A stretch of DNA of 64,000 nucleotides, from NCBI RefSeq assembly GCF_026967925.1, contig NZ_JAPVBI010000002.1, forward strand, positions 921,628 to 985,627, written 5' to 3'. Positions 1-64,000 of this stretch are shown here, in pieces. Below the pieces are notes generated by a model. The model saw nothing but the letters and a program-made list of their open reading frames with translations. It did no database searches and was not told the DNA's origin. The position numbers and the translations under genes were made by a program. Origin of the DNA: Modestobacter sp. VKM Ac-2985 (GTDB lineage Bacteria > Actinomycetota > Actinomycetes > Mycobacteriales > Geodermatophilaceae). Numbering within the stretch: position 1 is the stretch's first letter; each line of letters opens with the position of its first letter.

Positions 1-1
1 G

Positions 2-436
<435 letters not shown>

Positions 437-439
437 CCC

Positions 440-1603
440 ATGCCAGTACGTGACAACGTCGAGATCGGCCTGAACCGCTTCGCCCGCCGGGGGTACGACC
501 TCGACGAGGTGTCGATCGTCCCCTCGCGCCGCACCCGGGACCACGACGACGTCTCCACCGCCTGGCAGATCGACGCCTTCCGGTTCGAGATCCCGCTCGT
601 CACCAGCCCCAGTGACGCGGTGGTCAGCCCGGCGACCGCGGTCGCCGTCGGGCAGGCCGGTGGCCTGGGTGTGCTCAACGCCGAGGGCCTGTGGGCCCGG
701 TACGACGACCCGACCGACGTCTACCGGCAGCTGCGCGACGCCGCCGGGCCGGACAGCGGGCCGCCGACCGCGCTGCTGCAGCAGGTCTACGCCGAGCCGG
801 TGAAGCCGGACCTGATCGCCGCCCGGATCAAGGAGATGCGGGACGCCGGCGTGACGACGGCGGTGCGCGTCTCCCCGCAGCACACGGCGTGGCTGGCGCC
901 GACGATCCTGGCCGCCGGCGTCGACCTGCTGGTCATCCAGGGCACGATCGTCTCCGCCGAGCACGTGACGACGTCGGGGGAGGCCCTGAACCTCAAGGAG
1001 TTCATCGCCGACCTCGACGTCCCGGTGATCGTGGGCGGCGCGGCGGACTACCAGACCGCGCTGCACCTGATGCGCACCGGCGCCGCCGGCGTGATCGTCG
1101 GCGTGGGCGCCGACAGCTGGTCGACCGCGGACGCCGTGATGGGCGTCCGGGTCCCGCTGGCCAGCGCGATCGCCGACGCCGCCGCGGCCCGGCGCGACTA
1201 CCTCGACGAGACCGGTGGCCGGTACGTGCACGTCATCGCCAACGGCCGGATCGAGACCAGCGGCGCGATCGCCCGAGCCCTGGCCTGCGGCGCCGACGCC
1301 GTCCAGCTGGGCGAGCCGCTGCGCGCGGCGAGCGAGGCCCCGGCCGGTGGCGTGTGGTGGGACTCCGTCGCCGCGCACCCGCGGCTGCCGCGCGGTGGCA
1401 CCTCCGGCGCCGCGGAGCCGCGCGGCACGCTGGAGCAGCTGCTGCTCGGGCCGGCCGACACCGCCGACGGGCGTACCAACCTCTTCGGTGCCCTGCGCCG
1501 CACCATGGCCAAGACCGGCTACCGGGACCTCAAGGAGTTCCAGCGGGTCGACCTGGTGCTCGGTGGCGGCAGCGACGACGCACCCGGCCACCTGGCCGGC
1601 TGA
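440..1603 (+). CDS. guaB3: GuaB3-family IMP dehydrogenase-like protein
   Basis: A 387-residue paralogue of IMP dehydrogenase of the actinobacterial GuaB3 type. It has the TIM-barrel frame with the [12 protein letters not shown] segment, the [11 protein letters not shown] strand-turn and the [13 protein letters not shown] phosphate-binding region. It has no CBS pair between barrel halves, which fits its short length. The family is known to accompany guaB in actinobacteria; whether this protein acts on IMP or on GMP is not settled by the sequence. ATG lies 3 bases after the guaB stop, and guaA starts 8 bases after its own stop, so the three look like one transcript for guanine nucleotide synthesis. 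Confidence 0.92.
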
Positions 1604-1611
1604 GCGCGGCG

Positions 1612-3195
1612 ATGAGCAACGGTCTGTCGAACATGGACTTCCCGACCGTCCTGGTCGTCGACTTCGGCGCCCAGTACGCGCAGCTGATCGCCCGGCGCAT
1701 CCGCGAGGCCGGTGTGTACTCCGAGCTCGTGGGGTCCGACGTGCCGGTGGCCGACCTGCTGGCCCGCAAGCCGGCGGCGATCGTCCTGTCCGGCGGGCCC
1801 TCCAGCGTCTACGCCGAGGGTGCGCCGCAGCTCGACCCGGCCGTCTTCGAGGCGGGCGTGCCGGCCTTCGGCATCTGTTACGGGTTCCAGGCGATGGCCG
1901 CCAGTCTCGGCGGCACGGTGGCCCGCACCGGCGACCGGGAGTACGGCGGCACCCCGCTGACGGTGACCACGCCGGGGCAGCTGTTCGGTGAGCTGCCCAC
2001 CGAGCAGTCGGTGTGGATGAGCCACGGCGACGCGGTCTCCGCCGCCCCGCCCGGGTTCACCGTCACCGCCACCAGCACCGGCGCGCCGGTCGCGGCGTTC
2101 GAGGACGTCGACCGGCGGCTGGCCGGTGTGCAGTTCCACCCCGAGGTGAAGAACACCCCGCACGGGCAGACGGTGCTCGAGCACTTCCTGTTCGACATCG
2201 CCGGCCTGGAGCCGAGCTGGACGATGGCCAACGTCGTCGACGAGCAGGTCGCGTCGATCCGGGCGCAGATCGGCGACCGGCGGGCCATCTGCGGGCTGTC
2301 CGGCGGGGTCGACTCCGCGGTGGCCGCCGCGCTGGTCCAGCGGGCCATCGGTGACCGGCTCACCTGCGTCTACGTCGACCACGGGCTGATGCGCGAGGGC
2401 GAGACCGAGCAGATCGAGCGCGACTTCGTCGCCGTCACCGGCGCCGACCTGCGGGTCGTCGACGCCAGCGACCAGTTCCTGGCCGCGCTGGCCGGGGTGA
2501 GCGACCCGGAGACGAAGCGGAAGATCATCGGCCGGGAGTTCATCCGGGTCTTCGAGCAGGCTGCCCTCGACGTGATCGCCGACGCCAAGGAGCACGGCGA
2601 GACCGTCGACTTCCTGGTGCAGGGCACCCTCTACCCCGACGTGGTGGAGTCCGGTGGCGGCACCGGGACGGCGAACATCAAGAGCCACCACAACGTCGGT
2701 GGGCTCCCCGAGGACCTGACGTTCACCCTGGTCGAGCCGCTGCGCACGCTGTTCAAGGACGAGGTGCGTGAGGTCGGCCGGCAGCTCGGGCTGCCCGACA
2801 CCCTGGTGCAGCGCCAGCCGTTCCCCGGCCCGGGCCTGGGCATCCGGATCATCGGCGAGGTCACGCGCGAGCGGTTGGACGTGCTGCGCCAGGCCGACGC
2901 GATCGCCCGCGAGGAGCTGACCGCGGCGAAGCTGGACACGGAGATCTGGCAGTGCCCGGTGGTGCTGCTGGCCGACGTCCGTTCGGTCGGGGTGCAGGGC
3001 GACGGGCGCACCTACGGCCACCCGGTGGTGCTGCGCCCGGTGTCCAGCGAGGACGCGATGACCGCCGACTGGACCAGGCTGCCCTACGACGTGCTGGCGA
3101 GGATCTCCACCCGGATCACCAACGAGGTGGCCGAGGTGAACCGGGTCGTGCTCGACGTGACGAGCAAGCCGCCGGGCACCATCGAGTGGGAGTAG
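1612..3195 (+). CDS. guaA: GMP synthase (glutamine-hydrolysing)
   Basis: A 527-residue enzyme that aminates XMP to GMP using glutamine and ATP. The N-terminal class-I glutamine amidotransferase domain has [18 protein letters not shown], the nucleophile in GICYGFQ (Cys89) and the HPEV motif near residue 180. The ATP pyrophosphatase domain has the P-loop SGGVDS, and the C-terminal dimerisation domain ends in the family's typical KPPGTIEWE. The first ATG (1612) gives a normal length; Met8 (1633) is an alternative, since no strong ribosome site marks either one. It lies directly downstream of guaB3. Confidence 0.97.
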
Positions 3196-3282
3196 GAGCA
3201 CCTCACCCGACCTGCGGGTGATCGTCAGCCGTGGTGGGGTGGGCGACGGTCCTGATCATCGTCGTCCCCAGGAGGTCACCGC

Positions 3283-4305
3283 GTGCTCCCCGGAACGTGG
3301 CCGCTGCTGCCCAGCGCTCTTGCACTCGCCGCCATGGCCGTGGTGATCATCTTCGCCGGCGTCCGGCTGACCCGCGTCGCCGACGAGCTCGCCGACCGGA
3401 CCGGCCTCGGCGACGCGCTCGGCGGGGCGCTCCTGCTCGGGGCGGTCACCTCGCTGCCGGGGATCGTCGCCACCGCCACTGGCGCCCTGGAGGGCGACCC
3501 CGGTTTCGGCCTCTCCAACCCGATCGGTGGCGTCGCCATCCAGACCGTGTGGCTGGCGATCGCCGACCTGGTCTACCGCCGGGCCAACCTGGAGCACTCC
3601 GCGGCGTCGCTGCAGAACGTGATGCAGTCGCTGATCCTGGTGGCGCTGCTTTCGGTGCCGGTGATGGCCTACGCGACCCCCGACCTGCGCCTGGGCTGGA
3701 TCCACCCGCTCACCCTGCTCATCCCCGTGCTGTACGGCTACGGGCTGGTGCTGCTGCGGCGGATGGACCGACACCCGATGTGGATCCCCACGCACACCTC
3801 GGCCACCGTGGAGCAGGACCCGGAGGAGGAGGGCTCCGACCGGAGCACCCGCCGGCTGTGGTCCCTGCTGGTGTCGCTCGGTCTGGTGGTCGGGGTCGCC
3901 GGCTGGGTGATCGGCCAGGCCGGCCTCGGCGTGGTCGAGGGCACCGGGCTGCCCAGCGGGGTCGTGGGCTTCACCCTCACCACTGGGGTCACGTCCCTGC
4001 CCGAGCTGGTGGTGCTCCTGACCGCGGTCCGGATGGGGGCGCTGAGCCTCGGCGTCGGCAACATCATCGGCGGCAACACCTTCGACACGCTGATGATCGC
4101 CGTGGCCGACGCCTTCTACCTGGACGGGCCGATCTACCGGGACGCCGGGCCCGTCAGCCTGGTGCTGCTGGGTGGAACGGTCCTGCTCACCACCGTCCTC
4201 ACCGCCGGCCTGGTGATGCGCGACCGGAAGGGCATCGGGTTCGAGGGGATCCTGCTGCCGCTGATCTACGCGGGGACGATCGCGCTCGCGGTGATCAGCC
4301 GATGA
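3283..4305 (+). CDS. CaCA-type sodium/calcium exchanger-like membrane protein
   Basis: A 340-residue integral membrane protein with about ten hydrophobic segments in two related halves. Each half carries an alpha-repeat-like motif of the cation/Ca2+ antiporter superfamily: GGALLLGAVTSLPGIVATATGA near residue 45 and GFTLTTGVTSLPELVVLLTAVRMG near 230, the second followed by GVGNIIGGNTFDTLMI. The halves are joined by an acidic, charged loop (EQDPEEEGSDRSTRR, about residue 180). A GTG start is chosen because AGGAGGTCACC lies just before it. The gene stands alone and ends in a strong terminator. Cation specificity cannot be read from the sequence. Confidence 0.85.
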   Translation: MLPGTWPLLPSALALAAMAVVIIFAGVRLTRVADELADRTGLGDALGGALLLGAVTSLPGIVATATGALEGDPGFGLSNPIGGVAIQTVWLAIADLVYRRANLEHSAASLQNVMQSLILVALLSVPVMAYATPDLRLGWIHPLTLLIPVLYGYGLVLLRRMDRHPMWIPTHTSATVEQDPEEEGSDRSTRRLWSLLVSLGLVVGVAGWVIGQAGLGVVEGTGLPSGVVGFTLTTGVTSLPELVVLLTAVRMGALSLGVGNIIGGNTFDTLMIAVADAFYLDGPIYRDAGPVSLVLLGGTVLLTTVLTAGLVMRDRKGIGFEGILLPLIYAGTIALAVISR

Positions 4306-4342
4306 CGAGGGCCCGGGGAGCGGTCGCTCCCCGGGCCCTCGT
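4305..4342 (+). terminator. strong rho-independent-type hairpin
   Basis: A perfect 18-bp inverted repeat (4305-4322 with 4325-4342) closed by a 2-base loop begins at the last base of the exchanger gene's stop codon. There is no long T-run, which is common for actinobacterial terminators. It may also serve the convergent minus-strand gene that ends at 4413. Confidence 0.85.
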
Positions 4343-4412
4343 GGTCGGTCTCGCGGTGCCTCGGGTCGGTGCCGGGTGACCCCGCCCGTCACCGGCCCTG
4401 CGGCGGGTGCCG

Positions 4413-4697
4413 TCAGCTCCGGCGGCGGGCCTTGCGCCACTCGTTGACCAGCAGCGCGATCCCGGCGCCGATCAGGATGACCCAGGCGATCCCGTTGCCG
4501 AACCAGTCGAAGGACAGGTCCACCCCGGCCATCAGCAGGATCGCCACCAGGATGAACAGCACCCCGGCGACCAGTGCCCCGTTGTCGACGTCGCGCCGGC
4601 GGCCGGACTCGTCGACGGTGGACGCCGTGGAGCTGCTGGTGGCGCCCTGCGGGAACACCTCGGTGTCCCGCCGTCCGTAGGGGTCGTGCTCAGCCAC
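4413..4697 (-). CDS. small two-helix membrane protein
   Basis: A 94-residue hypothetical protein: a hydrophilic N-terminal half (AEHDPYGRRDTEVF, then a Ser/Thr-rich linker and GRRRD), two hydrophobic helices (GALVAGVLFILVAILLMAGV and GIAWVILIGAGIALLV) and a basic tail (NEWRKARRRS). The GTG at 4697 is preferred because GGAGGTG sits 5 bases upstream and it overlaps the end of the PspC gene by 8 bases, indicating translational coupling. A more upstream ATG at 4715 would run deeper into the previous gene. Being last in the operon with a PspC/LiaF-like protein suggests an envelope role, but the function is unknown. Confidence 0.75.
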   Translation of the reverse strand: MAEHDPYGRRDTEVFPQGATSSSTASTVDESGRRRDVDNGALVAGVLFILVAILLMAGVDLSFDWFGNGIAWVILIGAGIALLVNEWRKARRRS

Positions 4698-5688
4698 GGG
4701 ACACCTCCACGTCACCCAGACCTGCGTTGATGATGATCTCGAACTCCGGCTCGGAGTCCCCGGACCAGTCGGCCGTGCCCCGGCCGGGGAAGAAGCCGGT
4801 CTCCACGCTGTCGCCGAACAGGTCGGTCTCGCCGAGCCCCTGCACGACCTCCAGCCGCACGTCGGCGGAGAAGGGCACGATCACCTCGATGTCGCCGAGC
4901 CCGGAGTCGATCCGGGTGGTGATCGGTGAGTCCAGGTCGGCCAGCTCGTCGGAGTCGACGCCGCGCAGGTCCAGCAGCAGGTCACCGACCCCGTTCCCGT
5001 AGTCCGACTGCACCGCGGCCGCCGACGCCGGGCGCCAGGTGCGGTCGCCCATCTCGCCGCTGGGGACCTCGACCGTCGAGGCGATCGCGAGCGCCACGGA
5101 GAGCACCAGGCCCAGCCCGATCAGCCCGCCCTTGGCCCCCCGGCCGATCCCGGTCAGCGCACCGAACACCAGGCCGACGCCGACGATCAGCAGCGCGCTG
5201 CCCAGGACGCCGCTGGCGCCCAGGTCCACGTCGGTGAACTGGTCGAGCATCACCGCGACGCCGGCGATGATCAGCAGCGCCGCGATCGTCACCCCGGGCA
5301 CCGGGGAACGCGGACCGGTCCGGGCCTGCTCCGGAGCGCCGGGCTGGCCGGGCGGTGCTGCGGGCGCGGCCGGCATGAGCAGCCACAGCAGCACGTAGAT
5401 GATCAGGCCGCTGCCGCCGGCGAGGGTGAGCGCGATGGCGCCCACCCGCCACAGCAGGGCATCGACGCCGGTGTACTCAGCCAGGCCGCCGGCGACGCCG
5501 CCGATCACCTTGTCGGTGCGGCTGCGGCGCAGCGGCGGGCGGGCGACCGCACCCGGTGGAGGAGGAGGCGGCCAGGAGCCCTGCGGTGGAGGAGGCGGCC
5601 AGGAACCCGGCGGGGGAGGCGGCGGCCAGGGGCCCGGCGGCTGCTCGGCCGCCGGGGGCGGGGTGGAGGGAGGGACTGCTGAGGTCAT
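4690..5688 (-). CDS. PspC-domain membrane protein with LiaF-like C-terminus
   Basis: A 332-residue protein with a proline-rich N-terminal tail (repeats of GSWPPPPP), a PspC domain (KVIGGVAGGLAEYTGVDALLWRVG, near residue 60), several transmembrane helices, and a soluble C-terminal region with GLGDIEVIVPFSADVRLEV, VQGLGETDLFGD and NAGLGDVEVSRG. That last part resembles the repetitive beta fold of LiaF-type proteins, which inhibit LiaS-type kinases. ATG at 5688 is chosen over a frame extension to 5757. It is divergent from a PspC-containing sensor kinase across a 134-bp shared control region, which supports a joint role in envelope stress sensing (inference). Confidence 0.85.
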   Translation of the reverse strand: MTSAVPPSTPPPAAEQPPGPWPPPPPPGSWPPPPPQGSWPPPPPPGAVARPPLRRSRTDKVIGGVAGGLAEYTGVDALLWRVGAIALTLAGGSGLIIYVLLWLLMPAAPAAPPGQPGAPEQARTGPRSPVPGVTIAALLIIAGVAVMLDQFTDVDLGASGVLGSALLIVGVGLVFGALTGIGRGAKGGLIGLGLVLSVALAIASTVEVPSGEMGDRTWRPASAAAVQSDYGNGVGDLLLDLRGVDSDELADLDSPITTRIDSGLGDIEVIVPFSADVRLEVVQGLGETDLFGDSVETGFFPGRGTADWSGDSEPEFEIIINAGLGDVEVSRG

Positions 5689-5722
5689 GCCACGAGCCTG
5701 CCCACTCCGGGCGCCCGGCGGT

Positions 5723-5751
5723 ATCAGGGAACCCCCTGGGCCGACCCTGAT
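5723..5751. promoter_or_regulatory. palindromic operator candidate between divergent PspC genes
   Basis: In the 134-bp divergent intergenic region an inverted repeat ATCAGGG (5723-5729) and CCCTGAT (5745-5751) flanks a C/G-rich centre. It sits where a response regulator could act on both the PspC/LiaF-like gene (minus) and the kinase-regulator pair (plus). That the partner regulator encoded at 7058-7729 binds it is inference. Confidence 0.5.
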
Positions 5752-5822
5752 CCGCACCGGCCGCCCTGCCTCCGGGTGATCACCGGTGTGCGTGGTGCAG
5801 CGGCGGTGACACCATCGGGACC

Positions 5823-7061
5823 GTGACCACCAGCACCGAGCCGACGGCCGGGCATCCCGCCCCGTCCACGGCCCGGCTCCCCGACGGCCGCCCGGCCCGG
5901 CCCCCGCTCGTGCGGCCGGCCACGGGGCGGCTGCTGGCCGGGGTGGTCGCCGGGACGGCGGCGCACCTGCGTCTGGACCCGCTGGTGGTCCGGTTCGTCG
6001 TGATCGGGCTGGCGTTCACCGGGGTCGGCGTCGTCGCCTACGCGTTGCTCTGGCTGACCATGCCGGTCGCCGACCCCTCCGGCGACGGTGCTCCCACGGC
6101 CGTGATCGGGGAGCGCCCCAGCCGCCGCCAGCTGATCCTGCTGGCCCTGCTGTCCTTCGTCGTCTTCGGGCTGGTCTCCCAGCTGCTCACCTTCGGCGGC
6201 TACGACGTCGTCCTGCCGCTGGCCCTCGCCGGGATCGGGCTGGCCGTGATCTGGCGGCAGACCGACAGCGACGCCTCGCTCTCCCGCCGCACCAGCCGCT
6301 GGGGGCTGGCTGCCGGGGTCCTCGTCGGCGTGATCGGCGTGGTGCTGCTGCTGGTCACCACCGGGCAGCTGGCCAACGCCCGCAACGGCTTCACCGCCAC
6401 CGTGGTGATCCTGGTCGGCCTGGCGCTGGCGACCGCCCCGCTGTGGCGCCGGCTGCTGGACCAGCGCGCGACCGAGCGGGCCGCCCGGATCCGGTCGGAG
6501 GAGCGCGCCGCGGTCGCGGCCCACCTGCACGACTCGGTGCTGCAGACCCTCGCCCTGATCCAGCGGCACGCGGCCGACCCCACGGTGGTGGGCCGGCTGG
6601 CCCGCAGCCAGGAGCGGGAGCTGCGGGCGTGGCTGTACGAACCGACCGTCGCCACCGGCGGCACCTGGGCCGGGCTGGTCGCCCGGCTGGTGGCCGAGGT
6701 GGAGGCCGACCACGCCGTCACCGTCGACCCGGTCGTCGTCGGGGACCTGCCCGTCGACGACGCGGTGGCCACCCTGGGCCAGGCTGCCCGGGAGGCGGTG
6801 GTCAACGCCGCGAAGCACTCCGGTGCGCCGTCGGTCTCGCTGTACAGCGAGGTGACGCCGGGCGCGGTGACGGTGTTCGTCCGGGACCGCGGCACCGGGT
6901 TCGACCCGGCCGCCGTGCCGGGTGACCGACGCGGACTGCGCGACTCGGTGGTGGGACGGCTGACCCGACTGGGCGGCACGGCGACGGTGCGATCCGCACC
7001 GGGAGAGGGGACCGAGGTGGAGCTCTGCCTGCCGCGCGAGCGGACGGAGGCGCCGGCATGA
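5823..7061 (+). CDS. PspC-domain sensor histidine kinase (NarL/LiaS type)
   Basis: A 412-residue membrane kinase. The N-terminus carries a PspC-like segment (RLLAGVVAGTAAHLRLDPLV, then a hydrophobic stretch to about residue 80), followed by further transmembrane helices to about residue 210. Then comes a HisKA_3 dimerisation/phosphoacceptor helix with VAAHLHDSVLQTLALIQ (phosphoacceptor His236) and a HATPase domain with AAREAVVNAAKHSG and RDRGTGFDPA. GTG at 5823 is the only start giving the full PspC segment. Its stop overlaps the response regulator start by 4 bases (ATGA). Sensing through an N-terminal PspC domain is a known actinobacterial layout; the stimulus is probably membrane or cell-wall stress. 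Confidence 0.93.
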   Translation: MTTSTEPTAGHPAPSTARLPDGRPARPPLVRPATGRLLAGVVAGTAAHLRLDPLVVRFVVIGLAFTGVGVVAYALLWLTMPVADPSGDGAPTAVIGERPSRRQLILLALLSFVVFGLVSQLLTFGGYDVVLPLALAGIGLAVIWRQTDSDASLSRRTSRWGLAAGVLVGVIGVVLLLVTTGQLANARNGFTATVVILVGLALATAPLWRRLLDQRATERAARIRSEERAAVAAHLHDSVLQTLALIQRHAADPTVVGRLARSQERELRAWLYEPTVATGGTWAGLVARLVAEVEADHAVTVDPVVVGDLPVDDAVATLGQAAREAVVNAAKHSGAPSVSLYSEVTPGAVTVFVRDRGTGFDPAAVPGDRRGLRDSVVGRLTRLGGTATVRSAPGEGTEVELCLPRERTEAPA

Positions 7062-7729
7062 CGGCCGCGACGGGGCGCACCCGGGTCTTCCTGGTCGACG
7101 ACCACGCGATGGTCCGCGCCGGGGTGCGGGCCGAGCTGGGCGAGGAGGTCGAGGTGGTCGGCGAGGCAGCCGACGTCCCCACCGCGGTGGCCGGCATCCG
7201 GGCCAGCACGCCGGACGTCGTCCTGCTCGACGTGCACCTGCCCGGCGGCGGCGGCCACGCCGTCCTGGAGTCGCTGCGCACCGAGCTGCCCGCGACCCGC
7301 TGGCTGGCGCTGTCGGTCTCCGACGCGGCCGAGGACGTCATCGCCGTCATCCGGGCCGGGGCCCGGGGGTACGTGACCAAGACGATCTCCGGGGCCGACC
7401 TGCGGGACGCCGTCCGCCGGGTCGCCGAGGACGACGTCGTGTTCAGCCCCCGGCTGGCCGGGTTCGTGCTCGACGCCTTCTCCGCCGGCCCCGCCGCAGC
7501 CGCGCCCGCCGACGACCCGGCCACCGACCCGGGCCTGGACCTGCTGTCCGCCCGCGAGCGGGAGGTGATGCAGCTGCTGGCCCGCGGCTACACCTACCGG
7601 GAGATCGGCGGCCGGCTGTTCATCTCGGTGAAGACGGTGGAGTCCCACGCCTCCAACGTGCTGCGCAAGCTGCAGCTGTCCAACCGCAACGAGCTCACCC
7701 GCTGGGCGGCCACCAACCGGCTGCTCTGA
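7058..7729 (+). CDS. NarL/LuxR-family response regulator
   Basis: A 223-residue two-domain regulator. The receiver domain has VFLVDDHAMVRAGV with the acidic pair, the phosphoacceptor in VVLLDVHLPGG (Asp58), LSVSD and a switch Lys in GYVTKTI. The C-terminal LuxR-type helix-turn-helix (about residues 160-220) has LSAREREVMQLLARGYTYRE and VKTVESHASNVLRKLQL. It is translationally coupled to the preceding kinase gene (ATGA overlap) and is its cognate partner. Likely targets include its own divergent promoter region around 5723-5751 (inference). Confidence 0.95.
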   Translation: MTAATGRTRVFLVDDHAMVRAGVRAELGEEVEVVGEAADVPTAVAGIRASTPDVVLLDVHLPGGGGHAVLESLRTELPATRWLALSVSDAAEDVIAVIRAGARGYVTKTISGADLRDAVRRVAEDDVVFSPRLAGFVLDAFSAGPAAAAPADDPATDPGLDLLSAREREVMQLLARGYTYREIGGRLFISVKTVESHASNVLRKLQLSNRNELTRWAATNRLL

Positions 7730-7730
7730 G

Positions 7731-7783
7731 GGAGGACCACCTCCTCCCACCCCTCGCGGGCACAGAGGAGGAGGTGGTCCTCC
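7731..7783. terminator. bidirectional terminator hairpin
   Basis: Arms 7731-7747 and 7767-7783 are perfect inverted repeats of 17 bp around a 19-base loop. The hairpin fills the gap between the convergent response-regulator and amidase genes and starts 1 base after the response-regulator stop. Confidence 0.85.
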
Positions 7784-7784
7784 G

Positions 7785-9155
7785 TCAGCAGAAGTGGCTC
7801 TTCGGGATCAGGCCGTGCACGCCGACGGTGCGGTCCACCACCTGGGACACCTCGAAGTCCGCGGCCGCGGACAGGTAGGCGTAGGCGACCGCCCGGTCCA
7901 TCCCCCGGTCGTCCACCAGGAAGTCCAGCGCGTTGACCACGGCCCGCCGGCTGGCGACGTCCAGGTCACTGCCCTGCCCGTTGCGGGAGCCGTCCGGGTC
8001 GGACAACCCGATCGGCACCCAGGCGTCCGGCGTCTCCCCGAAGGGGTACCGGAAGGCCACCGACGGTGCGTCGCCCGCGCCCGGGCGGCAGACGGTGAGC
8101 CGGTAGGTGATCCGGAGCGACCCCTCCATCGCGGTGAGGGCCACCTCGCCGTTGCCCATCGACATGTGCGGGTCGCCGGTGGAGAACAGCGCCCCCTCGG
8201 CGACCACCGGCACGTAGAAGGCGGAGCCGACGTTGAGGTGCTTGACGTCGATGTTGCCGCCGCCGAGGGTCGGCGGGATCGAGTTCACCAGCGGGTCGTT
8301 CAGCTGCGGGGCGTCACCGACCGTGGCGACCGCCATCAGCCCCGCGAACGGGTCCAGCGGCCAGCTGACCTCACCCCTGGTGCCCACCGGGAGATGGGCG
8401 GTGGGCACCCCGCGACGCCCCCGCCGGACCGGGGTGAAGACCGAGACGTTGCCGTACTGCAGCGGGTCCCCCGTGGCCCGGCCGTCCGGCGTCTGCGGCA
8501 TCGCCTCGGCGGGGCTGATCCCGTCGTCGGGGGAGAACTGGACGGCGAGCGCCCCCTTGCCGTGCCGGCTGGAGATGACGCCGTAGGGGACCCGGGGCAG
8601 GGCCGAGAGGGGCTCGATCTTGAGCACGTCCCCCGGACGGGCGCCCTCGACGTACACCGGGCCGGTGACGACGTGCGGCCCGTCGGCGTCGAAGTCGCGC
8701 GGGTGCCGGCTGTAGCCGGCGGCGATGGCGACGGCGTCGTCCAGCACCTGCTCGCGGGGCACGCCCTGACCGGCGAACCACCCCACCGGGTCGCGGCCCT
8801 GGTCCTCGAGGATCCCCTCGTGGCTCACCGTGTCGATGGTGATCGTCTGCCCGGAGCGCATCCGGACGACCGGCGCGTCGGTGGTGCGGGGCAGGTAGCC
8901 CCACAGCACCTCGTCGGGCCGCGAGGAGAGGTACACGTCCCCGTCGATGGGGCCGGTGCCGGGCTGCAGGACCTGCCCGGGCAGCCGGGTCCGGCGTCCA
9001 CCGGTGGCCGCCGCAGGCGAGGCGGTGGCGACACCGGCCGCCATGACGGCGCCGGTGGCCAGGGCGGCCTGGACGAAGGCGCGGCGGCCGAGCCCGCGCT
9101 CCAGCAGGGCAGCGGCAGTCGCCGGTTCCGGGCCCTCGTGCGGTGCGTCGGTCAT
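7785..9155 (-). CDS. acetamidase/formamidase-family protein with Tat signal
   Basis: A 456-residue protein of the FmdA/AmdA family, which hydrolyses formamide or short amides to ammonia. The family core is visible: VGWFAGQGVPREQVL, the YVEGARPGDVLKIEPL segment, LNVGSAFYVPVVAEGALFSTGDPHMSMGNGEV and the EVALTAMEGSLRITYRL strand. Residues 1-50 form a twin-arginine signal: RR at 24-25 in GRRAFVQ, then a hydrophobic AALATGAVMAAGVATA and an ASPAAA cleavage region. ATG at 9155 is chosen for the GGGAG site before it. Family members are usually cytosolic, so an exported form is unusual. The stand-alone setting gives no substrate clue. Confidence 0.88.
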   Translation of the reverse strand: MTDAPHEGPEPATAAALLERGLGRRAFVQAALATGAVMAAGVATASPAAATGGRRTRLPGQVLQPGTGPIDGDVYLSSRPDEVLWGYLPRTTDAPVVRMRSGQTITIDTVSHEGILEDQGRDPVGWFAGQGVPREQVLDDAVAIAAGYSRHPRDFDADGPHVVTGPVYVEGARPGDVLKIEPLSALPRVPYGVISSRHGKGALAVQFSPDDGISPAEAMPQTPDGRATGDPLQYGNVSVFTPVRRGRRGVPTAHLPVGTRGEVSWPLDPFAGLMAVATVGDAPQLNDPLVNSIPPTLGGGNIDVKHLNVGSAFYVPVVAEGALFSTGDPHMSMGNGEVALTAMEGSLRITYRLTVCRPGAGDAPSVAFRYPFGETPDAWVPIGLSDPDGSRNGQGSDLDVASRRAVVNALDFLVDDRGMDRAVAYAYLSAAADFEVSQVVDRTVGVHGLIPKSHFC

Positions 9156-9266
9156 CGTGTTCTCCCGGTGCTGGTGAGCGGACCGGGAGAGGTCTACGTG
9201 AGCTGTGTTACAGCTGTGCGGCGAGAGTGCCGGGGCATTCCGGCCCGATGTCGGGACGAATGTCAA

Positions 9267-10004
9267 TCACGCTGTGTGCACGACCTGGAACGCTTCGGCC
9301 AGGTGCCCGTCGGGCAGGCCGTGGGTGCGCGCGTTCTGTCGCATCCAGCCGGTCAGGAACTCCTCCATCTGGCCCTCCGGCCAGTGCGAGACCTGGCTGA
9401 CGTGCGCGCGGAGCGCGGCGAGCTTGCGGTCCAGCACGTCGGTCACGTCCACGGCGTGGTCCGAGCGGGGCCCGCCGCCCAGCCACACCTCCGACACCGT
9501 CCAGGCCTCCAGGCCCTCGTCGGCCAGCAGCTCGGGGAAGGCGAAGGGGTTGCGGGCGTCGGGGTAGACGGCGCGCAGCGTGGACTCGCCGACGGTCAGG
9601 TGGTCGGGGTGACTGGCCCCGATCCGCTCCCAGAACCGCTCCGGTGAACTGGTCAGGACCCGCTGCGGGCGCACCTGCCGGATCACCCGGCTGATGTCCC
9701 GGCGCAGCTCCAGGGTCGGCTCCAGCCGCCCGTCGGGGTACCCGAGGAACCGCACGTCGCTGACCCCGACCGCGGCCGCGGCGACGGTCTGCTCCGCCCG
9801 CCGCAGCGGCCCCATCTCCTCGCGCGGGGTGTCGTCGAACCCGCCGGCGTCGCCGTCGGTGACCATGCAGTACGTGACCTCGGTGCCGGCCGCGGTCCAG
9901 GTGGCGACGGTCCCGGCGCTGCCGAAGTCGACGTCGTCGGGGTGGGCGAGCACGCACAGGGCGCGCTCGACGAACGGGGCAGGGGCCTCGGGCAGCGGCA
10001 TCAC
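9267..10004 (-). CDS. PIG-L family (LmbE-like) deacetylase
   Basis: A 245-residue zinc-dependent N-acetylglucosaminyl-type deacetylase. The metal-binding signature LAHPDDVDFGSAGT lies near the N-terminus, with GDAGGFDD and the second metal ligand in SHPDHLTVGE near residue 125. Mycothiol enzymes MshB and Mca belong to this family, but the sequence is short and does not identify this as either one. GTG (10004) and ATG (10001) are adjacent; the GTG is favoured by a -10-like box 7 bases upstream. It follows the sigma-factor gene by 10 bases on the same strand and may be co-transcribed with it. Confidence 0.9.
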   Translation of the reverse strand: MMPLPEAPAPFVERALCVLAHPDDVDFGSAGTVATWTAAGTEVTYCMVTDGDAGGFDDTPREEMGPLRRAEQTVAAAAVGVSDVRFLGYPDGRLEPTLELRRDISRVIRQVRPQRVLTSSPERFWERIGASHPDHLTVGESTLRAVYPDARNPFAFPELLADEGLEAWTVSEVWLGGGPRSDHAVDVTDVLDRKLAALRAHVSQVSHWPEGQMEEFLTGWMRQNARTHGLPDGHLAEAFQVVHTA

Positions 10005-10011
10005 GCGGGCG

Positions 10012-10017
10012 AGCCTA
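10012..10017 (-). promoter_or_regulatory. candidate -10 box for the PIG-L gene
   Basis: TAGGCT, 7 bases before GTG 10004. It matches the leaderless pattern seen elsewhere in the window but overlaps the sigma-factor stop codon, so it may be coincidental. Confidence 0.35.
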
Positions 10018-10929
10018 GGTCGCGGCGCCCGGGCGTCCGGCCAGGCCCTGCAGCTTGTCGGGGTTGCGGACGACCAGCACCTGCTCGATGAGCCCGTCGG
10101 CGACGACGAGCGACATGGTCAGGAACGGCTCGGCGCCGCTCCAGCCCACGATCGCCGGGGTGCCGTTGACCTCCACGACCTCGATCCGCAGGTCCGGCAC
10201 GTCCGTGGCCTGCGCGGCGATCCCGACCAGGAACCGGCTGACCTTCTCCGCGCCGGTGATCGGTCGCAGCGCCGCCTTGGCCTTGCCGCCGCCGTCGCTG
10301 ACCAGGACGACGTCGGGGGCCAGCGCCGCCAGCAGCGCCGCGACGTCACCGCCCGCGCAGGCCGCCAGGAAGCGGTCGGTCACCTCCCGCTGGGCACGGC
10401 GGTCGGTGTCGAACCGGGGACGACGGGCCTGTACGTGCTCCCGTGCCCGGTGGGCCATCTGCCGGACGGCGGACTCGCTGCGGCCCAGCGCGGCCGCGAC
10501 CTCGGCGACCGGGAGGGCGAAGACCTCGCGGAGCACGAAGACCGCACGCTCGGCGGGGGAGAGGGTCTCCAGCACGACCAGCAGCGCCAGGGACACCTGC
10601 TCCCCGGTCTCGGCGACCTCGCTCGGGTCGGCCGGGCCGGGTGCCGCGGCGACCCGGTCTCCCCCGGTGAGCAGCGGCTCGGGCAGCCACGGCCCGACGT
10701 AGCTCTCCCGCCGGGTGCGGGCGGAGCGGAGCCGGTCGAGCGCCAGCCGGGTGGTGACCTGCACCAGGTAGGCCCGGGGGTCGGTGACGTCGGCCCGGTC
10801 GGCTGCCGACCAGCGCAGCCATGCGTCCTGCACGGCGTCCTCGGCGTCGGCCACGCTGCCCAGCAGCTGGTAGGCGACGGAGAACAGCAGTCGGCGGTGG
10901 TCGGCGAACGGGTCGGCGGCGGCGCTCAC
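10015..10929 (-). CDS. SigJ-type ECF sigma factor with SnoaL-like C-terminal domain
   Basis: A 304-residue RNA polymerase sigma factor of the long ECF class. Region 2 is DPFADHRRLLFSVAYQLLGS plus AEDAVQDAWLRW, and region 4 is LSPAERAVFVLREVFALPVAEVAAALGRSESAVRQMAHRARE. After about residue 190 there is a SnoaL-like domain (AALLAALAPDVVLVSDGGGKAKAALRPITG) typical of the SigJ/ECF41 type, which modulates activity in place of an anti-sigma factor. GTG at 10929 gives a 4-base GTGA overlap with the upstream carboxymuconolactone-decarboxylase-like gene, the usual ECF41 partner. The target promoter probably includes that partner gene (family knowledge). Confidence 0.92.
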   Translation of the reverse strand: MSAAADPFADHRRLLFSVAYQLLGSVADAEDAVQDAWLRWSAADRADVTDPRAYLVQVTTRLALDRLRSARTRRESYVGPWLPEPLLTGGDRVAAAPGPADPSEVAETGEQVSLALLVVLETLSPAERAVFVLREVFALPVAEVAAALGRSESAVRQMAHRAREHVQARRPRFDTDRRAQREVTDRFLAACAGGDVAALLAALAPDVVLVSDGGGKAKAALRPITGAEKVSRFLVGIAAQATDVPDLRIEVVEVNGTPAIVGWSGAEPFLTMSLVVADGLIEQVLVVRNPDKLQGLAGRPGAAT

Positions 10930-11489
10930 CGGCCCGGCACCCCGCACCGGTCCCGGAAGCCCTGGCTGGTCAGCCCGAGGGCGGCGTTGGTCCGCGAGCG
11001 GGAGTTCTCCACGGAGATCATCATCGTGAGCTCCACCAGCTGGGCGTCGTCCAGGTCACGCCGCAGGTCCGCGACCATCTCGTCGGTCACCTGCGGTGGG
11101 GTCGCCGTCATGGCCTCCGCGTAGGCCATCACCCGTCGTTCCAGGTCGCTGTACACCGGGCTGTCCCGCCACCGCGGGACGTCGCGCAGCTTGGCCGGGT
11201 CCACCCCGCGCTGACTGCTCTCCCAGAAGCCGAAGTCCAGGCACCAGGAACAGCCGATGGTGGTCGCCGCGGACATCACCGCCAGCGCCTTGAGCGTCGG
11301 GTCCAGCCGGCGCCACCGGTCCACGCTCTTCTCGTAGCGGACCTGGCTGAGCAGCACGCGCGGGTGGTGCGCCATCGCCGCGCCCGGGTCGAGCACCGCT
11401 CCGAACGTTCGGCGGGACCACCAACCCGCGGCTCGGGTCAGCGGGGTGCGGGGCGGGTCGAGCGGGATGCGGGCGGTGTCGGTGGTCAT
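10926..11489 (-). CDS. carboxymuconolactone decarboxylase/AhpD-family protein
   Basis: A 187-residue all-helical AhpD-like protein. The redox pair CxxC is present in TIGCSWCLDFGFW, preceded by LDPTLKALAVMSAAT and followed by the helix LVELTMMISVENSRSRTNAALG. These proteins act as alkylhydroperoxidase-like thiol enzymes. ATG at 11489 is chosen because GGAGAGG lies 9 bases upstream; a Met six codons earlier is possible. It is first in a minus-strand operon with a SigJ/ECF41 sigma factor, which is the standard pairing of the two families and suggests a peroxide or disulfide-stress circuit. Confidence 0.88.
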   Translation of the reverse strand: MTTDTARIPLDPPRTPLTRAAGWWSRRTFGAVLDPGAAMAHHPRVLLSQVRYEKSVDRWRRLDPTLKALAVMSAATTIGCSWCLDFGFWESSQRGVDPAKLRDVPRWRDSPVYSDLERRVMAYAEAMTATPPQVTDEMVADLRRDLDDAQLVELTMMISVENSRSRTNAALGLTSQGFRDRCGVPGR

Positions 11490-11592
11490 GTCCGTCGTCC
11501 TCTCCATCGGTCGGTGCCCATGGAGACGGGACGGCGCCCGCCGACGTGACATCCGCCCTCGACCGCACGGGGGCTGGGCGAGGAGGACGGCG

Positions 11593-11910
11593 TCAGAGCC
11601 GGCCGCGGCCCTGGCGCAGCAGCATCATCCCGAGGGTCGAGCCGTCGGGGCCGAGGGCGTCGCGGAACCGGGCGAGCACCCGCTGCTCGCGGGAGAGCGA
11701 CAGCCGCATGCCACCGCTCGCGGTGCGCAGCGAGCCGATCTCCTGGGAGATGGACAGCCGGCGCCGCACGAGCGCGATGATCTCGGCGTCGCAGGCGTCG
11801 ATCTCACCGCGCAGCGCGTCGATCCGCGCCCCGGGGTCCGCCGCCGTGTCCGCGGCCGAGCCGTCGGTGCTGGGGGAGAGGGCGGTGCTGGGGGAGAGGG
11901 TGGTGCTCAT
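11593..11910 (-). CDS. chorismate mutase (AroQ type)
   Basis: A 105-residue protein whose last 75 residues form an AroQ helical domain: IDALRGEIDACDAEIIALVRRRLSISQEIG, then the active-site Arg/Lys-bearing helices to LLRQGRGRL. It converts chorismate to prephenate for Phe and Tyr. The first ~30 residues (STTLSPSTALSPSTDGSAAD) are a low-complexity tail. ATG at 11910 follows GGAGGAACCG. The gene is the equivalent of M. tuberculosis Rv0948c by position, divergent from the pcrA helicase. A hairpin with a T-run and a short open frame lies in its upstream leader and may control it. Confidence 0.88.
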   Translation of the reverse strand: MSTTLSPSTALSPSTDGSAADTAADPGARIDALRGEIDACDAEIIALVRRRLSISQEIGSLRTASGGMRLSLSREQRVLARFRDALGPDGSTLGMMLLRQGRGRL

Positions 11911-11953
11911 CGGTTCCTCCGGGGTGCAGGAGGCCGTCGGGACCCCGGAGACG

Positions 11954-11985
11954 GAAAACGCCCCGGGGCCGTGGGCCCGGGGCGT
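11954..11985 (-). terminator. hairpin plus T-run in the chorismate mutase leader (possible attenuator)
   Basis: On the minus strand a 10-bp perfect stem (11985-11976 with 11967-11958, 8-base loop) is followed directly by TTTT (11957-11954). No complete minus-strand gene lies upstream, so it terminates leader RNA before the chorismate mutase gene 44 bases further on. Confidence 0.6.
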
Positions 11986-12001
11986 CGTGTGCGGTGGCGG
12001 T

Positions 12002-12064
12002 TCAGCCAGCCGAGACGGACACCGGAACCCGGTGGCCGTAGGAAAACTCTCGAGGGCTGAGCAC
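12002..12064 (-). other. possible leader peptide (20 codons) before chorismate mutase
   Basis: A GTG-initiated 20-codon frame reading VLSPREFSYG... ending VSVSAG, stop TGA at 12002. It contains one Phe and one Tyr codon close together. CACACT lies 7 bases before the GTG, matching the leaderless -10 spacing. The terminator hairpin begins 16 bases after the stop. Translation is not proven. Confidence 0.35.
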
Positions 12065-12166
12065 GTCCAGGAGTGTGCCACAGCCCACGGTCCCGGGCCA
12101 TCGCCGACCACTCCGCCGACCACCCCGCCGACACGCGGGCCGCCAGGACCTGTCGGTGTCCCGGCT

Positions 12167-12172
12167 TAGAGT
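12167..12172 (+). promoter_or_regulatory. -10 box for pcrA
   Basis: TAGAGT ends 9 bases before the ATG at 12182, so transcription should begin at or within about 3 bases of the start codon. No ribosome-binding site is present. Confidence 0.6.
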
Positions 12173-12181
12173 GGCGGGGTC

Positions 12182-14473
12182 ATGAGCAGCCCCCAGCACA
12201 CCCTCCCCGGCACCGCCGCGCTCCCCCGGCACACCGCCGGCCAGACCGGCCGCGAGCTGGACCGGATGCTCGCCGGCCTGAACAGCCCGCAGCGCGAGGC
12301 CACGGTGCACGAGGGCAGCCCGCTGCTCATCGTCGCCGGTGCGGGTTCGGGCAAGACGCGGGTGCTCACCCACCGCATCGCCTACCTGCTCGGCGCCCGC
12401 GGCACCTCGCCCGGCGAGATCCTCGCGATCACCTTCACCAACAAGGCCGCCGGGGAGATGAAGGAGCGGGTCGCCGCGCTGGTCGGCCCGCGGGCCCGGG
12501 CCATGTGGGTGTCCACGTTCCACTCGATGTGCGTGCGCATCCTGCGGGCCGAGGCCGGCAAGCTCGGCATGAAGAGCTCGTTCACCATCTACGACCAGGG
12601 CGACTCGGTCCGGCTGATGACGATGGTCGCCCGCGACCTGGACCTCGACGCCAAGCGCTATCCCGGTCGGAGCCTGGCCAACCAGGTGTCGAACCTGAAG
12701 AACGAGCTGGTCGACGAGGAGTCCTACGCCCCGCAGACGGCACCGGAGAAGGTGCTGAAGGAGGCGTACACCCTCTACCAGCGGCGGCTGCGCGAGGCGC
12801 ACGCCATGGACTTCGACGACCTGATCATGACCACGGTGCACCTGCTCCAGGCCTTCCCCGACGTCGCCGAGCACTACCGCCGCCGGTTCCGGCACGTGCT
12901 GGTCGACGAGTACCAGGACACCAACCACGCCCAGTACGTGCTGGTCCGCGAGCTGGTCGGCACGCACGGTGGCCCGGTGCCGCCGGCCGAGCTGTGCGTC
13001 GTCGGCGACGCCGACCAGTCGATCTACGCCTTCCGGGGCGCGACGATCCGCAACATCGACGAGTTCGAGCGCGACTACCCCGACGCCACCACCATCGTGC
13101 TGGAGCAGAACTACCGCTCCACCCAGCGGATCCTGCGCGCGGCCAACCAGGTGATCGCCCGCAACACCGCCCGCCGGCCGAAGAACCTGTGGTCCGACGC
13201 CGGAGACGGCGAGCTGATCGAGGGCTACGTCGCCGACAACGAGCACGACGAGGCCGCCTGGGTCGCCGAGCAGATCGACGCGCTCACCGACGAGGGCACG
13301 GCCCGGCCGGCCGACATCGCGATCTTCTACCGCACCAACAACGCCTCCCGCGTCTTCGAGGAGGTGTTCATCCGGGTCGGCATGCCCTACAAGGTGGTCG
13401 GCGGCGTGCGCTTCTACGAGCGCCGCGAGGTCCGGGACGCGGTCGCCTACCTGAAGGTGGTCGCCAACCCGGCCGACGTGGTCAGCCTGCGCCGGGTGCT
13501 GAACACCCCCAAGCGCGGCATCGGCGAGCGGGCCGAGGCGTGCGTCGAGCGGTTCGCCGACCGCGAGCGGATCCCCTTCGCCAGCGCGCTGCGGCGGTGC
13601 TCGGAGGTCGGCGACCTGGCCACCCGCTCGCTCAAGGCGATCCAGGAGTTCGTCGCCCTGCTGGAGGAGTTCGAGCAGCTGGTCGAGACCGGTTCCGGCC
13701 CGGCGGCGCTGCTGGAGAGCGTGCTCGACCGCACCGGCTACCTCGCCGAGCTCGAGGCGAGCACCGACCCGCAGGACGAGGGCCGGGTCGACAACCTCAA
13801 CGAGCTGATCTCGGTGGCCGCCGAGTTCGAGGCGGCCAACCCCGGGGGCACGGTCACCGAGTTCCTCGAGCAGGTCTCGCTGGTCGCCGACGCCGACCAG
13901 ATCCCGGTCAGCGGTGACGAGGCGGGCGTGGTGACGCTGATGACCCTGCACACGGCCAAGGGCCTGGAGTTCCCGGTGGTCTTCCTCACCGGCCTGGAGG
14001 ACGGCGTCTTCCCGCACCTGCGGGCCCTCGGTGACCCGCGGGAGCTGGAGGAGGAGCGGCGACTGGCCTACGTGGGCATCACCCGGGCGCGGCAGCGGCT
14101 GTTCCTCTCCCGCGCCACCGTGCGCACCAGCTGGGGGCAGCCGGCCTACAACCCGCCGTCCCGGTTCCTCGACGAGCTGCCGGCCGACGCCGTCCACTGG
14201 GAGCGGCTGGAGCCGGCCCCCAGCAAGCCGATGAGCTCCGCGCAGGCCCGGGTCGCCTCGACCGGCCTGTCCACCGGAGGGCTCCGTGGTGGGGCGGGCA
14301 ACCGGGCGGTGATCAGCGTCGACGTCGGCGACCGGGTCAGCCACGACGCCTTCGGGCTCGGCACGGTGGTCGAGATCAACGGCGCCGGCGACAAGGCGCA
14401 GGCCACGGTCGACTTCGGCTCCGGTGGCACCAAGCGCCTCGTGCTCCGCTACGCACCGCTGGTCAAGCTCTGA
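12182..14473 (+). CDS. pcrA: UvrD/PcrA-family ATP-dependent DNA helicase
   Basis: A 763-residue superfamily-1 3'-5' DNA helicase for repair and replication restart. Ordered motifs are: Q-motif LNSPQREA, Walker A GAGSGKTRVLTHR, Ia TFTNKAAGEMK, II VDEYQDTN, III GDADQSIYAFRGA, IV EQNYRSTQRI, V TLHTAKGLEFPVVF and VI YVGITRARQRLFLS. The C-terminus has the Tudor-like RNA polymerase-binding region (VGDRVSHDAFGLGTVVEINGAGDKAQATVDF) common to PcrA/UvrD1. It matches M. tuberculosis Rv0949 in position and type. The start is an ATG immediately after a -10 box. Confidence 0.96.
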   Translation: MSSPQHTLPGTAALPRHTAGQTGRELDRMLAGLNSPQREATVHEGSPLLIVAGAGSGKTRVLTHRIAYLLGARGTSPGEILAITFTNKAAGEMKERVAALVGPRARAMWVSTFHSMCVRILRAEAGKLGMKSSFTIYDQGDSVRLMTMVARDLDLDAKRYPGRSLANQVSNLKNELVDEESYAPQTAPEKVLKEAYTLYQRRLREAHAMDFDDLIMTTVHLLQAFPDVAEHYRRRFRHVLVDEYQDTNHAQYVLVRELVGTHGGPVPPAELCVVGDADQSIYAFRGATIRNIDEFERDYPDATTIVLEQNYRSTQRILRAANQVIARNTARRPKNLWSDAGDGELIEGYVADNEHDEAAWVAEQIDALTDEGTARPADIAIFYRTNNASRVFEEVFIRVGMPYKVVGGVRFYERREVRDAVAYLKVVANPADVVSLRRVLNTPKRGIGERAEACVERFADRERIPFASALRRCSEVGDLATRSLKAIQEFVALLEEFEQLVETGSGPAALLESVLDRTGYLAELEASTDPQDEGRVDNLNELISVAAEFEAANPGGTVTEFLEQVSLVADADQIPVSGDEAGVVTLMTLHTAKGLEFPVVFLTGLEDGVFPHLRALGDPRELEEERRLAYVGITRARQRLFLSRATVRTSWGQPAYNPPSRFLDELPADAVHWERLEPAPSKPMSSAQARVASTGLSTGGLRGGAGNRAVISVDVGDRVSHDAFGLGTVVEINGAGDKAQATVDFGSGGTKRLVLRYAPLVKL

Positions 14474-14850
14474 GCTGGTCGGCGGGGAGCTCGTAGACCA
14501 GCTCCGGACCGTCCTCGTCGTCCTCCTGCTCACCGACCAGCACGAAGCCGTAGGGGAGCGCGAGGGCCCGGGAGGCGGTGTTGGTCGGGCTGATCGTCAC
14601 CCGGACGGTGCGCACCGCCGGGTCCCCGGCCGCCCGGGCGAGCAGCTTGCTCGACGGCGGCACGGGCGTGGCCCTGCCGGCGCCACGTCGGGCACGACGA
14701 CGTAGCCGATCTCCACCATGCTGTCGTCGTCGGGTGCGCCGTGGAAGCCCGCCCGGCCCACCGCCACACGGCGGTCCGGGTCCCAGATCACCCGGGTGAC
14801 TGCCGGGCCCTCGACCTGGGTCAGCCGACGGAGAGGCCGCGCTCGGCGAG
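14463..14850 (-). pseudogene. decayed GNAT acetyltransferase (two frameshifts, no clear start)
   Basis: On the minus strand the pieces of one GNAT acetyltransferase lie in three frames. TRVIWDPDRRVAVGRAGFHG and MVEIGYVVVPDV are in the first. After an apparent extra G near 14688, RRQGHARAAVEQ (the acetyl-CoA-binding RxxGxA loop) continues in the second. After an apparent extra A near 14650, LLARAAGDPAVRTVRVTISP to the ELPADQLRA end continues in the third. The N-terminal strand is missing or runs into the end of the M23 peptidase gene, so the left boundary of coding is uncertain. Two single-base insertions within about 40 bases could be true decay or assembly error. Confidence 0.7.
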
Positions 14851-15687
14851 CCACGCCTCCGGGTCGATCGGCTTGCCGTTCATCCCACCGCGGTGGATCT
14901 CGAAGTGCAGGTGCGGTCCGGTCGACTGGCCCTGGTTGCCGACCTTGGCGATCTGCTGACCCGCCGACACGACGTCGCCGGCAGACACGTCGTAGTAGCG
15001 CATGTGCCCGTAGATCTGGACGTTGCCGTCGGCGTCCTGGATGTAGACGGCGTTGCCGTAGCCCGACGCGGGACCGGCGCGCAGCACGACCCCGTCCGCC
15101 GCGGCGAAGATCGGCGTGCCGAGGGGGGCGGCGAGGTCCAGCCCCCAGTGCATGGTGCCCCAGCGCTGGCAGAAACACGTGGTCAGCCGGCCGGAGGTGG
15201 GCACGACGAAGTCCGGCTCGCGGGCTGCTCGCGAGGCGGCGATCTCACTCAGCCGGGCCTGGGCCTCCGCCTGGCTGATCTCCCCGCGCACGCCCTCGAC
15301 GTCCACGCCGCCGGCGAAGCTGGCGTCGGTCAGGCCCAGCCCGTAGTCCACGCCGGAGGCCACCGGGGCGGGTGCCGGTTCGCCGAGGCCGCCCATCAGC
15401 GAGGTCGCCAGGGCGCCGACCACGGCGACGGCGAGGAGCACCGGCGCCCGGCGCCGCGGCGGTCGGGGGACGCGGCGCCGCGTGGCCGCCCCGGGTGAGC
15501 TCGGCGGGGTCTCCTCGAGTTCGGCCGGGGTGTCGTTGGCGCTGCCGGAATCGGTCTCCTGGGTGGCCGCCCACTCGCGGTCCCAGTCCCAGTCGTCGTC
15601 GAACTCGTCGGTCCAGTCGCCGGAGGCGCCGGTGGGGGCGGCCACGGGGACGACCGCGGACTGCGTGCGGCCGACGAGTTCTCGCAT
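14821..15687 (-). CDS. M23-family cell-wall metallopeptidase, membrane-anchored
   Basis: A 288-residue peptidoglycan endopeptidase. Residues 1-75 are cytoplasmic and acidic (DWTDEFDDDWDWDREW), followed by an Arg-rich stop (RRRVPRPPRRR), one membrane helix (APVLLAVAVVGALATSLMGGL) and an extracytoplasmic region with a short helical stretch. The lysostaphin-type domain has zinc ligands in HWGLDLA and GPHLHFEIH plus the TSGRLTTCFCQRWG entry. ATG 15687 is the first Met that keeps the acidic tail. The gene equals Rv0950c by position. Its 5' leader is unusually long, and a broken acetyltransferase gene follows directly. Confidence 0.9.
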   Translation of the reverse strand: MRELVGRTQSAVVPVAAPTGASGDWTDEFDDDWDWDREWAATQETDSGSANDTPAELEETPPSSPGAATRRRVPRPPRRRAPVLLAVAVVGALATSLMGGLGEPAPAPVASGVDYGLGLTDASFAGGVDVEGVRGEISQAEAQARLSEIAASRAAREPDFVVPTSGRLTTCFCQRWGTMHWGLDLAAPLGTPIFAAADGVVLRAGPASGYGNAVYIQDADGNVQIYGHMRYYDVSAGDVVSAGQQIAKVGNQGQSTGPHLHFEIHRGGMNGKPIDPEAWLAERGLSVG

Positions 15688-15832
15688 ACGGGACAACGGG
15701 CACCTTCCCGGGCAGCACGCCGGGGGGAGCCGGGCGTCGTCGGGCACCAGCCGGCCGCAGGGAGCGGCTGGTGCTGGCACTGCGGTTTCGGTGACGCCGA
15801 CGGGAATCCCATCGGTGTCATTCGCGACGCTA
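15688..15832 (-). promoter_or_regulatory. long 5' leader and promoter of the M23 peptidase gene
   Basis: A -10 box TAGCGT occupies 15832-15827 (minus strand), leaving an untranslated leader of roughly 130 bases. The leader contains a stable hairpin with CACCAGCC paired to GGCTGGTG around 15745-15775. No standard riboswitch core is recognisable. Regulation at RNA level is possible but unproven. Confidence 0.4.
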
Positions 15833-15928
15833 CGGAGGGCGGCAGGGGCGACCAACGACCTGACTGCGCGTGTCGGTGCGCAGAGCTATGAGTGACGACA
15901 CCCGCAGTTGGCAGGTGTCGACAAGTGG

Positions 15929-16834
15929 TCAGGCGGCCGCGACAGGGGTGTCGTCGGCCTCGGTCCGCAGGCCGGCCAGGGTCGCGGCGACCTCGTCGAC
16001 CACACCCCGGTGGATGGGCAGCGACATGTGCCCCACGCCCGGCACGAGGACGTTGCGGGCCTGGAGGTCGGGGTGGTCGCAGCGCCCGGCCGACGACGGC
16101 ACGACCATCTGGTCCAGGTCGCTGTAGACGGCCGTCACCCGGGTCCGGCACGCCGGCGCCGGGGCGGCGAGCTCCTGGAACAGTGCGGAGCCAGGCCGGA
16201 GCTGGCGCACCAGGCGGGTGGGCAGGACGTGCGCCCACCGGCTCCCACCGTGTGGCGTCCCCAGCGTGACCAGCGACTCCACCCGCGCATCGCCGCCCAG
16301 GCGCTGCACGAGGTACCGGGCCACCAGCCCACCGAGGCTGTGGCCCACCACGTGCACCCGGTCGTGCCCGGTGGCCCGGCAGACCTCCTCGATGTGCTGA
16401 CCCAGCGCCTCGGCAGCGCTCTCCACGTCCCGCAGCAGCGGGCTGTAGTTCCACGTGCCGACCTGGGTGAAGCCGCGTCGACGGAGGCCTCGGCGCATCA
16501 CCGCGAACACCGACCGGTTGTCCACCAGCCCGTGGACCAGGACGACGGGGATGCGGGCGGCCAGGGGGTCGGCGGCGAACAGTGCGCGGACGGCGGCCGG
16601 CTGTGGGTGGGGGCGGTAGCTCCCGTCGGGGCGCAGTCGCTCGGTGCGGGTGCCGAGCGGGTAGAGCAGCGTGTGTGCCCCGACCCAGGCCAGCTCGGTG
16701 AGGCTGCCGGTGATCGCGGCCGGGGAGACGAGTCGTCGGAGGCCGGTGCGCCGAGGGGCTGCTGGGGCGTCGCTCGCTGCTCCCGCGCGCGGGGCGTGCC
16801 AGGCTGGTGTGGAGGGCAGAACGGGTACCTGCAC
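15929..16834 (-). CDS. alpha/beta-hydrolase (lipase-like)
   Basis: A 301-residue hydrolase of the bacterial triacylglycerol-lipase type. The oxyanion motif is VVLVHGLVDNRSVF, the nucleophile elbow is VVGHSLGGLVARYL, and then LVTLGTPHGGSRWA is the typical lipase GTPHGG. The acid is probably in VYSDLDQMV and the His in GVGHMSLP. The first ~85 residues are Ala/Pro-rich with a mildly hydrophobic stretch (SLTELAWVGAHTLLYPLG), so a signal or membrane association is possible. GTG 16834 has GGGAGGGAGAG upstream. It is divergent from the membrane protein gene at 16998. The natural ester substrate is unknown. Confidence 0.85.
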   Translation of the reverse strand: MQVPVLPSTPAWHAPRAGAASDAPAAPRRTGLRRLVSPAAITGSLTELAWVGAHTLLYPLGTRTERLRPDGSYRPHPQPAAVRALFAADPLAARIPVVLVHGLVDNRSVFAVMRRGLRRRGFTQVGTWNYSPLLRDVESAAEALGQHIEEVCRATGHDRVHVVGHSLGGLVARYLVQRLGGDARVESLVTLGTPHGGSRWAHVLPTRLVRQLRPGSALFQELAAPAPACRTRVTAVYSDLDQMVVPSSAGRCDHPDLQARNVLVPGVGHMSLPIHRGVVDEVAATLAGLRTEADDTPVAAA

Positions 16835-16922
16835 GCCGCTCTCCCTCCCGTCCGTCCCGGCACCGCGCCGGGCGGCGCGCCATGGGCAGTGGTGTGCTCG
16901 GTTCAGGGGACCGTAATGCCCC

Positions 16923-16944
16923 GTTGTGTTGAGAGTCACACAAC
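16923..16944. promoter_or_regulatory. inverted repeat in the divergent lipase/membrane-protein region
   Basis: Arms GTTGTGT (16923-16929) and ACACAAC (16938-16944) flank an 8-base centre in the 163-bp intergenic stretch between the divergent genes starting at 16834 and 16998. It looks like a regulator-binding site; no candidate regulator is adjacent. Confidence 0.35.
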
Positions 16945-16997
16945 CGACACACGACACGCGTCCGTGGCCAGCCAGCTCGATCCCGAGGAGACCCCCA

Positions 16998-18053
16998 GTG
17001 CCCGCCCGTGACCGCGCCACCGACCGCACCGGCACGCCAGGCCGGTCCGGTGCGGCGCGCACCCCCGCGGCCCGCCGCACCGGAGGGCCCCGGGCCGGTG
17101 CGACCTCGCCGTCCACACCCGCCCCTGACCGGCTCGTCGTCGGGCCGGTCCCGGTGCTGGCCCGGGCCTGCGGGTTGCTCCTCCTGCTCGCCGGGCTGGC
17201 CGGCGCCGCGGCGGCCTTCCCGACCTACCTGGTGGTCGGGGGGGCGGCGGTGAGCCCGGTGCAGGGAGCGCTGGACGCCGTCGTCGCTCTCGTCGCACCG
17301 GTCGCCTCGATCGCGGTCGGCACCGGGCTGCTCCTCGGGCGGGTGCCGCGGTTCGGCCTTGCCTACGCGGCGGTCACCGGTGCGCTGGCGGTCGGCCGGC
17401 TCCTCATCGAGCTACACCGCGGGCAGGGGTCGACCACCCGCCCGGCGGTCGAGGTGCTGGCCGGCGAGCTGGTGCTCACCAGTTCGGTGGAGATCGGCGC
17501 AGGCTGGGTGCTCGGTGTCGTCGCCCTGGGCCTCGCCGTCCTCGCCGGGCTGACCGCCTTCGCCGCCTGGGGTCGCACGGTCATGGAGGACGGTGGCGGG
17601 CTGGACCCGCTGCGCCCGGTGCTGGCCGGGGTGGCGGTGCTCCTCGGCGTGGCGGCGGTGCTCACCCTCGCCCCGCCGGCGGCCGACGTCCCGGACGAGG
17701 TGGTGACCGATCCGCTGACCGGCCTGGAGGTCGTCGTGCAGCAGGAGGGGCCGCAGGCGCTGCTGGAGCGACCCGGGCTGGCCCTGCTGGGCGGGTTGCT
17801 GCTCGCCGGCGCACTCGTGCTCTCCGCCGTCGTCGCGCCGTCGCTGCGGCCCCGGCTCGCCGCCGTCGGTGGACTGCTCGCCGTCACCGTCTTCCTGCTG
17901 GACACCGCCCTGGCCGGGCTCCGTGCTGCGTGGTCCAGCCCGGACCTGGAGTGGACCGTGCCGGGTGTCGGTCTGCTGCTGCTGGCCCTCGGTACGGGCG
18001 GGCTCACGCTGTTGGCCTGGCGCGGGCGGCGCGGCTCCCCCGCCCAGGGGTGA
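16998..18053 (+). CDS. multi-span membrane protein of unknown function
   Basis: A 351-residue protein I do not recognise. A basic, Pro/Thr-rich N-terminus (about 50 residues) precedes a hydrophobic helix ([23 protein letters not shown]). Four or five further membrane segments follow at roughly 80-125, 165-195, 210-235, 265-290 and 300-345. A short extracytoplasmic stretch ([25 protein letters not shown], about 230-255) lies between helices. GTG 16998 is chosen because GAGGAG lies 8 bases upstream; a Met in frame at 16926 would overlap the divergent promoter region. The gene is followed by a separate promoter for the B12-binding gene. Confidence 0.7.
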
Positions 18054-18074
18054 CGTAGGACACCCCGGCGCCCC

Positions 18075-18080
18075 TAGAGT
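18075..18080 (+). promoter_or_regulatory. -10 box for the B12-binding protein gene
   Basis: TAGAGT with a 7-base gap to GTG 18088 and no ribosome site; predicted leaderless transcript. Confidence 0.6.
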
Positions 18081-18087
18081 CGCGGTC

Positions 18088-18498
18088 GTGGCAGCTGAGC
18101 GCATCCGTGTCGTGATCGCCAAGCCGGGTCTCGACGGCCACGACCGCGGCGCCAAGATCGTCGCCCGTGCACTCCGTGACGCGGGCATGGAGGTCGTCTA
18201 CACCGGGCTCCACCAGACGCCCGAGCAGATCGTGAACACCGTCGTCCAGGAGGACGCCGACGCGGTCGGGCTCTCGGTGCTCTCCGGCGCGCACATGACG
18301 CTGTTCCGCCGGCTCGCCGAGCTGCTCCGCGAGCGGGGGGTCGACGACGTCGTCGTCTTCGGTGGCGGGATCATCCCCGAGGCCGACCTGCCCGAGCTGT
18401 CCCGGCTGGGCGTGGCCCGGGTCTTCACCCCCGGTGCGAGCACCGAGGAGATCGTGGGCTGGGTCCGGGACCACGTGGGCGCCACCGCCGAGGCCTGA
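18088..18498 (+). CDS. stand-alone cobalamin-binding domain protein (methylmalonyl-CoA mutase C-terminal type)
   Basis: A 136-residue protein equal to the B12-binding domain of methylmalonyl-CoA mutase. It has [20 protein letters not shown] with the base-off/His-on DxHxxG signature (DGHDRG), then [10 protein letters not shown] and [12 protein letters not shown] for the nucleotide loop. No catalytic barrel subunit is encoded nearby, so it must work with a distant large subunit (as in split acyl-CoA mutases) or act as a sensor. It lies just before sucC-sucD, which consume succinyl-CoA, the product of methylmalonyl-CoA mutase; the functional link is inference. Confidence 0.92.
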
Positions 18499-18588
18499 CC
18501 CCACGTTCCGATCCCGCTGGGCGGAAGAGACGGGTGAGACGTCCCCCTCGGACGGAGGGCAGGTGACGCGAGGCGGACCGGGGCGGGC

Positions 18589-18594
18589 TACGGT
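18589..18594 (+). promoter_or_regulatory. -10 box for sucC
   Basis: TACGGT with an 8-base gap to GTG 18603; predicted leaderless transcript. Confidence 0.55.
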
Positions 18595-18602
18595 CCTTGC
18601 TC

Positions 18603-19763
18603 GTGGATCTCTTCGAGTACCAGGCCCGTGACCTGTTGGCCTCGCACGGCGTGCCCGTGCTCCCCGGCGGCGTCGCCGAGACGCCCGAGGAGGCGGAGGC
18701 GATCGCCCGCGAGATCTCCGCCCCGGTCGTCGTGAAGGCGCAGGTGAAGGTCGGTGGCCGCGGCAAGGCCGGCGGCGTGAAGCTGGCCGACGACCCCGAG
18801 AGCGCCAAGGCGCGGGCCCAGGACATCCTCGGGCTGGACATCAAGGGGCACATCACCCACAAGGTGATGGTGGCCCAGGCCAGCGACATCGCCGAGGAGT
18901 ACTACTTCTCCTACCTGCTCGACCGGTCCAACCGCACCTTCCTGGCCATGGCCTCGGTCGAGGGTGGCGTGGAGATCGAGACGCTCGCCGTCGAGCGCCC
19001 GGAGGCGCTGGCCCGGATCCCCGTCGACGCCTCGGTCGGCGTCGACGCGCAGAAGGCCGCCGAGATCGTCGACGCGGCCGGCTTCCCGGCCGAGGTGCGC
19101 GACCAGGTGATCGCCATCGCCGTCCAGCTGTGGGACGTCTTCAGCAAGGAGGACGCCACCCTGGTCGAGATCAACCCGCTGGCCAAGGCGCCCGACGGCA
19201 CCGTCCTCGCCCTGGACGCCAAGGTGACCCTCGACGAGAACGCCTCCTTCCGGCACGGCGAGCACGACGCCCTCGAGGACGTCGCCGCCGCCGACCCGCT
19301 GGAGGCCGCGGCCAAGGAGAAGGGCCTCAACTACGTCAAGCTGGAGGGCGAGGTCGGCATCATCGGCAACGGCGCCGGCCTGGTCATGAGCACGCTGGAC
19401 GTCGTCGCCTACGCCGGCGAGGAGTTCGGCGGGGTCCGCCCGGCCAACTTCCTCGACATCGGCGGTGGCGCCTCCGCCCAGGTGATGGCCGACGGCCTCG
19501 CCGTCATCCTGTCCGACCCGGCCGTGAAGAGCGTCTTCGTCAACGTGTTCGGCGGGATCACCGCCTGCGACGCCGTGGCCGACGGCATCGTCTCGGCGCT
19601 GGGCCTGCTCGGCGACGAGGCCACCAAGCCGCTGGTCGTGCGGCTGGACGGCAACAACGTGGAGGAGGGCCGGCGGATCCTCGCCGAGGCCGCCCACCCC
19701 CTGGTGACCGTGGTCGACACCATGGACGGCGCCGCCCGCCGCGCCGCCGAACTCGCCGCCTGA
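18603..19763 (+). CDS. sucC: succinate-CoA ligase, beta subunit
   Basis: A 386-residue ATP-grasp subunit that, with SucD, interconverts succinyl-CoA and succinate with ADP/ATP in the TCA cycle. It begins [20 protein letters not shown], has the nucleotide-binding [18 protein letters not shown], the LVEINPLA magnesium/nucleotide motif and [15 protein letters not shown]-type succinate/CoA grasp near the C-terminus ([21 protein letters not shown]). GTG 18603 fits the leaderless promoter; an in-frame TTG 6 bases upstream is less likely. sucD follows after 34 bases, forming an operon equivalent to Rv0951-Rv0952. Confidence 0.96.
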
Positions 19764-19797
19764 TCGCCCCGGCACCCGAGAACAGGACACAGCAGAG

Positions 19798-20676
19798 ATG
19801 TCGATCTTCCTCACCGAGAACAGCAAGGTCATCGTCCAGGGCATCACCGGATCCGAGGGCCGCAAGCACACCGCGCGGATGCTCGCCTCCGGCACCGCCG
19901 TCGTCGGTGGCGTGAACCCGAGCAAGGCCGGTCAGACCGTGGACTTCGACGGCACGTCCGTCCCCGTCTTCGGCACCGTCGCCGAGGCGATGAAGGAGAC
20001 CGGGGCCGACGTCACCGTCGTCTTCGTGCCGCCGAAGTTCGCCAAGGGCGCCGTCATCGAGGCCATCGACGCCCAGATCGGGATGGCCGTGGTCATCACC
20101 GAGGGCATCCCGGTGCACGACTCGACCTACTTCTGGGCGCACGCCCAGGGCGGCTCGACCCGGATCATCGGCCCGAACTGCCCCGGGCTGATCAGCCCCG
20201 GGCGGTCCAACGCCGGCATCATCCCGGCGAACATCACCCAGGCCGGCAAGATCGGGCTGGTCAGCAAGTCCGGCACGCTGACCTACCAGATGATGTACGA
20301 GCTCCGGGACATCGGCTTCTCCACCGCCGTCGGCATCGGCGGCGACCCGGTCATCGGGACGACGCACATCGACTGCCTCCAGGCGTTCCAGGACGACCCG
20401 GAGACCGAGGCGATCGTGATGATCGGCGAGATCGGCGGCGACGCCGAGGAGCGCGCGGCGGACTTCATCAAGGCCAACGTGACCAAGCCGGTCGTCGGCT
20501 ACGTGGCCGGCTTCACCGCTCCCGAGGGCAAGACGATGGGCCACGCCGGCGCCATCGTCTCCGGCTCGGCCGGGACCGCCGCCGCCAAGCAGGAGGCCCT
20601 CGAGGCCGCCGGCGTCAAGGTCGGCAAGACCCCGTCGGAGGCCGCCCGCCTCATGCGGGAGATCGTCGGCGGCTGA
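19798..20676 (+). CDS. sucD: succinate-CoA ligase, alpha subunit
   Basis: A 292-residue subunit carrying the CoA-binding Rossmann domain ([29 protein letters not shown]) and the phosphohistidine. The active-site His249 is in [22 protein letters not shown] and the KSGTLTYQM turn are typical. It pairs with the upstream sucC product as an alpha/beta dimer or tetramer. AGGAC lies upstream of the ATG. The gene ends at a strong terminator, closing the sucCD unit. Confidence 0.97.
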
Positions 20677-20696
20677 CGCCACCGACCGCGTTCCAC

Positions 20697-20738
20697 CGCC
20701 ACTGCCCGGCCCCTCTCCGGAGGCGCCGGGCAGTGGCG
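20697..20738 (+). terminator. terminator after sucD
   Basis: A perfect 14-bp inverted repeat (20697-20710 with 20725-20738) and 14-base loop, 20 bases after the sucD stop. Confidence 0.8.
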
Positions 20739-20813
20739 TCCCGGGGTGCCCGCCGCACGCGAGACGGCGGAGACTCCCTGGTGCCCGTCCGCACGCACGC
20801 CGAGGAGAGCACG

Positions 20814-21668
20814 ATGACGCCGAGTGGTCCGGCCCAGCCTCCTGCGGGGTCCGAGCAGCCGGGCGGTCCACCCCCGGGTGCGCGGGCCGCGGGCTCCGGC
20901 TTCGACCGGAGCCGGCTGAGCACGGCCGACGTGCTGGTGGCCGGGGGAGCCCTCCTGTACGTGCTCGTCGGCTTCCTCCCGTGGGCCTCGGTCAGCTTCG
21001 ACTTCGTCGGGCGGATCACCGCCAGCGGGTACGAGTACTCCGGGCTCGTCGGGCTCAGCGCACTGCTGTTGCTGGCCGCAGGAGCGTGGGCCGTCCTCCC
21101 CGCGGTCCGGCCGGACCGGGTCCGCTCCCTGCGCGCTGCGCCGACCGTCGTCCTGGCCGCGCTGGCGCTGCTCTGCACGCTCATCGCCTGGCTGCGGAGC
21201 GCGGACTACGGCTTCCAGCTCCCCGCCCTGCTGGGCGTCCTCCTCGCCGCCGCCGTGACCGTCCTGGCCGCGGTGTCCCTGCTGCCCGAGCTCCGCGCCG
21301 CGTCCCTCCTCCGCGGTGGGCCGGTCGACCGCGGGGAGGGCGCCGGTGGAGGCTGGTCGCCGCAGCACCAGCCGGCGCCCGGGTACGGGCCGTCGGCTCC
21401 CGAGCAGCCGCAGTACGGGCGCCTGCACTACGGGCAGCCGGTGGCCTTCGGGCAGCCGCAGTACACACAGCCGCAGCACGAGCCGCCGCAGTACGGGCGC
21501 CCGGAGTACGGGCAGCCGGAGGCCCAGTGGCAGCGGCCGACCCCGCCGCCGCCGTCGGCCGGCGGAGCGACCGTCGCCCCGCCCACCGAACGGCGGTCCG
21601 CCGACCCGGAGGCCGCGCATCCGGACCCGGCAGACCCGGACCGACCACGCCCCGCTGCCGACCGCTGA
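20814..21668 (+). CDS. membrane protein with Q/P/Y/G-rich tail (Rv0954/DUF5336-like)
   Basis: A 284-residue protein: a Pro/Gly-rich hydrophilic start, four membrane helices (about residues 42-60, 80-97, 110-125, 135-160) and a C-terminal 110-residue low-complexity tail with repeated YGRP/YGQP/PQY units. The layout (four helices plus PQYG-rich tail) and its place between sucD and the PerM-like gene match M. tuberculosis Rv0954, the 34-kDa antigen-like DUF5336 family. GAGGAG stands before ATG 20814. The molecular role is unknown; position next to the PerM-like gene hints at envelope or division. Confidence 0.75.
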   Translation: MTPSGPAQPPAGSEQPGGPPPGARAAGSGFDRSRLSTADVLVAGGALLYVLVGFLPWASVSFDFVGRITASGYEYSGLVGLSALLLLAAGAWAVLPAVRPDRVRSLRAAPTVVLAALALLCTLIAWLRSADYGFQLPALLGVLLAAAVTVLAAVSLLPELRAASLLRGGPVDRGEGAGGGWSPQHQPAPGYGPSAPEQPQYGRLHYGQPVAFGQPQYTQPQHEPPQYGRPEYGQPEAQWQRPTPPPPSAGGATVAPPTERRSADPEAAHPDPADPDRPRPAADR

Positions 21669-21670
21669 CC

Positions 21671-21687
21671 CCCCGCCACGGGCGGGG
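21671..21687 (+). terminator. short GC hairpin after the DUF5336-like gene
   Basis: CCCCGCC paired with GGCGGGG around a 3-base loop, 2 bases after the stop codon. Short and without a T-run. Confidence 0.5.
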
Positions 21688-21741
21688 CCGTGACTTGAGT
21701 CGTCCCGGCGCGTGCGCCACGTCGGGTCTCCTCCGCCTTGC

Positions 21742-21747
21742 GACAGT
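21742..21747 (+). promoter_or_regulatory. -10-like box for the DUF6350 gene
   Basis: GACAGT, then six G residues, then GTG 21754. The G-run could also act as a ribosome site, so the leaderless reading is uncertain. Confidence 0.35.
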
Positions 21748-21753
21748 GGGGGG

Positions 21754-22941
21754 GTGACCTCCCTGCTGGCGCGTCTGCCCTCCGTCGGGTCGGGGGAGCG
21801 TCGCGGTCGGCTCACCGGCTTCCTGGCCGTGGCCGCCGCGCTGGCCGTGTCGGCGCTGGGGCTCTCGGGGCTGACCCTCGCCGTCGTCGTCGTCCAGACC
21901 CTGGACCCCGACGGCGGGCTGCCCCTGACGTCCTCGGCTCGGGTGGCCGGCCAGCTGTGGCTGCTCGCGCAGGGAGCGGAGCTCCGGCTCCCCTCGGGCC
22001 CGCTGCGGCTCGCGCCGCTGGCCCTGACGGTGGCGATCGCCTGGGGGATCAGCCGGGCAGCAGGCTCGGTGGTGACCGTCCGGCGAGTGCGCACCGGCGG
22101 TGGGGCGGCCGCGGTGCTGGCGGTCGTCGTCGCCGTCCACGTCGTCCTCGCCACCGGCCTGGCCCTGGTCCTGGACGCCCCGGGCGCCTCGGTCGCCCTG
22201 CCGCGCGCGGTGCTCGGCGCCGGCGTCGTCGCGCTCGTCGCCGGCGGGCTGGGGGTGCTGCGCGACTCGGGCCTGGGTGCGGAGCTGGTCGACCGGCTCC
22301 CCGGTCCCGGGGGGGTGGTGCTGCGCGCGGTGGCCGCCGGGACCCTGGCGCTGGCCGCCTGCTGCACCGCGGTGATCGCCGTGGCCCTCGTCGACGACGT
22401 CGCCGGGCTCGGCCGGATCATCACCGGCCTCGGCGGCGCCGGTGCCGGCGCCGCCGGGCAGGTCGGGCTGAGCCTGCTCGTGCTGCCCAACGCCGTGGGT
22501 GCGGTGATGGGCCTCGCCGCCGGCCCCGGCTTCCTGGTGGGGGCCGGGACCTTCGTGTCCACCAGCGGGGTGACGCTGGGCACCGTGCCCGCGCTGCCGC
22601 TGCTGGCCGCGCTGCCGGACACCCAGGCGGTGCCGCTGCTGGCCTTCCTCTCCCAGGTCCTGCCGGCGGTGGCCGGCCTCGTCGCGGGTGCGGTGCTCGG
22701 TCGCCGGCTCGGGGACGACGACGGCGGCACGGTGATCGCGGCGCTGTGGGGCGTGGTCGCCGGGCTGGGCGTCGGCGCCTGCGCCGGGCTGTGGGTGCTG
22801 GTCGCCGCTGGCCGGCTCGGGGACGCGGCGCTGGCCGAGGTGGGTGCGCCGGCGCTGGCCACGGGACTGACGATCGCCGCGCAGGCGGCCCTCGCGGCCG
22901 CCGTGGCGGCAGCCGTCAGCCGCTGGCGCGCGCGGGGCTGA
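21754..22941 (+). CDS. DUF6350 (PerM-like) membrane protein
   Basis: A 395-residue integral membrane protein with about nine hydrophobic segments. A first helix (GFLAVAAALAVSALGLSGLTLAVVVVQTLDPDGG) is followed by SSARVAGQLWLLAQGAELRL and LTVAIAWGISRAAG, features of the DUF6350 family that includes mycobacterial PerM. It sits directly before purN-purH, exactly as PerM (Rv0955) does. PerM is implicated in cell division in mycobacteria; a similar role here is inferred by family and order. GTG 21754 gives a short cytoplasmic N-terminus. Confidence 0.82.
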   Translation: MTSLLARLPSVGSGERRGRLTGFLAVAAALAVSALGLSGLTLAVVVVQTLDPDGGLPLTSSARVAGQLWLLAQGAELRLPSGPLRLAPLALTVAIAWGISRAAGSVVTVRRVRTGGGAAAVLAVVVAVHVVLATGLALVLDAPGASVALPRAVLGAGVVALVAGGLGVLRDSGLGAELVDRLPGPGGVVLRAVAAGTLALAACCTAVIAVALVDDVAGLGRIITGLGGAGAGAAGQVGLSLLVLPNAVGAVMGLAAGPGFLVGAGTFVSTSGVTLGTVPALPLLAALPDTQAVPLLAFLSQVLPAVAGLVAGAVLGRRLGDDDGGTVIAALWGVVAGLGVGACAGLWVLVAAGRLGDAALAEVGAPALATGLTIAAQAALAAAVAAAVSRWRARG

Positions 22942-22976
22942 CCCCGGCCGCGGTCGGCTCGGCCGGAGGCGACGGC

Positions 22977-22982
22977 TAGGGT
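22977..22982 (+). promoter_or_regulatory. -10 box for purN
   Basis: TAGGGT with an 8-base gap to GTG 22991; predicted leaderless transcript covering purN-purH-pentapeptide gene. Confidence 0.55.
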
Positions 22983-22990
22983 CTGCGAAC

Positions 22991-23629
22991 GTGTCCGCCG
23001 ACGCAGCCGCCCCGCGGTCCCGCGTCGTCGTGCTCCTGTCCGGGGCCGGCACGCTGTGCGCGGCACTGCTGTCCGCCGCGGCCTCGCCGGGCTACCCGGC
23101 CGAGGTGGTCGCCGTCGGCTCCGACCGTGCGGACGCCCCGGGCCTGGCGCACGCCCGCGACGCCGGCGTCCCCACCTTCGTCACCGCCCTGCGGGACGCC
23201 CCCGACCGGGCCGGCTGGGACGCCGCACTGGCCGCCGAACTGGCCCGGCACCGGCCCGACTGGGTCGTCTGCGCCGGCTTCATGCGGCTGCTGGGCCCGG
23301 CCGTCCTGGACGCGTTCGGGGGGCGGGTGCTCAACAGCCACCCGGCGCTGCTGCCGGCCTTCCCCGGCGCCCACGCCGTCCGGGACGCCCTCGCCGCCGG
23401 CGTCCCCACCACCGGCGCGACCGTCCACCTCGTCGACGCCGGCGTCGACACCGGCCCGGTCCTGGCCCAGCGCCCGGTCCCGGTGCTGCCGGGGGACGAC
23501 GAGGAACGCCTGCACGAACGGATCAAGACCGTGGAGCGGGAGCTCCTGGTGCAGACCCTGGCCGGCCTCGTGGTCCAGGCCGCCGGGCTGTCCCCGACCG
23601 ACCCACCGACCCAGGAGAGCACCCGATGA
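22991..23629 (+). CDS. purN: phosphoribosylglycinamide formyltransferase
   Basis: A 212-residue folate-dependent GAR transformylase of purine synthesis. It shows the [13 protein letters not shown] phosphate loop, [34 protein letters not shown] with the catalytic Asn-His pair, and [19 protein letters not shown] with the catalytic Asp. The length is normal. It overlaps the purH start by 4 bases. Its formyl donor would come from the FolD route encoded 2 kb downstream. Confidence 0.96.
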
Positions 23630-25176
23630 GCGACCGCACCCCCGTCCGCCGCGCCCTGCTCGGCGTCTACGACAAGAACGGCGTCGAGGAGCTGGCCCGC
23701 GGGCTGGTCGACGCCGGGGTGGAGCTGGTCAGCACCGGCGCCACCGCCGCCCGGATCGCCGCCGCCGGCCTGCCGGTCACCCCCGTCGAGCAGGTCACCG
23801 GCTTCCCCGAGTGCCTGGACGGCCGGGTCAAGACGCTGCACCCGGCGGTGCACGCCGGCATCCTCGCCGACCGGCGCCGGCCCGAGCACGTCGCCCAGCT
23901 CGACGAGCTGGGCATCGCCGCCTTCGACCTGGTGGTGGTGAACCTCTACCCGTTCAGCGACACGGTGGCCTCCGGCGCCTCGCCCGACGAGTGCATCGAG
24001 CAGATCGACATCGGCGGCCCGGCGATGGTGCGCGCCGCGGCGAAGAACCACCCCTCGGTCGCCGTCGTCGTCGACCCGGCCCGCTACGACGAGGTCGTCG
24101 AGGCGGTCACGGCCGGCGGGTTCACCCTGGCCCAGCGCCGGGAGCTGGCGGCCGAGGCGTTCCGGCACACCGCCGCGTACGACGTCGCCGTCGCCTCCTG
24201 GATGGGCAACGTGCTGGCCCCGGACGACGCGAGCGGCTTCCCCGAGTGGGTCGGCGGGAGCTGGGAGCGCACCGAGGTCCTGCGCTACGGGGAGAACCCG
24301 CACCAGGGCGCGGCGCTGTACCGCAGCGGGCAGTCGGGTCTCGCGGACGCCGAGCAGCTGCACGGCAAGCAGATGTCCTACAACAACTACGTCGACACCG
24401 ACGCCGCGTGGCGGGCCGCGCACGACCACGCCGACCCCTGCGTGGCGATCATCAAGCACGCCAACCCCTGCGGGATCGCCGTGGGCACCGACATCGCCGC
24501 CGCCCACCGCAAGGCGCACGCCTGCGACCCGGTCTCGGCGTTCGGTGGCGTGATCGCGGCCAACCGCGAGGTCGACCTGACCCTGGCCGAGCAGGTCTCG
24601 GAGGTCTTCACCGAGGTCGTCGTGGCCCCCTCGTTCACCCAGGACGCCCTCGGCGTGCTGACCGCGAAGAAGAACATCCGGCTGCTGCGCATGCCGGAGG
24701 TGCCTCGGCTGTCGGTGGAGCTGCGCGCGATCAGCGGCGGGCTGCTGCTGCAGACCGCCGACCGGATCGACGCACCCGGCGACGACCCGACCAGCTGGAC
24801 GCTTGCGGCCGGTGCGCCGCTGGACGCCGCCGGGCTGGACGACCTGGTGTTCGCCTGGCGGTCGGTCCGCTCGGTGAAGAGCAACGCCATCCTGCTGGCG
24901 GCCGACAAGGCCACCGTCGGGGTCGGCATGGGGCAGGTCAACCGGGTCGACTCCGCGCGGCTCGCGGTGGCCCGGGCGGGGGAGCGGGCGACCGGTTCGG
25001 TGGCCGCCTCCGACGCGTTCTTCCCCTTCGCCGACGGGCTGCAGGTGCTGCTCGACGCCGGGGTGCGGGCCGTGGTGCAGCCGGGCGGGTCGGTGCGGGA
25101 CGAGGAGGTCGTCGCCGCCGCGCAGGCCGCCGGGGTGACGCTGTACCTCACCGGCACCCGCCACTTCGCGCACTGA
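23626..25176 (+). CDS. purH: bifunctional AICAR transformylase/IMP cyclohydrolase
   Basis: A 516-residue enzyme catalysing the last two steps to IMP. The N-terminal MGS-like cyclohydrolase domain (about 1-195) has [28 protein letters not shown] and [18 protein letters not shown]. The transformylase domain has [14 protein letters not shown], the catalytic KHANPCG and the [18 protein letters not shown] end. AGGAG stands before the ATG, which overlaps the purN stop (ATGA). The stop codon overlaps the start of the next gene by 1 base. Confidence 0.97.
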
Positions 25177-25796
25177 TGCGGGACCCGCGACCGCCGGAGC
25201 CGGACACGGTCTGGGAGGACGAGGACCTCGCGGGCGTCGACTGGGACTGGGCCCGGCTGGAGCGGGTGACGTTCGTCGACTGCCGCTTCGACGACGCCTC
25301 GATGGCGGAGCTGGTCACCAACCGCTGCGTGTTCGAGCGGTGCGTCCTCACCGGCGCCGCGCTGTCGGGCTCCCGGCACGAGGGGACGGCGTTCCTCTCC
25401 TGCCGGTTCGACCGGGCGAAGCTCTCCAACGTCACCTGGACCGGCTGCAAGCTCACCGGCTCGCAGTTCCCGGGTGCCACGCTGCGGCCGTTGACCTCGG
25501 AGGAGTCCGACTGGTCGTACGTGTCGCTGCGCGGCGTCGACCTCTCCGGTGTCGACCTCTCCGGCCAGAAGCTGACCGAGGCCGACCTCACCGACACCGT
25601 GCTGACCGACGCCGACCTGACCCGGGCCGATCTGCGGCGTGCCCGGCTGCAGTCGACCCAGCTGCGCGGGGCGGACCTGCGCGGCGCCCAGACCGACGGC
25701 GTCAACTGGCGGGGCTTCGACCCCACCGGGGTGCGGCTGGACCTGGCCCAGGCCGTGCTGTTCACCAGCGCCCACGGCGCCCTGGTGGCCGGCTGA
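25176..25796 (+). CDS. pentapeptide-repeat protein
   Basis: A 206-residue protein made largely of A(D/N)LxX pentapeptides that should fold as a right-handed square beta-helix. Examples run through [20 protein letters not shown] and [20 protein letters not shown]; the N-terminal part has more irregular coils ([16 protein letters not shown]). The family includes DNA-mimic gyrase-protecting proteins, but this function cannot be assigned here. The ATG overlaps the purH stop (TGATG), so translation is coupled to purine genes, a curious pairing. Confidence 0.85.
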
Positions 25797-25820
25797 GCGA
25801 CTCCGGCGTCGTGCGTCGGG

Positions 25821-25826
25821 CAGACT
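25821..25826 (+). promoter_or_regulatory. -10 box for folD
   Basis: CAGACT with a 7-base gap to GTG 25834. The same hexamer and spacing precede the genes at 36753 and 59493. Confidence 0.5.
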
Positions 25827-25833
25827 GCACCCC

Positions 25834-26703
25834 GTGGTGGCGACGACTCTGGACGGCAAGGCGACCGCGGCGACGATCCGGGCGGAGCTGACCGGGCGGG
25901 TGGCGGCCCTGGCCGCGGCCGGACGGCGACCGGGCCTGGGCACCCTGCTGGTCGGCGACGACCCGGGCAGCCGCTGGTACGTCGGGGCCAAGCACTCCGA
26001 CTGCGCGCAGGTCGGCATCGCCAGCATCCAGCGGGAGCTGCCGGCCACCGCCGACCTCGCCGAGGTGCTCGCCGTCGTCGACGAGCTCAACGCCGACCCG
26101 GCCTGCACCGGCTACATCGTGCAGCTCCCGCTGCCGCGCGGCATCGACGAGAGCGTCGTGCTGGAGCGGATCGACCCGGCCAAGGACGCCGACGGCCTGC
26201 ACCCGGTCAACCTCGGCCGGCTGGTGCTCGGCGTCCCCGGGGCGCTGCCCTGCACGCCGGTCGGGATCGTCGAGCTGCTCCGCCGTTTCGACGTGCCGCT
26301 GGCCGGCGCGGAGGTCGTCGTGGTCGGCCGTGGCATCACCGTCGGCCGGCCGCTGGGCCTGCTGCTCACCCGGCGCACCGAGAACGCGACCGTGACCCTC
26401 TGCCACACCGGCACCCGGGACCTGGCCGCGCACACCCGCGCGGCCGACGTCGTCGTCGCGGCGGCCGGCGTCCCGGGGCTGATCACCGCCGACATGGTCA
26501 AGCCCGGCGCGGCCGTGCTCGACGTGGGGGTCAGCCGGGTCGACGGCAGGATCGCCGGCGACGTCGCCGCCGACGTGCGCGAGGTGGCCGGTTTCGTGGC
26601 CCCCAACCCCGGCGGCGTCGGCCCGATGACCCGGGCGATGCTGCTGGCCAACGTCGTCCTGGCCGCGGAGCAGGCGGCCGGGGTCGAGGTGCTGACGGCA
26701 TGA
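25834..26703 (+). CDS. folD: methylenetetrahydrofolate dehydrogenase/cyclohydrolase
   Basis: A 289-residue bifunctional enzyme interconverting methylene-, methenyl- and formyl-tetrahydrofolate. It has the catalytic Lys in [34 protein letters not shown], and the NADP loop [16 protein letters not shown], where the usual Ser of GRS is Gly. [15 protein letters not shown] closes the domain. GTG 25834 fits the promoter; GTG 25837 is equally readable. It supplies the formyl donor for PurN and PurH nearby. It overlaps the DUF3017 gene by 4 bases. Confidence 0.95.
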
Positions 26704-27026
26704 CCCGGCCCGCCGGCGGGACCCCACCCACCCGGCCGCCGCTCTACCTGCGCCGACCGCTGCTGGCCGGGTTCCTCCGGCAGTGGCCGCTGCTGGCCGT
26801 CATCGTCGTCGCCGGGGCCGGGCTGCTGCTCGTCGCAGCCGACCGGTGGCGTCCGGGGCTGGTCGTGATGGGGGTCGCGCTGATCGCCGCGGCCGCGCTG
26901 CGCCTGCTGCTCCCGCTGCGCCGTACCGGCTTCCTCGCCGTCCGCAGCCAGCGCATCGACGTCGCCCTGACGGGCTCCGCCGGCGTCGCCCTGGTGGTCC
27001 TGGCCCTGAGCATCCCGCCCACCTGA
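26700..27026 (+). CDS. DUF3017 small membrane protein
   Basis: A 108-residue protein with three hydrophobic helices (about residues 25-45, 50-70 and 85-105) and a Pro-rich start. The three-helix layout with [22 protein letters not shown] and the [11 protein letters not shown] stretch matches the DUF3017 family, which habitually sits behind folD in actinobacteria. It is translationally coupled to folD (ATGA). The function is unknown. Confidence 0.8.
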
Positions 27027-27072
27027 CCGGTCCGGTGCGGCCCCCGCATGGCCGGACGCCGCCGCTCGGGGC

Positions 27073-27078
27073 TAGGTT
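27073..27078 (+). promoter_or_regulatory. -10 box for mdh
   Basis: TAGGTT with a 7-base gap to ATG 27086; predicted leaderless transcript. Confidence 0.55.
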
Positions 27079-27085
27079 GGCGGGC

Positions 27086-28039
27086 ATGGCAGATCGGGCC
27101 CGGAACGGCAAGGTGACCGTGGTCGGTGCCGGTTTCTACGGCTCGACCACCGCATTGCGACTGGCGGAGTACGACCTGTTCGAGACGGTCGTGCTCACCG
27201 ACATCGTGGAGGGGAAGCCCGAGGGGCTGGCGCTGGACATCAACCAGTCGCGCCCGATCGAGGGGTTCGAGACCCGGGTGGTGGGGGTCGGCGGTGGCTC
27301 GTACGCGGGCACCGAGGGCTCCGACGTCGTGGTGATCACCGCGGGCCTGCCCCGCAAGCCCGGCATGAGCCGGATGGACCTGATCGAGACCAACGCCGGC
27401 ATCGTCCGCCAGGTCGCCGAGAACGTCGCGCAGACCTCCCCGGACGCCGTCGTCATCGTCGTGTCCAACCCGCTGGACGAGATGACCGCCCTGGCGCAGC
27501 TGGCCACCGGCTTCCCGAAGGCCCGGGTCATGGGCCAGGCCGGGATGCTGGACACCGCACGCTTCAGCAACAACGTCGCCGAGGAGCTCGGCGTCCCGGT
27601 CGCCTCCGTGCGCACGCTGACCCTGGGCTCGCACGGCGACACGATGGTCCCGGTGCCGTCCCGCTGCACCGTCGACGGCACGTCGCTGGCCGACGTGCTG
27701 CCCGCCGACCGCATCGCGCACCTGGTCGACCGCACCCGCAACGGCGGGGCCGAGGTCGTGGCGCTGCTGAAGACCGGGTCCGCCTACTACGCGCCGTCCG
27801 CCGCGGCCGCCCGGATGGCCCGCGCCGTGATCTGCGACAGCGGCGCCGTGATGCCGGTGTGCGCCTGGGTCGACGGGGAGTACGGGATCGCCGGGGTCTA
27901 CCTGGGGGTCGAGGCCGAGATCGGCCGAGAAGGTGTCCGGAAGGTCGTCGAGGGCGACCTCTCCGACAGTGAGCTGGCGGGCCTGCGCGAGGCCGCCGAG
28001 GCGGTACGCGCCAAGCAGGCCGATGTAGCCGACCTCTGA
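27086..28039 (+). CDS. mdh: malate dehydrogenase (lactate-dehydrogenase-like type)
   Basis: A 317-residue NAD-dependent dehydrogenase of the LDH-like MDH group. The Rossmann loop is [19 protein letters not shown], followed by [19 protein letters not shown]. The substrate Arg residues lie in [13 protein letters not shown], with [13 protein letters not shown], and the catalytic His183 is in [14 protein letters not shown]. The group interconverts malate and oxaloacetate in the TCA cycle. The Arg-rich loop supports malate rather than lactate. It is followed by a hairpin repeat element and then icd, so two TCA genes are adjacent. Confidence 0.93.
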
Positions 28040-28043
28040 GAAG

Positions 28044-28099
28044 GGACCCCGCTGCCCCCCACCGCTCGCACGCTCGCGGCGGGGCCCTGCAGCGGGGCC
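28044..28099. repeat. 56-bp covarying hairpin element, copy 1
   Basis: Begins 4 bases after the mdh stop. Outer stem: CCCCGCTGC (28047-28055) with GCAGCGGGG (28089-28097), extended by GG/CC around a bulged A. The 33-base core 28056-28088 contains a second imperfect stem and is 31/33 identical to the core of copy 2 at 46430-46485. It may act as terminator or RNA processing site. Confidence 0.8.
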
Positions 28100-28122
28100 A
28101 TGACTGCACAAAGGAGAACCAC

Positions 28123-29337
28123 GTGAGCAAGATCAAGGTCGAGGGCAAGGTCGTCGAGCTCGACGGCGACGAGATGACCCGGATCATCTGGCAGTTCATC
28201 AAGGACCAGCTGATCCTCCCGTACCTGGACGTCGACCTCGAGTACTACGACCTCGGCATGGAGAACCGCGACGCGACCGACGACCAGGTCACCGTCGACG
28301 CGGCCAACGCCATCAAGCAGCACGGGGTCGGCGTCAAGTGCGCCACCATCACCCCGGACGAGGCGCGCGTCGAGGAGTTCGGCCTGAAGAAGATGTGGCG
28401 CTCCCCGAACGGGACGATCCGCAACATCCTCGGCGGCGTGATCTTCCGCGAGCCGATCATCATGCAGAACGTGCCGCGCCTGGTGCCGGGCTGGACGAAG
28501 CCGATCATCATCGGCCGCCACGCCTTCGGCGACCAGTACCGCGCCACCGACTTCACGTTCCCCTCCGCGGGCACCCTGAAGGTCGTCTTCACCCCCGAGG
28601 ACGGCGGCGAGCCGATCGAGCGCGAGGTCTTCCAGGCCCCCGGCGCCGGCGTCTCGCTGTCGATGTACAACCTCGACGACTCGATCCGCGACTTCGCCCG
28701 CGCCTCGCTGAACTACGGGCTGAACCGTGGCTACCCGGTCTACCTGTCCACGAAGAACACGATCCTGAAGGCCTACGACGGCCGGTTCAAGGACATCTTC
28801 GAGGAGGTCTTCCAGGCCGAGTTCAAGGAGCAGTTCGACGCGGCCGGGATCACCTACGAGCACCGGCTGATCGACGACATGGTCGCCGCCTCCCTCAAGT
28901 GGGAGGGCGGCTACGTCTGGGCGTGCAAGAACTACGACGGTGACGTGCAGTCCGACACCGTGGCCCAGGGCTTCGGCTCGCTCGGCCTGATGACGTCGGT
29001 GCTGGCCACCCCGGACGGCAAGACCGTCGAGGCCGAGGCCGCCCACGGCACGGTCACCCGGCACTACCGCCAGCACCAGCAGGGCAAGGAGACCTCGACG
29101 AACCCGATCGCGTCGATCTTCGCCTGGACCCGGGGCCTGGCCCACCGCGGCGTGCTCGACGGCACCCCCGAGGTGACCCGGTTCGCCGAGACCCTCGAGC
29201 GGGTCTGCATCGAGACGGTCGAGGGCGGTCAGATGACCAAGGACCTCGCGCTGCTGATCTCCAAGGACAGCCCGTGGCTGACCACCCAGGACTTCCTGGC
29301 GGCGATCGACACCAACCTGCAGAAGGCAATGGCCTGA
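28123..29337 (+). CDS. icd: NADP-dependent isocitrate dehydrogenase
   Basis: A 404-residue homodimeric (eukaryote-like) isocitrate dehydrogenase producing 2-oxoglutarate and NADPH. Diagnostic stretches are [36 protein letters not shown], the substrate loop [20 protein letters not shown], the metal-binding [25 protein letters not shown] and the NADP region [12 protein letters not shown]. An AAAGGAG site stands 8 bases before GTG 28123. The gene ends in a strong terminator, so it is probably monocistronic. Confidence 0.97.
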
Positions 29338-29350
29338 CGACAGCGCTCTG

Positions 29351-29389
29351 AGAACGGCCCCCGCGATCTCTGGTCGCGGGGGCCGTTCT
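29351..29389 (+). terminator. terminator after icd
   Basis: A perfect 16-bp stem (29351-29366 with 29374-29389), 7-base loop, 13 bases after the icd stop. Confidence 0.88.
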
Positions 29390-29404
29390 GCGTCCGGGGG
29401 CGGG

Positions 29405-29470
29405 GTCGAGATCGGGGTGGTGGCTGCCTCGATCGGGTCGAGGCAGCCGCCGGCCCGAGGTGATCACCGC
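29405..29470. repeat. left 66-bp inverted repeat of the DUF559 cassette
   Basis: Structure from outside inward: a 17-base segment (2 differences from the right copy), a hairpin with arms GGCTGCCTC (29422-29430) and GAGGCAGCC (29440-29448) around a 9-base variable loop, 5 variable bases, and the fully conserved CCCGAGGTGATCACCGC (29454-29470), which includes the palindrome GGTGATCACC. It is an inverted copy of 30393-30458. Confidence 0.9.
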
Positions 29471-29520
29471 CCTGTGGACGACGTCCGCGGCGGGCAGGCG
29501 GGTCGCGGCAGGCTGCCCCG

Positions 29521-30399
29521 GTGCCGATCCCGCCGTACCGCCCCGCCGTGCTCCGCGGGCGGGTCTTCCGTGGCACCTGGGCGATCGAGACAGGGGTGCT
29601 GACCCGGGCGCAGCTGCGGAGCTCGGCCTGGCGCCGGCTGCGGCAGGACGTCCACGCCGACGCGGCGTTGCCGGACACCCATCGGCTGCACGCCCGCGGC
29701 GCGGCGCTGCGGATGCCCCGGGGGGCCGCGCTGGGTGGGCGGAGCGCCGCGGACCTGCTGGGGGTGGCCGACGTGGCGGGCGCGGGGGACCCGGTCGAGG
29801 TGGTGGTCCCGGCGGGCACCCGCTGGGACCCGGAGCCGGGGATCGTCGTCCGGGCAGCCGACCTCGACGGCGCCGTGCTGACCCGGGGGCCCTTCCTCCG
29901 TTGGACGACCGGCCTGCGGACGGCGGTCGACCTGGCCCGGTTCGCGCCGCCGGAGGAGGCGGTCGTCCTGCTCGACCAGCTCGTGCACGCACGGGTCGTG
30001 GACCTCACTCAGGTCCGGGCGGCGGTGAGCGCCCTGCCCACCTGTCGCGGGTCGGCACGGGCCCGCCGGGCTGCGGCGGCCGCGGACGGGCGGGCGGAGT
30101 CGCCCCAGGAGACCCGGGTGCGGCTGCTGCTGGCGGCGCACGGGCTGCCCGCGCCGGTGGCGCAGCACGAGGTGCGCAGCGGTGGGCGCTTCCTGGCCCG
30201 CGTCGACTTCGGCTGGCCCGAGCGCCGGGTGGCGCTGGAGTACGACGGGGTCTGGCACGACGGACCCGGTCCGTTCGTGCGGGACCGGCAGCGGCTCAGC
30301 GCCCTGGCGGCCGCCGGCTGGCGCGTCCTGGTCATCACCGCGGCCGACCTGCACGCCCCGGAGCTGCTGATCGCCCGGCTGCGCGCGGCCCTGCGGTGA
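29521..30399 (+). CDS. DUF559 endonuclease-fold protein (AbiEi-like N-terminus)
   Basis: A 292-residue protein. The N-terminal part (RGRVFRGTWAIETGVLTRAQLRS, LRQDVHADAALPDTHRLHARGAAL, LGGRSAADLLG) matches the AbiEi-like domain common in actinobacterial proteins. The C-terminal DUF559 domain, of the Vsr/restriction-endonuclease fold, has ESPQETRVRLLLAAHGLP, the acidic RVDFGWPERRVALEYDGVWHDG and RDRQRLSALAAAGWRVLVITAADL. The acidic D/E..EYDG..H residues are the expected nuclease site. GTG 29521 starts 50 bases inside the left inverted repeat, and the stop codon TGA (30397-30399) lies inside the right one. No toxin partner gene is adjacent. The biological role is unknown. Confidence 0.88.
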   Translation: MPIPPYRPAVLRGRVFRGTWAIETGVLTRAQLRSSAWRRLRQDVHADAALPDTHRLHARGAALRMPRGAALGGRSAADLLGVADVAGAGDPVEVVVPAGTRWDPEPGIVVRAADLDGAVLTRGPFLRWTTGLRTAVDLARFAPPEEAVVLLDQLVHARVVDLTQVRAAVSALPTCRGSARARRAAAAADGRAESPQETRVRLLLAAHGLPAPVAQHEVRSGGRFLARVDFGWPERRVALEYDGVWHDGPGPFVRDRQRLSALAAAGWRVLVITAADLHAPELLIARLRAALR

Positions 30400-30458
30400 T
30401 CACCTCGGGCTGAGGGCTGCCTCACCGTGGTGGAGGCAGCCACCAGCCCGTTCTCGAC
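30393..30458. repeat. right 66-bp inverted repeat of the DUF559 cassette
   Basis: Reverse-complement partner of 29405-29470. The 17-base inner block 30393-30409 is identical, the hairpin arms (30415-30423 and 30433-30441) are identical, and the 9-base loop and 5-base spacer differ. The outer 17 bases (30442-30458) match at 15 positions. The DUF559 stop codon is inside it. Confidence 0.9.
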
Positions 30459-30471
30459 GAGTGGCGGACGC

Positions 30472-31404
30472 TCAGGCGCCGAAGAGCTGGGTCCACCACG
30501 GGCCGCCGGAACCGGTGGCGACCCCGACCCCCAGCGTGCGCAGGTCGCAGTCGAGGATGTTCGCCCGGTGCCCGGGGCTGGTCATCCAGGCCGCCATCAC
30601 CGCGGTCGCGTCGGGCTGGCCGGCGGCGATGTTCTCCGCCCGCGCGTGGCCCAGTCCCGCCGCGCGAGCGCGGGCGAAGGGGTCCAGCCCGTCGGGGCTC
30701 ACGTGGGAGAAGTAGCCGCGGTCCCGCATGTCGGCGCTGTGCGCCCGGGCGACCGTCGCCAGGCCGGCGTCCGCACTGACCGGGGCGCAGCCTGCGGCGG
30801 CCCGTTCGACGTTCACCAGGGCCAGCACCTGCCCCTCGGGCCCGGGAGCCGCCGGTGCGGCTGCCGCTGCGGGGCGGGGTGCGGCCGCCGCGGCCGGCGG
30901 AGGTGCGGGCGCCCGGGCGGGCGCCGGTGCTGCGCCAGCGGCCGGCGCAGGTGCCCGGGGCGCGGGTGCGGCGGCCGGCGGTGGAGGCGGCGGAGCGGGG
31001 GCCGAGCCCGGGGCAGGAGCAGGAACCGGGGCCGGTGGGGGCGGCGGCGCCGGTACCGCGGTGGTGGTCGACGCCGACGGCTCACCTGTGCTGCCGGTCG
31101 CCGGGGCGGGCGCAGTGCTGGACGCCGCAGGGTCGCTGGACGCCGCAGGCTCGCTCGGGGCAGCGGGCGGTGCGGCGTCCGCCCGCTGCTCGACGTCCGT
31201 GGCGCGCTGCTCGACGTCCGTGGCCTGCGAGGCGTCGTCCAGGCCGGGCAGCAGGCGGCCGCCCAGCACGGTGGTCAGGGCGACCGCGGCGACGACGACG
31301 GCGACCAGCACGAGCGCCCACAGCGACCGGTGGCGTCCGGCCGAGGACGGCGGGGTGCGGCGGTGCGGCACGTCGACGTCCTCACGGTGAGTCCAGCTCG
31401 TCAC
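30472..31404 (-). CDS. secreted/anchored CAP-domain (SCP-like) protein
   Basis: A 310-residue protein: a cytoplasmic tail with RRTPPSSAGRHR, one membrane helix (SLWALVLVAVVVAAVALTTVL, about residues 27-47), a small tandem repeat (TDVEQRA twice), a long Ala/Pro linker (about 70-180), and a C-terminal CAP domain. The domain has LALVNVERAAAGCAPVSADAGLATVARAHSADM, GYFSHVSPDGLDPFARAR, AENIAAGQPDATAVMAAWMTSPGHRANIL and the closing WWTQLFGA. The linker is typical of proteins reaching through the wall. GTG 31404 follows a -10 box. The function of bacterial CAP domains is not established. Confidence 0.9.
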   Translation of the reverse strand: MTSWTHREDVDVPHRRTPPSSAGRHRSLWALVLVAVVVAAVALTTVLGGRLLPGLDDASQATDVEQRATDVEQRADAAPPAAPSEPAASSDPAASSTAPAPATGSTGEPSASTTTAVPAPPPPPAPVPAPAPGSAPAPPPPPPAAAPAPRAPAPAAGAAPAPARAPAPPPAAAAAPRPAAAAAPAAPGPEGQVLALVNVERAAAGCAPVSADAGLATVARAHSADMRDRGYFSHVSPDGLDPFARARAAGLGHARAENIAAGQPDATAVMAAWMTSPGHRANILDCDLRTLGVGVATGSGGPWWTQLFGA

Positions 31405-31411
31405 TCAGGCG

Positions 31412-31417
31412 AGGGTA
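31412..31417 (-). promoter_or_regulatory. -10 box for the CAP-domain gene
   Basis: TACCCT with a 7-base gap to GTG 31404; predicted leaderless transcript. Confidence 0.55.
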
Positions 31418-31569
31418 GCCGCATGCGGACGGTGACCGTACCGGTCACGGGCGGGCCTCCGCAGGGGTGGGCCCGGCAGGGAGGCGCGGCCCGCCCCTCG
31501 GTCCAGCCACTACCGTGGGCTTCTCCGGGCGTTCCCGGCACACCCCACATCTGGAGGAGCACGCCGCTC

Positions 31570-32898
31570 GTGAGCGACGTCTGGCTCAACATCGTCATGG
31601 TCTTCGCCTTCGTGCTGGTCGGCGGGGCGTTCTCCGGCGCCGAGATCGCACTGGTCTCCCTCCGCGAGTCCCAGGTCCGGGCGCTCGCCGAGACCGGCCG
31701 GCGCGGGCAGGCGCTGAACAAGCTGCTCGCCGACCCCAACCAGTTCCTCGCCTCCGTCCAGGTCGGCGTCACGCTGGCCGGCTTCTTCTCCGCCGCGTTC
31801 GGCGCCAGCACCCTGTCCGGGCCGCTCGGCGACGTCCTGATCGGTTGGGGGGTGCAGCCCGGTGTGGCCGACCCGCTGTCCTTCGTCGCCGTCACCATCG
31901 CGATCAGCTACCTGTCCCTGGTCGTCGGCGAGCTGACCCCCAAGCGGCTGGCCCTGCAGCGGGCCGAGGGCTTCTCCCTGGTGGTCGCCGCCCCGCTCAA
32001 CGCCATCGCCAAGCTGTTCCGGCCGATCATCTGGCTGCTGTCGAAGTCCACGAACGTGCTGGTCCGTCTGCTGGGCGGTGACCCGCGGGCGAGCGGGGAG
32101 TCGATCAGCCAGGAGGAGCTGCGCGACCTGGTCGCCGCGCACGAGTCGCTGTCCAGCGACGAGCGCCGGCTGATCGACGAGGTGTTCCGGGCCGGGGACC
32201 GTGAGGTGCGCGAGGTGATGACCCCCCGCACCGAGGTCCACTTCCTGGACGCCAGCATGACCGCCAGCCGCGCGGCCAAGCAGGTCGCGGACTCCAACTG
32301 GTCCCGCTACCCGGTGGTGGGCCGGAACGAGGACGACGTCGTCGGGTTCGTGCACGTGCGCGACCTGTTCCTGCCCAGCCACCCGGCGGGGCGGGCGGCG
32401 ACCGTGGGCGACCTCACCCGCGAGATCAAGCAGCTGCCGGGCACCGCCGGCGTGCTCACCGCCCTGTCGGGGATGCGCAAGGAGAACCGGCACTTCGCGA
32501 TCGTGGTCGACGAGTACGGCGGCACCGACGGCATCGTCACCCTGGAGGACCTCATCGAGGAGGTCATCGGCGACATCTACGACGAGTACGACGAGGACGT
32601 CGCGCCCGAGTCCGAGGAGCCGGCCGAGGGGCCGCACGAGGTCGACGGGTTGCTCAACCTCGACGACTTCGCGGGGGCGACGGGGCTGCAGCTGCCCGAG
32701 GGCCCCTACGAGACGGTCGCCGGCTACGTGCTCGCCGAGCTGGGGCGCCTGCCGGTGGTCGGGGACAGCGTGACGGTCGAGGAGCGCACCCTGACGGTGC
32801 TCGAGCTCGACGGACGGCGGATCGCCCGGATCAGCGTCAGCGCCGCCCCGCAGCAGGACGACGACGCCGACACCGCCGCGGAGTCCACCGCAGGCTGA
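31570..32898 (+). CDS. CNNM/CorC-family (hemolysin-like) transporter with CBS pair
   Basis: A 442-residue membrane protein. The DUF21/CNNM transmembrane domain (about 1-190) has GGAFSGAEIALVSLRESQVRALAE, ASVQVGVTLAGFFSAAFGAST and LVVGELTPKRLALQ. Two CBS domains follow (REVMTPRTEVHFLDASMT, then NRHFAIVVDEYGGTDGIVTLEDLIEEVIGDI), and a CorC_HlyC domain forms the end (VDGLLNLDDF ... YETVAGYVLAELGRLPVVGD). The family handles Mg2+ or related cations; the older name hemolysin is misleading. GTG 31570 is preceded by GGAGGAG at a loose 13-base spacing. It converges on galE with an 12-base gap. Confidence 0.92.
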   Translation: MSDVWLNIVMVFAFVLVGGAFSGAEIALVSLRESQVRALAETGRRGQALNKLLADPNQFLASVQVGVTLAGFFSAAFGASTLSGPLGDVLIGWGVQPGVADPLSFVAVTIAISYLSLVVGELTPKRLALQRAEGFSLVVAAPLNAIAKLFRPIIWLLSKSTNVLVRLLGGDPRASGESISQEELRDLVAAHESLSSDERRLIDEVFRAGDREVREVMTPRTEVHFLDASMTASRAAKQVADSNWSRYPVVGRNEDDVVGFVHVRDLFLPSHPAGRAATVGDLTREIKQLPGTAGVLTALSGMRKENRHFAIVVDEYGGTDGIVTLEDLIEEVIGDIYDEYDEDVAPESEEPAEGPHEVDGLLNLDDFAGATGLQLPEGPYETVAGYVLAELGRLPVVGDSVTVEERTLTVLELDGRRIARISVSAAPQQDDDADTAAESTAG

Positions 32899-32910
32899 CG
32901 GCCGGCGTCC

Positions 32911-33867
32911 TCAGGCCCGGCTGTTCGTGAACGCCCAGGCGTCGGCGACGATCTCGCCGAGGTCGGTGTGCTGCGGTGCCCAACCGAGCTCGTCCTGGAT
33001 CCGGGCGGAGCTGGCCACCAGCCGGGCCGGGTCACCGGGCCGGCGGTCGCCGACGACGACCGGCAGCTCGTGCCCGGTGACCTCCCGGACCGCGTCGACC
33101 ATCTGCTGCACGGAGAAGCCGGTGCCGCTGCCCAGGTTGTAGATGCGGTGCTCGCCCGGCGCCGGGGCCGGCAGCGCCAGCAGGTGGGCCGCCGCGAGGT
33201 CCTTGACGTGCACGTAGTCGCGGATGCAGGTGCCGTCGGGGGTCGGGTAGTCCGAGCCGTACACGGTGAGCGCCTCGCGGGTGCCGGAGGCCACCTGCAG
33301 CGCGATCGGGATCAGGTGCGTCTCGGTGGCGTGCCGCTCGCCGACGCCGTAGGCCGCACCGCCGACGTTGAAGTACCGCAGGCTGACCGCGGCGAAGGAG
33401 TGGGCCACCGCGTAGGACGTCAGCATGGTGTCGACGGCGAGCTTGCTGGCGCCGTAGGTGTTGGTGGGCCGGGTCGGGGCGTCCTCGCGGATCGGCACCT
33501 GGTCGGGCTCGCCGTAGGTGGCCGCGGTCGAGGAGAAGACGATCCGCCGGCAGTCGACCGCGCGCATCGCCTCCAGGAGCGCCAGCGAGCCGCCGACGTT
33601 GGAGTGCCAGTAGACCTCGGGCTCGACCTGGCTCTGCGCGACCAGGCTCTTGGCCGCGAAGTGCAGCACCGCCTCGGGGCGCACGTCGGCCAGCACGGGC
33701 GCGGAGTCGTGCAGCGAGGACCGGACGAACCGGGCGCCGGCGGGGACGGCGTCCTCGTGACCGGTCGACAGGTCGTCGAGCACCGTGACCTCGTGGCCGG
33801 CCTCCAGCAGGGCCGCCGTGACTACGCTGCCGATGTAGCCGGCCCCACCGGTGACGAGTACGCGCAT
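32911..33867 (-). CDS. galE: UDP-glucose 4-epimerase
   Basis: A 318-residue short-chain epimerase interconverting UDP-glucose and UDP-galactose. It has the NAD loop [22 protein letters not shown], the catalytic SSTAATYG and YGASK (Tyr/Lys pair), FNVGGA and [15 protein letters not shown]. The length and the [13 protein letters not shown] segment are typical of GalE rather than of other extended SDRs. ATG 33867 is preceded by a -10 box 7 bases away. The gene is alone on the minus strand, so its sugar pathway context is not visible. Confidence 0.94.
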
Positions 33868-33874
33868 GCCGCCA

Positions 33875-33880
33875 ACCCTA
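33875..33880 (-). promoter_or_regulatory. -10 box for galE
   Basis: TAGGGT with a 7-base gap to ATG 33867; predicted leaderless transcript. Confidence 0.6.
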
Positions 33881-33926
33881 GTGAGTCGCCCGGAGGACCT
33901 CCGGCGCGACCGAGGAGGAGGATCCC

Positions 33927-35051
33927 GTGGTCAGCGCCCGCCCTGCCGTGGCCGCCATGCCGGTCTACCGACCCGGCCGCAACCCCGCCGACCTGGCCCG
34001 GGAGATCGGTGTCGACCGTGCCGTGAAGCTGGCCAGCAACGAGGTCGCCTTTCCGCCGCTGCCGGCCGTCGTCCAGGCGATCGCCGCGACCGCGGGGGAG
34101 ACGAACCGGTACCCCGACAACGGCGCCGTCGTCCTCACCCGGGCCCTGGCCGAGCGGTACGGCGTCGAGCCGGCGCAGGTGGCCACCGGCTGCGGCGCGG
34201 TCACCGTCTGCCAGCAGCTGGCCCAGGCCTACAACGACCCGGGCTCGAGCATCGCCTTCGCCTGGCGCTCCTTCGAGATGTACCCACTGCTCGCCCAGGT
34301 CGCCGGGGCCCGGGCCCAGCAGGTGCCGCTCGTCCCGGGCACCCCCGGCGGGGCCGCGGACACCCACGACCTGGACGCGCTGGCCGCGGCGATCGACGAC
34401 ACGACCCGGGTGGTCTTCGTCTGCAACCCGAACAACCCGACCGGGACGGCGGTGCGGCGCCCCGAGCTCGAGCGCTTCCTGGACGCCGTCCCGGCGCAGA
34501 CCCTGGTCGTGCTGGACGAGGCCTACCGGGAGTTCGTCACCGACCCCGACGTCCCCGACGGGGTCGAGCTGATGCGCGGTCGGCCCAACGTCGCCGTGCT
34601 GCGGACGTTCTCCAAGGCCTGGGGCCTGGCCGGCCTGCGGGTGGGCTACCTGCTCGCCGAGGACCCGGCCGTGGCCGACGCCGTCCGCCGCACCCAGGTG
34701 CCGTTCAGCGTCTCCTCCCTCGCCCAGGCCGCGGCGGTCGCGGCACTGGCCAGCGAGCCGGAGGTGCGCGAGCGCTGTGCCGCCGTCGTCACCGAGCGCG
34801 CCCGGCTCACCGGCGCGCTGCGCGAGCGCGGCCTGCCGGTGGCCGACAGCCAGGCCAACTTCGTCTGGCTGCCGCTGGGGGAGCGCACCGTCGAGGTCGC
34901 CGCTGCGCTCGAGGCGCGCGCGGTGATCACCCGGCCGTTCGCCGGTGAGGGGATCCGGGTGACCGTCGGCACCCCGGAGGAGGACGACGTCTTCCTCGGC
35001 GCGCTGGACGACGTCCTGACCAGCGCACCGGCGGGTGCTGCCGGAGCCTGA
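33927..35051 (+). CDS. class-I/II aminotransferase, HisC/aromatic (Pat) type
   Basis: A 374-residue PLP enzyme close to histidinol-phosphate aminotransferase. It shows [15 protein letters not shown], the RYPDNG loop, [25 protein letters not shown], the PLP Lys in [18 protein letters not shown] and the substrate Arg near [16 protein letters not shown]. Actinobacteria carry two such genes, HisC and an aromatic-amino-acid aminotransferase (Pat/PhhC type). No histidine genes are near, so the second is at least as likely, and the chorismate mutase in the window would feed it. GGAGGAGG stands before GTG 33927. Confidence 0.88.
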
Positions 35052-36691
<1,640 letters not shown>

Positions 36692-36739
36692 CCCGCGTCC
36701 GCGTCGGGCTGCTGCTGCGCGGGGTCGCCGCGGAGCGCC

Positions 36740-36745
36740 CAGACT
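36740..36745 (+). promoter_or_regulatory. -10 box for the YihY gene
   Basis: CAGACT with a 7-base gap to ATG 36753. Confidence 0.5.
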
Positions 36746-36752
36746 GGCCACG

Positions 36753-37868
36753 ATGACCAACCCCGTCGCCCGCGCGGCCGGGGCGGCGGGCGGGTTCCTG
36801 CGGCGCCAGCGCGCCCGGCGCTCCTGGCTGGACCACCTGGTCCGGGCCGGCGGGCGCTACATCCGGGTGCACGCCACCCTGATGGCCTCCGGGGTCACCT
36901 ACTACGTCTTCCTCGCCCTGGCGCCGGTGACCCTGCTGCTCGTCGCGGTCGCCGGGTTCGTCCTGCGCGGCGACCCGCTGCTGCAGGACGAGCTGCTCGG
37001 CGCCCTCCGGGACGCGGTGCCCGGGGAGACCGGGGACAGCCTGGCGCAGACCGTCACCACGGCCGTCGAGAGCGCCACCACGTTCGGCCTCCTCGGCCTG
37101 GTCGGCGTGGTGGTCATCGGGCTGGCCGCGATGGACAAGCTGCGCATCGGCATGGACATCGTCTGGCGGGGCCGGGCCGACCCGCCGGAGCTCCTGGCCG
37201 ACCGGGCCCGGGACCTCGTCTCGCTGTTCGGGCTCGGCGTCGCGGGTGCCCTCAGCATCGCGCTCACCGCCGGCGCGGCCACCGTCGCCGACCAGGTGCT
37301 CGGGCTCACCGAGGTCGACGAGGTGCCCGGCTTCTTCGTGGTCAGCCGCGCCTTGCCGATCGTGCTGGCCGTGGCTGGGGCCACCCTGCTGTTCCTGTGG
37401 CTGCTCAAGGGGGTGCCGGGCACTCCCTGGGGCTACCGGCAGGTGCTGCCCGGCGCCGTCTTCGGCGCCGTGGGCTTCGAGGCGCTGAAGCTCGTCGGTG
37501 GGCTGTACCTGGCGGTCATCGGCGGCAACGTCACCGCCTCGACCTTCGGCGGACTGGTCGGCCTCATCGTGTGGATCAACGTGGTGTGCCGGTTCGCCTT
37601 CTTCACCGCGTGCTGGACGGCGACCCTCCCCGCGATCGAGCACGCAGAGACCCAGGTGCCGCACGGCCCGGCCGGGCCGACGCCGCTGCCGGAGATGGCG
37701 CGGGTCGACGAACGGGGCGCGAGCCCGGCCCCCGGCCGGCTCGCCCTCGGCCTGCTCGCGGTCGGTGCGCTCGCCGGTGCCGCCGGGAGCCGGCTCATCA
37801 CCCGCCGCGGGGGTCGGAGGCGGCCTCGGACCGAGCGTCCCGGAGCACCGCCCGACGGCGACCGATGA
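36753..37868 (+). CDS. YihY/BrkB-family inner-membrane protein
   Basis: A 371-residue protein with six membrane helices of the YihY/virulence-factor-BrkB family. After a basic start (RRQRARRSWLDHLVRAGGRYI) come YYVFLALAPVTLLLVAVAGFV, LAAMDKLRIGMDIVWRGRADPPELL and the polar GTPWGYRQVLPGAVFGAVGFEALKLVGGLYL. NVVCRFAFFTACWTATLPA ends the core, followed by a tail and one more hydrophobic stretch. Its last 71 bases overlap the 3' end of the convergent carboxypeptidase gene. YihY is often mislabelled ribonuclease BN; its true function is unresolved. Confidence 0.88.
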   Translation: MTNPVARAAGAAGGFLRRQRARRSWLDHLVRAGGRYIRVHATLMASGVTYYVFLALAPVTLLLVAVAGFVLRGDPLLQDELLGALRDAVPGETGDSLAQTVTTAVESATTFGLLGLVGVVVIGLAAMDKLRIGMDIVWRGRADPPELLADRARDLVSLFGLGVAGALSIALTAGAATVADQVLGLTEVDEVPGFFVVSRALPIVLAVAGATLLFLWLLKGVPGTPWGYRQVLPGAVFGAVGFEALKLVGGLYLAVIGGNVTASTFGGLVGLIVWINVVCRFAFFTACWTATLPAIEHAETQVPHGPAGPTPLPEMARVDERGASPAPGRLALGLLAVGALAGAAGSRLITRRGGRRRPRTERPGAPPDGDR

Positions 37869-39096
37869 CCGTGGCCGCCACGATCACCAGCGCGCCGGTG
37901 GCCAGCCCGGCGGGCACGAGGGGGGAGGTGCCCGTCGTGGAGCCCGGAGCGGCCGCGGCGGCCGTGCCGACCGGCTCGGCCGCGGACGTGGCCTCGGCGG
38001 CCGCCCTCGCCGCCGTCTTCTCGGCGGCCAGCTGCTCGGCGGCCTCCATCTCAGCGGCCACCTCGCCCGGCTCGACCAGCCGGCCGACGGCCTCGGCGCC
38101 GGCGGGGACGGCGAAGCCCCAGTCCAGCAGCCGCCGGGCCTGCTCCAGCTCGTGCACCGGGCGGCGTTCGGCCTGCATGACGCTGACCACCAGGCGCCGG
38201 CCGTCGCGTTCGGCGGCCACGACGAAGGTGTGCCGGGCCGCGTCGGTGAACCCCGTCTTCCCGGCCAGGGTGCCCGGGTAGTCGCTCAGCAGGGTGTTCT
38301 GGTTCTGGATCTGGTAGCCCTCGTAGCCCGCGACGGTCGGCATCTGCGCGATGCGGGTCTGCAGCACGTCCAGGCGGTAGGGGTCGGTGACCAGCTGGCG
38401 CAGGATCAGGGCGAGGTCGTAGGGCGAGGAGGACTGCCCGGCCACGTCCAAGCCGGAGGGGGTGCCCGCCACGGTGTCGTACGCGCCCAGCTGGGCGGCG
38501 GTCTCGTTCATCGCGGCGAGCGTGCTCTCCACCCCGCCCGCGGCCCGGGCGAGGGCGTTGGCCACGTCGTTGCCCGACTGCATGACCAGGGCGCGGAGGA
38601 GCAGGTCGACCGGGTACTGGCCGCCGCGCACCAGGCCCACCCGGCTGCCCTCGATCGCCTCGTCCTCGACCGTGCCCTCGACGACCAGCGCGGGGTCCAG
38701 GACCGGCGCGAGGGTGAGCAGCGTCAGCGCCTTGAGCGTGCTGGCCGGGTAGTAGCGGCCGTGCGGGTCCCGGGCCCCCAGCACCGCACCGGTGCCGGCG
38801 TCGGCCACCAGCCAGCCGCGGGCGTCGATGCCCTCGGGGAGCGGAGGTGCCCCGGGCGCGGTCACCTGGCCGCGGGTGTCCAGCCGCTCACCGCCGACGG
38901 TGCTGCCGTCGGGGGCGCTGCCCTGGGGTGGCCCGTCCGGGTACGGGCTGGTCGGGGTCGGGGCCGCCGGGTCGACGGTGGGCCGGGGGTCCTCGGCCAG
39001 GGCCGGGCCGGCGGGGGCCAGCAGGAGCCCGATCACCGACAGCCCGGCCACGAGCAGCACGGCGGGCAGCCGGCGCAACGGCAGGGGTCGGCGCAT
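37798..39096 (-). CDS. D-alanyl-D-alanine carboxypeptidase (DacB-type), membrane-anchored
   Basis: A 432-residue penicillin-binding protein of the S11 class that trims peptidoglycan stem peptides. Signal peptide 1-34 (AVLLVAGLSVIGLLLAPAGPALA), Pro-rich linker, then the catalytic PASTLK (Ser119, Lys122), SGN in QSGNDVAN and KTG in GKTGFTD. After the domain come an Ala-rich coil (about 340-380) and a C-terminal membrane helix (LVPAGLATGALVIVAATVIG) with a basic end, giving membrane anchoring. ATG 39096 is 5 bases from a -10 box. It corresponds to DacB1-like proteins near trpS and yhjD in mycobacteria. Confidence 0.93.
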   Translation of the reverse strand: MRRPLPLRRLPAVLLVAGLSVIGLLLAPAGPALAEDPRPTVDPAAPTPTSPYPDGPPQGSAPDGSTVGGERLDTRGQVTAPGAPPLPEGIDARGWLVADAGTGAVLGARDPHGRYYPASTLKALTLLTLAPVLDPALVVEGTVEDEAIEGSRVGLVRGGQYPVDLLLRALVMQSGNDVANALARAAGGVESTLAAMNETAAQLGAYDTVAGTPSGLDVAGQSSSPYDLALILRQLVTDPYRLDVLQTRIAQMPTVAGYEGYQIQNQNTLLSDYPGTLAGKTGFTDAARHTFVVAAERDGRRLVVSVMQAERRPVHELEQARRLLDWGFAVPAGAEAVGRLVEPGEVAAEMEAAEQLAAEKTAARAAAEATSAAEPVGTAAAAAPGSTTGTSPLVPAGLATGALVIVAATVIGRRRAVLRDARSEAASDPRGG

Positions 39097-39404
39097 GCCC
39101 GACGCTAACCCGCAGCGGCCTGCTCGATCGAACGGCGGGCGGTCCACGGTGTGCCGGAGGTCTCCCGGAAGGCGCCTCGTGTGTGCCGGGTGTTGCCCGT
39201 TGGCAACGATCGGGTCTCTATCCGTTCGCCTGGGGGTCTCCGGCGCCCGAGCCGCGGTTAGCGTGCCCACGTCGCCGTCGGAACCGCCTCGTGCCTGTGA
39301 GCTCGTACGTGTGAGCCGGACGGCGGAGCAGGCCTGGAACACACCGCACCGGGGTTCCCCGTCCGACCAGTGGTCGGAGGAGCCCTCTGAGAGAGGAGAC
39401 CGTC
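39097..39404. promoter_or_regulatory. 308-bp divergent region; promoter and leader of the nucleoside-binding protein gene
   Basis: No gene seen. It holds the carboxypeptidase -10 (TAGCGT, 39107-39102, minus) and a plus-strand -10 candidate TAGCGT (39259-39264), giving a leader of about 130 bases before TTG 39405. The leader contains the hairpin CCGACCA/TGGTCGG (39363-39377). No known riboswitch core is recognisable, although the gene imports nucleosides. GAGAGGAG is the ribosome site. Confidence 0.45.
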
Positions 39405-40469
39405 TTGCGCCGAGTGCGTGGGATGAAGGCCGCAGCTCTGCTGCTGGCCGGCAGCATGGCCCTGGCGGCCTGCGCCAGTGACGAGACCGACACCGGTTCC
39501 GCTGACGGCGGCGGCGGCGGCAGCGCCGCCGGCGAGGAGCTGATGGTCGGGCTCGCCTACGACACCGGCGGTCGCGGCGACAAGTCGTTCAACGACTCGG
39601 CCTACGCCGGTGTCGAGGCTGCCATCGAGGAGATGGGCGGGGAGGTCCAGGAGCTGTCGCCCAACGACGACGGTTCCGACCGCGCCGAGCTGCTCACCCA
39701 GCTGGCCGAGCAGGGCTACGACCCGGTGATCGGGGTGGGCTTCGCCTACGGCGAGATCATCGGCGACATCGCCGCCGAGTACCCCGAGACCACCTTCGCC
39801 GTCGTCGACTCGTCGGTGGCCGAGATGGGCGCCGAGAACCTGACCGGCCTGCTCTTCGCCGAGGAGGAGGGGTCCTTCCTCGCCGGTGCGGCTGCGGCGC
39901 TGAAGTCCGAGACCGGCCACATCGGCTTCGTCGGCGGCGTCGAGAACCCGCTGATCCAGAAGTTCGAGGCGGGCTACGTGGCGGGTGCACGGGCGGTCGA
40001 CCCGGACATCATCATCGACACCCAGTACATCTCCCCGGCCGGTGACTTCTCCGGCTTCGGTGACCCGGCCCGCGGCCAGATCGTCGCGCAGGGCATGTTC
40101 GACGCCGGCGCCGACATCGTCTACCACGCCGCCGGCGGCTCCGGTCAGGGCGTCTTCGAGGCCGCTGCCGCCTCCGGTGGCCGCGCGATCGGTGTCGACT
40201 CCGACCAGTACGAGACGGTCGGTGACCCGGCCCTGCAGGCGGTGATCATGACGTCGATGCTGAAGCGGGTCGACAACGCGGTGGAGTCCTTCATCACCGA
40301 CTACTCCGAGGGCGCTGTCGAGGGCGGCCAGGACATCGTCAACGACCTGTCGACCGAGGGCGTGGGCCTGTCCACCTCCGGCGGGCAGATCGACGACATC
40401 CAGACCCAGATCGAGGAGTTCCGGCAGCAGATCATCGACGGCGAGATCGAGGTCCCGACGATCCCGTGA
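39405..40469 (+). CDS. BMP-family nucleoside ABC transporter, substrate-binding lipoprotein
   Basis: A 354-residue lipoprotein: signal 1-22 with lipobox LAAC (Cys23), a Gly/Ser linker, then the Bmp/PnrA domain. Typical stretches are MVGLAYDTGGRGDKSFNDSAYAG (start of the purine-nucleoside-binding fold), DPVIGVGFAYGEIIGDIAAEYPE, FLAGAAAALKSETGHIGFVGGVE, DIVYHAAGGSGQGVFEAA and AIGVDSDQYETVG. It captures nucleosides outside the membrane for the ATPase and two permeases downstream. The start is TTG with GAGAGGAG upstream. A strong terminator after the gene should keep its level above the rest of the operon. Confidence 0.93.
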   Translation: MRRVRGMKAAALLLAGSMALAACASDETDTGSADGGGGGSAAGEELMVGLAYDTGGRGDKSFNDSAYAGVEAAIEEMGGEVQELSPNDDGSDRAELLTQLAEQGYDPVIGVGFAYGEIIGDIAAEYPETTFAVVDSSVAEMGAENLTGLLFAEEEGSFLAGAAAALKSETGHIGFVGGVENPLIQKFEAGYVAGARAVDPDIIIDTQYISPAGDFSGFGDPARGQIVAQGMFDAGADIVYHAAGGSGQGVFEAAAASGGRAIGVDSDQYETVGDPALQAVIMTSMLKRVDNAVESFITDYSEGAVEGGQDIVNDLSTEGVGLSTSGGQIDDIQTQIEEFRQQIIDGEIEVPTIP

Positions 40470-40495
40470 CGCGCTCGTCCTGAGCAGCACGGACG

Positions 40496-40538
40496 CGGCG
40501 GGCCCGGGGGCGGTACACGCCCCCGGGCCCGCCGTTTT
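40496..40538 (+). terminator. intrinsic terminator inside the nucleoside-transporter operon
   Basis: A perfect 17-bp stem (40496-40512 with 40518-40534), 5-base loop and TTTT (40535-40538). It lies between the binding-protein gene and the ATPase gene. A TACCGT -10 candidate follows at 40546-40551. Confidence 0.88.
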
Positions 40539-40629
40539 CCGTGTGTACCGTCTCCGCGTCGGACCGGACCTCGTCCGACGCGCTCATGACCGGAAGACCT
40601 CCGGTCACCAGCCCCGGTCCAGCGCAACG

Positions 40630-42189
40630 ATGGAGATCCCGTTGAACGAGTCGGCACCACTGGCGGTCGAGCTGCGCGGCATCACCAAGCGCTTCCCCGG
40701 AGTCGTGGCCAACAAGGACATCGAGCTGCGCGTCCGGCGCGGTGAGGTGCACGCCATCGTGGGCGAGAACGGCGCCGGCAAGTCCACGCTGATGAAGACC
40801 CTGTACGGCATGCACCGCCCGGACGAGGGCCAGATCCTGCTCGACGGGGAGCCGGCGTCCTTCCGGAGCCCGGCGGACGCCATCGCTGCGGGCATCGGGA
40901 TGGTCCACCAGCACTTCATGCTGGCCGACAACTTCACCGTGCTGGAGAACGTCGTCCTCGGCAGCGAGCCGACCAAGGGCGGGCGGCTGGACCGCGCCGC
41001 GGCCCGCGACCGGATCCGGGAGATCTCCGACAGCTACGCCCTGGGCCTGGACCCCGACAGCCTGGTCGAGGACCTGGGCGTCGGCGACCGGCAGCGCGTG
41101 GAGATCGCGAAGGTCCTCTACCGGGGCGCCACCACGCTGATCCTCGACGAGCCGACCGCCGTCCTGGTCCCGCAGGAGGTCGACGAGCTGTTCGGCAACC
41201 TCGCCGAGCTCAAGCGCGAGGGCCTCACGGTCATCTTCATCTCGCACAAGCTCGACGAGGTGCGCAAGGTCGCCGACTCGATCACCGTCATCCGCCGGGG
41301 CACCACCGTCGGCACCGCCGACCCCCGGACGACGAGCGCCAAGGAGCTGGCCGAGATGATGGTCGGCGCCGAGCTGCCCGTCGCGGCGACGCGGGAGTCC
41401 ACGGTGCGGGAGGCCCCCGTCCTCCGGATGCGGGGGGTCAGCGTCACCGCCGTCGCCGGTGGCCGGTCGGTCGTCGACGACGTGACCCTCACCGTGCGCG
41501 AGGGGGAGGTCGTCGGCATCGCCGGCGTCGAGGGGAACGGCCAGGCCGAGCTCGTCGACGCGATCATGGGCCTGCGGCCGCTGGCCGCCGGTGAGCTCCG
41601 GCTCGGCGAGGAGGACATCACGCAGTGGAGCACCCGCCGACGCCGCGAGGGCGGCATCGGCTTCGTCCCCGAGGACCGGCACCGGCAGGGGATGCTGCTG
41701 GACGCGCCGCTGTGGGAGAACCGGGTCCTCGGGCACCAGACCCGGCCACCGGCGGTCAAGGGCTTCTTCATCGACCGGCGGGCAGCCCGGGCCGACACCG
41801 CCCGGATCATGCGCGAGTACGACGTCCGGGCACCCGGGCCGGACACCGCGGCGGTGGCGCTCTCCGGGGGCAACCAGCAGAAGCTGATCGTCGGGCGGGA
41901 GATGAGCGCGCACCCGCGGCTGCTGGTCGCCGCCCACCCGACCCGCGGTGTCGACGTCGGCGCCCAGGCGGGCATCTGGGAGCTGCTCAAGGACGCCCGC
42001 GCGGAGGGGATGGGGATCCTGCTGGTCTCGGCCGACCTGGACGAGCTGATCAGCTTGTCCGACACGCTGCACGTGATGCTCCGCGGCGCACTGGTCGCGA
42101 CGCTGGACCCGAGACGGGTCACCCCGGAGGAACTCGGTGGGCACATGACCGGCGCCGCGCGCGGCGACGACTCGGTGGGTGCGGCGTGA
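40630..42189 (+). CDS. nucleoside ABC transporter, double ATP-binding protein
   Basis: A 519-residue fusion of two ABC domains (BmpA-type importer). Domain 1 has Walker A GENGAGKSTL, Q-loop VHQHFMLADNFTV, signature GVGDRQRVEIAK (variant of LSGGQ) and Walker B LILDEPTAVL. Domain 2 has a degenerate Walker A (GVEGNGQAEL, no Lys/Ser), signature LSGGNQQK and LVAAHPTRGVD in place of a normal Walker B. One competent and one degenerate site is normal for this subfamily. ATG 40630 is used; TTG 40642 with GGAG just upstream is an alternative start. It is coupled to the permease gene by a GTGA overlap. Confidence 0.92.
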   Translation: MEIPLNESAPLAVELRGITKRFPGVVANKDIELRVRRGEVHAIVGENGAGKSTLMKTLYGMHRPDEGQILLDGEPASFRSPADAIAAGIGMVHQHFMLADNFTVLENVVLGSEPTKGGRLDRAAARDRIREISDSYALGLDPDSLVEDLGVGDRQRVEIAKVLYRGATTLILDEPTAVLVPQEVDELFGNLAELKREGLTVIFISHKLDEVRKVADSITVIRRGTTVGTADPRTTSAKELAEMMVGAELPVAATRESTVREAPVLRMRGVSVTAVAGGRSVVDDVTLTVREGEVVGIAGVEGNGQAELVDAIMGLRPLAAGELRLGEEDITQWSTRRRREGGIGFVPEDRHRQGMLLDAPLWENRVLGHQTRPPAVKGFFIDRRAARADTARIMREYDVRAPGPDTAAVALSGGNQQKLIVGREMSAHPRLLVAAHPTRGVDVGAQAGIWELLKDARAEGMGILLVSADLDELISLSDTLHVMLRGALVATLDPRRVTPEELGGHMTGAARGDDSVGAA

Positions 42190-43442
42190 CCGCCCTCCGC
42201 CGGCTGGGCCTGTCGCTGATGGCCCCGGCCATCGCCGTCGCGGTGGCGCTCGCCCTGTCCGCCGCCGTCATCGCGCTGATCGGCCAGAACCCGGCCACCG
42301 CGGTCCGGGTCATGTTCGACTTCGGCGACTCGCCCGCCCAGCAGACCCAGGCGATCGTGGTGGTGCTCAACCGCGCGGTGCCGCTGTTCCTGGCCGGACT
42401 GGCGGTCTCGGTGGCCTTCCGGATGGGCCTGTTCAACATCGGCGTCGAGGGCCAGTACCGGATCGCGACGGTGCTGGCCGCCGGTGCCGGTGCGGCGGTG
42501 GCCCTGCCCGGGCCGTTGCACCTGCTGCTCATCGTCGTCGTCGCGATGGCGGTCGGGGCCTTCTGGGCCGGCATCGTCGCCGTGCTCAAGGTGACCCGGG
42601 GCGTGAGCGAGGTGATCAGCTCGATCATGCTGAACTTCATCGCCCTGGGGTTGGCGTCCTACCTGCTCACCGGGCCGTTGCGGGGGTCGCCCGAGGGCGC
42701 CTCGATCATCACCACCAGCCCGATCCCCGAGTCCGGCTGGTTCCCCGGTCTGAACGGTGTGCTCACCGGGCTGGGCCTGGCGGAACCGCGATCGGAGCTC
42801 TACGGCTTCCTGGTCGTGGCCGGGGTGGTCGGCATCGCCGTGGCCGTGCTGATCAAGCGCACCCGATTCGGCTTCGACCTGCGGGCCACCGGGATGTCGC
42901 CGTCCGCGGCCACCGCGAGCGGGGTGGACGCCCGTCGGATGGTGCTCAAGGCGATGCTCATCTCCGGCGCCATCGCCGGCCTGATCGGCATGCCCGACCT
43001 GCTCGGCGAGGCACGCAGCTACAACACCGAGTTCACCGCGGGCCTGGGCTTCCTGGGCATCGCCGTGGCCCTGCTGGGCCGGAACTCCCCGCTGGGGATC
43101 GCGTTCGGGGCGCTGCTGTTCGCCTTCCTCGACCGGGCCGCGATCCCGCTGCAGTTCGCCGACATCCCGGCCTCGGTCGTCACGATCATCCAGGGCACGA
43201 TCGTGCTCGCCGTGGTCATCGCCAACGAGATCGCCCGCCGGGTGACCCGGCAGCAGGCCGAGCGCGGCAGCGCCGTCGCCCCGCCCACCTCCGGTGACGG
43301 CAGCACCGGTGGCGGGCAGGGTCCCGGAGACGGGCCGCCACCGGACGTCGGTCCCACGACCGGCACCGGCACCGGCGTCGGGGTCCGCAATGCGAGCGGC
43401 GAACCCGGCCGCACCGACAGCCGACAGGGAGCAGGGGCATGA
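42186..43442 (+). CDS. nucleoside ABC transporter, permease 1
   Basis: A 418-residue BPD_transp_2-type permease with about nine helices. VPLFLAGLAVSVAFRMGLFNIGVEGQYRI is the family's conserved loop, followed by GVSEVISSIMLNFIALGLASYLL, LRATGMSPSAATASGVDARRM and LGFLGIAVALLGRNSPLGIAFGALLFAFL. The last ~75 residues form a hydrophilic Gly/Thr/Pro-rich tail (GTGTGVGVRN). GTG 42186 overlaps the ATPase stop, and the next permease overlaps by 4 bases (ATGA). It forms the membrane channel with permease 2. Confidence 0.92.
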   Translation: MTALRRLGLSLMAPAIAVAVALALSAAVIALIGQNPATAVRVMFDFGDSPAQQTQAIVVVLNRAVPLFLAGLAVSVAFRMGLFNIGVEGQYRIATVLAAGAGAAVALPGPLHLLLIVVVAMAVGAFWAGIVAVLKVTRGVSEVISSIMLNFIALGLASYLLTGPLRGSPEGASIITTSPIPESGWFPGLNGVLTGLGLAEPRSELYGFLVVAGVVGIAVAVLIKRTRFGFDLRATGMSPSAATASGVDARRMVLKAMLISGAIAGLIGMPDLLGEARSYNTEFTAGLGFLGIAVALLGRNSPLGIAFGALLFAFLDRAAIPLQFADIPASVVTIIQGTIVLAVVIANEIARRVTRQQAERGSAVAPPTSGDGSTGGGQGPGDGPPPDVGPTTGTGTGVGVRNASGEPGRTDSRQGAGA

Positions 43443-44719
43443 GCACCGCGACCGCCGTACCCACCTCCGGTGCCGGCCGTGGCCCGGTGACCGAGCTGTT
43501 CCTCGGCGGTGGCCGGGCGCGCCGGGTCACCTGGCTGCTCGTCGGGCTGCTGGTGCTGTTCTCCGCCGTGCGGGTGATCTCCGGTCAGCAGGCGCTGACG
43601 TCGTCGTCCACCTTCGGCGCGGCACTGCTGCTCGCCGTGCCGCTCCTGCTGGTCGCCCTCGGCGGCCTGTTCGCCGAACGAGCCGGCGTGGTGAACATCG
43701 GCCTCGAGGGCATGATGATCCTGGGCACCTGGGGGGCCGGCTGGGCCGGCTACCAGTGGGGCTGGGTCGGTGCGCTGGCCGGCGGCGCGCTCATGGGGGC
43801 GCTCGGTGGCCTGCTGCACGCGGTCGCCACGGTCACCTTCGGCGTCGACCACGTCGTCTCCGGCGTGGCGATCAACATCCTGGCCGCCGGCGTCGTCCGC
43901 TTCCTCTCCGAGCTGCTCTACACCGACAACGCCGCGGGCGGTGGGGTCACCCAGTCGCCGTCGCTGTCCAGCCGCCCGCCGAGCTTCTCGCTGCCGGTGC
44001 TCTCCTCCGGCCCCGACCTGCTCGGTGACCTGGAGTCCCGGCACTGGTTCCTGATCAGCGACCTCGCCGGGCTGCTCCGCGGGGTGAGCAACGGCGTCGG
44101 CGTGCTCACCGTGCTCGCCGTGCTGATGGTCCCGGCTGCCTACCTGCTGCTCTGGCGGACGGCGTTCGGCCTGCGCTTGCGCTCCTGCGGGGAGAACCCG
44201 GCGGCCGCGGACTCCCTCGGAGTCCCGGTCTACCGGCTCAAGTACATCGCGGTGGTCATCTCCGGGATGCTGGCCGGCCTGGGCGGGGTCTTCCTGGTCT
44301 TCATCGCCAACATCTACCGCGAAGGGCAGACCAACGGCCGCGGCTTCATCGGCCTGGCCGCGCTGATCTTCGGCAACTGGCGCCCGGGCGGCCTGGCCGC
44401 GGGCGCGGGCCTGTTCGGGTTCGCCGACGCGCTGCAGCTGCGCAGTCAGACCGCGGTGGTGGCGTTGCTGCTGCTGGTGGCGCTCCTCCTCGCCGGGGTC
44501 ACCGTGTGGCAGCTGTTCCGTGGCAGGCGGATGCAGGCGGTCATCGCGGCGGCCTTCGCGGCCGCCACGCTCGCCGCCTTCCTGACCATCGACGAGCTGC
44601 CCGACGGCATCGTCTCCTTCACCCCGCACCTGACCACGCTGCTGGTCCTGTCGCTGGCCTCGCAACGGCTGCGGCCGCCGAAGGCCGACGGGCTGGTCTA
44701 CCGACGAGGAGAGCACTAG
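43439..44719 (+). CDS. nucleoside ABC transporter, permease 2
   Basis: A 426-residue permease of the same family. GGLFAERAGVVNIGLEGMMILGTWGAGW is the signature loop; VDHVVSGVAINILAAGVVRFLSELLY, LRSCGENPAAADSLGVPVYRLKYIAVVISGML and GRGFIGLAALIFGNWRPGG follow. About ten helices. An inserted hydrophilic stretch (TQSPSLSSRPPSFSLPVLSSGPDLLGDLES, about 160-205) probably faces outside. The stop codon shares a base with the start of cdd, coupling import to cytidine deamination. Confidence 0.92.
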   Translation: MSTATAVPTSGAGRGPVTELFLGGGRARRVTWLLVGLLVLFSAVRVISGQQALTSSSTFGAALLLAVPLLLVALGGLFAERAGVVNIGLEGMMILGTWGAGWAGYQWGWVGALAGGALMGALGGLLHAVATVTFGVDHVVSGVAINILAAGVVRFLSELLYTDNAAGGGVTQSPSLSSRPPSFSLPVLSSGPDLLGDLESRHWFLISDLAGLLRGVSNGVGVLTVLAVLMVPAAYLLLWRTAFGLRLRSCGENPAAADSLGVPVYRLKYIAVVISGMLAGLGGVFLVFIANIYREGQTNGRGFIGLAALIFGNWRPGGLAAGAGLFGFADALQLRSQTAVVALLLLVALLLAGVTVWQLFRGRRMQAVIAAAFAAATLAAFLTIDELPDGIVSFTPHLTTLLVLSLASQRLRPPKADGLVYRRGEH

Positions 44720-45153
44720 TGGACGTCGACTGGGACGCGCTGCGCACGGCCGCCCGCGAGGCGATGATCAACGCCTACGCGCCCTACTCCCAGTTCCCGG
44801 TGGGGGTGGCCGGCCTGGTCGACGACGGCCGGGTGGTCACCGGGTGCAACGTGGAGAACGCCTCCTACGGGCTCGGCCTCTGCGCCGAGTGCGGCATGGT
44901 CAGCGAGCTGGCCCGCTCCGGCGGTGGCCGGCTGGTCGCGGTGGCGTGCGTGGGCGGAGACGGGCAGCCGCTGATGCCCTGCGGCCGCTGCCGGCAGCTG
45001 CTCTGGGAGCACGGCGGAGCCGAGATGCTCATCGAGACGGTGTCGCTGGGGATCGTGCCGATGCGCGAGGTGCTGCCGGACGCGTTCGGTCCCGAGGACC
45101 TCACGGCTGCCGCCGCGCGGTCTGCCGGCGGCGCAGCGGCGGGGTCCCGATGA
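44719..45153 (+). CDS. cdd: cytidine deaminase
   Basis: A 144-residue tetrameric-type cytidine deaminase turning (deoxy)cytidine into (deoxy)uridine. Zinc and catalytic motifs are CNVENASYGLGLCAECGMVSEL (CAE: Cys ligand, catalytic Glu) and PCGRCRQLLWEH. The substrate region AYAPYSQFPVGVAGL is present. GTG 44719 overlaps the permease stop (TAGTG) and has GAGGAG upstream. deoA overlaps its end by 4 bases. It corresponds to Rv3315c. Confidence 0.95.
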   Translation: MDVDWDALRTAAREAMINAYAPYSQFPVGVAGLVDDGRVVTGCNVENASYGLGLCAECGMVSELARSGGGRLVAVACVGGDGQPLMPCGRCRQLLWEHGGAEMLIETVSLGIVPMREVLPDAFGPEDLTAAAARSAGGAAAGSR

Positions 45154-46427
45154 CGCAGCCGTTCGACGCCATCGACGTCATCCGGGCCAAGCGGGACGGC
45201 CGGCCGCTGAGCCCCGAGCAGATCCGCTGGGTGGTCGGGGCCTACACCGACCGGGTGGTGCCCGACGAGCAGATGAGCGCGCTGCTCATGGCCGTCTTCT
45301 TCCGGGGCATGTCCGCCGACGAGCTGGCGGCCTGGACCCAGGCGATGATCGACTCCGGCGTCCGCAAGGACCTCTCCTCGCTGGGTCGACCCACCGCGGA
45401 CAAGCACTCCACCGGCGGCGTCGGCGACAAGACCACCCTGCCGCTGGCCCCGTTGGTCGCCGCCTGCGGGGTCGCCGTGCCGCAGCTGTCCGGCCGCGGC
45501 CTCGGGCACACCGGCGGCACCCTGGACAAGCTGGAGTCGATCCCCGGGTGGCGGGCCGACGTCGGTGAGGAGGCCTACCTGGCCCAGCTCCGGGACGTCG
45601 GCGCGGTCATCTGCGCCGCGGGCTCGGACCTCGCACCGGCGGACAAGGTGCTCTACGCCCTCCGGGACGTGACCGGCACCGTCGAGTCCATCCCGCTGAT
45701 CGCCAGCTCGATCATGAGCAAGAAGATCGCCGAGGGCGCCGACGCCCTGGTGCTGGACGTGAAGACCGGGTCGGGTGCGTTCATGCGCGACCCGGCCGAC
45801 GCCCGCACGCTGGCCCGCACGATGGTCGGGCTGGGCGAGGCGGCCGGCGTGCGCACCGTGGCGCTGGTGACGGCGATGGACCGGCCGCTGGGCCGGGCCG
45901 CCGGCAACGCCGTCGAGGTGGCCGAGTCGGTCGAGGTGCTCGCCGGGGGTGGTCCGGCCGACGTCGTCGAGCTGACCCTCGCCCTGGCGCGGGAGATGCT
46001 CGCCGGCGTGGGCCGGGACGACGTCGACCCCGCCGACGTCCTCGCGGACGGCCGGGCGATGGACGTCTGGCGCCGGATGATCGCCGCCCAGGGCGGTGAC
46101 CCCGACGCCGCGCTGCCGCAGCCGGCCGAACGGCACGTGGTGACCGCCCCGGCCACCGGCACGCTGACCCGGCTGGACGCCTACGCGCTCGGTGTGGCGG
46201 CGTGGCGGCTGGGTGCCGGCCGGGCCCGCAAGGAGGACCCCGTGTCCGCCGCGGCCGGGGTCGTCTGGACCGCCGGCGTGGGGGAGCAGGTGACCGCCGG
46301 GCAGCCGCTGCTGGAGCTGCAGACCGACGACGCCGCCCGCATCCCGCGCGCGCTGGAGGCCCTGGAAGACGCGATCGGGGTCGACACCGGCGACGAACCC
46401 CTGCCCCTGGTCCTCGACCGCATCTAG
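45150..46427 (+). CDS. deoA: thymidine/pyrimidine-nucleoside phosphorylase
   Basis: A 425-residue phosphorylase that cleaves thymidine or (deoxy)uridine to base and (deoxy)ribose-1-phosphate. It has IDVIRAKRDGRPLS, the phosphate/nucleoside loop KHSTGGVGDKTTLPLAPLVAACG, the LSGRGLGHTGGTLDKLESIPG signature, IASSIMSKKIAEG with VLDVKTGSGAF, and the C-terminal PYNP-like RLGAGRARKEDPVSAAAGV. It is the last gene of the importer operon (Rv3314c equivalent). A 56-bp hairpin repeat begins 3 bases after the stop. Confidence 0.95.
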   Translation: MTQPFDAIDVIRAKRDGRPLSPEQIRWVVGAYTDRVVPDEQMSALLMAVFFRGMSADELAAWTQAMIDSGVRKDLSSLGRPTADKHSTGGVGDKTTLPLAPLVAACGVAVPQLSGRGLGHTGGTLDKLESIPGWRADVGEEAYLAQLRDVGAVICAAGSDLAPADKVLYALRDVTGTVESIPLIASSIMSKKIAEGADALVLDVKTGSGAFMRDPADARTLARTMVGLGEAAGVRTVALVTAMDRPLGRAAGNAVEVAESVEVLAGGGPADVVELTLALAREMLAGVGRDDVDPADVLADGRAMDVWRRMIAAQGGDPDAALPQPAERHVVTAPATGTLTRLDAYALGVAAWRLGAGRARKEDPVSAAAGVVWTAGVGEQVTAGQPLLELQTDDAARIPRALEALEDAIGVDTGDEPLPLVLDRI

Positions 46428-46429
46428 AA

Positions 46430-46485
46430 GGACCCCCTCGCCCCCCACCACTCGCAGGCTCGCGGCGGGGCCCTGCGAGGGGGCC
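46430..46485. repeat. 56-bp covarying hairpin element, copy 2
   Basis: Begins 3 bases after the deoA stop. Outer stem CCCCCTCGC (46433-46441) with GCGAGGGGG (46475-46483), extended by GG/CC round a bulged A exactly as in copy 1. The 33-base core 46442-46474 differs from copy 1 at only two positions, whereas the outer stem differs at several, each time compensated. Confidence 0.8.
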
Positions 46486-46561
46486 AGACGGCGAGTCGTC
46501 CCGCCGGCTCCATGATCGTCGGGGGAATCGGCGGGGGAGGGGTGGCACGGGGTGCACAGCC

Positions 46562-46583
46562 GGGGAGAGGACACTGACCTCTC
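46562..46583 (+). promoter_or_regulatory. hairpin over the start region of the ABC exporter gene
   Basis: GAGAGG pairs with CCTCTC around a 7-base loop, and the second arm ends directly at GTG 46584. It sequesters the only Shine-Dalgarno-like GGGGAGAGG. GACACT inside it also fits a leaderless -10, so the two readings compete. Confidence 0.35.
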
Positions 46584-47486
46584 GTGACCCGAACGCCCGC
46601 CGCACCCGCGCCCGGAGCGGTCCAGCCGGCCAGCCCGCTCGACCCCGATGCCGCCATCAGCATCCGCGGCCTGGTGAAGCGCTACGGCGACCGCAACGCC
46701 GTCGACGGCGTCGACCTGGACATCCAGCGCGGGGAGATCTTCGCCCTGCTCGGGCCCAACGGCGCGGGGAAGACCACCACCGTCGAGGTGCTGGAGGGCT
46801 ACCGCGCGCGGGACGGCGGCGAGGTCCGGGTGCTCGGCGTCGACCCGGCCGACGGCGGGCGGCGCTGGAAGGCCGAGCTCGGCATCGTGCTGCAGTCCGG
46901 CGCCGGCGACAGCCAGCTCACCTGCCTGGAGCTGCTGCGCGCCCAGGCCGCCTACTACCCCGCACCCCGCGACCCGGCCGAGGTGCTGGAGCTGGTCGGG
47001 CTCACCGAGAAGGCCGGCTCCCGCGGTCGCACGCTCTCCGGCGGCCAGCGCCGCCGGCTGGACGTCGCGCTGGGCATCGTCGGCCGGCCGCGGCTGCTCT
47101 TCCTCGACGAGCCCACCACCGGCTTCGACCCGGAGGCCCGCCGGCAGTTCTGGTCGCTGATCCGCTCGCTGCGCGACCTGGGCACCACGATGTTGCTGAC
47201 CACGCACTACCTCGACGAGGCCGAGGAGCTGGCCGACCGGGTGGGGGTCATCACCCGGGGTCGTTTGGTCGAGGTGGCCGTCCCGTCCGCGCTGGGCGGG
47301 CGTGGCCAGGCCCCCGCCGTCGTCAGCTGGACCGAGGACGGCGTCCGGCGCACCGCGGAGACCGCCGCCCCGACGGCCTTCGTCGCGGAGCTGGCCACCC
47401 GCTTCCCGGGCGAGGTGCCCGACCTGGCCGTCGCCCGACCCACGCTCGAGGACGTCTACCTGCGCATGATCGGTGACCCCGCATGA
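46584..47486 (+). CDS. ABC exporter ATP-binding protein (DrrA/CcmA type)
   Basis: A 300-residue ATPase. It has the ABC signature set: GLVKRYGDRNAVDGVDLDI, Walker A GPNGAGKTTTVEVLEGYR, Q-loop VLQSGAGDSQLT, LSGGQRRRLDVALGIVGRP, Walker B LLFLDEPTTGFDP and the switch His in LLTTHYLDEAEEL. The C-terminal extension is the DrrA-type. It pairs with the ABC-2 permease overlapping its end by 4 bases. Such pairs export drugs, lipids or wall precursors. The pair interrupts the run of nucleoside-salvage genes, and nothing nearby shows a biosynthetic cluster or substrate. Confidence 0.92.
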   Translation: MTRTPAAPAPGAVQPASPLDPDAAISIRGLVKRYGDRNAVDGVDLDIQRGEIFALLGPNGAGKTTTVEVLEGYRARDGGEVRVLGVDPADGGRRWKAELGIVLQSGAGDSQLTCLELLRAQAAYYPAPRDPAEVLELVGLTEKAGSRGRTLSGGQRRRLDVALGIVGRPRLLFLDEPTTGFDPEARRQFWSLIRSLRDLGTTMLLTTHYLDEAEELADRVGVITRGRLVEVAVPSALGGRGQAPAVVSWTEDGVRRTAETAAPTAFVAELATRFPGEVPDLAVARPTLEDVYLRMIGDPA

Positions 47487-48298
47487 CGATGACCGAGGAA
47501 CGCTCGCTGCCGTCGATCGCCGGCGTCTGCCGGACCCGGGCCGGCGTGGAGCTCAAGGAGTTCTTCCGGCAGCGGGAGTCGGTCGTCTTCACGCTGATGT
47601 TCCCGGTGATCCTGCTGCTGGTGTTCGGCGCGGTGCTGGACTACGAGCTGGGCTCCGGGGTGAGCTTCACCCAGTACTTCATGGCCGGGGTGATCGCCGC
47701 CGGGATCCTCGGCGCCAGCCTGCAGAACATGGCCATCGGCATCGCCACCGAGCGCAGCGACGGCACCCTCAAGGGCCTGGCCGGCACGCCGATGCCCAAG
47801 AGCGCCTACTTCGTCGGGAAGGTCGTCCAGGTCCTGGTCGTCACCGTGGCGATCGTGGTGATCCTGCTGGTCATCGGCGTCGTCTTCTACGGCGTCGACC
47901 TCCCGTCGGGGACGGGGTGGCTGACCTTCGCCTGGGTCGCCGCGCTGGGCTCGGCGGCCTGCACGCTGCTGGGCATCGCCGTCTCCAGCCTGGCCCGCAA
48001 CGGGCGCTCCGCCTCGGCGACGGTCACCCCGGTGGCGCTGGTCCTGCAGTTCATCTCGGGGGTGTTCTTCCAGTTCAGCGAGGTCCCCACCTGGCTGCAG
48101 ACGATCGCCGCGGTCTTCCCGCTGAAGTGGATGGCCCAGGGGCTGCGCTCGGTCTTCCTCCCCGACGCGCTGGCCGCCCAGGAGCCGGCCGGCAGCTGGG
48201 AGCTCGGCCGGGTCGCCCTGGTGCTGGGCATCTGGTGCGTCGTCGGCCTGGTGCTCTGCGTGCGCACCTTCCGCTGGCAGGACCGCATCGACCGGTAA
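47483..48298 (+). CDS. ABC-2 type exporter permease
   Basis: A 271-residue permease with six helices. A cytoplasmic start (CRTRAGVELKEFFRQRESVVFTLMFPVILLLVFG) is typical of DrrB-like ABC-2 proteins. Then FMAGVIAAGILGASLQNMAIGIATERSDGTLKGLAGTPMPKSAYFVGK, with the conserved E-R-x-x-G-T-L-K segment contacting the ATPase, and ALVLQFISGVFFQFSEVPTWLQTIAAVFPLKWMAQGLR before the last helix. It functions with the preceding ATPase (ATGA overlap). The substrate is unknown. Confidence 0.9.
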   Translation: MTMTEERSLPSIAGVCRTRAGVELKEFFRQRESVVFTLMFPVILLLVFGAVLDYELGSGVSFTQYFMAGVIAAGILGASLQNMAIGIATERSDGTLKGLAGTPMPKSAYFVGKVVQVLVVTVAIVVILLVIGVVFYGVDLPSGTGWLTFAWVAALGSAACTLLGIAVSSLARNGRSASATVTPVALVLQFISGVFFQFSEVPTWLQTIAAVFPLKWMAQGLRSVFLPDALAAQEPAGSWELGRVALVLGIWCVVGLVLCVRTFRWQDRIDR

Positions 48299-48320
48299 CG
48301 GGCGCCCCGGGACGTCTGGG

Positions 48321-48326
48321 TAGCGT
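48321..48326 (+). promoter_or_regulatory. -10 box for add
   Basis: TAGCGT with a 6-base gap to ATG 48333; predicted leaderless transcript. Confidence 0.55.
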
Positions 48327-48332
48327 GCGGGG

Positions 48333-49412
48333 ATGCCCGCCGCGCCCCTGGATGCCGACAGTCTCGCCCGCGCGCCGAAGGTGCTGCTGCACGACCACCT
48401 GGACGGCGGGCTGCGGCCGCAGACGGTGCTGGAGCTGGCCGAGGAGGTCGGGTACCGCGACCTGCCCGCCGACGAGCCGGAGGCGCTGGGCCGCTGGTTC
48501 CGCGAGTCCGCGGACTCCGGTTCACTCGAGCGCTACCTGCTGACCTTCGCGCACACCGTGGCGGTCATGCAGCGCCCGGAGGCGGTGCAGCGGGTGGCCC
48601 GCGAGTGCGCGCTGGACCTGGCCGCCGACGGGGTCGTCTACGCCGAGGTGCGGATGGCCCCGGAGCTGCTGACCGCGGGCGGGATGTCGCTGGACGACGC
48701 GGTCGAGGCGATGCTCGACGGCTACGCCCAGGGCAGTCGGGAGGCCGCGGCCGCCGGGCACCCGATCGTCGTCGGCACGCTGCTGTGCGCGATGCGCCAG
48801 GCCGACCGCTGGGTCGAGGTCGCCGAGCAGGTCGTGCGGCACCGGGACGCCGGGGTGGTCGGCTTCGACCTGGCCGGGCCCGAGGACGGCTTCCCGCCGG
48901 ACCGCATCCCCGCGGCGATCGAGCTGCTGGACCGCGCCGGTGCCCACCGCACGGTCCACGCCGGCGAGGCGGCCGGCATCGAGTCGATCCGGGCCGCCCT
49001 GGACGGCGCCGGCGCCGAGCGGCTGGGCCACGGGGTGCGGATCGCCGACGAGGTGCCGGCCGACGGCCCGCTGGGTGCGCTGGCCGAGCGGGTGCGCGAG
49101 GAGCAGGTGCCGCTGGAGGTCGCGCCGTCGTCCAACGTGCAGACCGGCGCCTACCCGACGTTGGCCGACCACCCGGTCGACCGGCTGCACCGGGCCGGCT
49201 TCACGGTGACCCTCAACACCGACAACCGGCTGATGAGCGGGGTGTCGGCCACCAGCGAGCTGGTCGCGGTCGTGGACACCTTCGGCTGGGGCTGGGACGA
49301 CGTGCAGGCGGTGGCCGAGCGGGCGCTGCGCGGCGGGTTCGCCGACGACGCGGTGCGGGCCCGGGTGTTCACCGAGGTGCTCCGACCGGGCTTCGAGGCA
49401 CTGCGCTCCTGA
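48333..49412 (+). CDS. add: adenosine deaminase
   Basis: A 359-residue zinc enzyme converting (deoxy)adenosine to (deoxy)inosine. Metal ligands are in LLHDHLDGGLRP (HxH), TVHAGEAAG and the late Asp pair in NTDNRLMSG. The catalytic Glu is in HAGEA and the catalytic His in LGHGVRIADE; GFDLAGPEDGFP and SSNVQTGAY complete the set. It matches Rv3313c. Inosine made here can be phosphorolysed by the DeoD homologue at the end of the window. Confidence 0.94.
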   Translation: MPAAPLDADSLARAPKVLLHDHLDGGLRPQTVLELAEEVGYRDLPADEPEALGRWFRESADSGSLERYLLTFAHTVAVMQRPEAVQRVARECALDLAADGVVYAEVRMAPELLTAGGMSLDDAVEAMLDGYAQGSREAAAAGHPIVVGTLLCAMRQADRWVEVAEQVVRHRDAGVVGFDLAGPEDGFPPDRIPAAIELLDRAGAHRTVHAGEAAGIESIRAALDGAGAERLGHGVRIADEVPADGPLGALAERVREEQVPLEVAPSSNVQTGAYPTLADHPVDRLHRAGFTVTLNTDNRLMSGVSATSELVAVVDTFGWGWDDVQAVAERALRGGFADDAVRARVFTEVLRPGFEALRS

Positions 49413-49465
49413 CCCGCGCGAGCAGGGTCACCCACGCTCGGGAATCTTCTGGGCGCGGTCGCTGC

Positions 49466-49640
49466 TAACCTGGACGTGCCGGTGAACGCCGGTCATCCTC
49501 CCGGGCGGTCCTGCCCGGGCACAGCGCATCCGTGCAGATCACGCGTCATAGCAGACGCCCCCGATCACCAGCGTGGACGCCGGGCATCCGGCGACCACCA
49601 TCACCACGGGACGCGCGCCGATCTGTATCGGAGTCCCCGC
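49466..49640 (+). promoter_or_regulatory. promoter and long 5' leader of the DEAD-box helicase gene
   Basis: TAACCT (49466-49471) is a good -10 candidate, so the transcript would carry about 160 untranslated bases before TTG 49641. The leader contains GC-rich hairpins, for example CCGGGCGG/CCGCCCGG-type pairing near 49500-49520. No upstream in-frame start fits the protein family. Cold-shock-like RNA control is a guess. Confidence 0.45.
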
Positions 49641-51269
49641 TTGTCCTCGTTCGACTCTGTCGACGTTCAGAACACCCCCGCTCTGCAGGACGCCCCGGCT
49701 GACGCCGCCGTCCTCGACACGCCCCCCACCGAGGCCCCCGCGGCCGAGGTGGCGCCCGAGCCCACCGGTCCGACCTTCGCCCAGCTGGGCCTGCCCCAGC
49801 CGCTGGTCACCGCGCTGGAGCGCAAGGGCATCCGTCACCCCTTCGCCATCCAGACCTCCGCCCTGCCGGACGCCCTCGCCGGGCGCGACGTGCTCGGCAA
49901 GGCCGCCACCGGTTCGGGCAAGACGCTGGCCTTCGGTCTGCCGCTGCTCGCCCGGCTCGGTGCCGAGCCCGGTCAGGGTCGCCGCGCACCGCGTGGCCTG
50001 ATCCTGGTGCCGACCCGCGAGCTGGCCCAGCAGGTGCACGACAACCTGGCCCCGCTCGGGCAGGCCAACGGCGTGCAGCTGGCCGCCGTCTACGGCGGTG
50101 CCTCGATGTACCGCCAGATCCAGCAGCTGCGTCGCGGTGTCGACGTGCTGATCGCCACCCCCGGGCGGCTCCAGGACCTGATCAACCAGGGCGAGGCCAC
50201 CCTCGCCGAGGTGATCGTCTCCGTCATCGACGAGGCCGACTTCATGTCCGACCTCGGCTTCCTGCCGGTGGTCAAGGAACTGCTCGACCAGACCCGCCCC
50301 GACGGTCAGCGGCTGCTCTTCTCGGCCACGCTGGACGGCGAGGTCGACACCCTGGTGCGCCGTTACCTCAAGGACCCGGCCCGCCACGAGGTCGCCAAGG
50401 CCGAGGACAGCGGTCCGCAGGCCGAGCACCTGGCCTACAGCGTGTCCTTCCCGGACAAGCTGAAGATCGCCGAGGCGATGGCCGCCCGTCCGGGCCGGAT
50501 CATCATCTTCGTCCGGACACAGCACGGTGCCGACCGGCTGGCCGGCAACCTGCAGCAGGTCGGCATCGCGGCCGAGCCCATCCACGGTGGGCTCCCGCAG
50601 GCGGCCCGCCGCCGTGCGCTGGAGGCGTTCACCGACGCCCGCAGCCCGGTCCTGGTGGCCACCGACGTCGCCGCGCGTGGCATCCACGTCGACGACGTGT
50701 CGCTGGTCCTGCACTACGACCCGCCGGCAGACCACAAGACCTACCTGCACCGTTCCGGCCGCACCGCGCGCGCCGGTGCCGCAGGTGTCGTGGTCTCGCT
50801 GCTCCTCCCCGACCAGGTGGGCCAGGCCAAGCGCCGCTTCCGCCAGGCCAAGCTCGACCCGCAGGTGTCGCGGATCCGCCCGGGCGACGCCCCGATCACG
50901 GACCTCGTGGCCGGTGGCACGTTCGTCGAGCCGATCGTCCGTCCGGTGCGCGAGTCGCGCCGTCCGGCCGGCGGTTCCGGTGGGCGTCGTCCCTCCGGGG
51001 AGCGTCCCGGTGGCTACCGCGGCGGCCCGCGCCGTCCTGCCGGCGACCGCGATCGCACGTACGGAGACCGCCCCTCGGGCGAGCGCTCCTACGGCGATCG
51101 GGATCGCAGTGCGGCTGGCCGTCCTGCCGGCGACCGCGACCGCTCGTACGGAGACCGCCCCTCGGGCGAGCGCTCCTACGGCGATCGGGATCGTTCCGGT
51201 GGCTACCGCGGCACCAGCGACGGGCAGCGCTCCGGCGGCCGCCCCTCGCGCCCGGCCCGCTCCTTCTGA
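49641..51269 (+). CDS. DEAD-box RNA helicase
   Basis: A 542-residue ATP-dependent RNA helicase. After an acidic, Ala/Pro-rich tail (1-35) it has the Q-motif region (FAQLGLPQPLVTALERKGIRHPFAIQ), I ATGSGKTLAF, Ia PTRELAQQ, II DEADFMSDLGF, III SAT, IV IIIFVRTQHGADRLA, V TDVAARGIHVD and VI HRSGRTARAG. The C-terminal 110 residues are Arg/Gly/Asp/Tyr-rich with a 29-residue repeat (PAGDRDR-YGDRPSGERSYG). TTG 49641 is chosen because GGAG sits 7 bases upstream and it gives the common SSFDSVD start; the frame stays open to 49476. Basic RGG-like tails bind RNA. Confidence 0.93.
   Translation: MSSFDSVDVQNTPALQDAPADAAVLDTPPTEAPAAEVAPEPTGPTFAQLGLPQPLVTALERKGIRHPFAIQTSALPDALAGRDVLGKAATGSGKTLAFGLPLLARLGAEPGQGRRAPRGLILVPTRELAQQVHDNLAPLGQANGVQLAAVYGGASMYRQIQQLRRGVDVLIATPGRLQDLINQGEATLAEVIVSVIDEADFMSDLGFLPVVKELLDQTRPDGQRLLFSATLDGEVDTLVRRYLKDPARHEVAKAEDSGPQAEHLAYSVSFPDKLKIAEAMAARPGRIIIFVRTQHGADRLAGNLQQVGIAAEPIHGGLPQAARRRALEAFTDARSPVLVATDVAARGIHVDDVSLVLHYDPPADHKTYLHRSGRTARAGAAGVVVSLLLPDQVGQAKRRFRQAKLDPQVSRIRPGDAPITDLVAGGTFVEPIVRPVRESRRPAGGSGGRRPSGERPGGYRGGPRRPAGDRDRTYGDRPSGERSYGDRDRSAAGRPAGDRDRSYGDRPSGERSYGDRDRSGGYRGTSDGQRSGGRPSRPARSF
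51032..51193 (+). repeat. 87-bp tandem repeat in the helicase tail
   Basis: Unit 51032-51118 (87 bp, 29 codons) is repeated from 51119 with a nearly identical 75 bp. It encodes two copies of the RPAGDRDR(T/S)YGDRPSGERSYGDRDR region. Recent in-frame duplication is likely. Confidence 0.85.
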
Positions 51270-51274
51270 GCAGG

Positions 51275-51346
51275 GGCCCCGTCCGTGAGGACGGGGCCGC
51301 AACGGCAACGGCCGGCTCCCGCATCGCGGGGGCCGGCCGTTGCCGT
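51275..51346 (+). terminator. double terminator between helicase and the convergent gene
   Basis: Two hairpins in tandem: 51275-51284 with 51289-51298 (10 bp, GTGA tetraloop), then 51302-51316 with 51332-51346 (15 bp, inner extension CCCGC/GCGGG). They separate the helicase gene from the minus-strand gene ending at 51364. Confidence 0.88.
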
Positions 51347-51363
51347 CTGTCCGGGGTCCTCCG

Positions 51364-52803
51364 TCAGCGTGCGGCGGCGTCGCGGAAGACCAGGACGGTG
51401 CCGACGTCGGTGAGGACGTCGCCCCAGGCCGACCCCAGTGCTGAGGCGTCCTCCGCGGACAGCGGGGCGGTCGGCTCGGCCTCGCTGCGGGCCACGGCTC
51501 GGCCCAGCGGTGCGCCCGGGCCGAGCAGTTCCTGCACGCGCACGAGGCCGGCGTACTCGGCGAGGTCGAGTGCGCCCTCGGCCGGCTGCGCCAGGGCCTG
51601 ATGGGTCACCAGCCCGCCGGCGCCCCCGGCCACCTCGGTGAGCACCTCGGCCAGCGCCGCCAGGTCGTAGCGGTCCTCGTCGGCCGGCAGGGGCATGGTG
51701 TCGGTGTCGGCCACCTCGGGCCACGAGGCGATCTCGGTGAGGTCGTGCTCCTCGTCGCCGGCGCAGAACCGGGCCAGCTCCACCGGGGTCGGGAAGACGA
51801 AGACCTTCCCGTCGCGACCGAGGAAGCGCGCCCGGTCGTCGACGTAGCAGCGCAGGGTGATCCCCGCGCCCTCCGGCACGACCAGCTCCACCGGCAGGAT
51901 GCCGACCGCCTCCCAGAACTCCTGGGCGGCGGCGACGGCCGCAGGGGTGGCGGTCAGCCCGCTGCCGCTGCGGATGGTCCGGATGCCGGCGGTGGACGCA
52001 TCGGCCGGGCTGGCCGCTGTGGAGCCGGCGGCGGGGCGGGCAGCCGGGGCGTCGTCGTCGTCCTCGTCTCCGTCGTCGTCACCGGGCTCGGCGGCGCGGG
52101 CCTCGGCCTCCTCGGCGGCGGAGGGGTAGTCGTCCACCGCGACGGTGCCGGCGCCGGTCCAGTCGAGGTGCTCGTCGAGCTCCTCGAGGACGTCCTCCCA
52201 CAGCTCGTCGACCGCGGTGCCCAGCCGCGCCCAGCTCTCCTCGCCGCTCCGGCCGAGGAACGCCCCGACGCCCAGGCCGAGGGCGGCGATCTCGGGGCGG
52301 GAGACCAGCTCGGCGACGGCCTCGAAGCCGGTCTCGTCGTCGTCCAGGTCCTCGTCGTCCTCGTCGCCGGTGGTGTCGCAGCACTCGGCGAGCCGGCCGA
52401 CGATGTCGACGTCGGCGGCCAGCTCCTCGACGGCCCAGCGGTCGGGGTTCTCCGCGACGATGTCGTAGACGCCGTCGAGGTCGTAGCGGTGGTCCTCGTC
52501 GGGGGTGAGGTCGGCGGCGCCCAGCGTCGACACCGTGGGCCAGACCGGGTGGTCGGCGAGGTCGTGGTCGGTGCTCATGCGGCAGAAGGCGGCCAGCGCG
52601 GCGGGCGAGGGGAACAGGTGGACGACGGCGGTGGGGCCGGGGGCCTCGGGGTCGTCGTCGTTGATGTCGGCCGGCACGTCGATCGTGCTGCCGAGGAACG
52701 CCTGCCACTCCTCGCCGTCCTCTTCCCACGGCGGCGCCCAGAGCGTGTAGCCCGTGCGGTCGTCGAGGGTCAGGGCGATGGGGACGATGCTGGGCCTGGG
52801 CAC
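51364..52803 (-). CDS. conserved actinobacterial protein with duplicated domain (often labelled primosomal protein)
   Basis: A 479-residue acidic, soluble protein. The start (IVPIALTLDDRTGYTLWAPPW then W-AFLG) resembles an actinobacterial family commonly labelled primosomal protein, seen near add-deoA in mycobacteria; that label has no support in the sequence. Two related halves are visible. VVHLFPSPAALAAFCRMSTDHDLADHP with PDEDHRYDL (about residues 60-115) is echoed by KVFVFPTPVELARFCAGDEEHDLTEI with PADEDRYDLAAL (about 335-390). An Asp/Ala-rich linker (about 235-265) separates them. GTG 52803 follows CAGGAT by 6 bases. No enzymatic motif is seen. Confidence 0.75.
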   Translation of the reverse strand: MPRPSIVPIALTLDDRTGYTLWAPPWEEDGEEWQAFLGSTIDVPADINDDDPEAPGPTAVVHLFPSPAALAAFCRMSTDHDLADHPVWPTVSTLGAADLTPDEDHRYDLDGVYDIVAENPDRWAVEELAADVDIVGRLAECCDTTGDEDDEDLDDDETGFEAVAELVSRPEIAALGLGVGAFLGRSGEESWARLGTAVDELWEDVLEELDEHLDWTGAGTVAVDDYPSAAEEAEARAAEPGDDDGDEDDDDAPAARPAAGSTAASPADASTAGIRTIRSGSGLTATPAAVAAAQEFWEAVGILPVELVVPEGAGITLRCYVDDRARFLGRDGKVFVFPTPVELARFCAGDEEHDLTEIASWPEVADTDTMPLPADEDRYDLAALAEVLTEVAGGAGGLVTHQALAQPAEGALDLAEYAGLVRVQELLGPGAPLGRAVARSEAEPTAPLSAEDASALGSAWGDVLTDVGTVLVFRDAAAR

Positions 52804-52869
52804 CCGTCCATCCTGCCCGGTGGGGCTGGGTCCTCGCAGGCCGGTGTGTCTGTCTGCTGCCCGGCCCCG

Positions 52870-53736
52870 CTACACGCCGATCGGGTGCCAGACGGACTTG
52901 GTCTCCAGGAACGGCCGCAGCCGGGAGAGCCCCGGGTCCGCGGTCCAGTCCGGCTCCTCGGCCGGGGTGCGCAGCACCCGCTTGATCGTCCCGGCGGCGG
53001 AGCGCTCCAGCTCCATCGCCAGCGGCGCCGGGGCGCCGGCCAGGTCGATCGCGTCGACGTCGGCGTGCTCGGCGAGCCAGGGGCCGATCTCCGCGGCGTC
53101 CCCGGTGAGCAGGTTGACCACGCCGCCCGGGACGTCGGAGGTGGCCAGCACCTCGCCGAGGGTGATCGCCGGCAGCGGGCGCTCCTTCGAGGTGACCACC
53201 ACGGCGGTGTTGCCGGCGGCCAGCACCGGGGCGAGCACGCTGACCAGGCCGAGCAGACTCGACCGCTGCGGGGCGAGGACGGCGACGACGCCGGTGGGCT
53301 CGGGCACCGAGAAGCCGAAGTACGGCCCGGCGACCGGGTTCGTGCTGCCCAGCACGGCGGCGAGCTTGTCGGTCCACCCGGCGTACCAGACCCAGCGGTC
53401 GATCGCGGCGTCCACCGCGGCCCGTGCCTTGGCCGTGGAGAGCCCCTCGCCGGCGGCGACCTCCTCGGTGAACTGGGCGGCGCGACCTTCCATCACCTCG
53501 GCGACCCGGTACAGCACCTGACCGCGGTTGTAGGCGGTGGCGCCCGACCACTTCCCGAACGCGCTGCGGGCGGCGACCACGGCGTCCCGGCCGTCCTTGC
53601 GGGAGGCCCAGGCGGCGTTGGCCAGGAAGTGGCCTCGCGTGTCGTGCACCTCGTAGGTGCGGCCGGACTCCGAGCGGGGGAAGGCCCCGCCCAGGTAGAG
53701 CTTGTAGGTCTTGCGCACGGCGAGCCGGTCGCTCAC
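52870..53736 (-). CDS. truncated aldehyde dehydrogenase-like protein lacking the catalytic domain
   Basis: A 288-residue protein matching only the N-terminal, cofactor-binding half of the aldehyde dehydrogenase family (normally about 480). It shows KTYKLYLGGAFPRSESGRTY, NAAWASRKDGRDAVVAARSAFGKWSG, YNRGQVLYRVAEVMEGRA, a substrate-proximal WVWYAGWTDKLAAVLG and VPGGVVNLLTGDAAE. The GQxCxA-type catalytic Cys region is absent, and the usual IPWNFP loop is VLAPQRSSLLG. A GTGA overlap ties it to the full-length ALDH before it. Maintained frame and synteny with deoC suggest a functional, probably non-catalytic partner rather than a pseudogene. Confidence 0.85.
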   Translation of the reverse strand: MSDRLAVRKTYKLYLGGAFPRSESGRTYEVHDTRGHFLANAAWASRKDGRDAVVAARSAFGKWSGATAYNRGQVLYRVAEVMEGRAAQFTEEVAAGEGLSTAKARAAVDAAIDRWVWYAGWTDKLAAVLGSTNPVAGPYFGFSVPEPTGVVAVLAPQRSSLLGLVSVLAPVLAAGNTAVVVTSKERPLPAITLGEVLATSDVPGGVVNLLTGDAAEIGPWLAEHADVDAIDLAGAPAPLAMELERSAAGTIKRVLRTPAEEPDWTADPGLSRLRPFLETKSVWHPIGV

Positions 53737-55181
53737 TTCTGGTCTCCTGACGAGAGGTAGGCGGCCAGGCCCTGCCGGCCGCCCTCGCGGCCGTAGCCGG
53801 ACTGCTTGTAGCCGCCGAACGGCGAGGTGGGGTCGAACTCGTTGAAGGTGTTGGCCCACACCACGCCGGCGCGCAGCTGGTCGGTGACCTTCAGGATCCG
53901 GGAGCCCTTCTCCGACCAGATGCCGGCCGAGAGCCCGTAGGTGGTGTTGTTCGCCTTCGCGACCGCCTCGTCGGGGGTGCGGAAGGTCATCACCGACAGC
54001 ACCGGGCCGAACACCTCGTCGCGGGCGATCCGGTGGGCGGGGGAGACGTCGGTGAAGACGGTCGGCTTGAACCAGAAGCCGCGGTCGGGCAGCTCGCCCT
54101 CGGGCTGCCAGCAGGTCGCGCCCTCGGTCTCGCCGAACGCGGCCAGCTCGCGGATGCGGGCCAGCTGTTCCGCGGAGTTGATGGCGCCGAGGTCGGTGTT
54201 CTTGTCCATCGGGTCACCGACCCGGAGCGTGCCGATCCGCCGCTGCAGCGAGGCGACGACCTCGTCGTGCACCGACTCCTGGACCAGCAGCCGGGAGCCG
54301 GCGCAGCAGACGTGGCCCTGGTTGAAGAAGATGCCGCGGACGATGCCCTCGACGGCCTGGTCGATCGGGGCGTCGTCGAAGACGATGTTCGCCGCCTTGC
54401 CGCCCAGCTCCAGGGTGAGCCGCTTCTCGGTGCCGGCGACCGCGCGGGCGATCGAGCGGCCGACCTCGGTCGAGCCGGTGAACGCGACCTTGTCGACGTC
54501 GGGGTGGCTGATCACCGCGCGGCCGGTCTCCCCGGCGCCGGTCACGATGTTGACCACGCCCGGGGGCAGGTCGGCCTGCTGGCAGATCTCGGCGAACAGC
54601 AGCGCGGTCAGCGGGGTGGTCTCGGCAGGCTTCAGGACGACGGTGTTGCCGGTGGCCAGCGCCGGGGCGACCTTCCACGCCAGCATCAGCAGCGGGAAGT
54701 TCCACGGGATCACCTGACCGGCCACGCCCAGCGGGCGCGGGGCCGGCCCGAGACCCGCGTGCTCGAGCTTGTCGGCCCAGCCTGCGTGGTAGAAGAAGTG
54801 CGCCGCGGCCAGCGGGACGTCGACGTCCCGGCTCTCCCGGATCGGCTTGCCGTTGTCCAGCGTCTCCAGGACGGCGAACTCCCGGGCCCGCTCCTGCAGC
54901 AGCCGGGCGATGCGGAACAGGTACTTGCCGCGGTCGGCCGGGCGCATCGGGCCCCAGGTCTTGACGAACGCCCGGCGGGCCGCGCGCACCGCGCGGTCGA
55001 CGTCCTCCTCGCTGCCGGTGGCGACCTCGCTGAGCACCTCCTCGGTGGCCGGGTTGACCGTCTTCAGCGGCGTGCCGGTGCCGTCGACGAACTCGCCGTC
55101 GACGAACAGCCCGTAGCTGGGCCGGATGTCGACGATCGACCGCGACTCGGGGGCGGGCGCGTACTCGAACAGGCTGGTCAT
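53733..55181 (-). CDS. NAD(P)-dependent aldehyde dehydrogenase
   Basis: A 482-residue complete aldehyde dehydrogenase. It has YGLFVDGEFVDGTG, IPWNFPLLMLAWKVAPALATGNTVVLKPAE, the NAD-loop VAFTGSTEVG, the catalytic Glu in LELGGKAANIVF, the catalytic Cys in FFNQGHVCCAGSRL, and EVFGPVLSVMTF near the C-terminus. It sits between deoC (1-base overlap, TGATG) and the short ALDH-like gene. The likely substrate is acetaldehyde released by deoxyribose-phosphate aldolase, oxidised to acetate (inference from operon). Confidence 0.93.
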   Translation of the reverse strand: MTSLFEYAPAPESRSIVDIRPSYGLFVDGEFVDGTGTPLKTVNPATEEVLSEVATGSEEDVDRAVRAARRAFVKTWGPMRPADRGKYLFRIARLLQERAREFAVLETLDNGKPIRESRDVDVPLAAAHFFYHAGWADKLEHAGLGPAPRPLGVAGQVIPWNFPLLMLAWKVAPALATGNTVVLKPAETTPLTALLFAEICQQADLPPGVVNIVTGAGETGRAVISHPDVDKVAFTGSTEVGRSIARAVAGTEKRLTLELGGKAANIVFDDAPIDQAVEGIVRGIFFNQGHVCCAGSRLLVQESVHDEVVASLQRRIGTLRVGDPMDKNTDLGAINSAEQLARIRELAAFGETEGATCWQPEGELPDRGFWFKPTVFTDVSPAHRIARDEVFGPVLSVMTFRTPDEAVAKANNTTYGLSAGIWSEKGSRILKVTDQLRAGVVWANTFNEFDPTSPFGGYKQSGYGREGGRQGLAAYLSSGDQK

Positions 55182-56176
55182 CAGTCCACGCTCACGTGGT
55201 CGGGGCCGGAGTAGTGGCCGGTGCGGAGCTTCTGGCGCTGCAGGAGCAGGTCGTTGAGCAGGCTGGAGGCGCCGAAGCGGAACCAGTCGGGGGACAGCCA
55301 GTCCGAGCCGACGGTCTCGTTGATCAGCACCAGGTGCTTCACGGCGTCCTTCGTGGTCCGGATGCCGCCGGCGGGCTTGACCCCGACCTGGCGGCCGGTG
55401 GCGGTGCGGAAGTCGCGGACGGCCTCCAGCATCACCAGGCAGACCGGCAGGGTGGCGGCGGGGGAGACCTTGCCGGTGGAGGTCTTGATGAAGTCGCCGC
55501 CGGCCAGCATCGCCAGCCAGGAGGCACGGCGGACGGCGTCGAGGGTGACGAGCTCGCCGGTCTCCAGGATCACCTTGAGGTGGGCGGACCCACAGGCCTC
55601 CTTGACCGCGACGATCTCCTCGAAGACGTCGAGGTAGCGACCGGTGAGGAAGGCGCCGCGGTCGATGACCATGTCGATCTCGTCGGCCCCGTTCGCGACG
55701 GCGTCCCGGACGTCGGCGAGCTTCACCTCCCGGCTGGCCCGGCCGCTGGGGAAGGCGGTGGCGACGGCGGCGACGTTGATGCCCGTGCCGGCCAGCGCCT
55801 CCTGGGCGACGCCGGCCAGGTCGCCGTAGACGCAGACCGCGGCGACGGCCGGGCAGCTCGGGTCGGTCGGGTCGGGACGGCGGGCCTTGGCGGCCAGTGC
55901 GCGGACCTTGCCCGGGGTGTCCGAGCCCTCCAGCGTGGTCAGGTCGACCATCGAGATCGCCGTGTCGATCGCCCACGCCTTGGCGGTCGTCTTGATCGAC
56001 CGGGTGCCCAGCACCTTCGCCCGGGCCTCGGCCCCGACCTGGTCGACGCCGGGCAGGCCGTGCAGGAACGCGCGGAAGGCGTCGTTCGAGCGGGTGACGT
56101 CGGCGAAGGGGTCGGGCAGGGTGCCCGTTCCGCTGCTGGTGTCGGCCAGCGCGTTCGGGTCCAGCACGTGGGTCAT
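55181..56176 (-). CDS. deoC: deoxyribose-phosphate aldolase
   Basis: A 331-residue class-I aldolase of the longer DeoC type. It splits 2-deoxyribose-5-phosphate into glyceraldehyde-3-phosphate and acetaldehyde. The barrel motifs are visible: AAVCVYGDLAGVAQEAL, VATAFPSGRASREVKLADVRDAVANGADEIDMVID, HLKVILETGEL and the Schiff-base Lys in GGDFIKTSTGK, then VGVKPAGGIRTTKDA. ATG 56176 gives the family's usual start with GGAG 10 bases upstream; a Met 9 bases earlier is possible. It leads an operon with two aldehyde dehydrogenase genes. Confidence 0.94.
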   Translation of the reverse strand: MTHVLDPNALADTSSGTGTLPDPFADVTRSNDAFRAFLHGLPGVDQVGAEARAKVLGTRSIKTTAKAWAIDTAISMVDLTTLEGSDTPGKVRALAAKARRPDPTDPSCPAVAAVCVYGDLAGVAQEALAGTGINVAAVATAFPSGRASREVKLADVRDAVANGADEIDMVIDRGAFLTGRYLDVFEEIVAVKEACGSAHLKVILETGELVTLDAVRRASWLAMLAGGDFIKTSTGKVSPAATLPVCLVMLEAVRDFRTATGRQVGVKPAGGIRTTKDAVKHLVLINETVGSDWLSPDWFRFGASSLLNDLLLQRQKLRTGHYSGPDHVSVD

Positions 56177-56354
56177 GCGCCGCATTCTCCACTGCGGCAT
56201 CGGGCCAGTGGACACGGTCCGCAGCCGGGGACTCTCTTCAACGCCCCTCCGGGTGGTGTGTCAAGAGCCTCTGGCGATCTGTGGACAGGCGCTTGACCTG
56301 TTGATTCGCGTGGCTGCCCGGAGCGGGGGCGGGCCGGTGTGCTCTTCAAGGGCG

Positions 56355-56753
56355 TCAGTCAGAGCTGACGCCGTTCCCGAGGGCGCCCACGCGCGCCCGC
56401 AGCCGCTGGCTGAGGACCACGTCGTGCGGCAGCCGGCTGAGCTCGATCGCGTTGACGGTGACCCCGTGGGCCCGTGCGGTGTTGGCCAGCGTGCCCCAGT
56501 GGTCGGCGGCCATGTCCTCGGGTGACCGGCCGCCGAAGGGCTCGTCCGGTCCGACGACGACGCGCGACGTGTCGACCAGCTCTGCCATCGAGCACGTGTC
56601 CCAGCTGCCCGACGAGCCCCAGCCCCGGTCGTCCAGCAGCAGCACCCGACTCCCGTCGGCGAGCTCCAGCTCGTGCCGCGCCGAGACCGAGACCCGGTCT
56701 CCCGCTCGATCGCCGACGTCGGCCAGGGTCACCAGACGGACTGCTCGGTCCAT
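56355..56753 (-). CDS. hypothetical protein
   Basis: A 132-residue protein I do not recognise. It reads as a soluble alpha/beta protein: strands near [23 protein letters not shown], a Gly/Ser/Trp turn ([14 protein letters not shown]), [30 protein letters not shown] and a C-terminal helix with [21 protein letters not shown] is just before ATG 56753. It is divergent from the maleylpyruvate-isomerase-like gene. No membrane segment, signal or catalytic motif is evident. Confidence 0.6.
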
Positions 56754-56849
56754 GCGCTCCTCATCCCGGTCCGTGGGCACAGCGATGAGTTCGCCGTGGC
56801 GCTGGAGTCCTCGACACGACCGACGTCCGCCGTCCCCTGTGAGGAACCC

Positions 56850-57494
56850 GTGCCCGCACCCCGCGTCGCCATGCTCCCCGAGGTCGCCGCGCAGCGGCAC
56901 GCCCTGGCCGACCTGCTCGACACCCTGCGCCGCGACGAGTGGACGGCGCCGTCGCTCTGTCTCGGCTGGACGGTGCACGACGTGCTGGCCCATCTCACCC
57001 TCTCCACCCGGCAGTCCACCGCCGGGATGGTGCTGCGCATCCTGCGGGCCCGCGGCGACTTCGACCGGGCCGAGGCCCGCGCCGCCCGGGAACGTGCCGC
57101 CGCGCACTCACCGGCCATGCTCACCGCCCAGCTGCGCGAGACGGCCGCGCTCGACCGCCGGGTCGGGGTCTCCAGCTCCTGGGACCCGCTGGTCGACGTC
57201 CTCGTGCACGGCCAGGACATCGCCCGCCCGCTCCGCCGCCGGCTGCCGACACCACCGGAGCTCGCCGGCCCGGCGCTGCAGCACGTCTGGTCCAACGTCT
57301 TCTACGGCCGCCCGTCCCGGCGGCTGCACGGGGTGCGGCTGGTGGCCACCGACGCCGCCTGGGCGGAGGGTGCGGGACCGGAGGTGTGCGGCACCGCCGG
57401 CGACCTCCTGCTGCTGGCCACCGGCCGGTCGGTGTCGGCGTCCGGGGTCACCGGGCCGGGAGTCGGTGAGGCCGCCGCCCGGCTCCGCTCCTGA
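56850..57494 (+). CDS. maleylpyruvate isomerase-family (DinB-like, mycothiol-dependent) protein
   Basis: A 214-residue DinB/MDMPI-fold protein. The four-helix bundle has [40 protein letters not shown], with Trp and the first metal-binding His (DVLAHL), and [17 protein letters not shown] carrying the other histidines. A C-terminal segment ([26 protein letters not shown]) matches the family's small second domain. Members are metal enzymes using mycothiol, the actinobacterial thiol. GTG 56850 follows GAGGAAC. Its substrate is unknown. Confidence 0.85.
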
Positions 57495-57512
57495 CCCGCG
57501 ACCGCAGGCCGA

Positions 57513-57518
57513 TACGGT
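57513..57518 (+). promoter_or_regulatory. -10 box for upp
   Basis: TACGGT with a 7-base gap to GTG 57526; predicted leaderless transcript. Confidence 0.6.
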
Positions 57519-57525
57519 GTGCGCC

Positions 57526-58149
57526 GTGCAGCTGACCGTCGTCGACCACCCGATCGCCCGCGCCCGACTGTCGCGGATGCGCGACGAGCGCACCGACAAC
57601 GCCGCCTTCCGGGCCGCGCTGCGGGAGCTCACCCAGATCCTGGTGTACGAGGCCAGCCGCGACCTCGCGGTCGCCGAGGAGCCGATCACCACCCCGGTCA
57701 CCGACACCACCGGCTACCGGCTGGCCGCGCCGCCGCTGATCGTGCCGGTGCTGCGTGCCGGGCTCGGCATGGCCGACACCGCGCACGGGATGCTGCCGGA
57801 GTCGCAGATGGGCTTCGTCGGGCTGGCCCGCAACGAGGTCACCTTCCAGCCGGAGGCCTACATGGCCTCGCTGCCCGAGTCGCTCGTCGGCCGCCAGGTG
57901 TTCGTGCTCGACCCGATGCTGGCCACCGGCGGCTCGCTGGTGCACTGCTGCTCCCTGCTCACCGACCGCGGCTGCACCGACATCACCGTGCTCTGCGCCC
58001 TCGCCGCCCCCGAGGGGCTGGAGCGGCTGGAGGAGAGCGGCCTGCCGCTGCGCGTCTTCACCGCCAGCATCGACGAGCGGCTCAACGAGAACGCCTACAT
58101 CGTCCCGGGTCTCGGTGACGCCGGAGACCGCCAGTTCGGCGCGGTCTGA
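57526..58149 (+). CDS. upp: uracil phosphoribosyltransferase
   Basis: A 207-residue enzyme making UMP from uracil and PRPP. It starts [22 protein letters not shown], has [19 protein letters not shown], the PRPP loop [16 protein letters not shown] and the uracil-binding C-terminus [26 protein letters not shown]. It recovers the uracil released by the DeoA-type phosphorylase after cytidine deamination. It corresponds to Rv3309c. The next gene starts 2 bases after the stop. Confidence 0.96.
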
Positions 58150-58151
58150 CC

Positions 58152-59039
58152 GTGCGGTTCGCGGTGCTCGGCACCGGGTTCTGGGCGACCGAGGTGCACG
58201 CCACCTCACTGGCCGGGCACCCGGACGCCGAGCTGGTCGGCGTGTGGGGCAGGGACCTGGCCAAGGCCAAGGCCGCCGGGGCGCAGTTCGACGTCCCGGG
58301 CACCGACGACGTCGACGCCCTGCTCGCCGACGTCGACGCGGTCAGCTTCGCGCTGCCCCCGGACGTCCAGGCGCCGCTCGCCGAGCGGGCGGCTGCCGCG
58401 GGCAAGCACCTGCTGCTGGAGAAGCCGGTGGCGCTGTCGGTCGCCGCGGCCGACCGGGTGGTCACCGCGGTCGAGGCGGCCGGGGTCGCCTCGGTGGTCT
58501 TCTTCACCAACCGCTTCCGGACGGCGACCTCCACCTGGCTCGAGCAGGCGTCCCGCACCACCCTGGCCGGCGGGGCGGTCACCTGGCTGGGCCGGCTGGC
58601 CGGTTCGCCGTTCGAGACCCCGTGGCGGCTGGAGCACGGTGCGCTGTGGGACCTCGGACCGCACGCGCTCTCCCTGCTGGTGCCGGCGCTCGGGCCGGTG
58701 AGCGCGGTGCTGGCCGGCGCCGGGCTGGGCGACACCGTGCACCTGGTGCTCACCCACCCCGAGGGCCGCGCGAGCACGGTGACCGTCTCGGCGACCGTGG
58801 GAGAGCTGGCCACCGGCATCGACATCTGGGTGCACGGGGACGCCGGCCGGCTGGTGCTGCTGCCCGAGTCCGGCACCGCGGTCGAGGCGCACGCGGTCGC
58901 CGTCGACGAGTTGCAAGCGGCTGCGCTGACCGGCGGGGTGCACCCGTGCGACGTCACCTTCGGGCGGGACGTCGTCCGGGTGCTGGAGGCCGCGCAGCGG
59001 TCGCTGCACACCGGCTGCCGGGAGACCGCCGGGGGATGA
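58152..59039 (+). CDS. Gfo/Idh/MocA-family oxidoreductase
   Basis: A 295-residue NAD(P)-dependent sugar-type dehydrogenase. The Rossmann start is RFAVLGTGFWATEVHATSLAGHP, then VGVWGRDLAKAKAAGAQFDVP, SFALPPDVQAPLAERAAAAGKHLLLEKPVALSV with the conserved EKP, and the alpha/beta C-terminal domain with WRLEHGALWDLGPHALSLLV, where H may be catalytic. It follows upp by 2 bases and overlaps the first DUF805 gene by 4, so it is in that operon. The substrate is not deducible. Confidence 0.88.
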   Translation: MRFAVLGTGFWATEVHATSLAGHPDAELVGVWGRDLAKAKAAGAQFDVPGTDDVDALLADVDAVSFALPPDVQAPLAERAAAAGKHLLLEKPVALSVAAADRVVTAVEAAGVASVVFFTNRFRTATSTWLEQASRTTLAGGAVTWLGRLAGSPFETPWRLEHGALWDLGPHALSLLVPALGPVSAVLAGAGLGDTVHLVLTHPEGRASTVTVSATVGELATGIDIWVHGDAGRLVLLPESGTAVEAHAVAVDELQAAALTGGVHPCDVTFGRDVVRVLEAAQRSLHTGCRETAGG

Positions 59040-59464
59040 GCGGGAACGGCGGCCGCGGTGGCCTGCTCGGCTGGTACGTGCCCACCGGGCGGATCCGGCG
59101 CAGCGACTGGTGGCTGCGGTACGTGCTGCTCATCGGCCTGTTCGGGCTGATGGCCTCGGCGGTGGACGCGCAGTGGTTCCCCGACAGCTACCCGCGGTTC
59201 GAGGACCGGCCGGGCAGCGTCGACGTGGCCGACGTCCTCTGGTTCTTCCCCGAGGAGGGCGGCCCGGTGACCGCGCTCGTCGCCCTGGTGCTCGCCGTGC
59301 CGAACGTCGCGGCCACCGTCACCCGGCTGCACGACCGCGACCACTCCGCCTGGTGGCTGCTGTGGAGCCTGCTCCCGGGCATCGGCTGGTTGGTCCTGCT
59401 GATCACCTGCGGCTTCCTCAGCACCCAGTCGCACCCGAATCGGTACGGGCCGCCTCCTCGCTGA
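59036..59464 (+). CDS. DUF805 membrane protein (first of two)
   Basis: A 142-residue protein with three to four helices. It shows the DUF805 pattern: an aromatic GWYVPTGRIRRSDWWLRYVLLIG start, the conserved TVTRLHDRDHSAWWLL in the third helix, and a short LLITCGFLSTQSHPNRYGPPP end. The start overlaps the oxidoreductase stop (ATGA). A related DUF805 gene follows, so the pair is a tandem duplication. The function is unknown. Confidence 0.88.
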   Translation: MSGNGGRGGLLGWYVPTGRIRRSDWWLRYVLLIGLFGLMASAVDAQWFPDSYPRFEDRPGSVDVADVLWFFPEEGGPVTALVALVLAVPNVAATVTRLHDRDHSAWWLLWSLLPGIGWLVLLITCGFLSTQSHPNRYGPPPR

Positions 59465-59480
59465 CCCGTGTTCGGCGAGG

Positions 59481-59486
59481 CAGACT
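59481..59486 (+). promoter_or_regulatory. -10 box for the second DUF805 gene
   Basis: CAGACT with a 6-base gap to GTG 59493. Confidence 0.45.
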
Positions 59487-59492
59487 GGAGCC

Positions 59493-59927
59493 GTGGACTT
59501 CTGGCAGTGGTACGTGCGCCGCGGGCGCATCGACCGGCGCACCTGGTGGTTGCAGTACGCCGTCCCGATCGGGGTGCTCAGCGTGTTGGCCCTGATGGCC
59601 GACGTGGCCCTGGGCAACAGCTCGCTGGAGAGCATCGCCACCGGCGAGACCGGCTACGGCCCGATCGTGACCACGATCGGGCTGCTGGCGATGCCGGCGT
59701 CGATCTCCAGCGGTGCGACCCGGTTGCACGACCGCGGCATGTCCGCGTGGTGGCTGCTGATCGGGTTGGTCCCGCTGTTCGGCCAGGTGGCCCTGCTGGT
59801 GATCACCGGCTTCCTGCCCGGCGACGGCGGCCCCAACCGGTACGGCCCGCCACCGTCCGCGGCCCCGCTGGCGAGCCCGCAGCCGGAGCCGGCGCCCGAG
59901 CCGGAACGACCGCCCTACTGGGGCTGA
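59493..59927 (+). CDS. DUF805 membrane protein (second of two)
   Basis: A 144-residue paralogue of the preceding protein. It starts DFWQWYVRRGRIDRRTWWLQYAVPIGVL, keeps GATRLHDRGMSAWWLLIGLVPLFGQVALLVITGFLPGDGGPNRYGPPP, and ends with a Pro/Glu-rich tail. It has its own -10 box. It converges on the phosphosugar mutase gene with a 10-base gap. The function is unknown. Confidence 0.88.
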   Translation: MDFWQWYVRRGRIDRRTWWLQYAVPIGVLSVLALMADVALGNSSLESIATGETGYGPIVTTIGLLAMPASISSGATRLHDRGMSAWWLLIGLVPLFGQVALLVITGFLPGDGGPNRYGPPPSAAPLASPQPEPAPEPERPPYWG

Positions 59928-59937
59928 CGCCGGGCGG

Positions 59938-61566
59938 TCACAGCCCGAGGGCGGCGGCCATCTCCGCGCGCAGCCGGTCCAGCTCGTCCGCACCCTGGCT
60001 GCGCGCCGCCGGCACACCGTCGGCGGCGGGCACCGGGACGACGGTCTCCAGGTAGGCCTTGAGCTTCGGCTCGGTCCCGCTGGGGCGCACGATCACCCGC
60101 ACGCCCTCGCCGGTCAGCCGGACCGCGTCCAGCGGCGGGGTGGCCTGCGCCAGGTCGACCACCTCGACCGGCCGGTCCAGCAGCTGGGCCGGCGGCTGGG
60201 CGCGCAGCCGGGCCATCGCGCCGGAGATGAGCGTGAGGTCCTCGACCCGGACCGAGTACTGGCCGGTGGCGTACAGGCCGTGCTCGACCGCCAGCTCGTC
60301 GAGCCGGTCGGTCAGCGTGCGTCCCTCGACCGCCAGCTCGGCGGCGAGCAGGGCGACCGCGAGGGCCGCGGAGACGCCGTCCTTGTCGTGCGCCACCGAG
60401 GGTGACACCGCGTAGCCCAGCGCCTCCTCGTAGCCGAAGACCAGCGGCGCCGCCGCCGACCCGGCCCGGATGATCCACTTGAAGCCGGTCGGGGTCTGCT
60501 CGAACGGCACGCCGTGCGCGCCGGCGAGCGTGCCCAGCAGTGAGCCGCTGACCAGCGAGTTCGCGTAGGTGCCGCGCACCCCGCGGCGGAGCAGCCAGTC
60601 GCCCAGCAGCACGCCGACCTCGTCGCCGGTCAGCTGGCGCCCGCCCGCCACCACCGAGCAGCGGTCGGCGTCCGGGTCCTCGGCGATCGCGACGTCGGCG
60701 CCGGTGCGGTCGGCCAGCGCAGTCAGCAGGTCCACCGCGCCCGGCTCCTCCGGGTTGGGGAAGGCGACGGTCGGGAACGCCGGGTCGGGCCGGTCCTGCT
60801 CCGGGACGCAGTGCAGCGCGGCGAAGCCGGCGGCCTGGAACACCTGCTGGGTGGTCGCCGAGCCGACGCCGTGCATCGCGGTGTAGGCCACCACGAGACG
60901 CCGGCGGGCCGCCGCGTCCACCCGGCCGGGCTCCAGGGCGCGCACCACCGCGGCGACGTAGTCGGCCTCGACGTCGTCGCCGAGGGTGGTCCACTCGTCC
61001 CCGAGCGGGATGTCGCGGGCCGGGCCGGTGGCCGCGATGGCGGCCTCGATCTCCCGGTCGGCCGGCGGCACGAGCTGCGCACCGTCGGCGAGGTAGACCT
61101 TGTAGCCGTTGTCCTGTGGCGGGTTGTGGCTGGCGGTCACCATGACCCCGGCGGCCGCGCCCAGGTGCCGGACGGCGTAGGACAGCACCGGCGTGGGCAG
61201 CGGGCGGGGCAGCACGGAGACGGCGAACCCGGCGCCGGAGAGCACCGCGGCGGAGACGTGCGCGAACTCGTCGGAGCGGTGCCGGGCGTCGAAGCCGATG
61301 ACCACGCCGCGGCCGCCCTGGCCCGTGTCGTGGAGGTACCGGGCCAGCCCGGCGGCCGCGCGACCGACCACGGCGGCGTTCATCCCGGCCGGGCCGGCGC
61401 GCAGCGGGCCGCGCAGCCCGGCGGTGCCGAAGGTCAGCGGCCCGGTGAACCGGCGGGCCAGCTCGGCCTCGTCCCCTGCGGCGACGAGCGCCTCGATCTC
61501 GGCGCGGTCACCGGCGTGCGGGTCGGCGGCGGCCCAGGCGCGGGCGGTGGTCAGCAGGTCGGTCAT
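59938..61566 (-). CDS. phospho-sugar mutase (phosphomannomutase/phosphopentomutase-like)
   Basis: A 542-residue alpha-D-phosphohexomutase. The phosphoserine is in VTASHNPPQDNGYKVY, metal binding in AEDPDADRC, sugar recognition in VFGYEEALGYAV and the phosphate-contact loop in VRPSGTEPKLKAYLE. The N-terminal FTGPLTFGTAGLRGPLRAGP matches the group with M. tuberculosis PmmB (Rv3308). It is the last gene of an operon starting with purine nucleoside phosphorylase, so converting (deoxy)ribose-1-phosphate to the 5-phosphate for DeoC is an attractive role, but hexose activity is equally possible. ATGA overlap with the epimerase gene. Confidence 0.9.
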   Translation of the reverse strand: MTDLLTTARAWAAADPHAGDRAEIEALVAAGDEAELARRFTGPLTFGTAGLRGPLRAGPAGMNAAVVGRAAAGLARYLHDTGQGGRGVVIGFDARHRSDEFAHVSAAVLSGAGFAVSVLPRPLPTPVLSYAVRHLGAAAGVMVTASHNPPQDNGYKVYLADGAQLVPPADREIEAAIAATGPARDIPLGDEWTTLGDDVEADYVAAVVRALEPGRVDAAARRRLVVAYTAMHGVGSATTQQVFQAAGFAALHCVPEQDRPDPAFPTVAFPNPEEPGAVDLLTALADRTGADVAIAEDPDADRCSVVAGGRQLTGDEVGVLLGDWLLRRGVRGTYANSLVSGSLLGTLAGAHGVPFEQTPTGFKWIIRAGSAAAPLVFGYEEALGYAVSPSVAHDKDGVSAALAVALLAAELAVEGRTLTDRLDELAVEHGLYATGQYSVRVEDLTLISGAMARLRAQPPAQLLDRPVEVVDLAQATPPLDAVRLTGEGVRVIVRPSGTEPKLKAYLETVVPVPAADGVPAARSQGADELDRLRAEMAAALGL

Positions 61567-62417
61567 CGTGGGCCTCCACTCGGCTGGACCGGGCCCTGCG
61601 CGGCCTCGACCACCTCGACGTCGACGCCCGGCAGCGTGTACTCACCGCCGACCCGGGCGTGCACCGGATCGGCCGGGTCCGCCTCGCCCTGGGCGGCGAT
61701 CAGCTCGGCGGCGTACGCCTCGGCGTCGTCGGCCGGCTCGTAGCCCAGCGCGCGGGCGGCGGTGAGGTCCCACCAGCCGCGGGTGTTCGCCGAGACGCCC
61801 CAGACCACCCGGAACCCGGGGGAGGGAGTGCGGAGTGCGGCGTCGACCAGCCGCACGGTGTCGCCGGGGGAGAGCCAGGTCGCCAGCTGGCGGACCGTCG
61901 TCGGCCGCGGGAAGGCGCTGCCGATCCGCAGGCAGACGACGTCCAGGCCGTACCGGTCGGCGTAGAGCGAGCCGAGCGCCTCCATCGTCACCTTGGCCAC
62001 CCCGTAGTAGGTGTCCGGACGCGGCGGCGCGTCGGCCTCGGTGAGCAGGCCGGAGGCCGGCCGGGTGGTGAAGCCGCTCGCGTGGTTGCTGCTGGCCAGC
62101 ACCACCCGGGGGACGCCGGCCTTCCGGGCCGCCTCCAGCGCGGTGCGGGTGGTCTCGATGTGCGAGCGCACGATGGCCGGCCAGGTCGCCTCGCCGAGGA
62201 TCCCGGCCAGGTGCACCACGGCCGCCGCCCCCTGCGCCGCCCCGGTCACCGCGGGCAGGTCGGCGGCGTCGGCCACCAGGTGTTCCTCGCCCGGGCGCGG
62301 GTCCTGGATCGGCACCACGTCCAGGCTGCGCACCGCCCAGCCGCGCTCCGGCAGCCCCCCGCGCAGCGCCGTCCCGAGCCCGCCGGCGGCGCCGGTGACC
62401 AGGACCGGCCCGGTCAC
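61563..62417 (-). CDS. NAD-dependent epimerase/dehydratase-family protein
   Basis: A 284-residue extended short-chain dehydrogenase. It has the cofactor loop [26 protein letters not shown], the active-site SSNHASGF region and [13 protein letters not shown] (Tyr/Lys pair). The C-terminal region is short and sugar-epimerase-like ([23 protein letters not shown]), resembling the uronate dehydrogenase type. It is sandwiched by 4-base overlaps between purine nucleoside phosphorylase (GTGA) and the phosphosugar mutase (ATGA). A role on a sugar derived from nucleosides is plausible but unproven. Confidence 0.88.
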
Positions 62418-63232
62418 GGCATCCGCCCGATCAGCTCCACGAGGAAGGCGCCGAGCCGGCCGGCCGCCGCCTTGCCCGCCGCCAGCACCTCGAGGTGGTC
62501 CAGCGCCTCGCCGGTGATGCCGGCGGCGGCGTTGGTGACCATCGACAGGCCGAACACCTCCATCCCGGCTGCCCGGGCGGCGATCGCCTCCAGTGCGGTG
62601 GACATGCCGACCAGGTCCGCGCCCAGCGTGGTGAGCATCCGGATCTCGGCCGGGGTCTCGAAGTGCGGGCCGGGCAGCGCGGCGTAGACGCCCTCGGTCA
62701 GCGACGGGTCGATCTCCTGGGCCAGGGTCCGCAGCCGGGCGGAGTACAGGTCGGTGAGGTCGACGAAGGTCGCGCCCACCAGCGGCGAGCGGGCGGTCAT
62801 GTTCAGGTGGTCGCTGATCAGCACGGCCTGCCCGACGCGGTGGTCCGGGCGCAGTCCGCCGGCGGCGTTGGTGAGGACGACGGTGCGCACCCCGGCCGCG
62901 GCAGCGGTGCGGATCCCGTGCACCACCGGCTCGACCCCGCGGCCCTCGTACAGGTGCGTGCGGCCCAGGAAGAGCAGCACCTTGTGCGCACCGACCTGGA
63001 CCGAGCGGATCTGCCCGCCGTGCCCGGTGACGGTCGGGGCGGCGAACCCGGGCAGGTCGCCGATGGCGACGCTGGCCAGCGTCTCGCCGAAGGCGTCGGC
63101 AGCCGGGGCCCACCCCGAGCCCATCACCACCGCGACGTCGTGGCCGCCGCCCAGGGCGGCGGTCAGCTGCTCGGCCGCCGAGGCGGCGAGGGCGGCGGGG
63201 TCGGGGACGGCGGTGGCGGTCGGCGTGCTCAC
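62414..63232 (-). CDS. deoD: purine nucleoside phosphorylase
   Basis: A 272-residue trimeric-type PNP that splits (deoxy)inosine and (deoxy)guanosine to base and (deoxy)ribose-1-phosphate. It shows [16 protein letters not shown] (phosphate loop), [74 protein letters not shown], and [10 protein letters not shown]. It is the homologue of M. tuberculosis DeoD (Rv3307). GTG 63232 is 6 bases from a -10 box. It heads an operon with an epimerase and a phosphosugar mutase. Confidence 0.94.
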
Positions 63233-63238
63233 GGGCCG

Positions 63239-63244
63239 AAACTA
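63239..63244 (-). promoter_or_regulatory. -10 box for the deoD operon
   Basis: TAGTTT with a 6-base gap to GTG 63232; predicted leaderless transcript. Confidence 0.55.
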
Positions 63245-63316
63245 GCCCAGCGGCTGCCGACCCCCGCGGGCGAGCGGCGGACGCCCGACCTCCGGTCGCC
63301 CGGCCCGGCGAGCCGG

Positions 63317-64000
63317 TCAGAGGTCCCGGACGTCGCTCTCCACTGCCTCGAAGGCCTTGCGGGCGGCGATGAGGACCGGGTCCCAGACCGGGGCGAACGG
63401 CGGTGCGTAGGACAGGTCCAGGGACAGGATCTCGTCGACCGTCATCTCGTTCCAGATGGAGACGGCCAGGGCGTCGATCCGCTTGGCGGACCCGGGACCC
63501 CCGACGACCTGGGCGCCCAGCAGCCGTCCACTGCGCCGCTCGGCGATCATCTTGAGCCGGATGGGCTGGGCGCCGGGGAAGTAGCCGGCCGTGGTGGTCG
63601 AGTCGACCGACGCCGTCACGAACGCGTAGCCGGCCTGCCGCGCCTCTTCGCTGGACAGGCCGGTGCGGGCGACCTCCAGATCGCACACCTTCGTGATCGC
63701 GGTGCCGATCACGCCGGGGAAGGTGGCGTACCCCCCGCCGATGTTGATCCCGGCCACCCGGCCCTGCTTGTTGGCGTGCGTGCCCAGCGCCACCACCATC
63801 CGCTGGCCCGACAGTCGGTGCCGCGACTCCACGCAGTCCCCGGCCGCCCAGACCCCCTCCACCTCGGTGTGCATCCGGGCGTCGACGGCGATGCCGCCGG
63901 AGATGCCCAGCGGGATTCCCGCCTCCCGGGCCAGTCCGACGTTGGGTCGCACCCCCAGGCCGAGCACGACCAGATCGGCGGGCAGCTCACGCCCGCCCGC
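63317..64000 (-). CDS. FAD-dependent pyridine nucleotide-disulfide oxidoreductase, C-terminal part (5' end outside window)
   Basis: The last 227 residues of a flavoprotein of the CoA-disulfide reductase/NADH oxidase group. The frame is open to the window edge (ELPADLVVLGLGVRPN). It includes the FAD-binding VEGVWAAGDCVESRHRLSG, a LGTHANKQGRVAGINIGGG stretch, and the dimerisation domain (GTAITKVCDLEVARTGLS, MIAERRSGRLLGAQVVGG, LDLSYAPPFAPVWDPVLIAAR). The redox Cys and the FAD fold lie upstream of the window. A trailing rhodanese domain is absent. It is separate from the deoD operon: the stop is 85 bases upstream of the deoD start. Confidence 0.88.
   Translation of the reverse strand, partial: AGGRELPADLVVLGLGVRPNVGLAREAGIPLGISGGIAVDARMHTEVEGVWAAGDCVESRHRLSGQRMVVALGTHANKQGRVAGINIGGGYATFPGVIGTAITKVCDLEVARTGLSSEEARQAGYAFVTASVDSTTTAGYFPGAQPIRLKMIAERRSGRLLGAQVVGGPGSAKRIDALAVSIWNEMTVDEILSLDLSYAPPFAPVWDPVLIAARKAFEAVESDVRDL

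Follow-up and report, generated by a model that had tools for sequence, protein, structure and literature searches.

In Modestobacter sp. VKM Ac-2985, a gene for a nuclease-like protein is enclosed by two structured DNA segments in inverted orientation, and the question raised by this locus is whether the gene and its ends belong together and, if so, what keeps them together. A comparable arrangement is described for the REPtrons: in the portions of PMC2817692 and PMC3733652 used here, RAYT genes (TnpA-REP, Y1/HUH) lie between two inverted REPs, and further REPs or REPINs are dispersed. We examined the locus in a window of 64,000 nucleotides (the whole stretch of DNA analysed) and compared it with related loci in other genomes, referred to by G numbers for genomes and L numbers for loci. 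The answer reached is that the window locus is probably one unit of a large actinobacterial family, REPtron-like in its layout and carrying an unrelated enzyme, a nuclease of the Vsr/EDxHD type.

The features of the locus are collected in Table 1. The initial annotation had placed two inverted 66-bp segments 50 bases before the start codon and over the stop codon of the gene, and this placement proved to be exact: the left end finishes 50 bases upstream of the GTG start codon at 29521, and the TGA stop codon (30397-30399) lies inside the right end. The two ends, 66 nt each, are 83% complementary and 922 nt apart, and self-BLAST matches them to each other at an E-value of about 1e-14. Their internal pattern was likewise confirmed in every part. 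Namely, the inner 17-base block CCCGAGGTGATCACCGC and the 9-base arms GGCTGCCTC/GAGGCAGCC are identical between both ends, the outer 17 bases match at 15 positions, and the loop and the 5-base spacer match at 3 of 9 and 2 of 5 positions, respectively (counted by eye).

Table 1. Features of the nuclease-gene unit and its neighbours (window coordinates)
Feature	Positions	Strand	Remark
Left end	29405-29470	+	hairpin palindrome and inner block; from alignment and self-BLAST
Left-end hairpin arms	29422-29430 and 29440-29448	+	within the left end
GGTGATCACC	29459-29468	+	in the inner block of the left end
CTGTGGACGACG motif	29472-29483	+	between left end and start codon; recurs in the family
Nuclease-like gene, 292 aa	29521-30399	+	C-terminal DUF559/Vsr-like nuclease domain; N-terminal part of uncertain identity
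Right end	30393-30458	-	inverted copy of the left end; overlaps the stop codon
icd, 404 aa	28123-29337		name from the initial annotation and context
CAP-domain gene	30472-31404	-	CAP, E 2.3e-23

The window unit scores 80 in the inverted and 45 in the direct orientation. When 34 large ORFs of the window were treated with the same geometry and scoring, the median was 26 and the 95th percentile 39.5; the top control ORF (29460-30413, score 80) overlaps the window unit itself, and the next one scores 46. A lenient blastn self-scan returned long weak matches in this GC-rich DNA, and stricter scoring and a position-restricted test were used. A scan of the 64-kb window for solo ends gave no strong copy outside the unit. 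Directly after icd, an inverted repeat was also seen (29351-29389), its 16-base arms matching perfectly and its loop being 7 bases long; this terminator-like hairpin is separate from the unit, and similar ones follow icd in the relatives, as judged by eye.

The encoded protein had been called DUF559 nuclease-like. This name holds for the predicted Vsr-like fold and for the homology found by profile, whereas the match to Pfam DUF559 (PF04480) reaches 18.5 bits, under the curated cut-off of 20.6; the label therefore rests on weak sequence similarity plus the fold. At E-values up to 5, the only other Pfam match is MTES_1575 (16.6 bits), and at 1e-3 no Pfam family was found in the protein, Y1_Tnp (the Y1 HUH transposases) included. 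The Vsr model TIGR00632 gives 16.2 bits against a cut-off of 97.85. The predicted structure has a mean pLDDT of 93.8, and its best Foldseek match in the PDB is 3r3p, the catalytic domain of I-Bth0305I (E 1.3e-3, probability 1.00, TM 0.65-0.67 on the target); no PDB entry matches with an E-value as low as 0.001. The second match, to Rv2827c (1zel), is weak (E 5.9e-3, TM 0.40, rmsd 10.6); we take Rv2827c to be an AbiEi-type antitoxin. A profile built from 28 relatives finds 3hrl, an endonuclease-like protein, at E 2.9e-6, 3r3p at E 5.9e-4 and Vsr at an E of about 6e-3. Five residues are kept in nearly all members: E197 and D229 in 88 of 89 each, E240 in 87, H246 in 83 and D255 in 82. These acidic and histidine residues are probably the equivalents of the EDxHD residues. 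Sixteen chosen pairs give low dN/dS values (0.09-0.32). What the N-terminal part of the window protein represents is uncertain. In the alignment, the icd-site gene of G007 (L031) contains a short out-of-register stretch near the active site, which is either a sequencing error or decay.

How general is this arrangement? Homologues of the gene were found in all 23 genomes of 23, with 1-12 per genome among the matches listed. At 89 loci, the region before the start codon was aligned with the reverse complement of the region around the stop codon (L043 gave no usable hit). The median end-match score was 59, and 75 of the 89 loci reached 38 or more, this threshold being the 95% level of pairs taken from mismatched loci (median 27); the control with window ORFs puts it at 39.5. 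For the mismatched control, the value at the 99th percentile (207) stems from overlapping or orthologous loci, so that the median and the 95% level were used. With 40 loci added, the set comprised 127 units with both flanks, which are a sample containing part of each genome's units. In this set, 103 Modestobacter units score at least 38 and 24 score below it; 94 also have the expected geometry, with the left end no more than 150 bp before the start codon and the right end no more than 60 bp from the stop codon. The inner distance has a median of 925 bp (67 of the first 89 units, score at least 45). At L079, L099, L075 and L086, two or three palindromes per end were seen instead of one.

Across the class, the means for direct repeats are nearly equal to those for inverted repeats (55.5 vs 57.8), the inverted score is the higher one in 69 of 127 units, and the highest direct score, 117, is exceeded by no unit. 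Since the ends are palindromic, the direct score is nearly as high, and the direct-repeat control is unusable as a null. Two palindrome copies are thus the most fitting description of the class; the window unit is clearly inverted.

A search of the phylum gave a homologue at E 1e-15 or better in 37 of 296 genomes. A search with the single window protein gave seven related loci. Among 29 loci outside the genus, 17 lie above the 95% level and 14 above the 99% level of 812 mismatched pairs, and 12 fall under the 95% level. Hairpin ends are visible in Modestobacter sp. Leaf380 and in Pseudonocardia sp. CNS-004. Another recurrent element is the motif CTGTGGACGRCG, which follows the left end and precedes the start codon. 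TGTGGAY occurs within 130 bp upstream in 80 of 128 units and in none of the 128 downstream control stretches. A set of 35 loci, either named or more distantly related, was scanned on both strands; nine have a related motif (control, one), which in some of them reads TTGTGGACAAC or TTATCCACA. We presume that the CTGTGGACGACG motif resembles half a DnaA box and that TTGTGGACAAC and TTATCCACA resemble a DnaA box.

Every end is itself a palindrome or a hairpin, whose sequence depends on the clade and is alike within a unit. The types found include GGTGATCACC, CGAGTGACAGCTCAGCG, GTTGATCATCGGC, AAATGGCCATTT, TTTCGGCGCCGAAA and GCGCTTTCGCGC. Ends were compared in seven orthologous site groups comprising 41 units that score at least 45; two more groups of at least four were omitted, having too few qualifying units. 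The mean identity between the two ends of a unit is 0.80-0.93, as compared with 0.66-0.86 between left ends of different species, the former value being favoured by the selection at a score of 45 or more and by arms defined from that same alignment. The ends are clearly more alike within the unit in five of the seven groups and not in the L033 and L050 groups, and for 20 of the 41 units, the best-matching end is the partner in the same unit. A left end is about equally similar to the right and the left ends of other species, which suggests that both ends change in concert. When units at different sites are compared, ends are shared in 46% of 26 pairs at protein identities of at least 70%, and in none below 50%. 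The correlation between protein similarity and end similarity is not significant for different-site pairs (Mantel, r 0.113, 88 of 999 permutations); for all pairs, r is 0.239 (0 of 999 permutations).

The palindromes also occur away from the units. AAATGGCCATTT was searched in 23 genomes: there are 36 copies in the window's own genome, and 6-42 copies, the units' own included, in all nine of the genomes from which a unit with this palindrome at either end, or at both, was sampled. It is absent from nine genomes, and the reversed sequence, used as a control, is absent from all 23. G018 and G013, with 11 and 13 copies, have same-site units with a related core, while G006, G011 and G015 have one or two copies each and no unit among those sampled. 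The palindrome ATGGCCAT was found in 10 of 178 loci, nine of which are units of the genus; in these nine, it lies 32-68 bp before the start codon or 8-42 bp after the stop codon, and nowhere else there. In some units (L078, L081, L090), the exact core is present at one end alone. The sequence beside the core follows the genome's units as well: in G000 and G008, whose units have CAG, 28 of 41 copies show CAG arms, vs 2 of 27 in G021, G003 and G017 (Fisher p 3.8e-7; 15 of 36, 26 of 42, 13 of 18, 10 of 11 and 4 of 17 copies fetched, nine genomes represented by a single fetched copy excluded). In two of the excluded genomes, G004 and G002, the fetched copy mismatches the genome's own unit.

Seven doublets were found, with copies 46-55 bp apart. 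Pairing of the arms was examined in 77 distinct copies. Of six positions next to the core, one is invariant, and the five that vary form pairs in 69-75 of the copies, whereas shuffling the partners gives a mean of 35-39; the existence of two subfamilies and of related copies contributes to this pairing. Paired arms of this kind would suit a hairpin as well as a duplex site with two-fold symmetry. As for the location, a heuristic gene call puts the 3' end of an ORF no more than 60 bp away for 49 of 65 copies, and 17 of 65 lie inside a called ORF. The initial annotation had named the wide occurrence of repeats without DUF559 genes as an observation that would speak against a unit. Solo copies are indeed common, but many of them are cognate to units in the same genome. 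A second family, TTTCGGCGCCGAAA, was found in 8 of the 23 genomes, and its reversed control in none. There are 20, 27 and 26 copies in G006, G017 and G001, where a cognate unit is found, and 19 in G007, 6 each in G005 and G002, 5 in G014 and 2 in G010, where none was among those sampled. This is the outcome after 18 extra loci had been fetched for the six TTTCGGCGCCGAAA genomes that were without a sampled unit, among which G001 alone had one. This family, with five of its eight genomes having no sampled cognate unit, fits the model less cleanly. In G029, which belongs to another family, the 14-mer arm of the unit occurs seven times, namely three times in the unit and four times at three other places; the same kind of 14-mer test gave one copy in G111 (one also in the reversed control) and none in six other genomes. 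A repeat of about 53 bases with an inner palindrome, seen at L161:2631-2683 (G000:C2, about 564147), also has many copies in the genomes of the genus. At gathering score, Rfam gave no match in the window or in L161.

Orthologous sites carrying different palindromes provide another view of this dispersal. Site E, the orthologue of G000:C1:420276-421275, could be located by both flanks in 19 genomes. In 17 of them, an insert of 57-118 bp is present, containing a palindrome, a pair of palindromes or a long hairpin; by best match, the inserts belong to about seven end families. In G014 and G017 the site is empty, with 11 and 8 bp between the anchors. The inserts match units of their own genome. 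With the first 89 units, the own-genome match is 738 against a permuted mean of 491 (p 0.0001). With 129 units, 14 of the 17 inserts match an own-genome unit at a score of at least 45 (p 0.0001; total 943, mean 566 and maximum 900 in 9999 shuffles), the 40 added loci having been chosen partly to seek missing matches at this site, a choice that the 89-unit test predates. Five of the eight missing matches were then found (G005, G006, G007, G013 and G019), and the inserts of G004, G016 and G010 stayed unmatched after more loci of these genomes had been fetched. Two further sites show solo palindromes in some genomes and another family, a whole unit or nothing in relatives. At site C (L179-L199), at least eight genomes have a DUF559 homologue; G008 and G021 carry a single icd-type hairpin without a gene, G020 carries a different hairpin and G002 a ATGGCCAT palindrome, and in G003 the site is nearly empty (15 bp). 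Occupied and empty sites represent a difference between species that may reflect gain or loss.

The icd site was examined in the same manner. With the 66-bp left end as the query, matches were found in 12 of 39 genomes, and the window's own genome gave six of them at four places. The icd-type palindrome accordingly has few solo copies, with three other places in its own genome. Among the 20 genomes with icd, 12 have the full-length gene with its ends, one (G018, Modestobacter sp. VKM Ac-2977; L003/L118) has the gene in fragments with the left hairpin still there, and seven are without the gene. The alternative that the pair is fixed in all relatives as part of the icd locus, with no empty sites, is thus at variance with these seven genomes. 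In two of them, G004 and G013, whose icd is 99.75% identical to that of the window, a piece of the left end remains. The junction there retains GCCGAGATCGGGCTGGTGG of the left end and, by eye, looks like a short-homology deletion rather than a pre-insertion site. G005 has kept the gene tail and the right end, and G009 a single solo hairpin; G002, G015 and G022 have neither unit nor relic, G022 being less certain because its neighbouring CAP gene is 38% similar. In view of the relics, loss is favoured at this site. No fresh insertion was found at icd among the 20 genomes; only losses are visible.

The idea that the gene and its ends form a unit comparable to REP/RAYT systems, with an enzyme of another class, is borne out by these data: the arrangement recurs in the genus (94 of 127) and in the phylum (17 of 29), the ends are clade-specific, cognate palindromes are dispersed, and palindrome families turn over at site E, which is empty in two genomes. 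We propose that the nuclease would bind its own palindrome, probably in dimeric form and with a hairpin or a two-fold symmetric sequence as its site, and would cut or nick it. Repair or strand transfer would copy palindromes into new intergenic places, and would also keep the two ends of a unit alike. The unit itself would be inherited mostly vertically, and its occasional loss would leave solo palindromes behind. Judging from the sequence comparisons, the nuclease probably acts on the palindromes and may thereby spread them. Going further, we lean towards the view that this is a second, independent origin of the REP type, in which Vsr/EDxHD nucleases of Actinomycetota would each maintain and spread a palindrome family of their own. 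Enzyme clade and palindrome would co-diverge rapidly, with several non-cross-reacting pairs in one genome and about seven families at one site.

Part of the evidence can also be read in another way, which we consider doubtful but worth serious attention: a free-standing EDxHD endonuclease of the homing type cleaves the palindromes, and repair from other palindromes or from the unit spreads them and keeps the ends alike. I-Bth0305I is the best structural match, and it is reported, in the part of PMC3943268 available, to dimerise on a target nearly 60 bp long; the replacement of families at one site and the joint change of both ends are also in line with this reading. Nevertheless, apart from icd in G009, where a loss is possible, we saw no site at which one palindrome family occurs as a solo copy and also around the gene, and conversion alone leaves the copies absent from relatives unexplained, unless there were losses. 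It seems improbable that the palindromes are operators by which the N-terminal part, in the manner of an AbiEi antitoxin, autoregulates the gene, the solo copies marking its regulon. The position of the left end, 50 bp before the start codon, and the weak Foldseek match to Rv2827c would suit an operator, but a second full copy at the stop codon would not, nor would solo copies that lie mostly near gene 3' ends or palindrome families that replace each other at site E; moreover, Pfam finds no AbiEi domain in the window protein.

The initial annotation had also considered a self-mobilising cassette. A unit moving as a whole, like an insertion sequence with the nuclease as its transposase, would have a gene with matching ends, as seen here, and several homologues per genome (the 1-12 among the matches listed). 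However, clustering of the 89 loci by single linkage on either flank gives 24 site groups, the largest comprising 12 species; among the 129 units sampled, no two from one genome are more than 72% identical; and no target duplication was identified. Because the sampled units occupy orthologous sites, their paralogues within a genome have diverged to about 72% identity or less, and no fresh insertion is seen at icd, transposition of the whole unit was set aside as very improbable. The last reading, that ordinary terminators or structured 3' ends flank these genes by chance, is scarcely credible. Hairpins are common at gene 3' ends, and the copies do lie near such ends, but the pairs of ends in the units exceed both the mismatched-locus pairs and the other genes of the window, and the palindrome type tracks the genome's own units.

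The reading preferred here, a nuclease that would act on its own palindromes, can now be set beside known systems. No description of repeats flanking DUF559 genes was found in the titles, abstract openings and passages of the open-licence papers searched; an earlier account elsewhere is possible. Two relatives by fold are known from other settings. With the EDxHD homing endonuclease I-Bth0305I, which has the long dimeric target mentioned above, the window family shares the predicted nuclease fold and the conserved acidic and histidine residues, and a DUF559 gene of Thermosynechococcus is assigned to the EDxHD homing family in the available part of PMC9403480. The window family differs from I-Bth0305I in not having been seen in an intron or intein and in being palindrome-flanked and multi-copy, with dispersed cognates. 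With VsrA of Caulobacter it shares the DUF559/PD-(D/E)XK fold; in the section of PMC12907096 consulted, VsrA is proposed to be an enzyme of the mismatch-repair type linked to a cytosine methyltransferase, and that section describes no flanking repeats.

The likeness to the REPtrons, as portrayed in the passages cited at the outset, goes further. In both, a gene of a nuclease family lies between two palindromes, inverted in the case of the window unit, and cognate palindromes are dispersed as single copies or doublets, near gene 3' ends, with repeats specific to their units and with differing families in related species. The enzyme differs: a Vsr/EDxHD-type nuclease here, an HUH transposase there. 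The palindromes of Actinomycetota are, in addition, often perfectly two-fold symmetric and of several families per genome, and no common tetranucleotide comparable to the GTAG/GTRG head of REPs was found beside the 77 copies of one family inspected by eye. In the excerpts of PMC2817692 and PMC3733652 at hand, the enzymes linked to REPs are HUH transposases only, and PMC3733652 reports CGTC REPs without a dedicated enzyme.

The spread of REP palindromes is still poorly understood. If our reading is true, a REP-like arrangement evolved at least twice, and a large group of multi-copy genes without a known function gains a role. It would also offer many natural enzyme-target pairs whose specificity is readable from the flanking palindromes and directly testable. 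A family of non-HUH nucleases tied to dispersed palindromes of its own matches no kind of system that we could find, although counting any arrangement of a nuclease plus REPs as one kind would place the family within it. Since the HUH enzyme is absent from the unit, it is not a REPtron by membership, though it appears to work like one.
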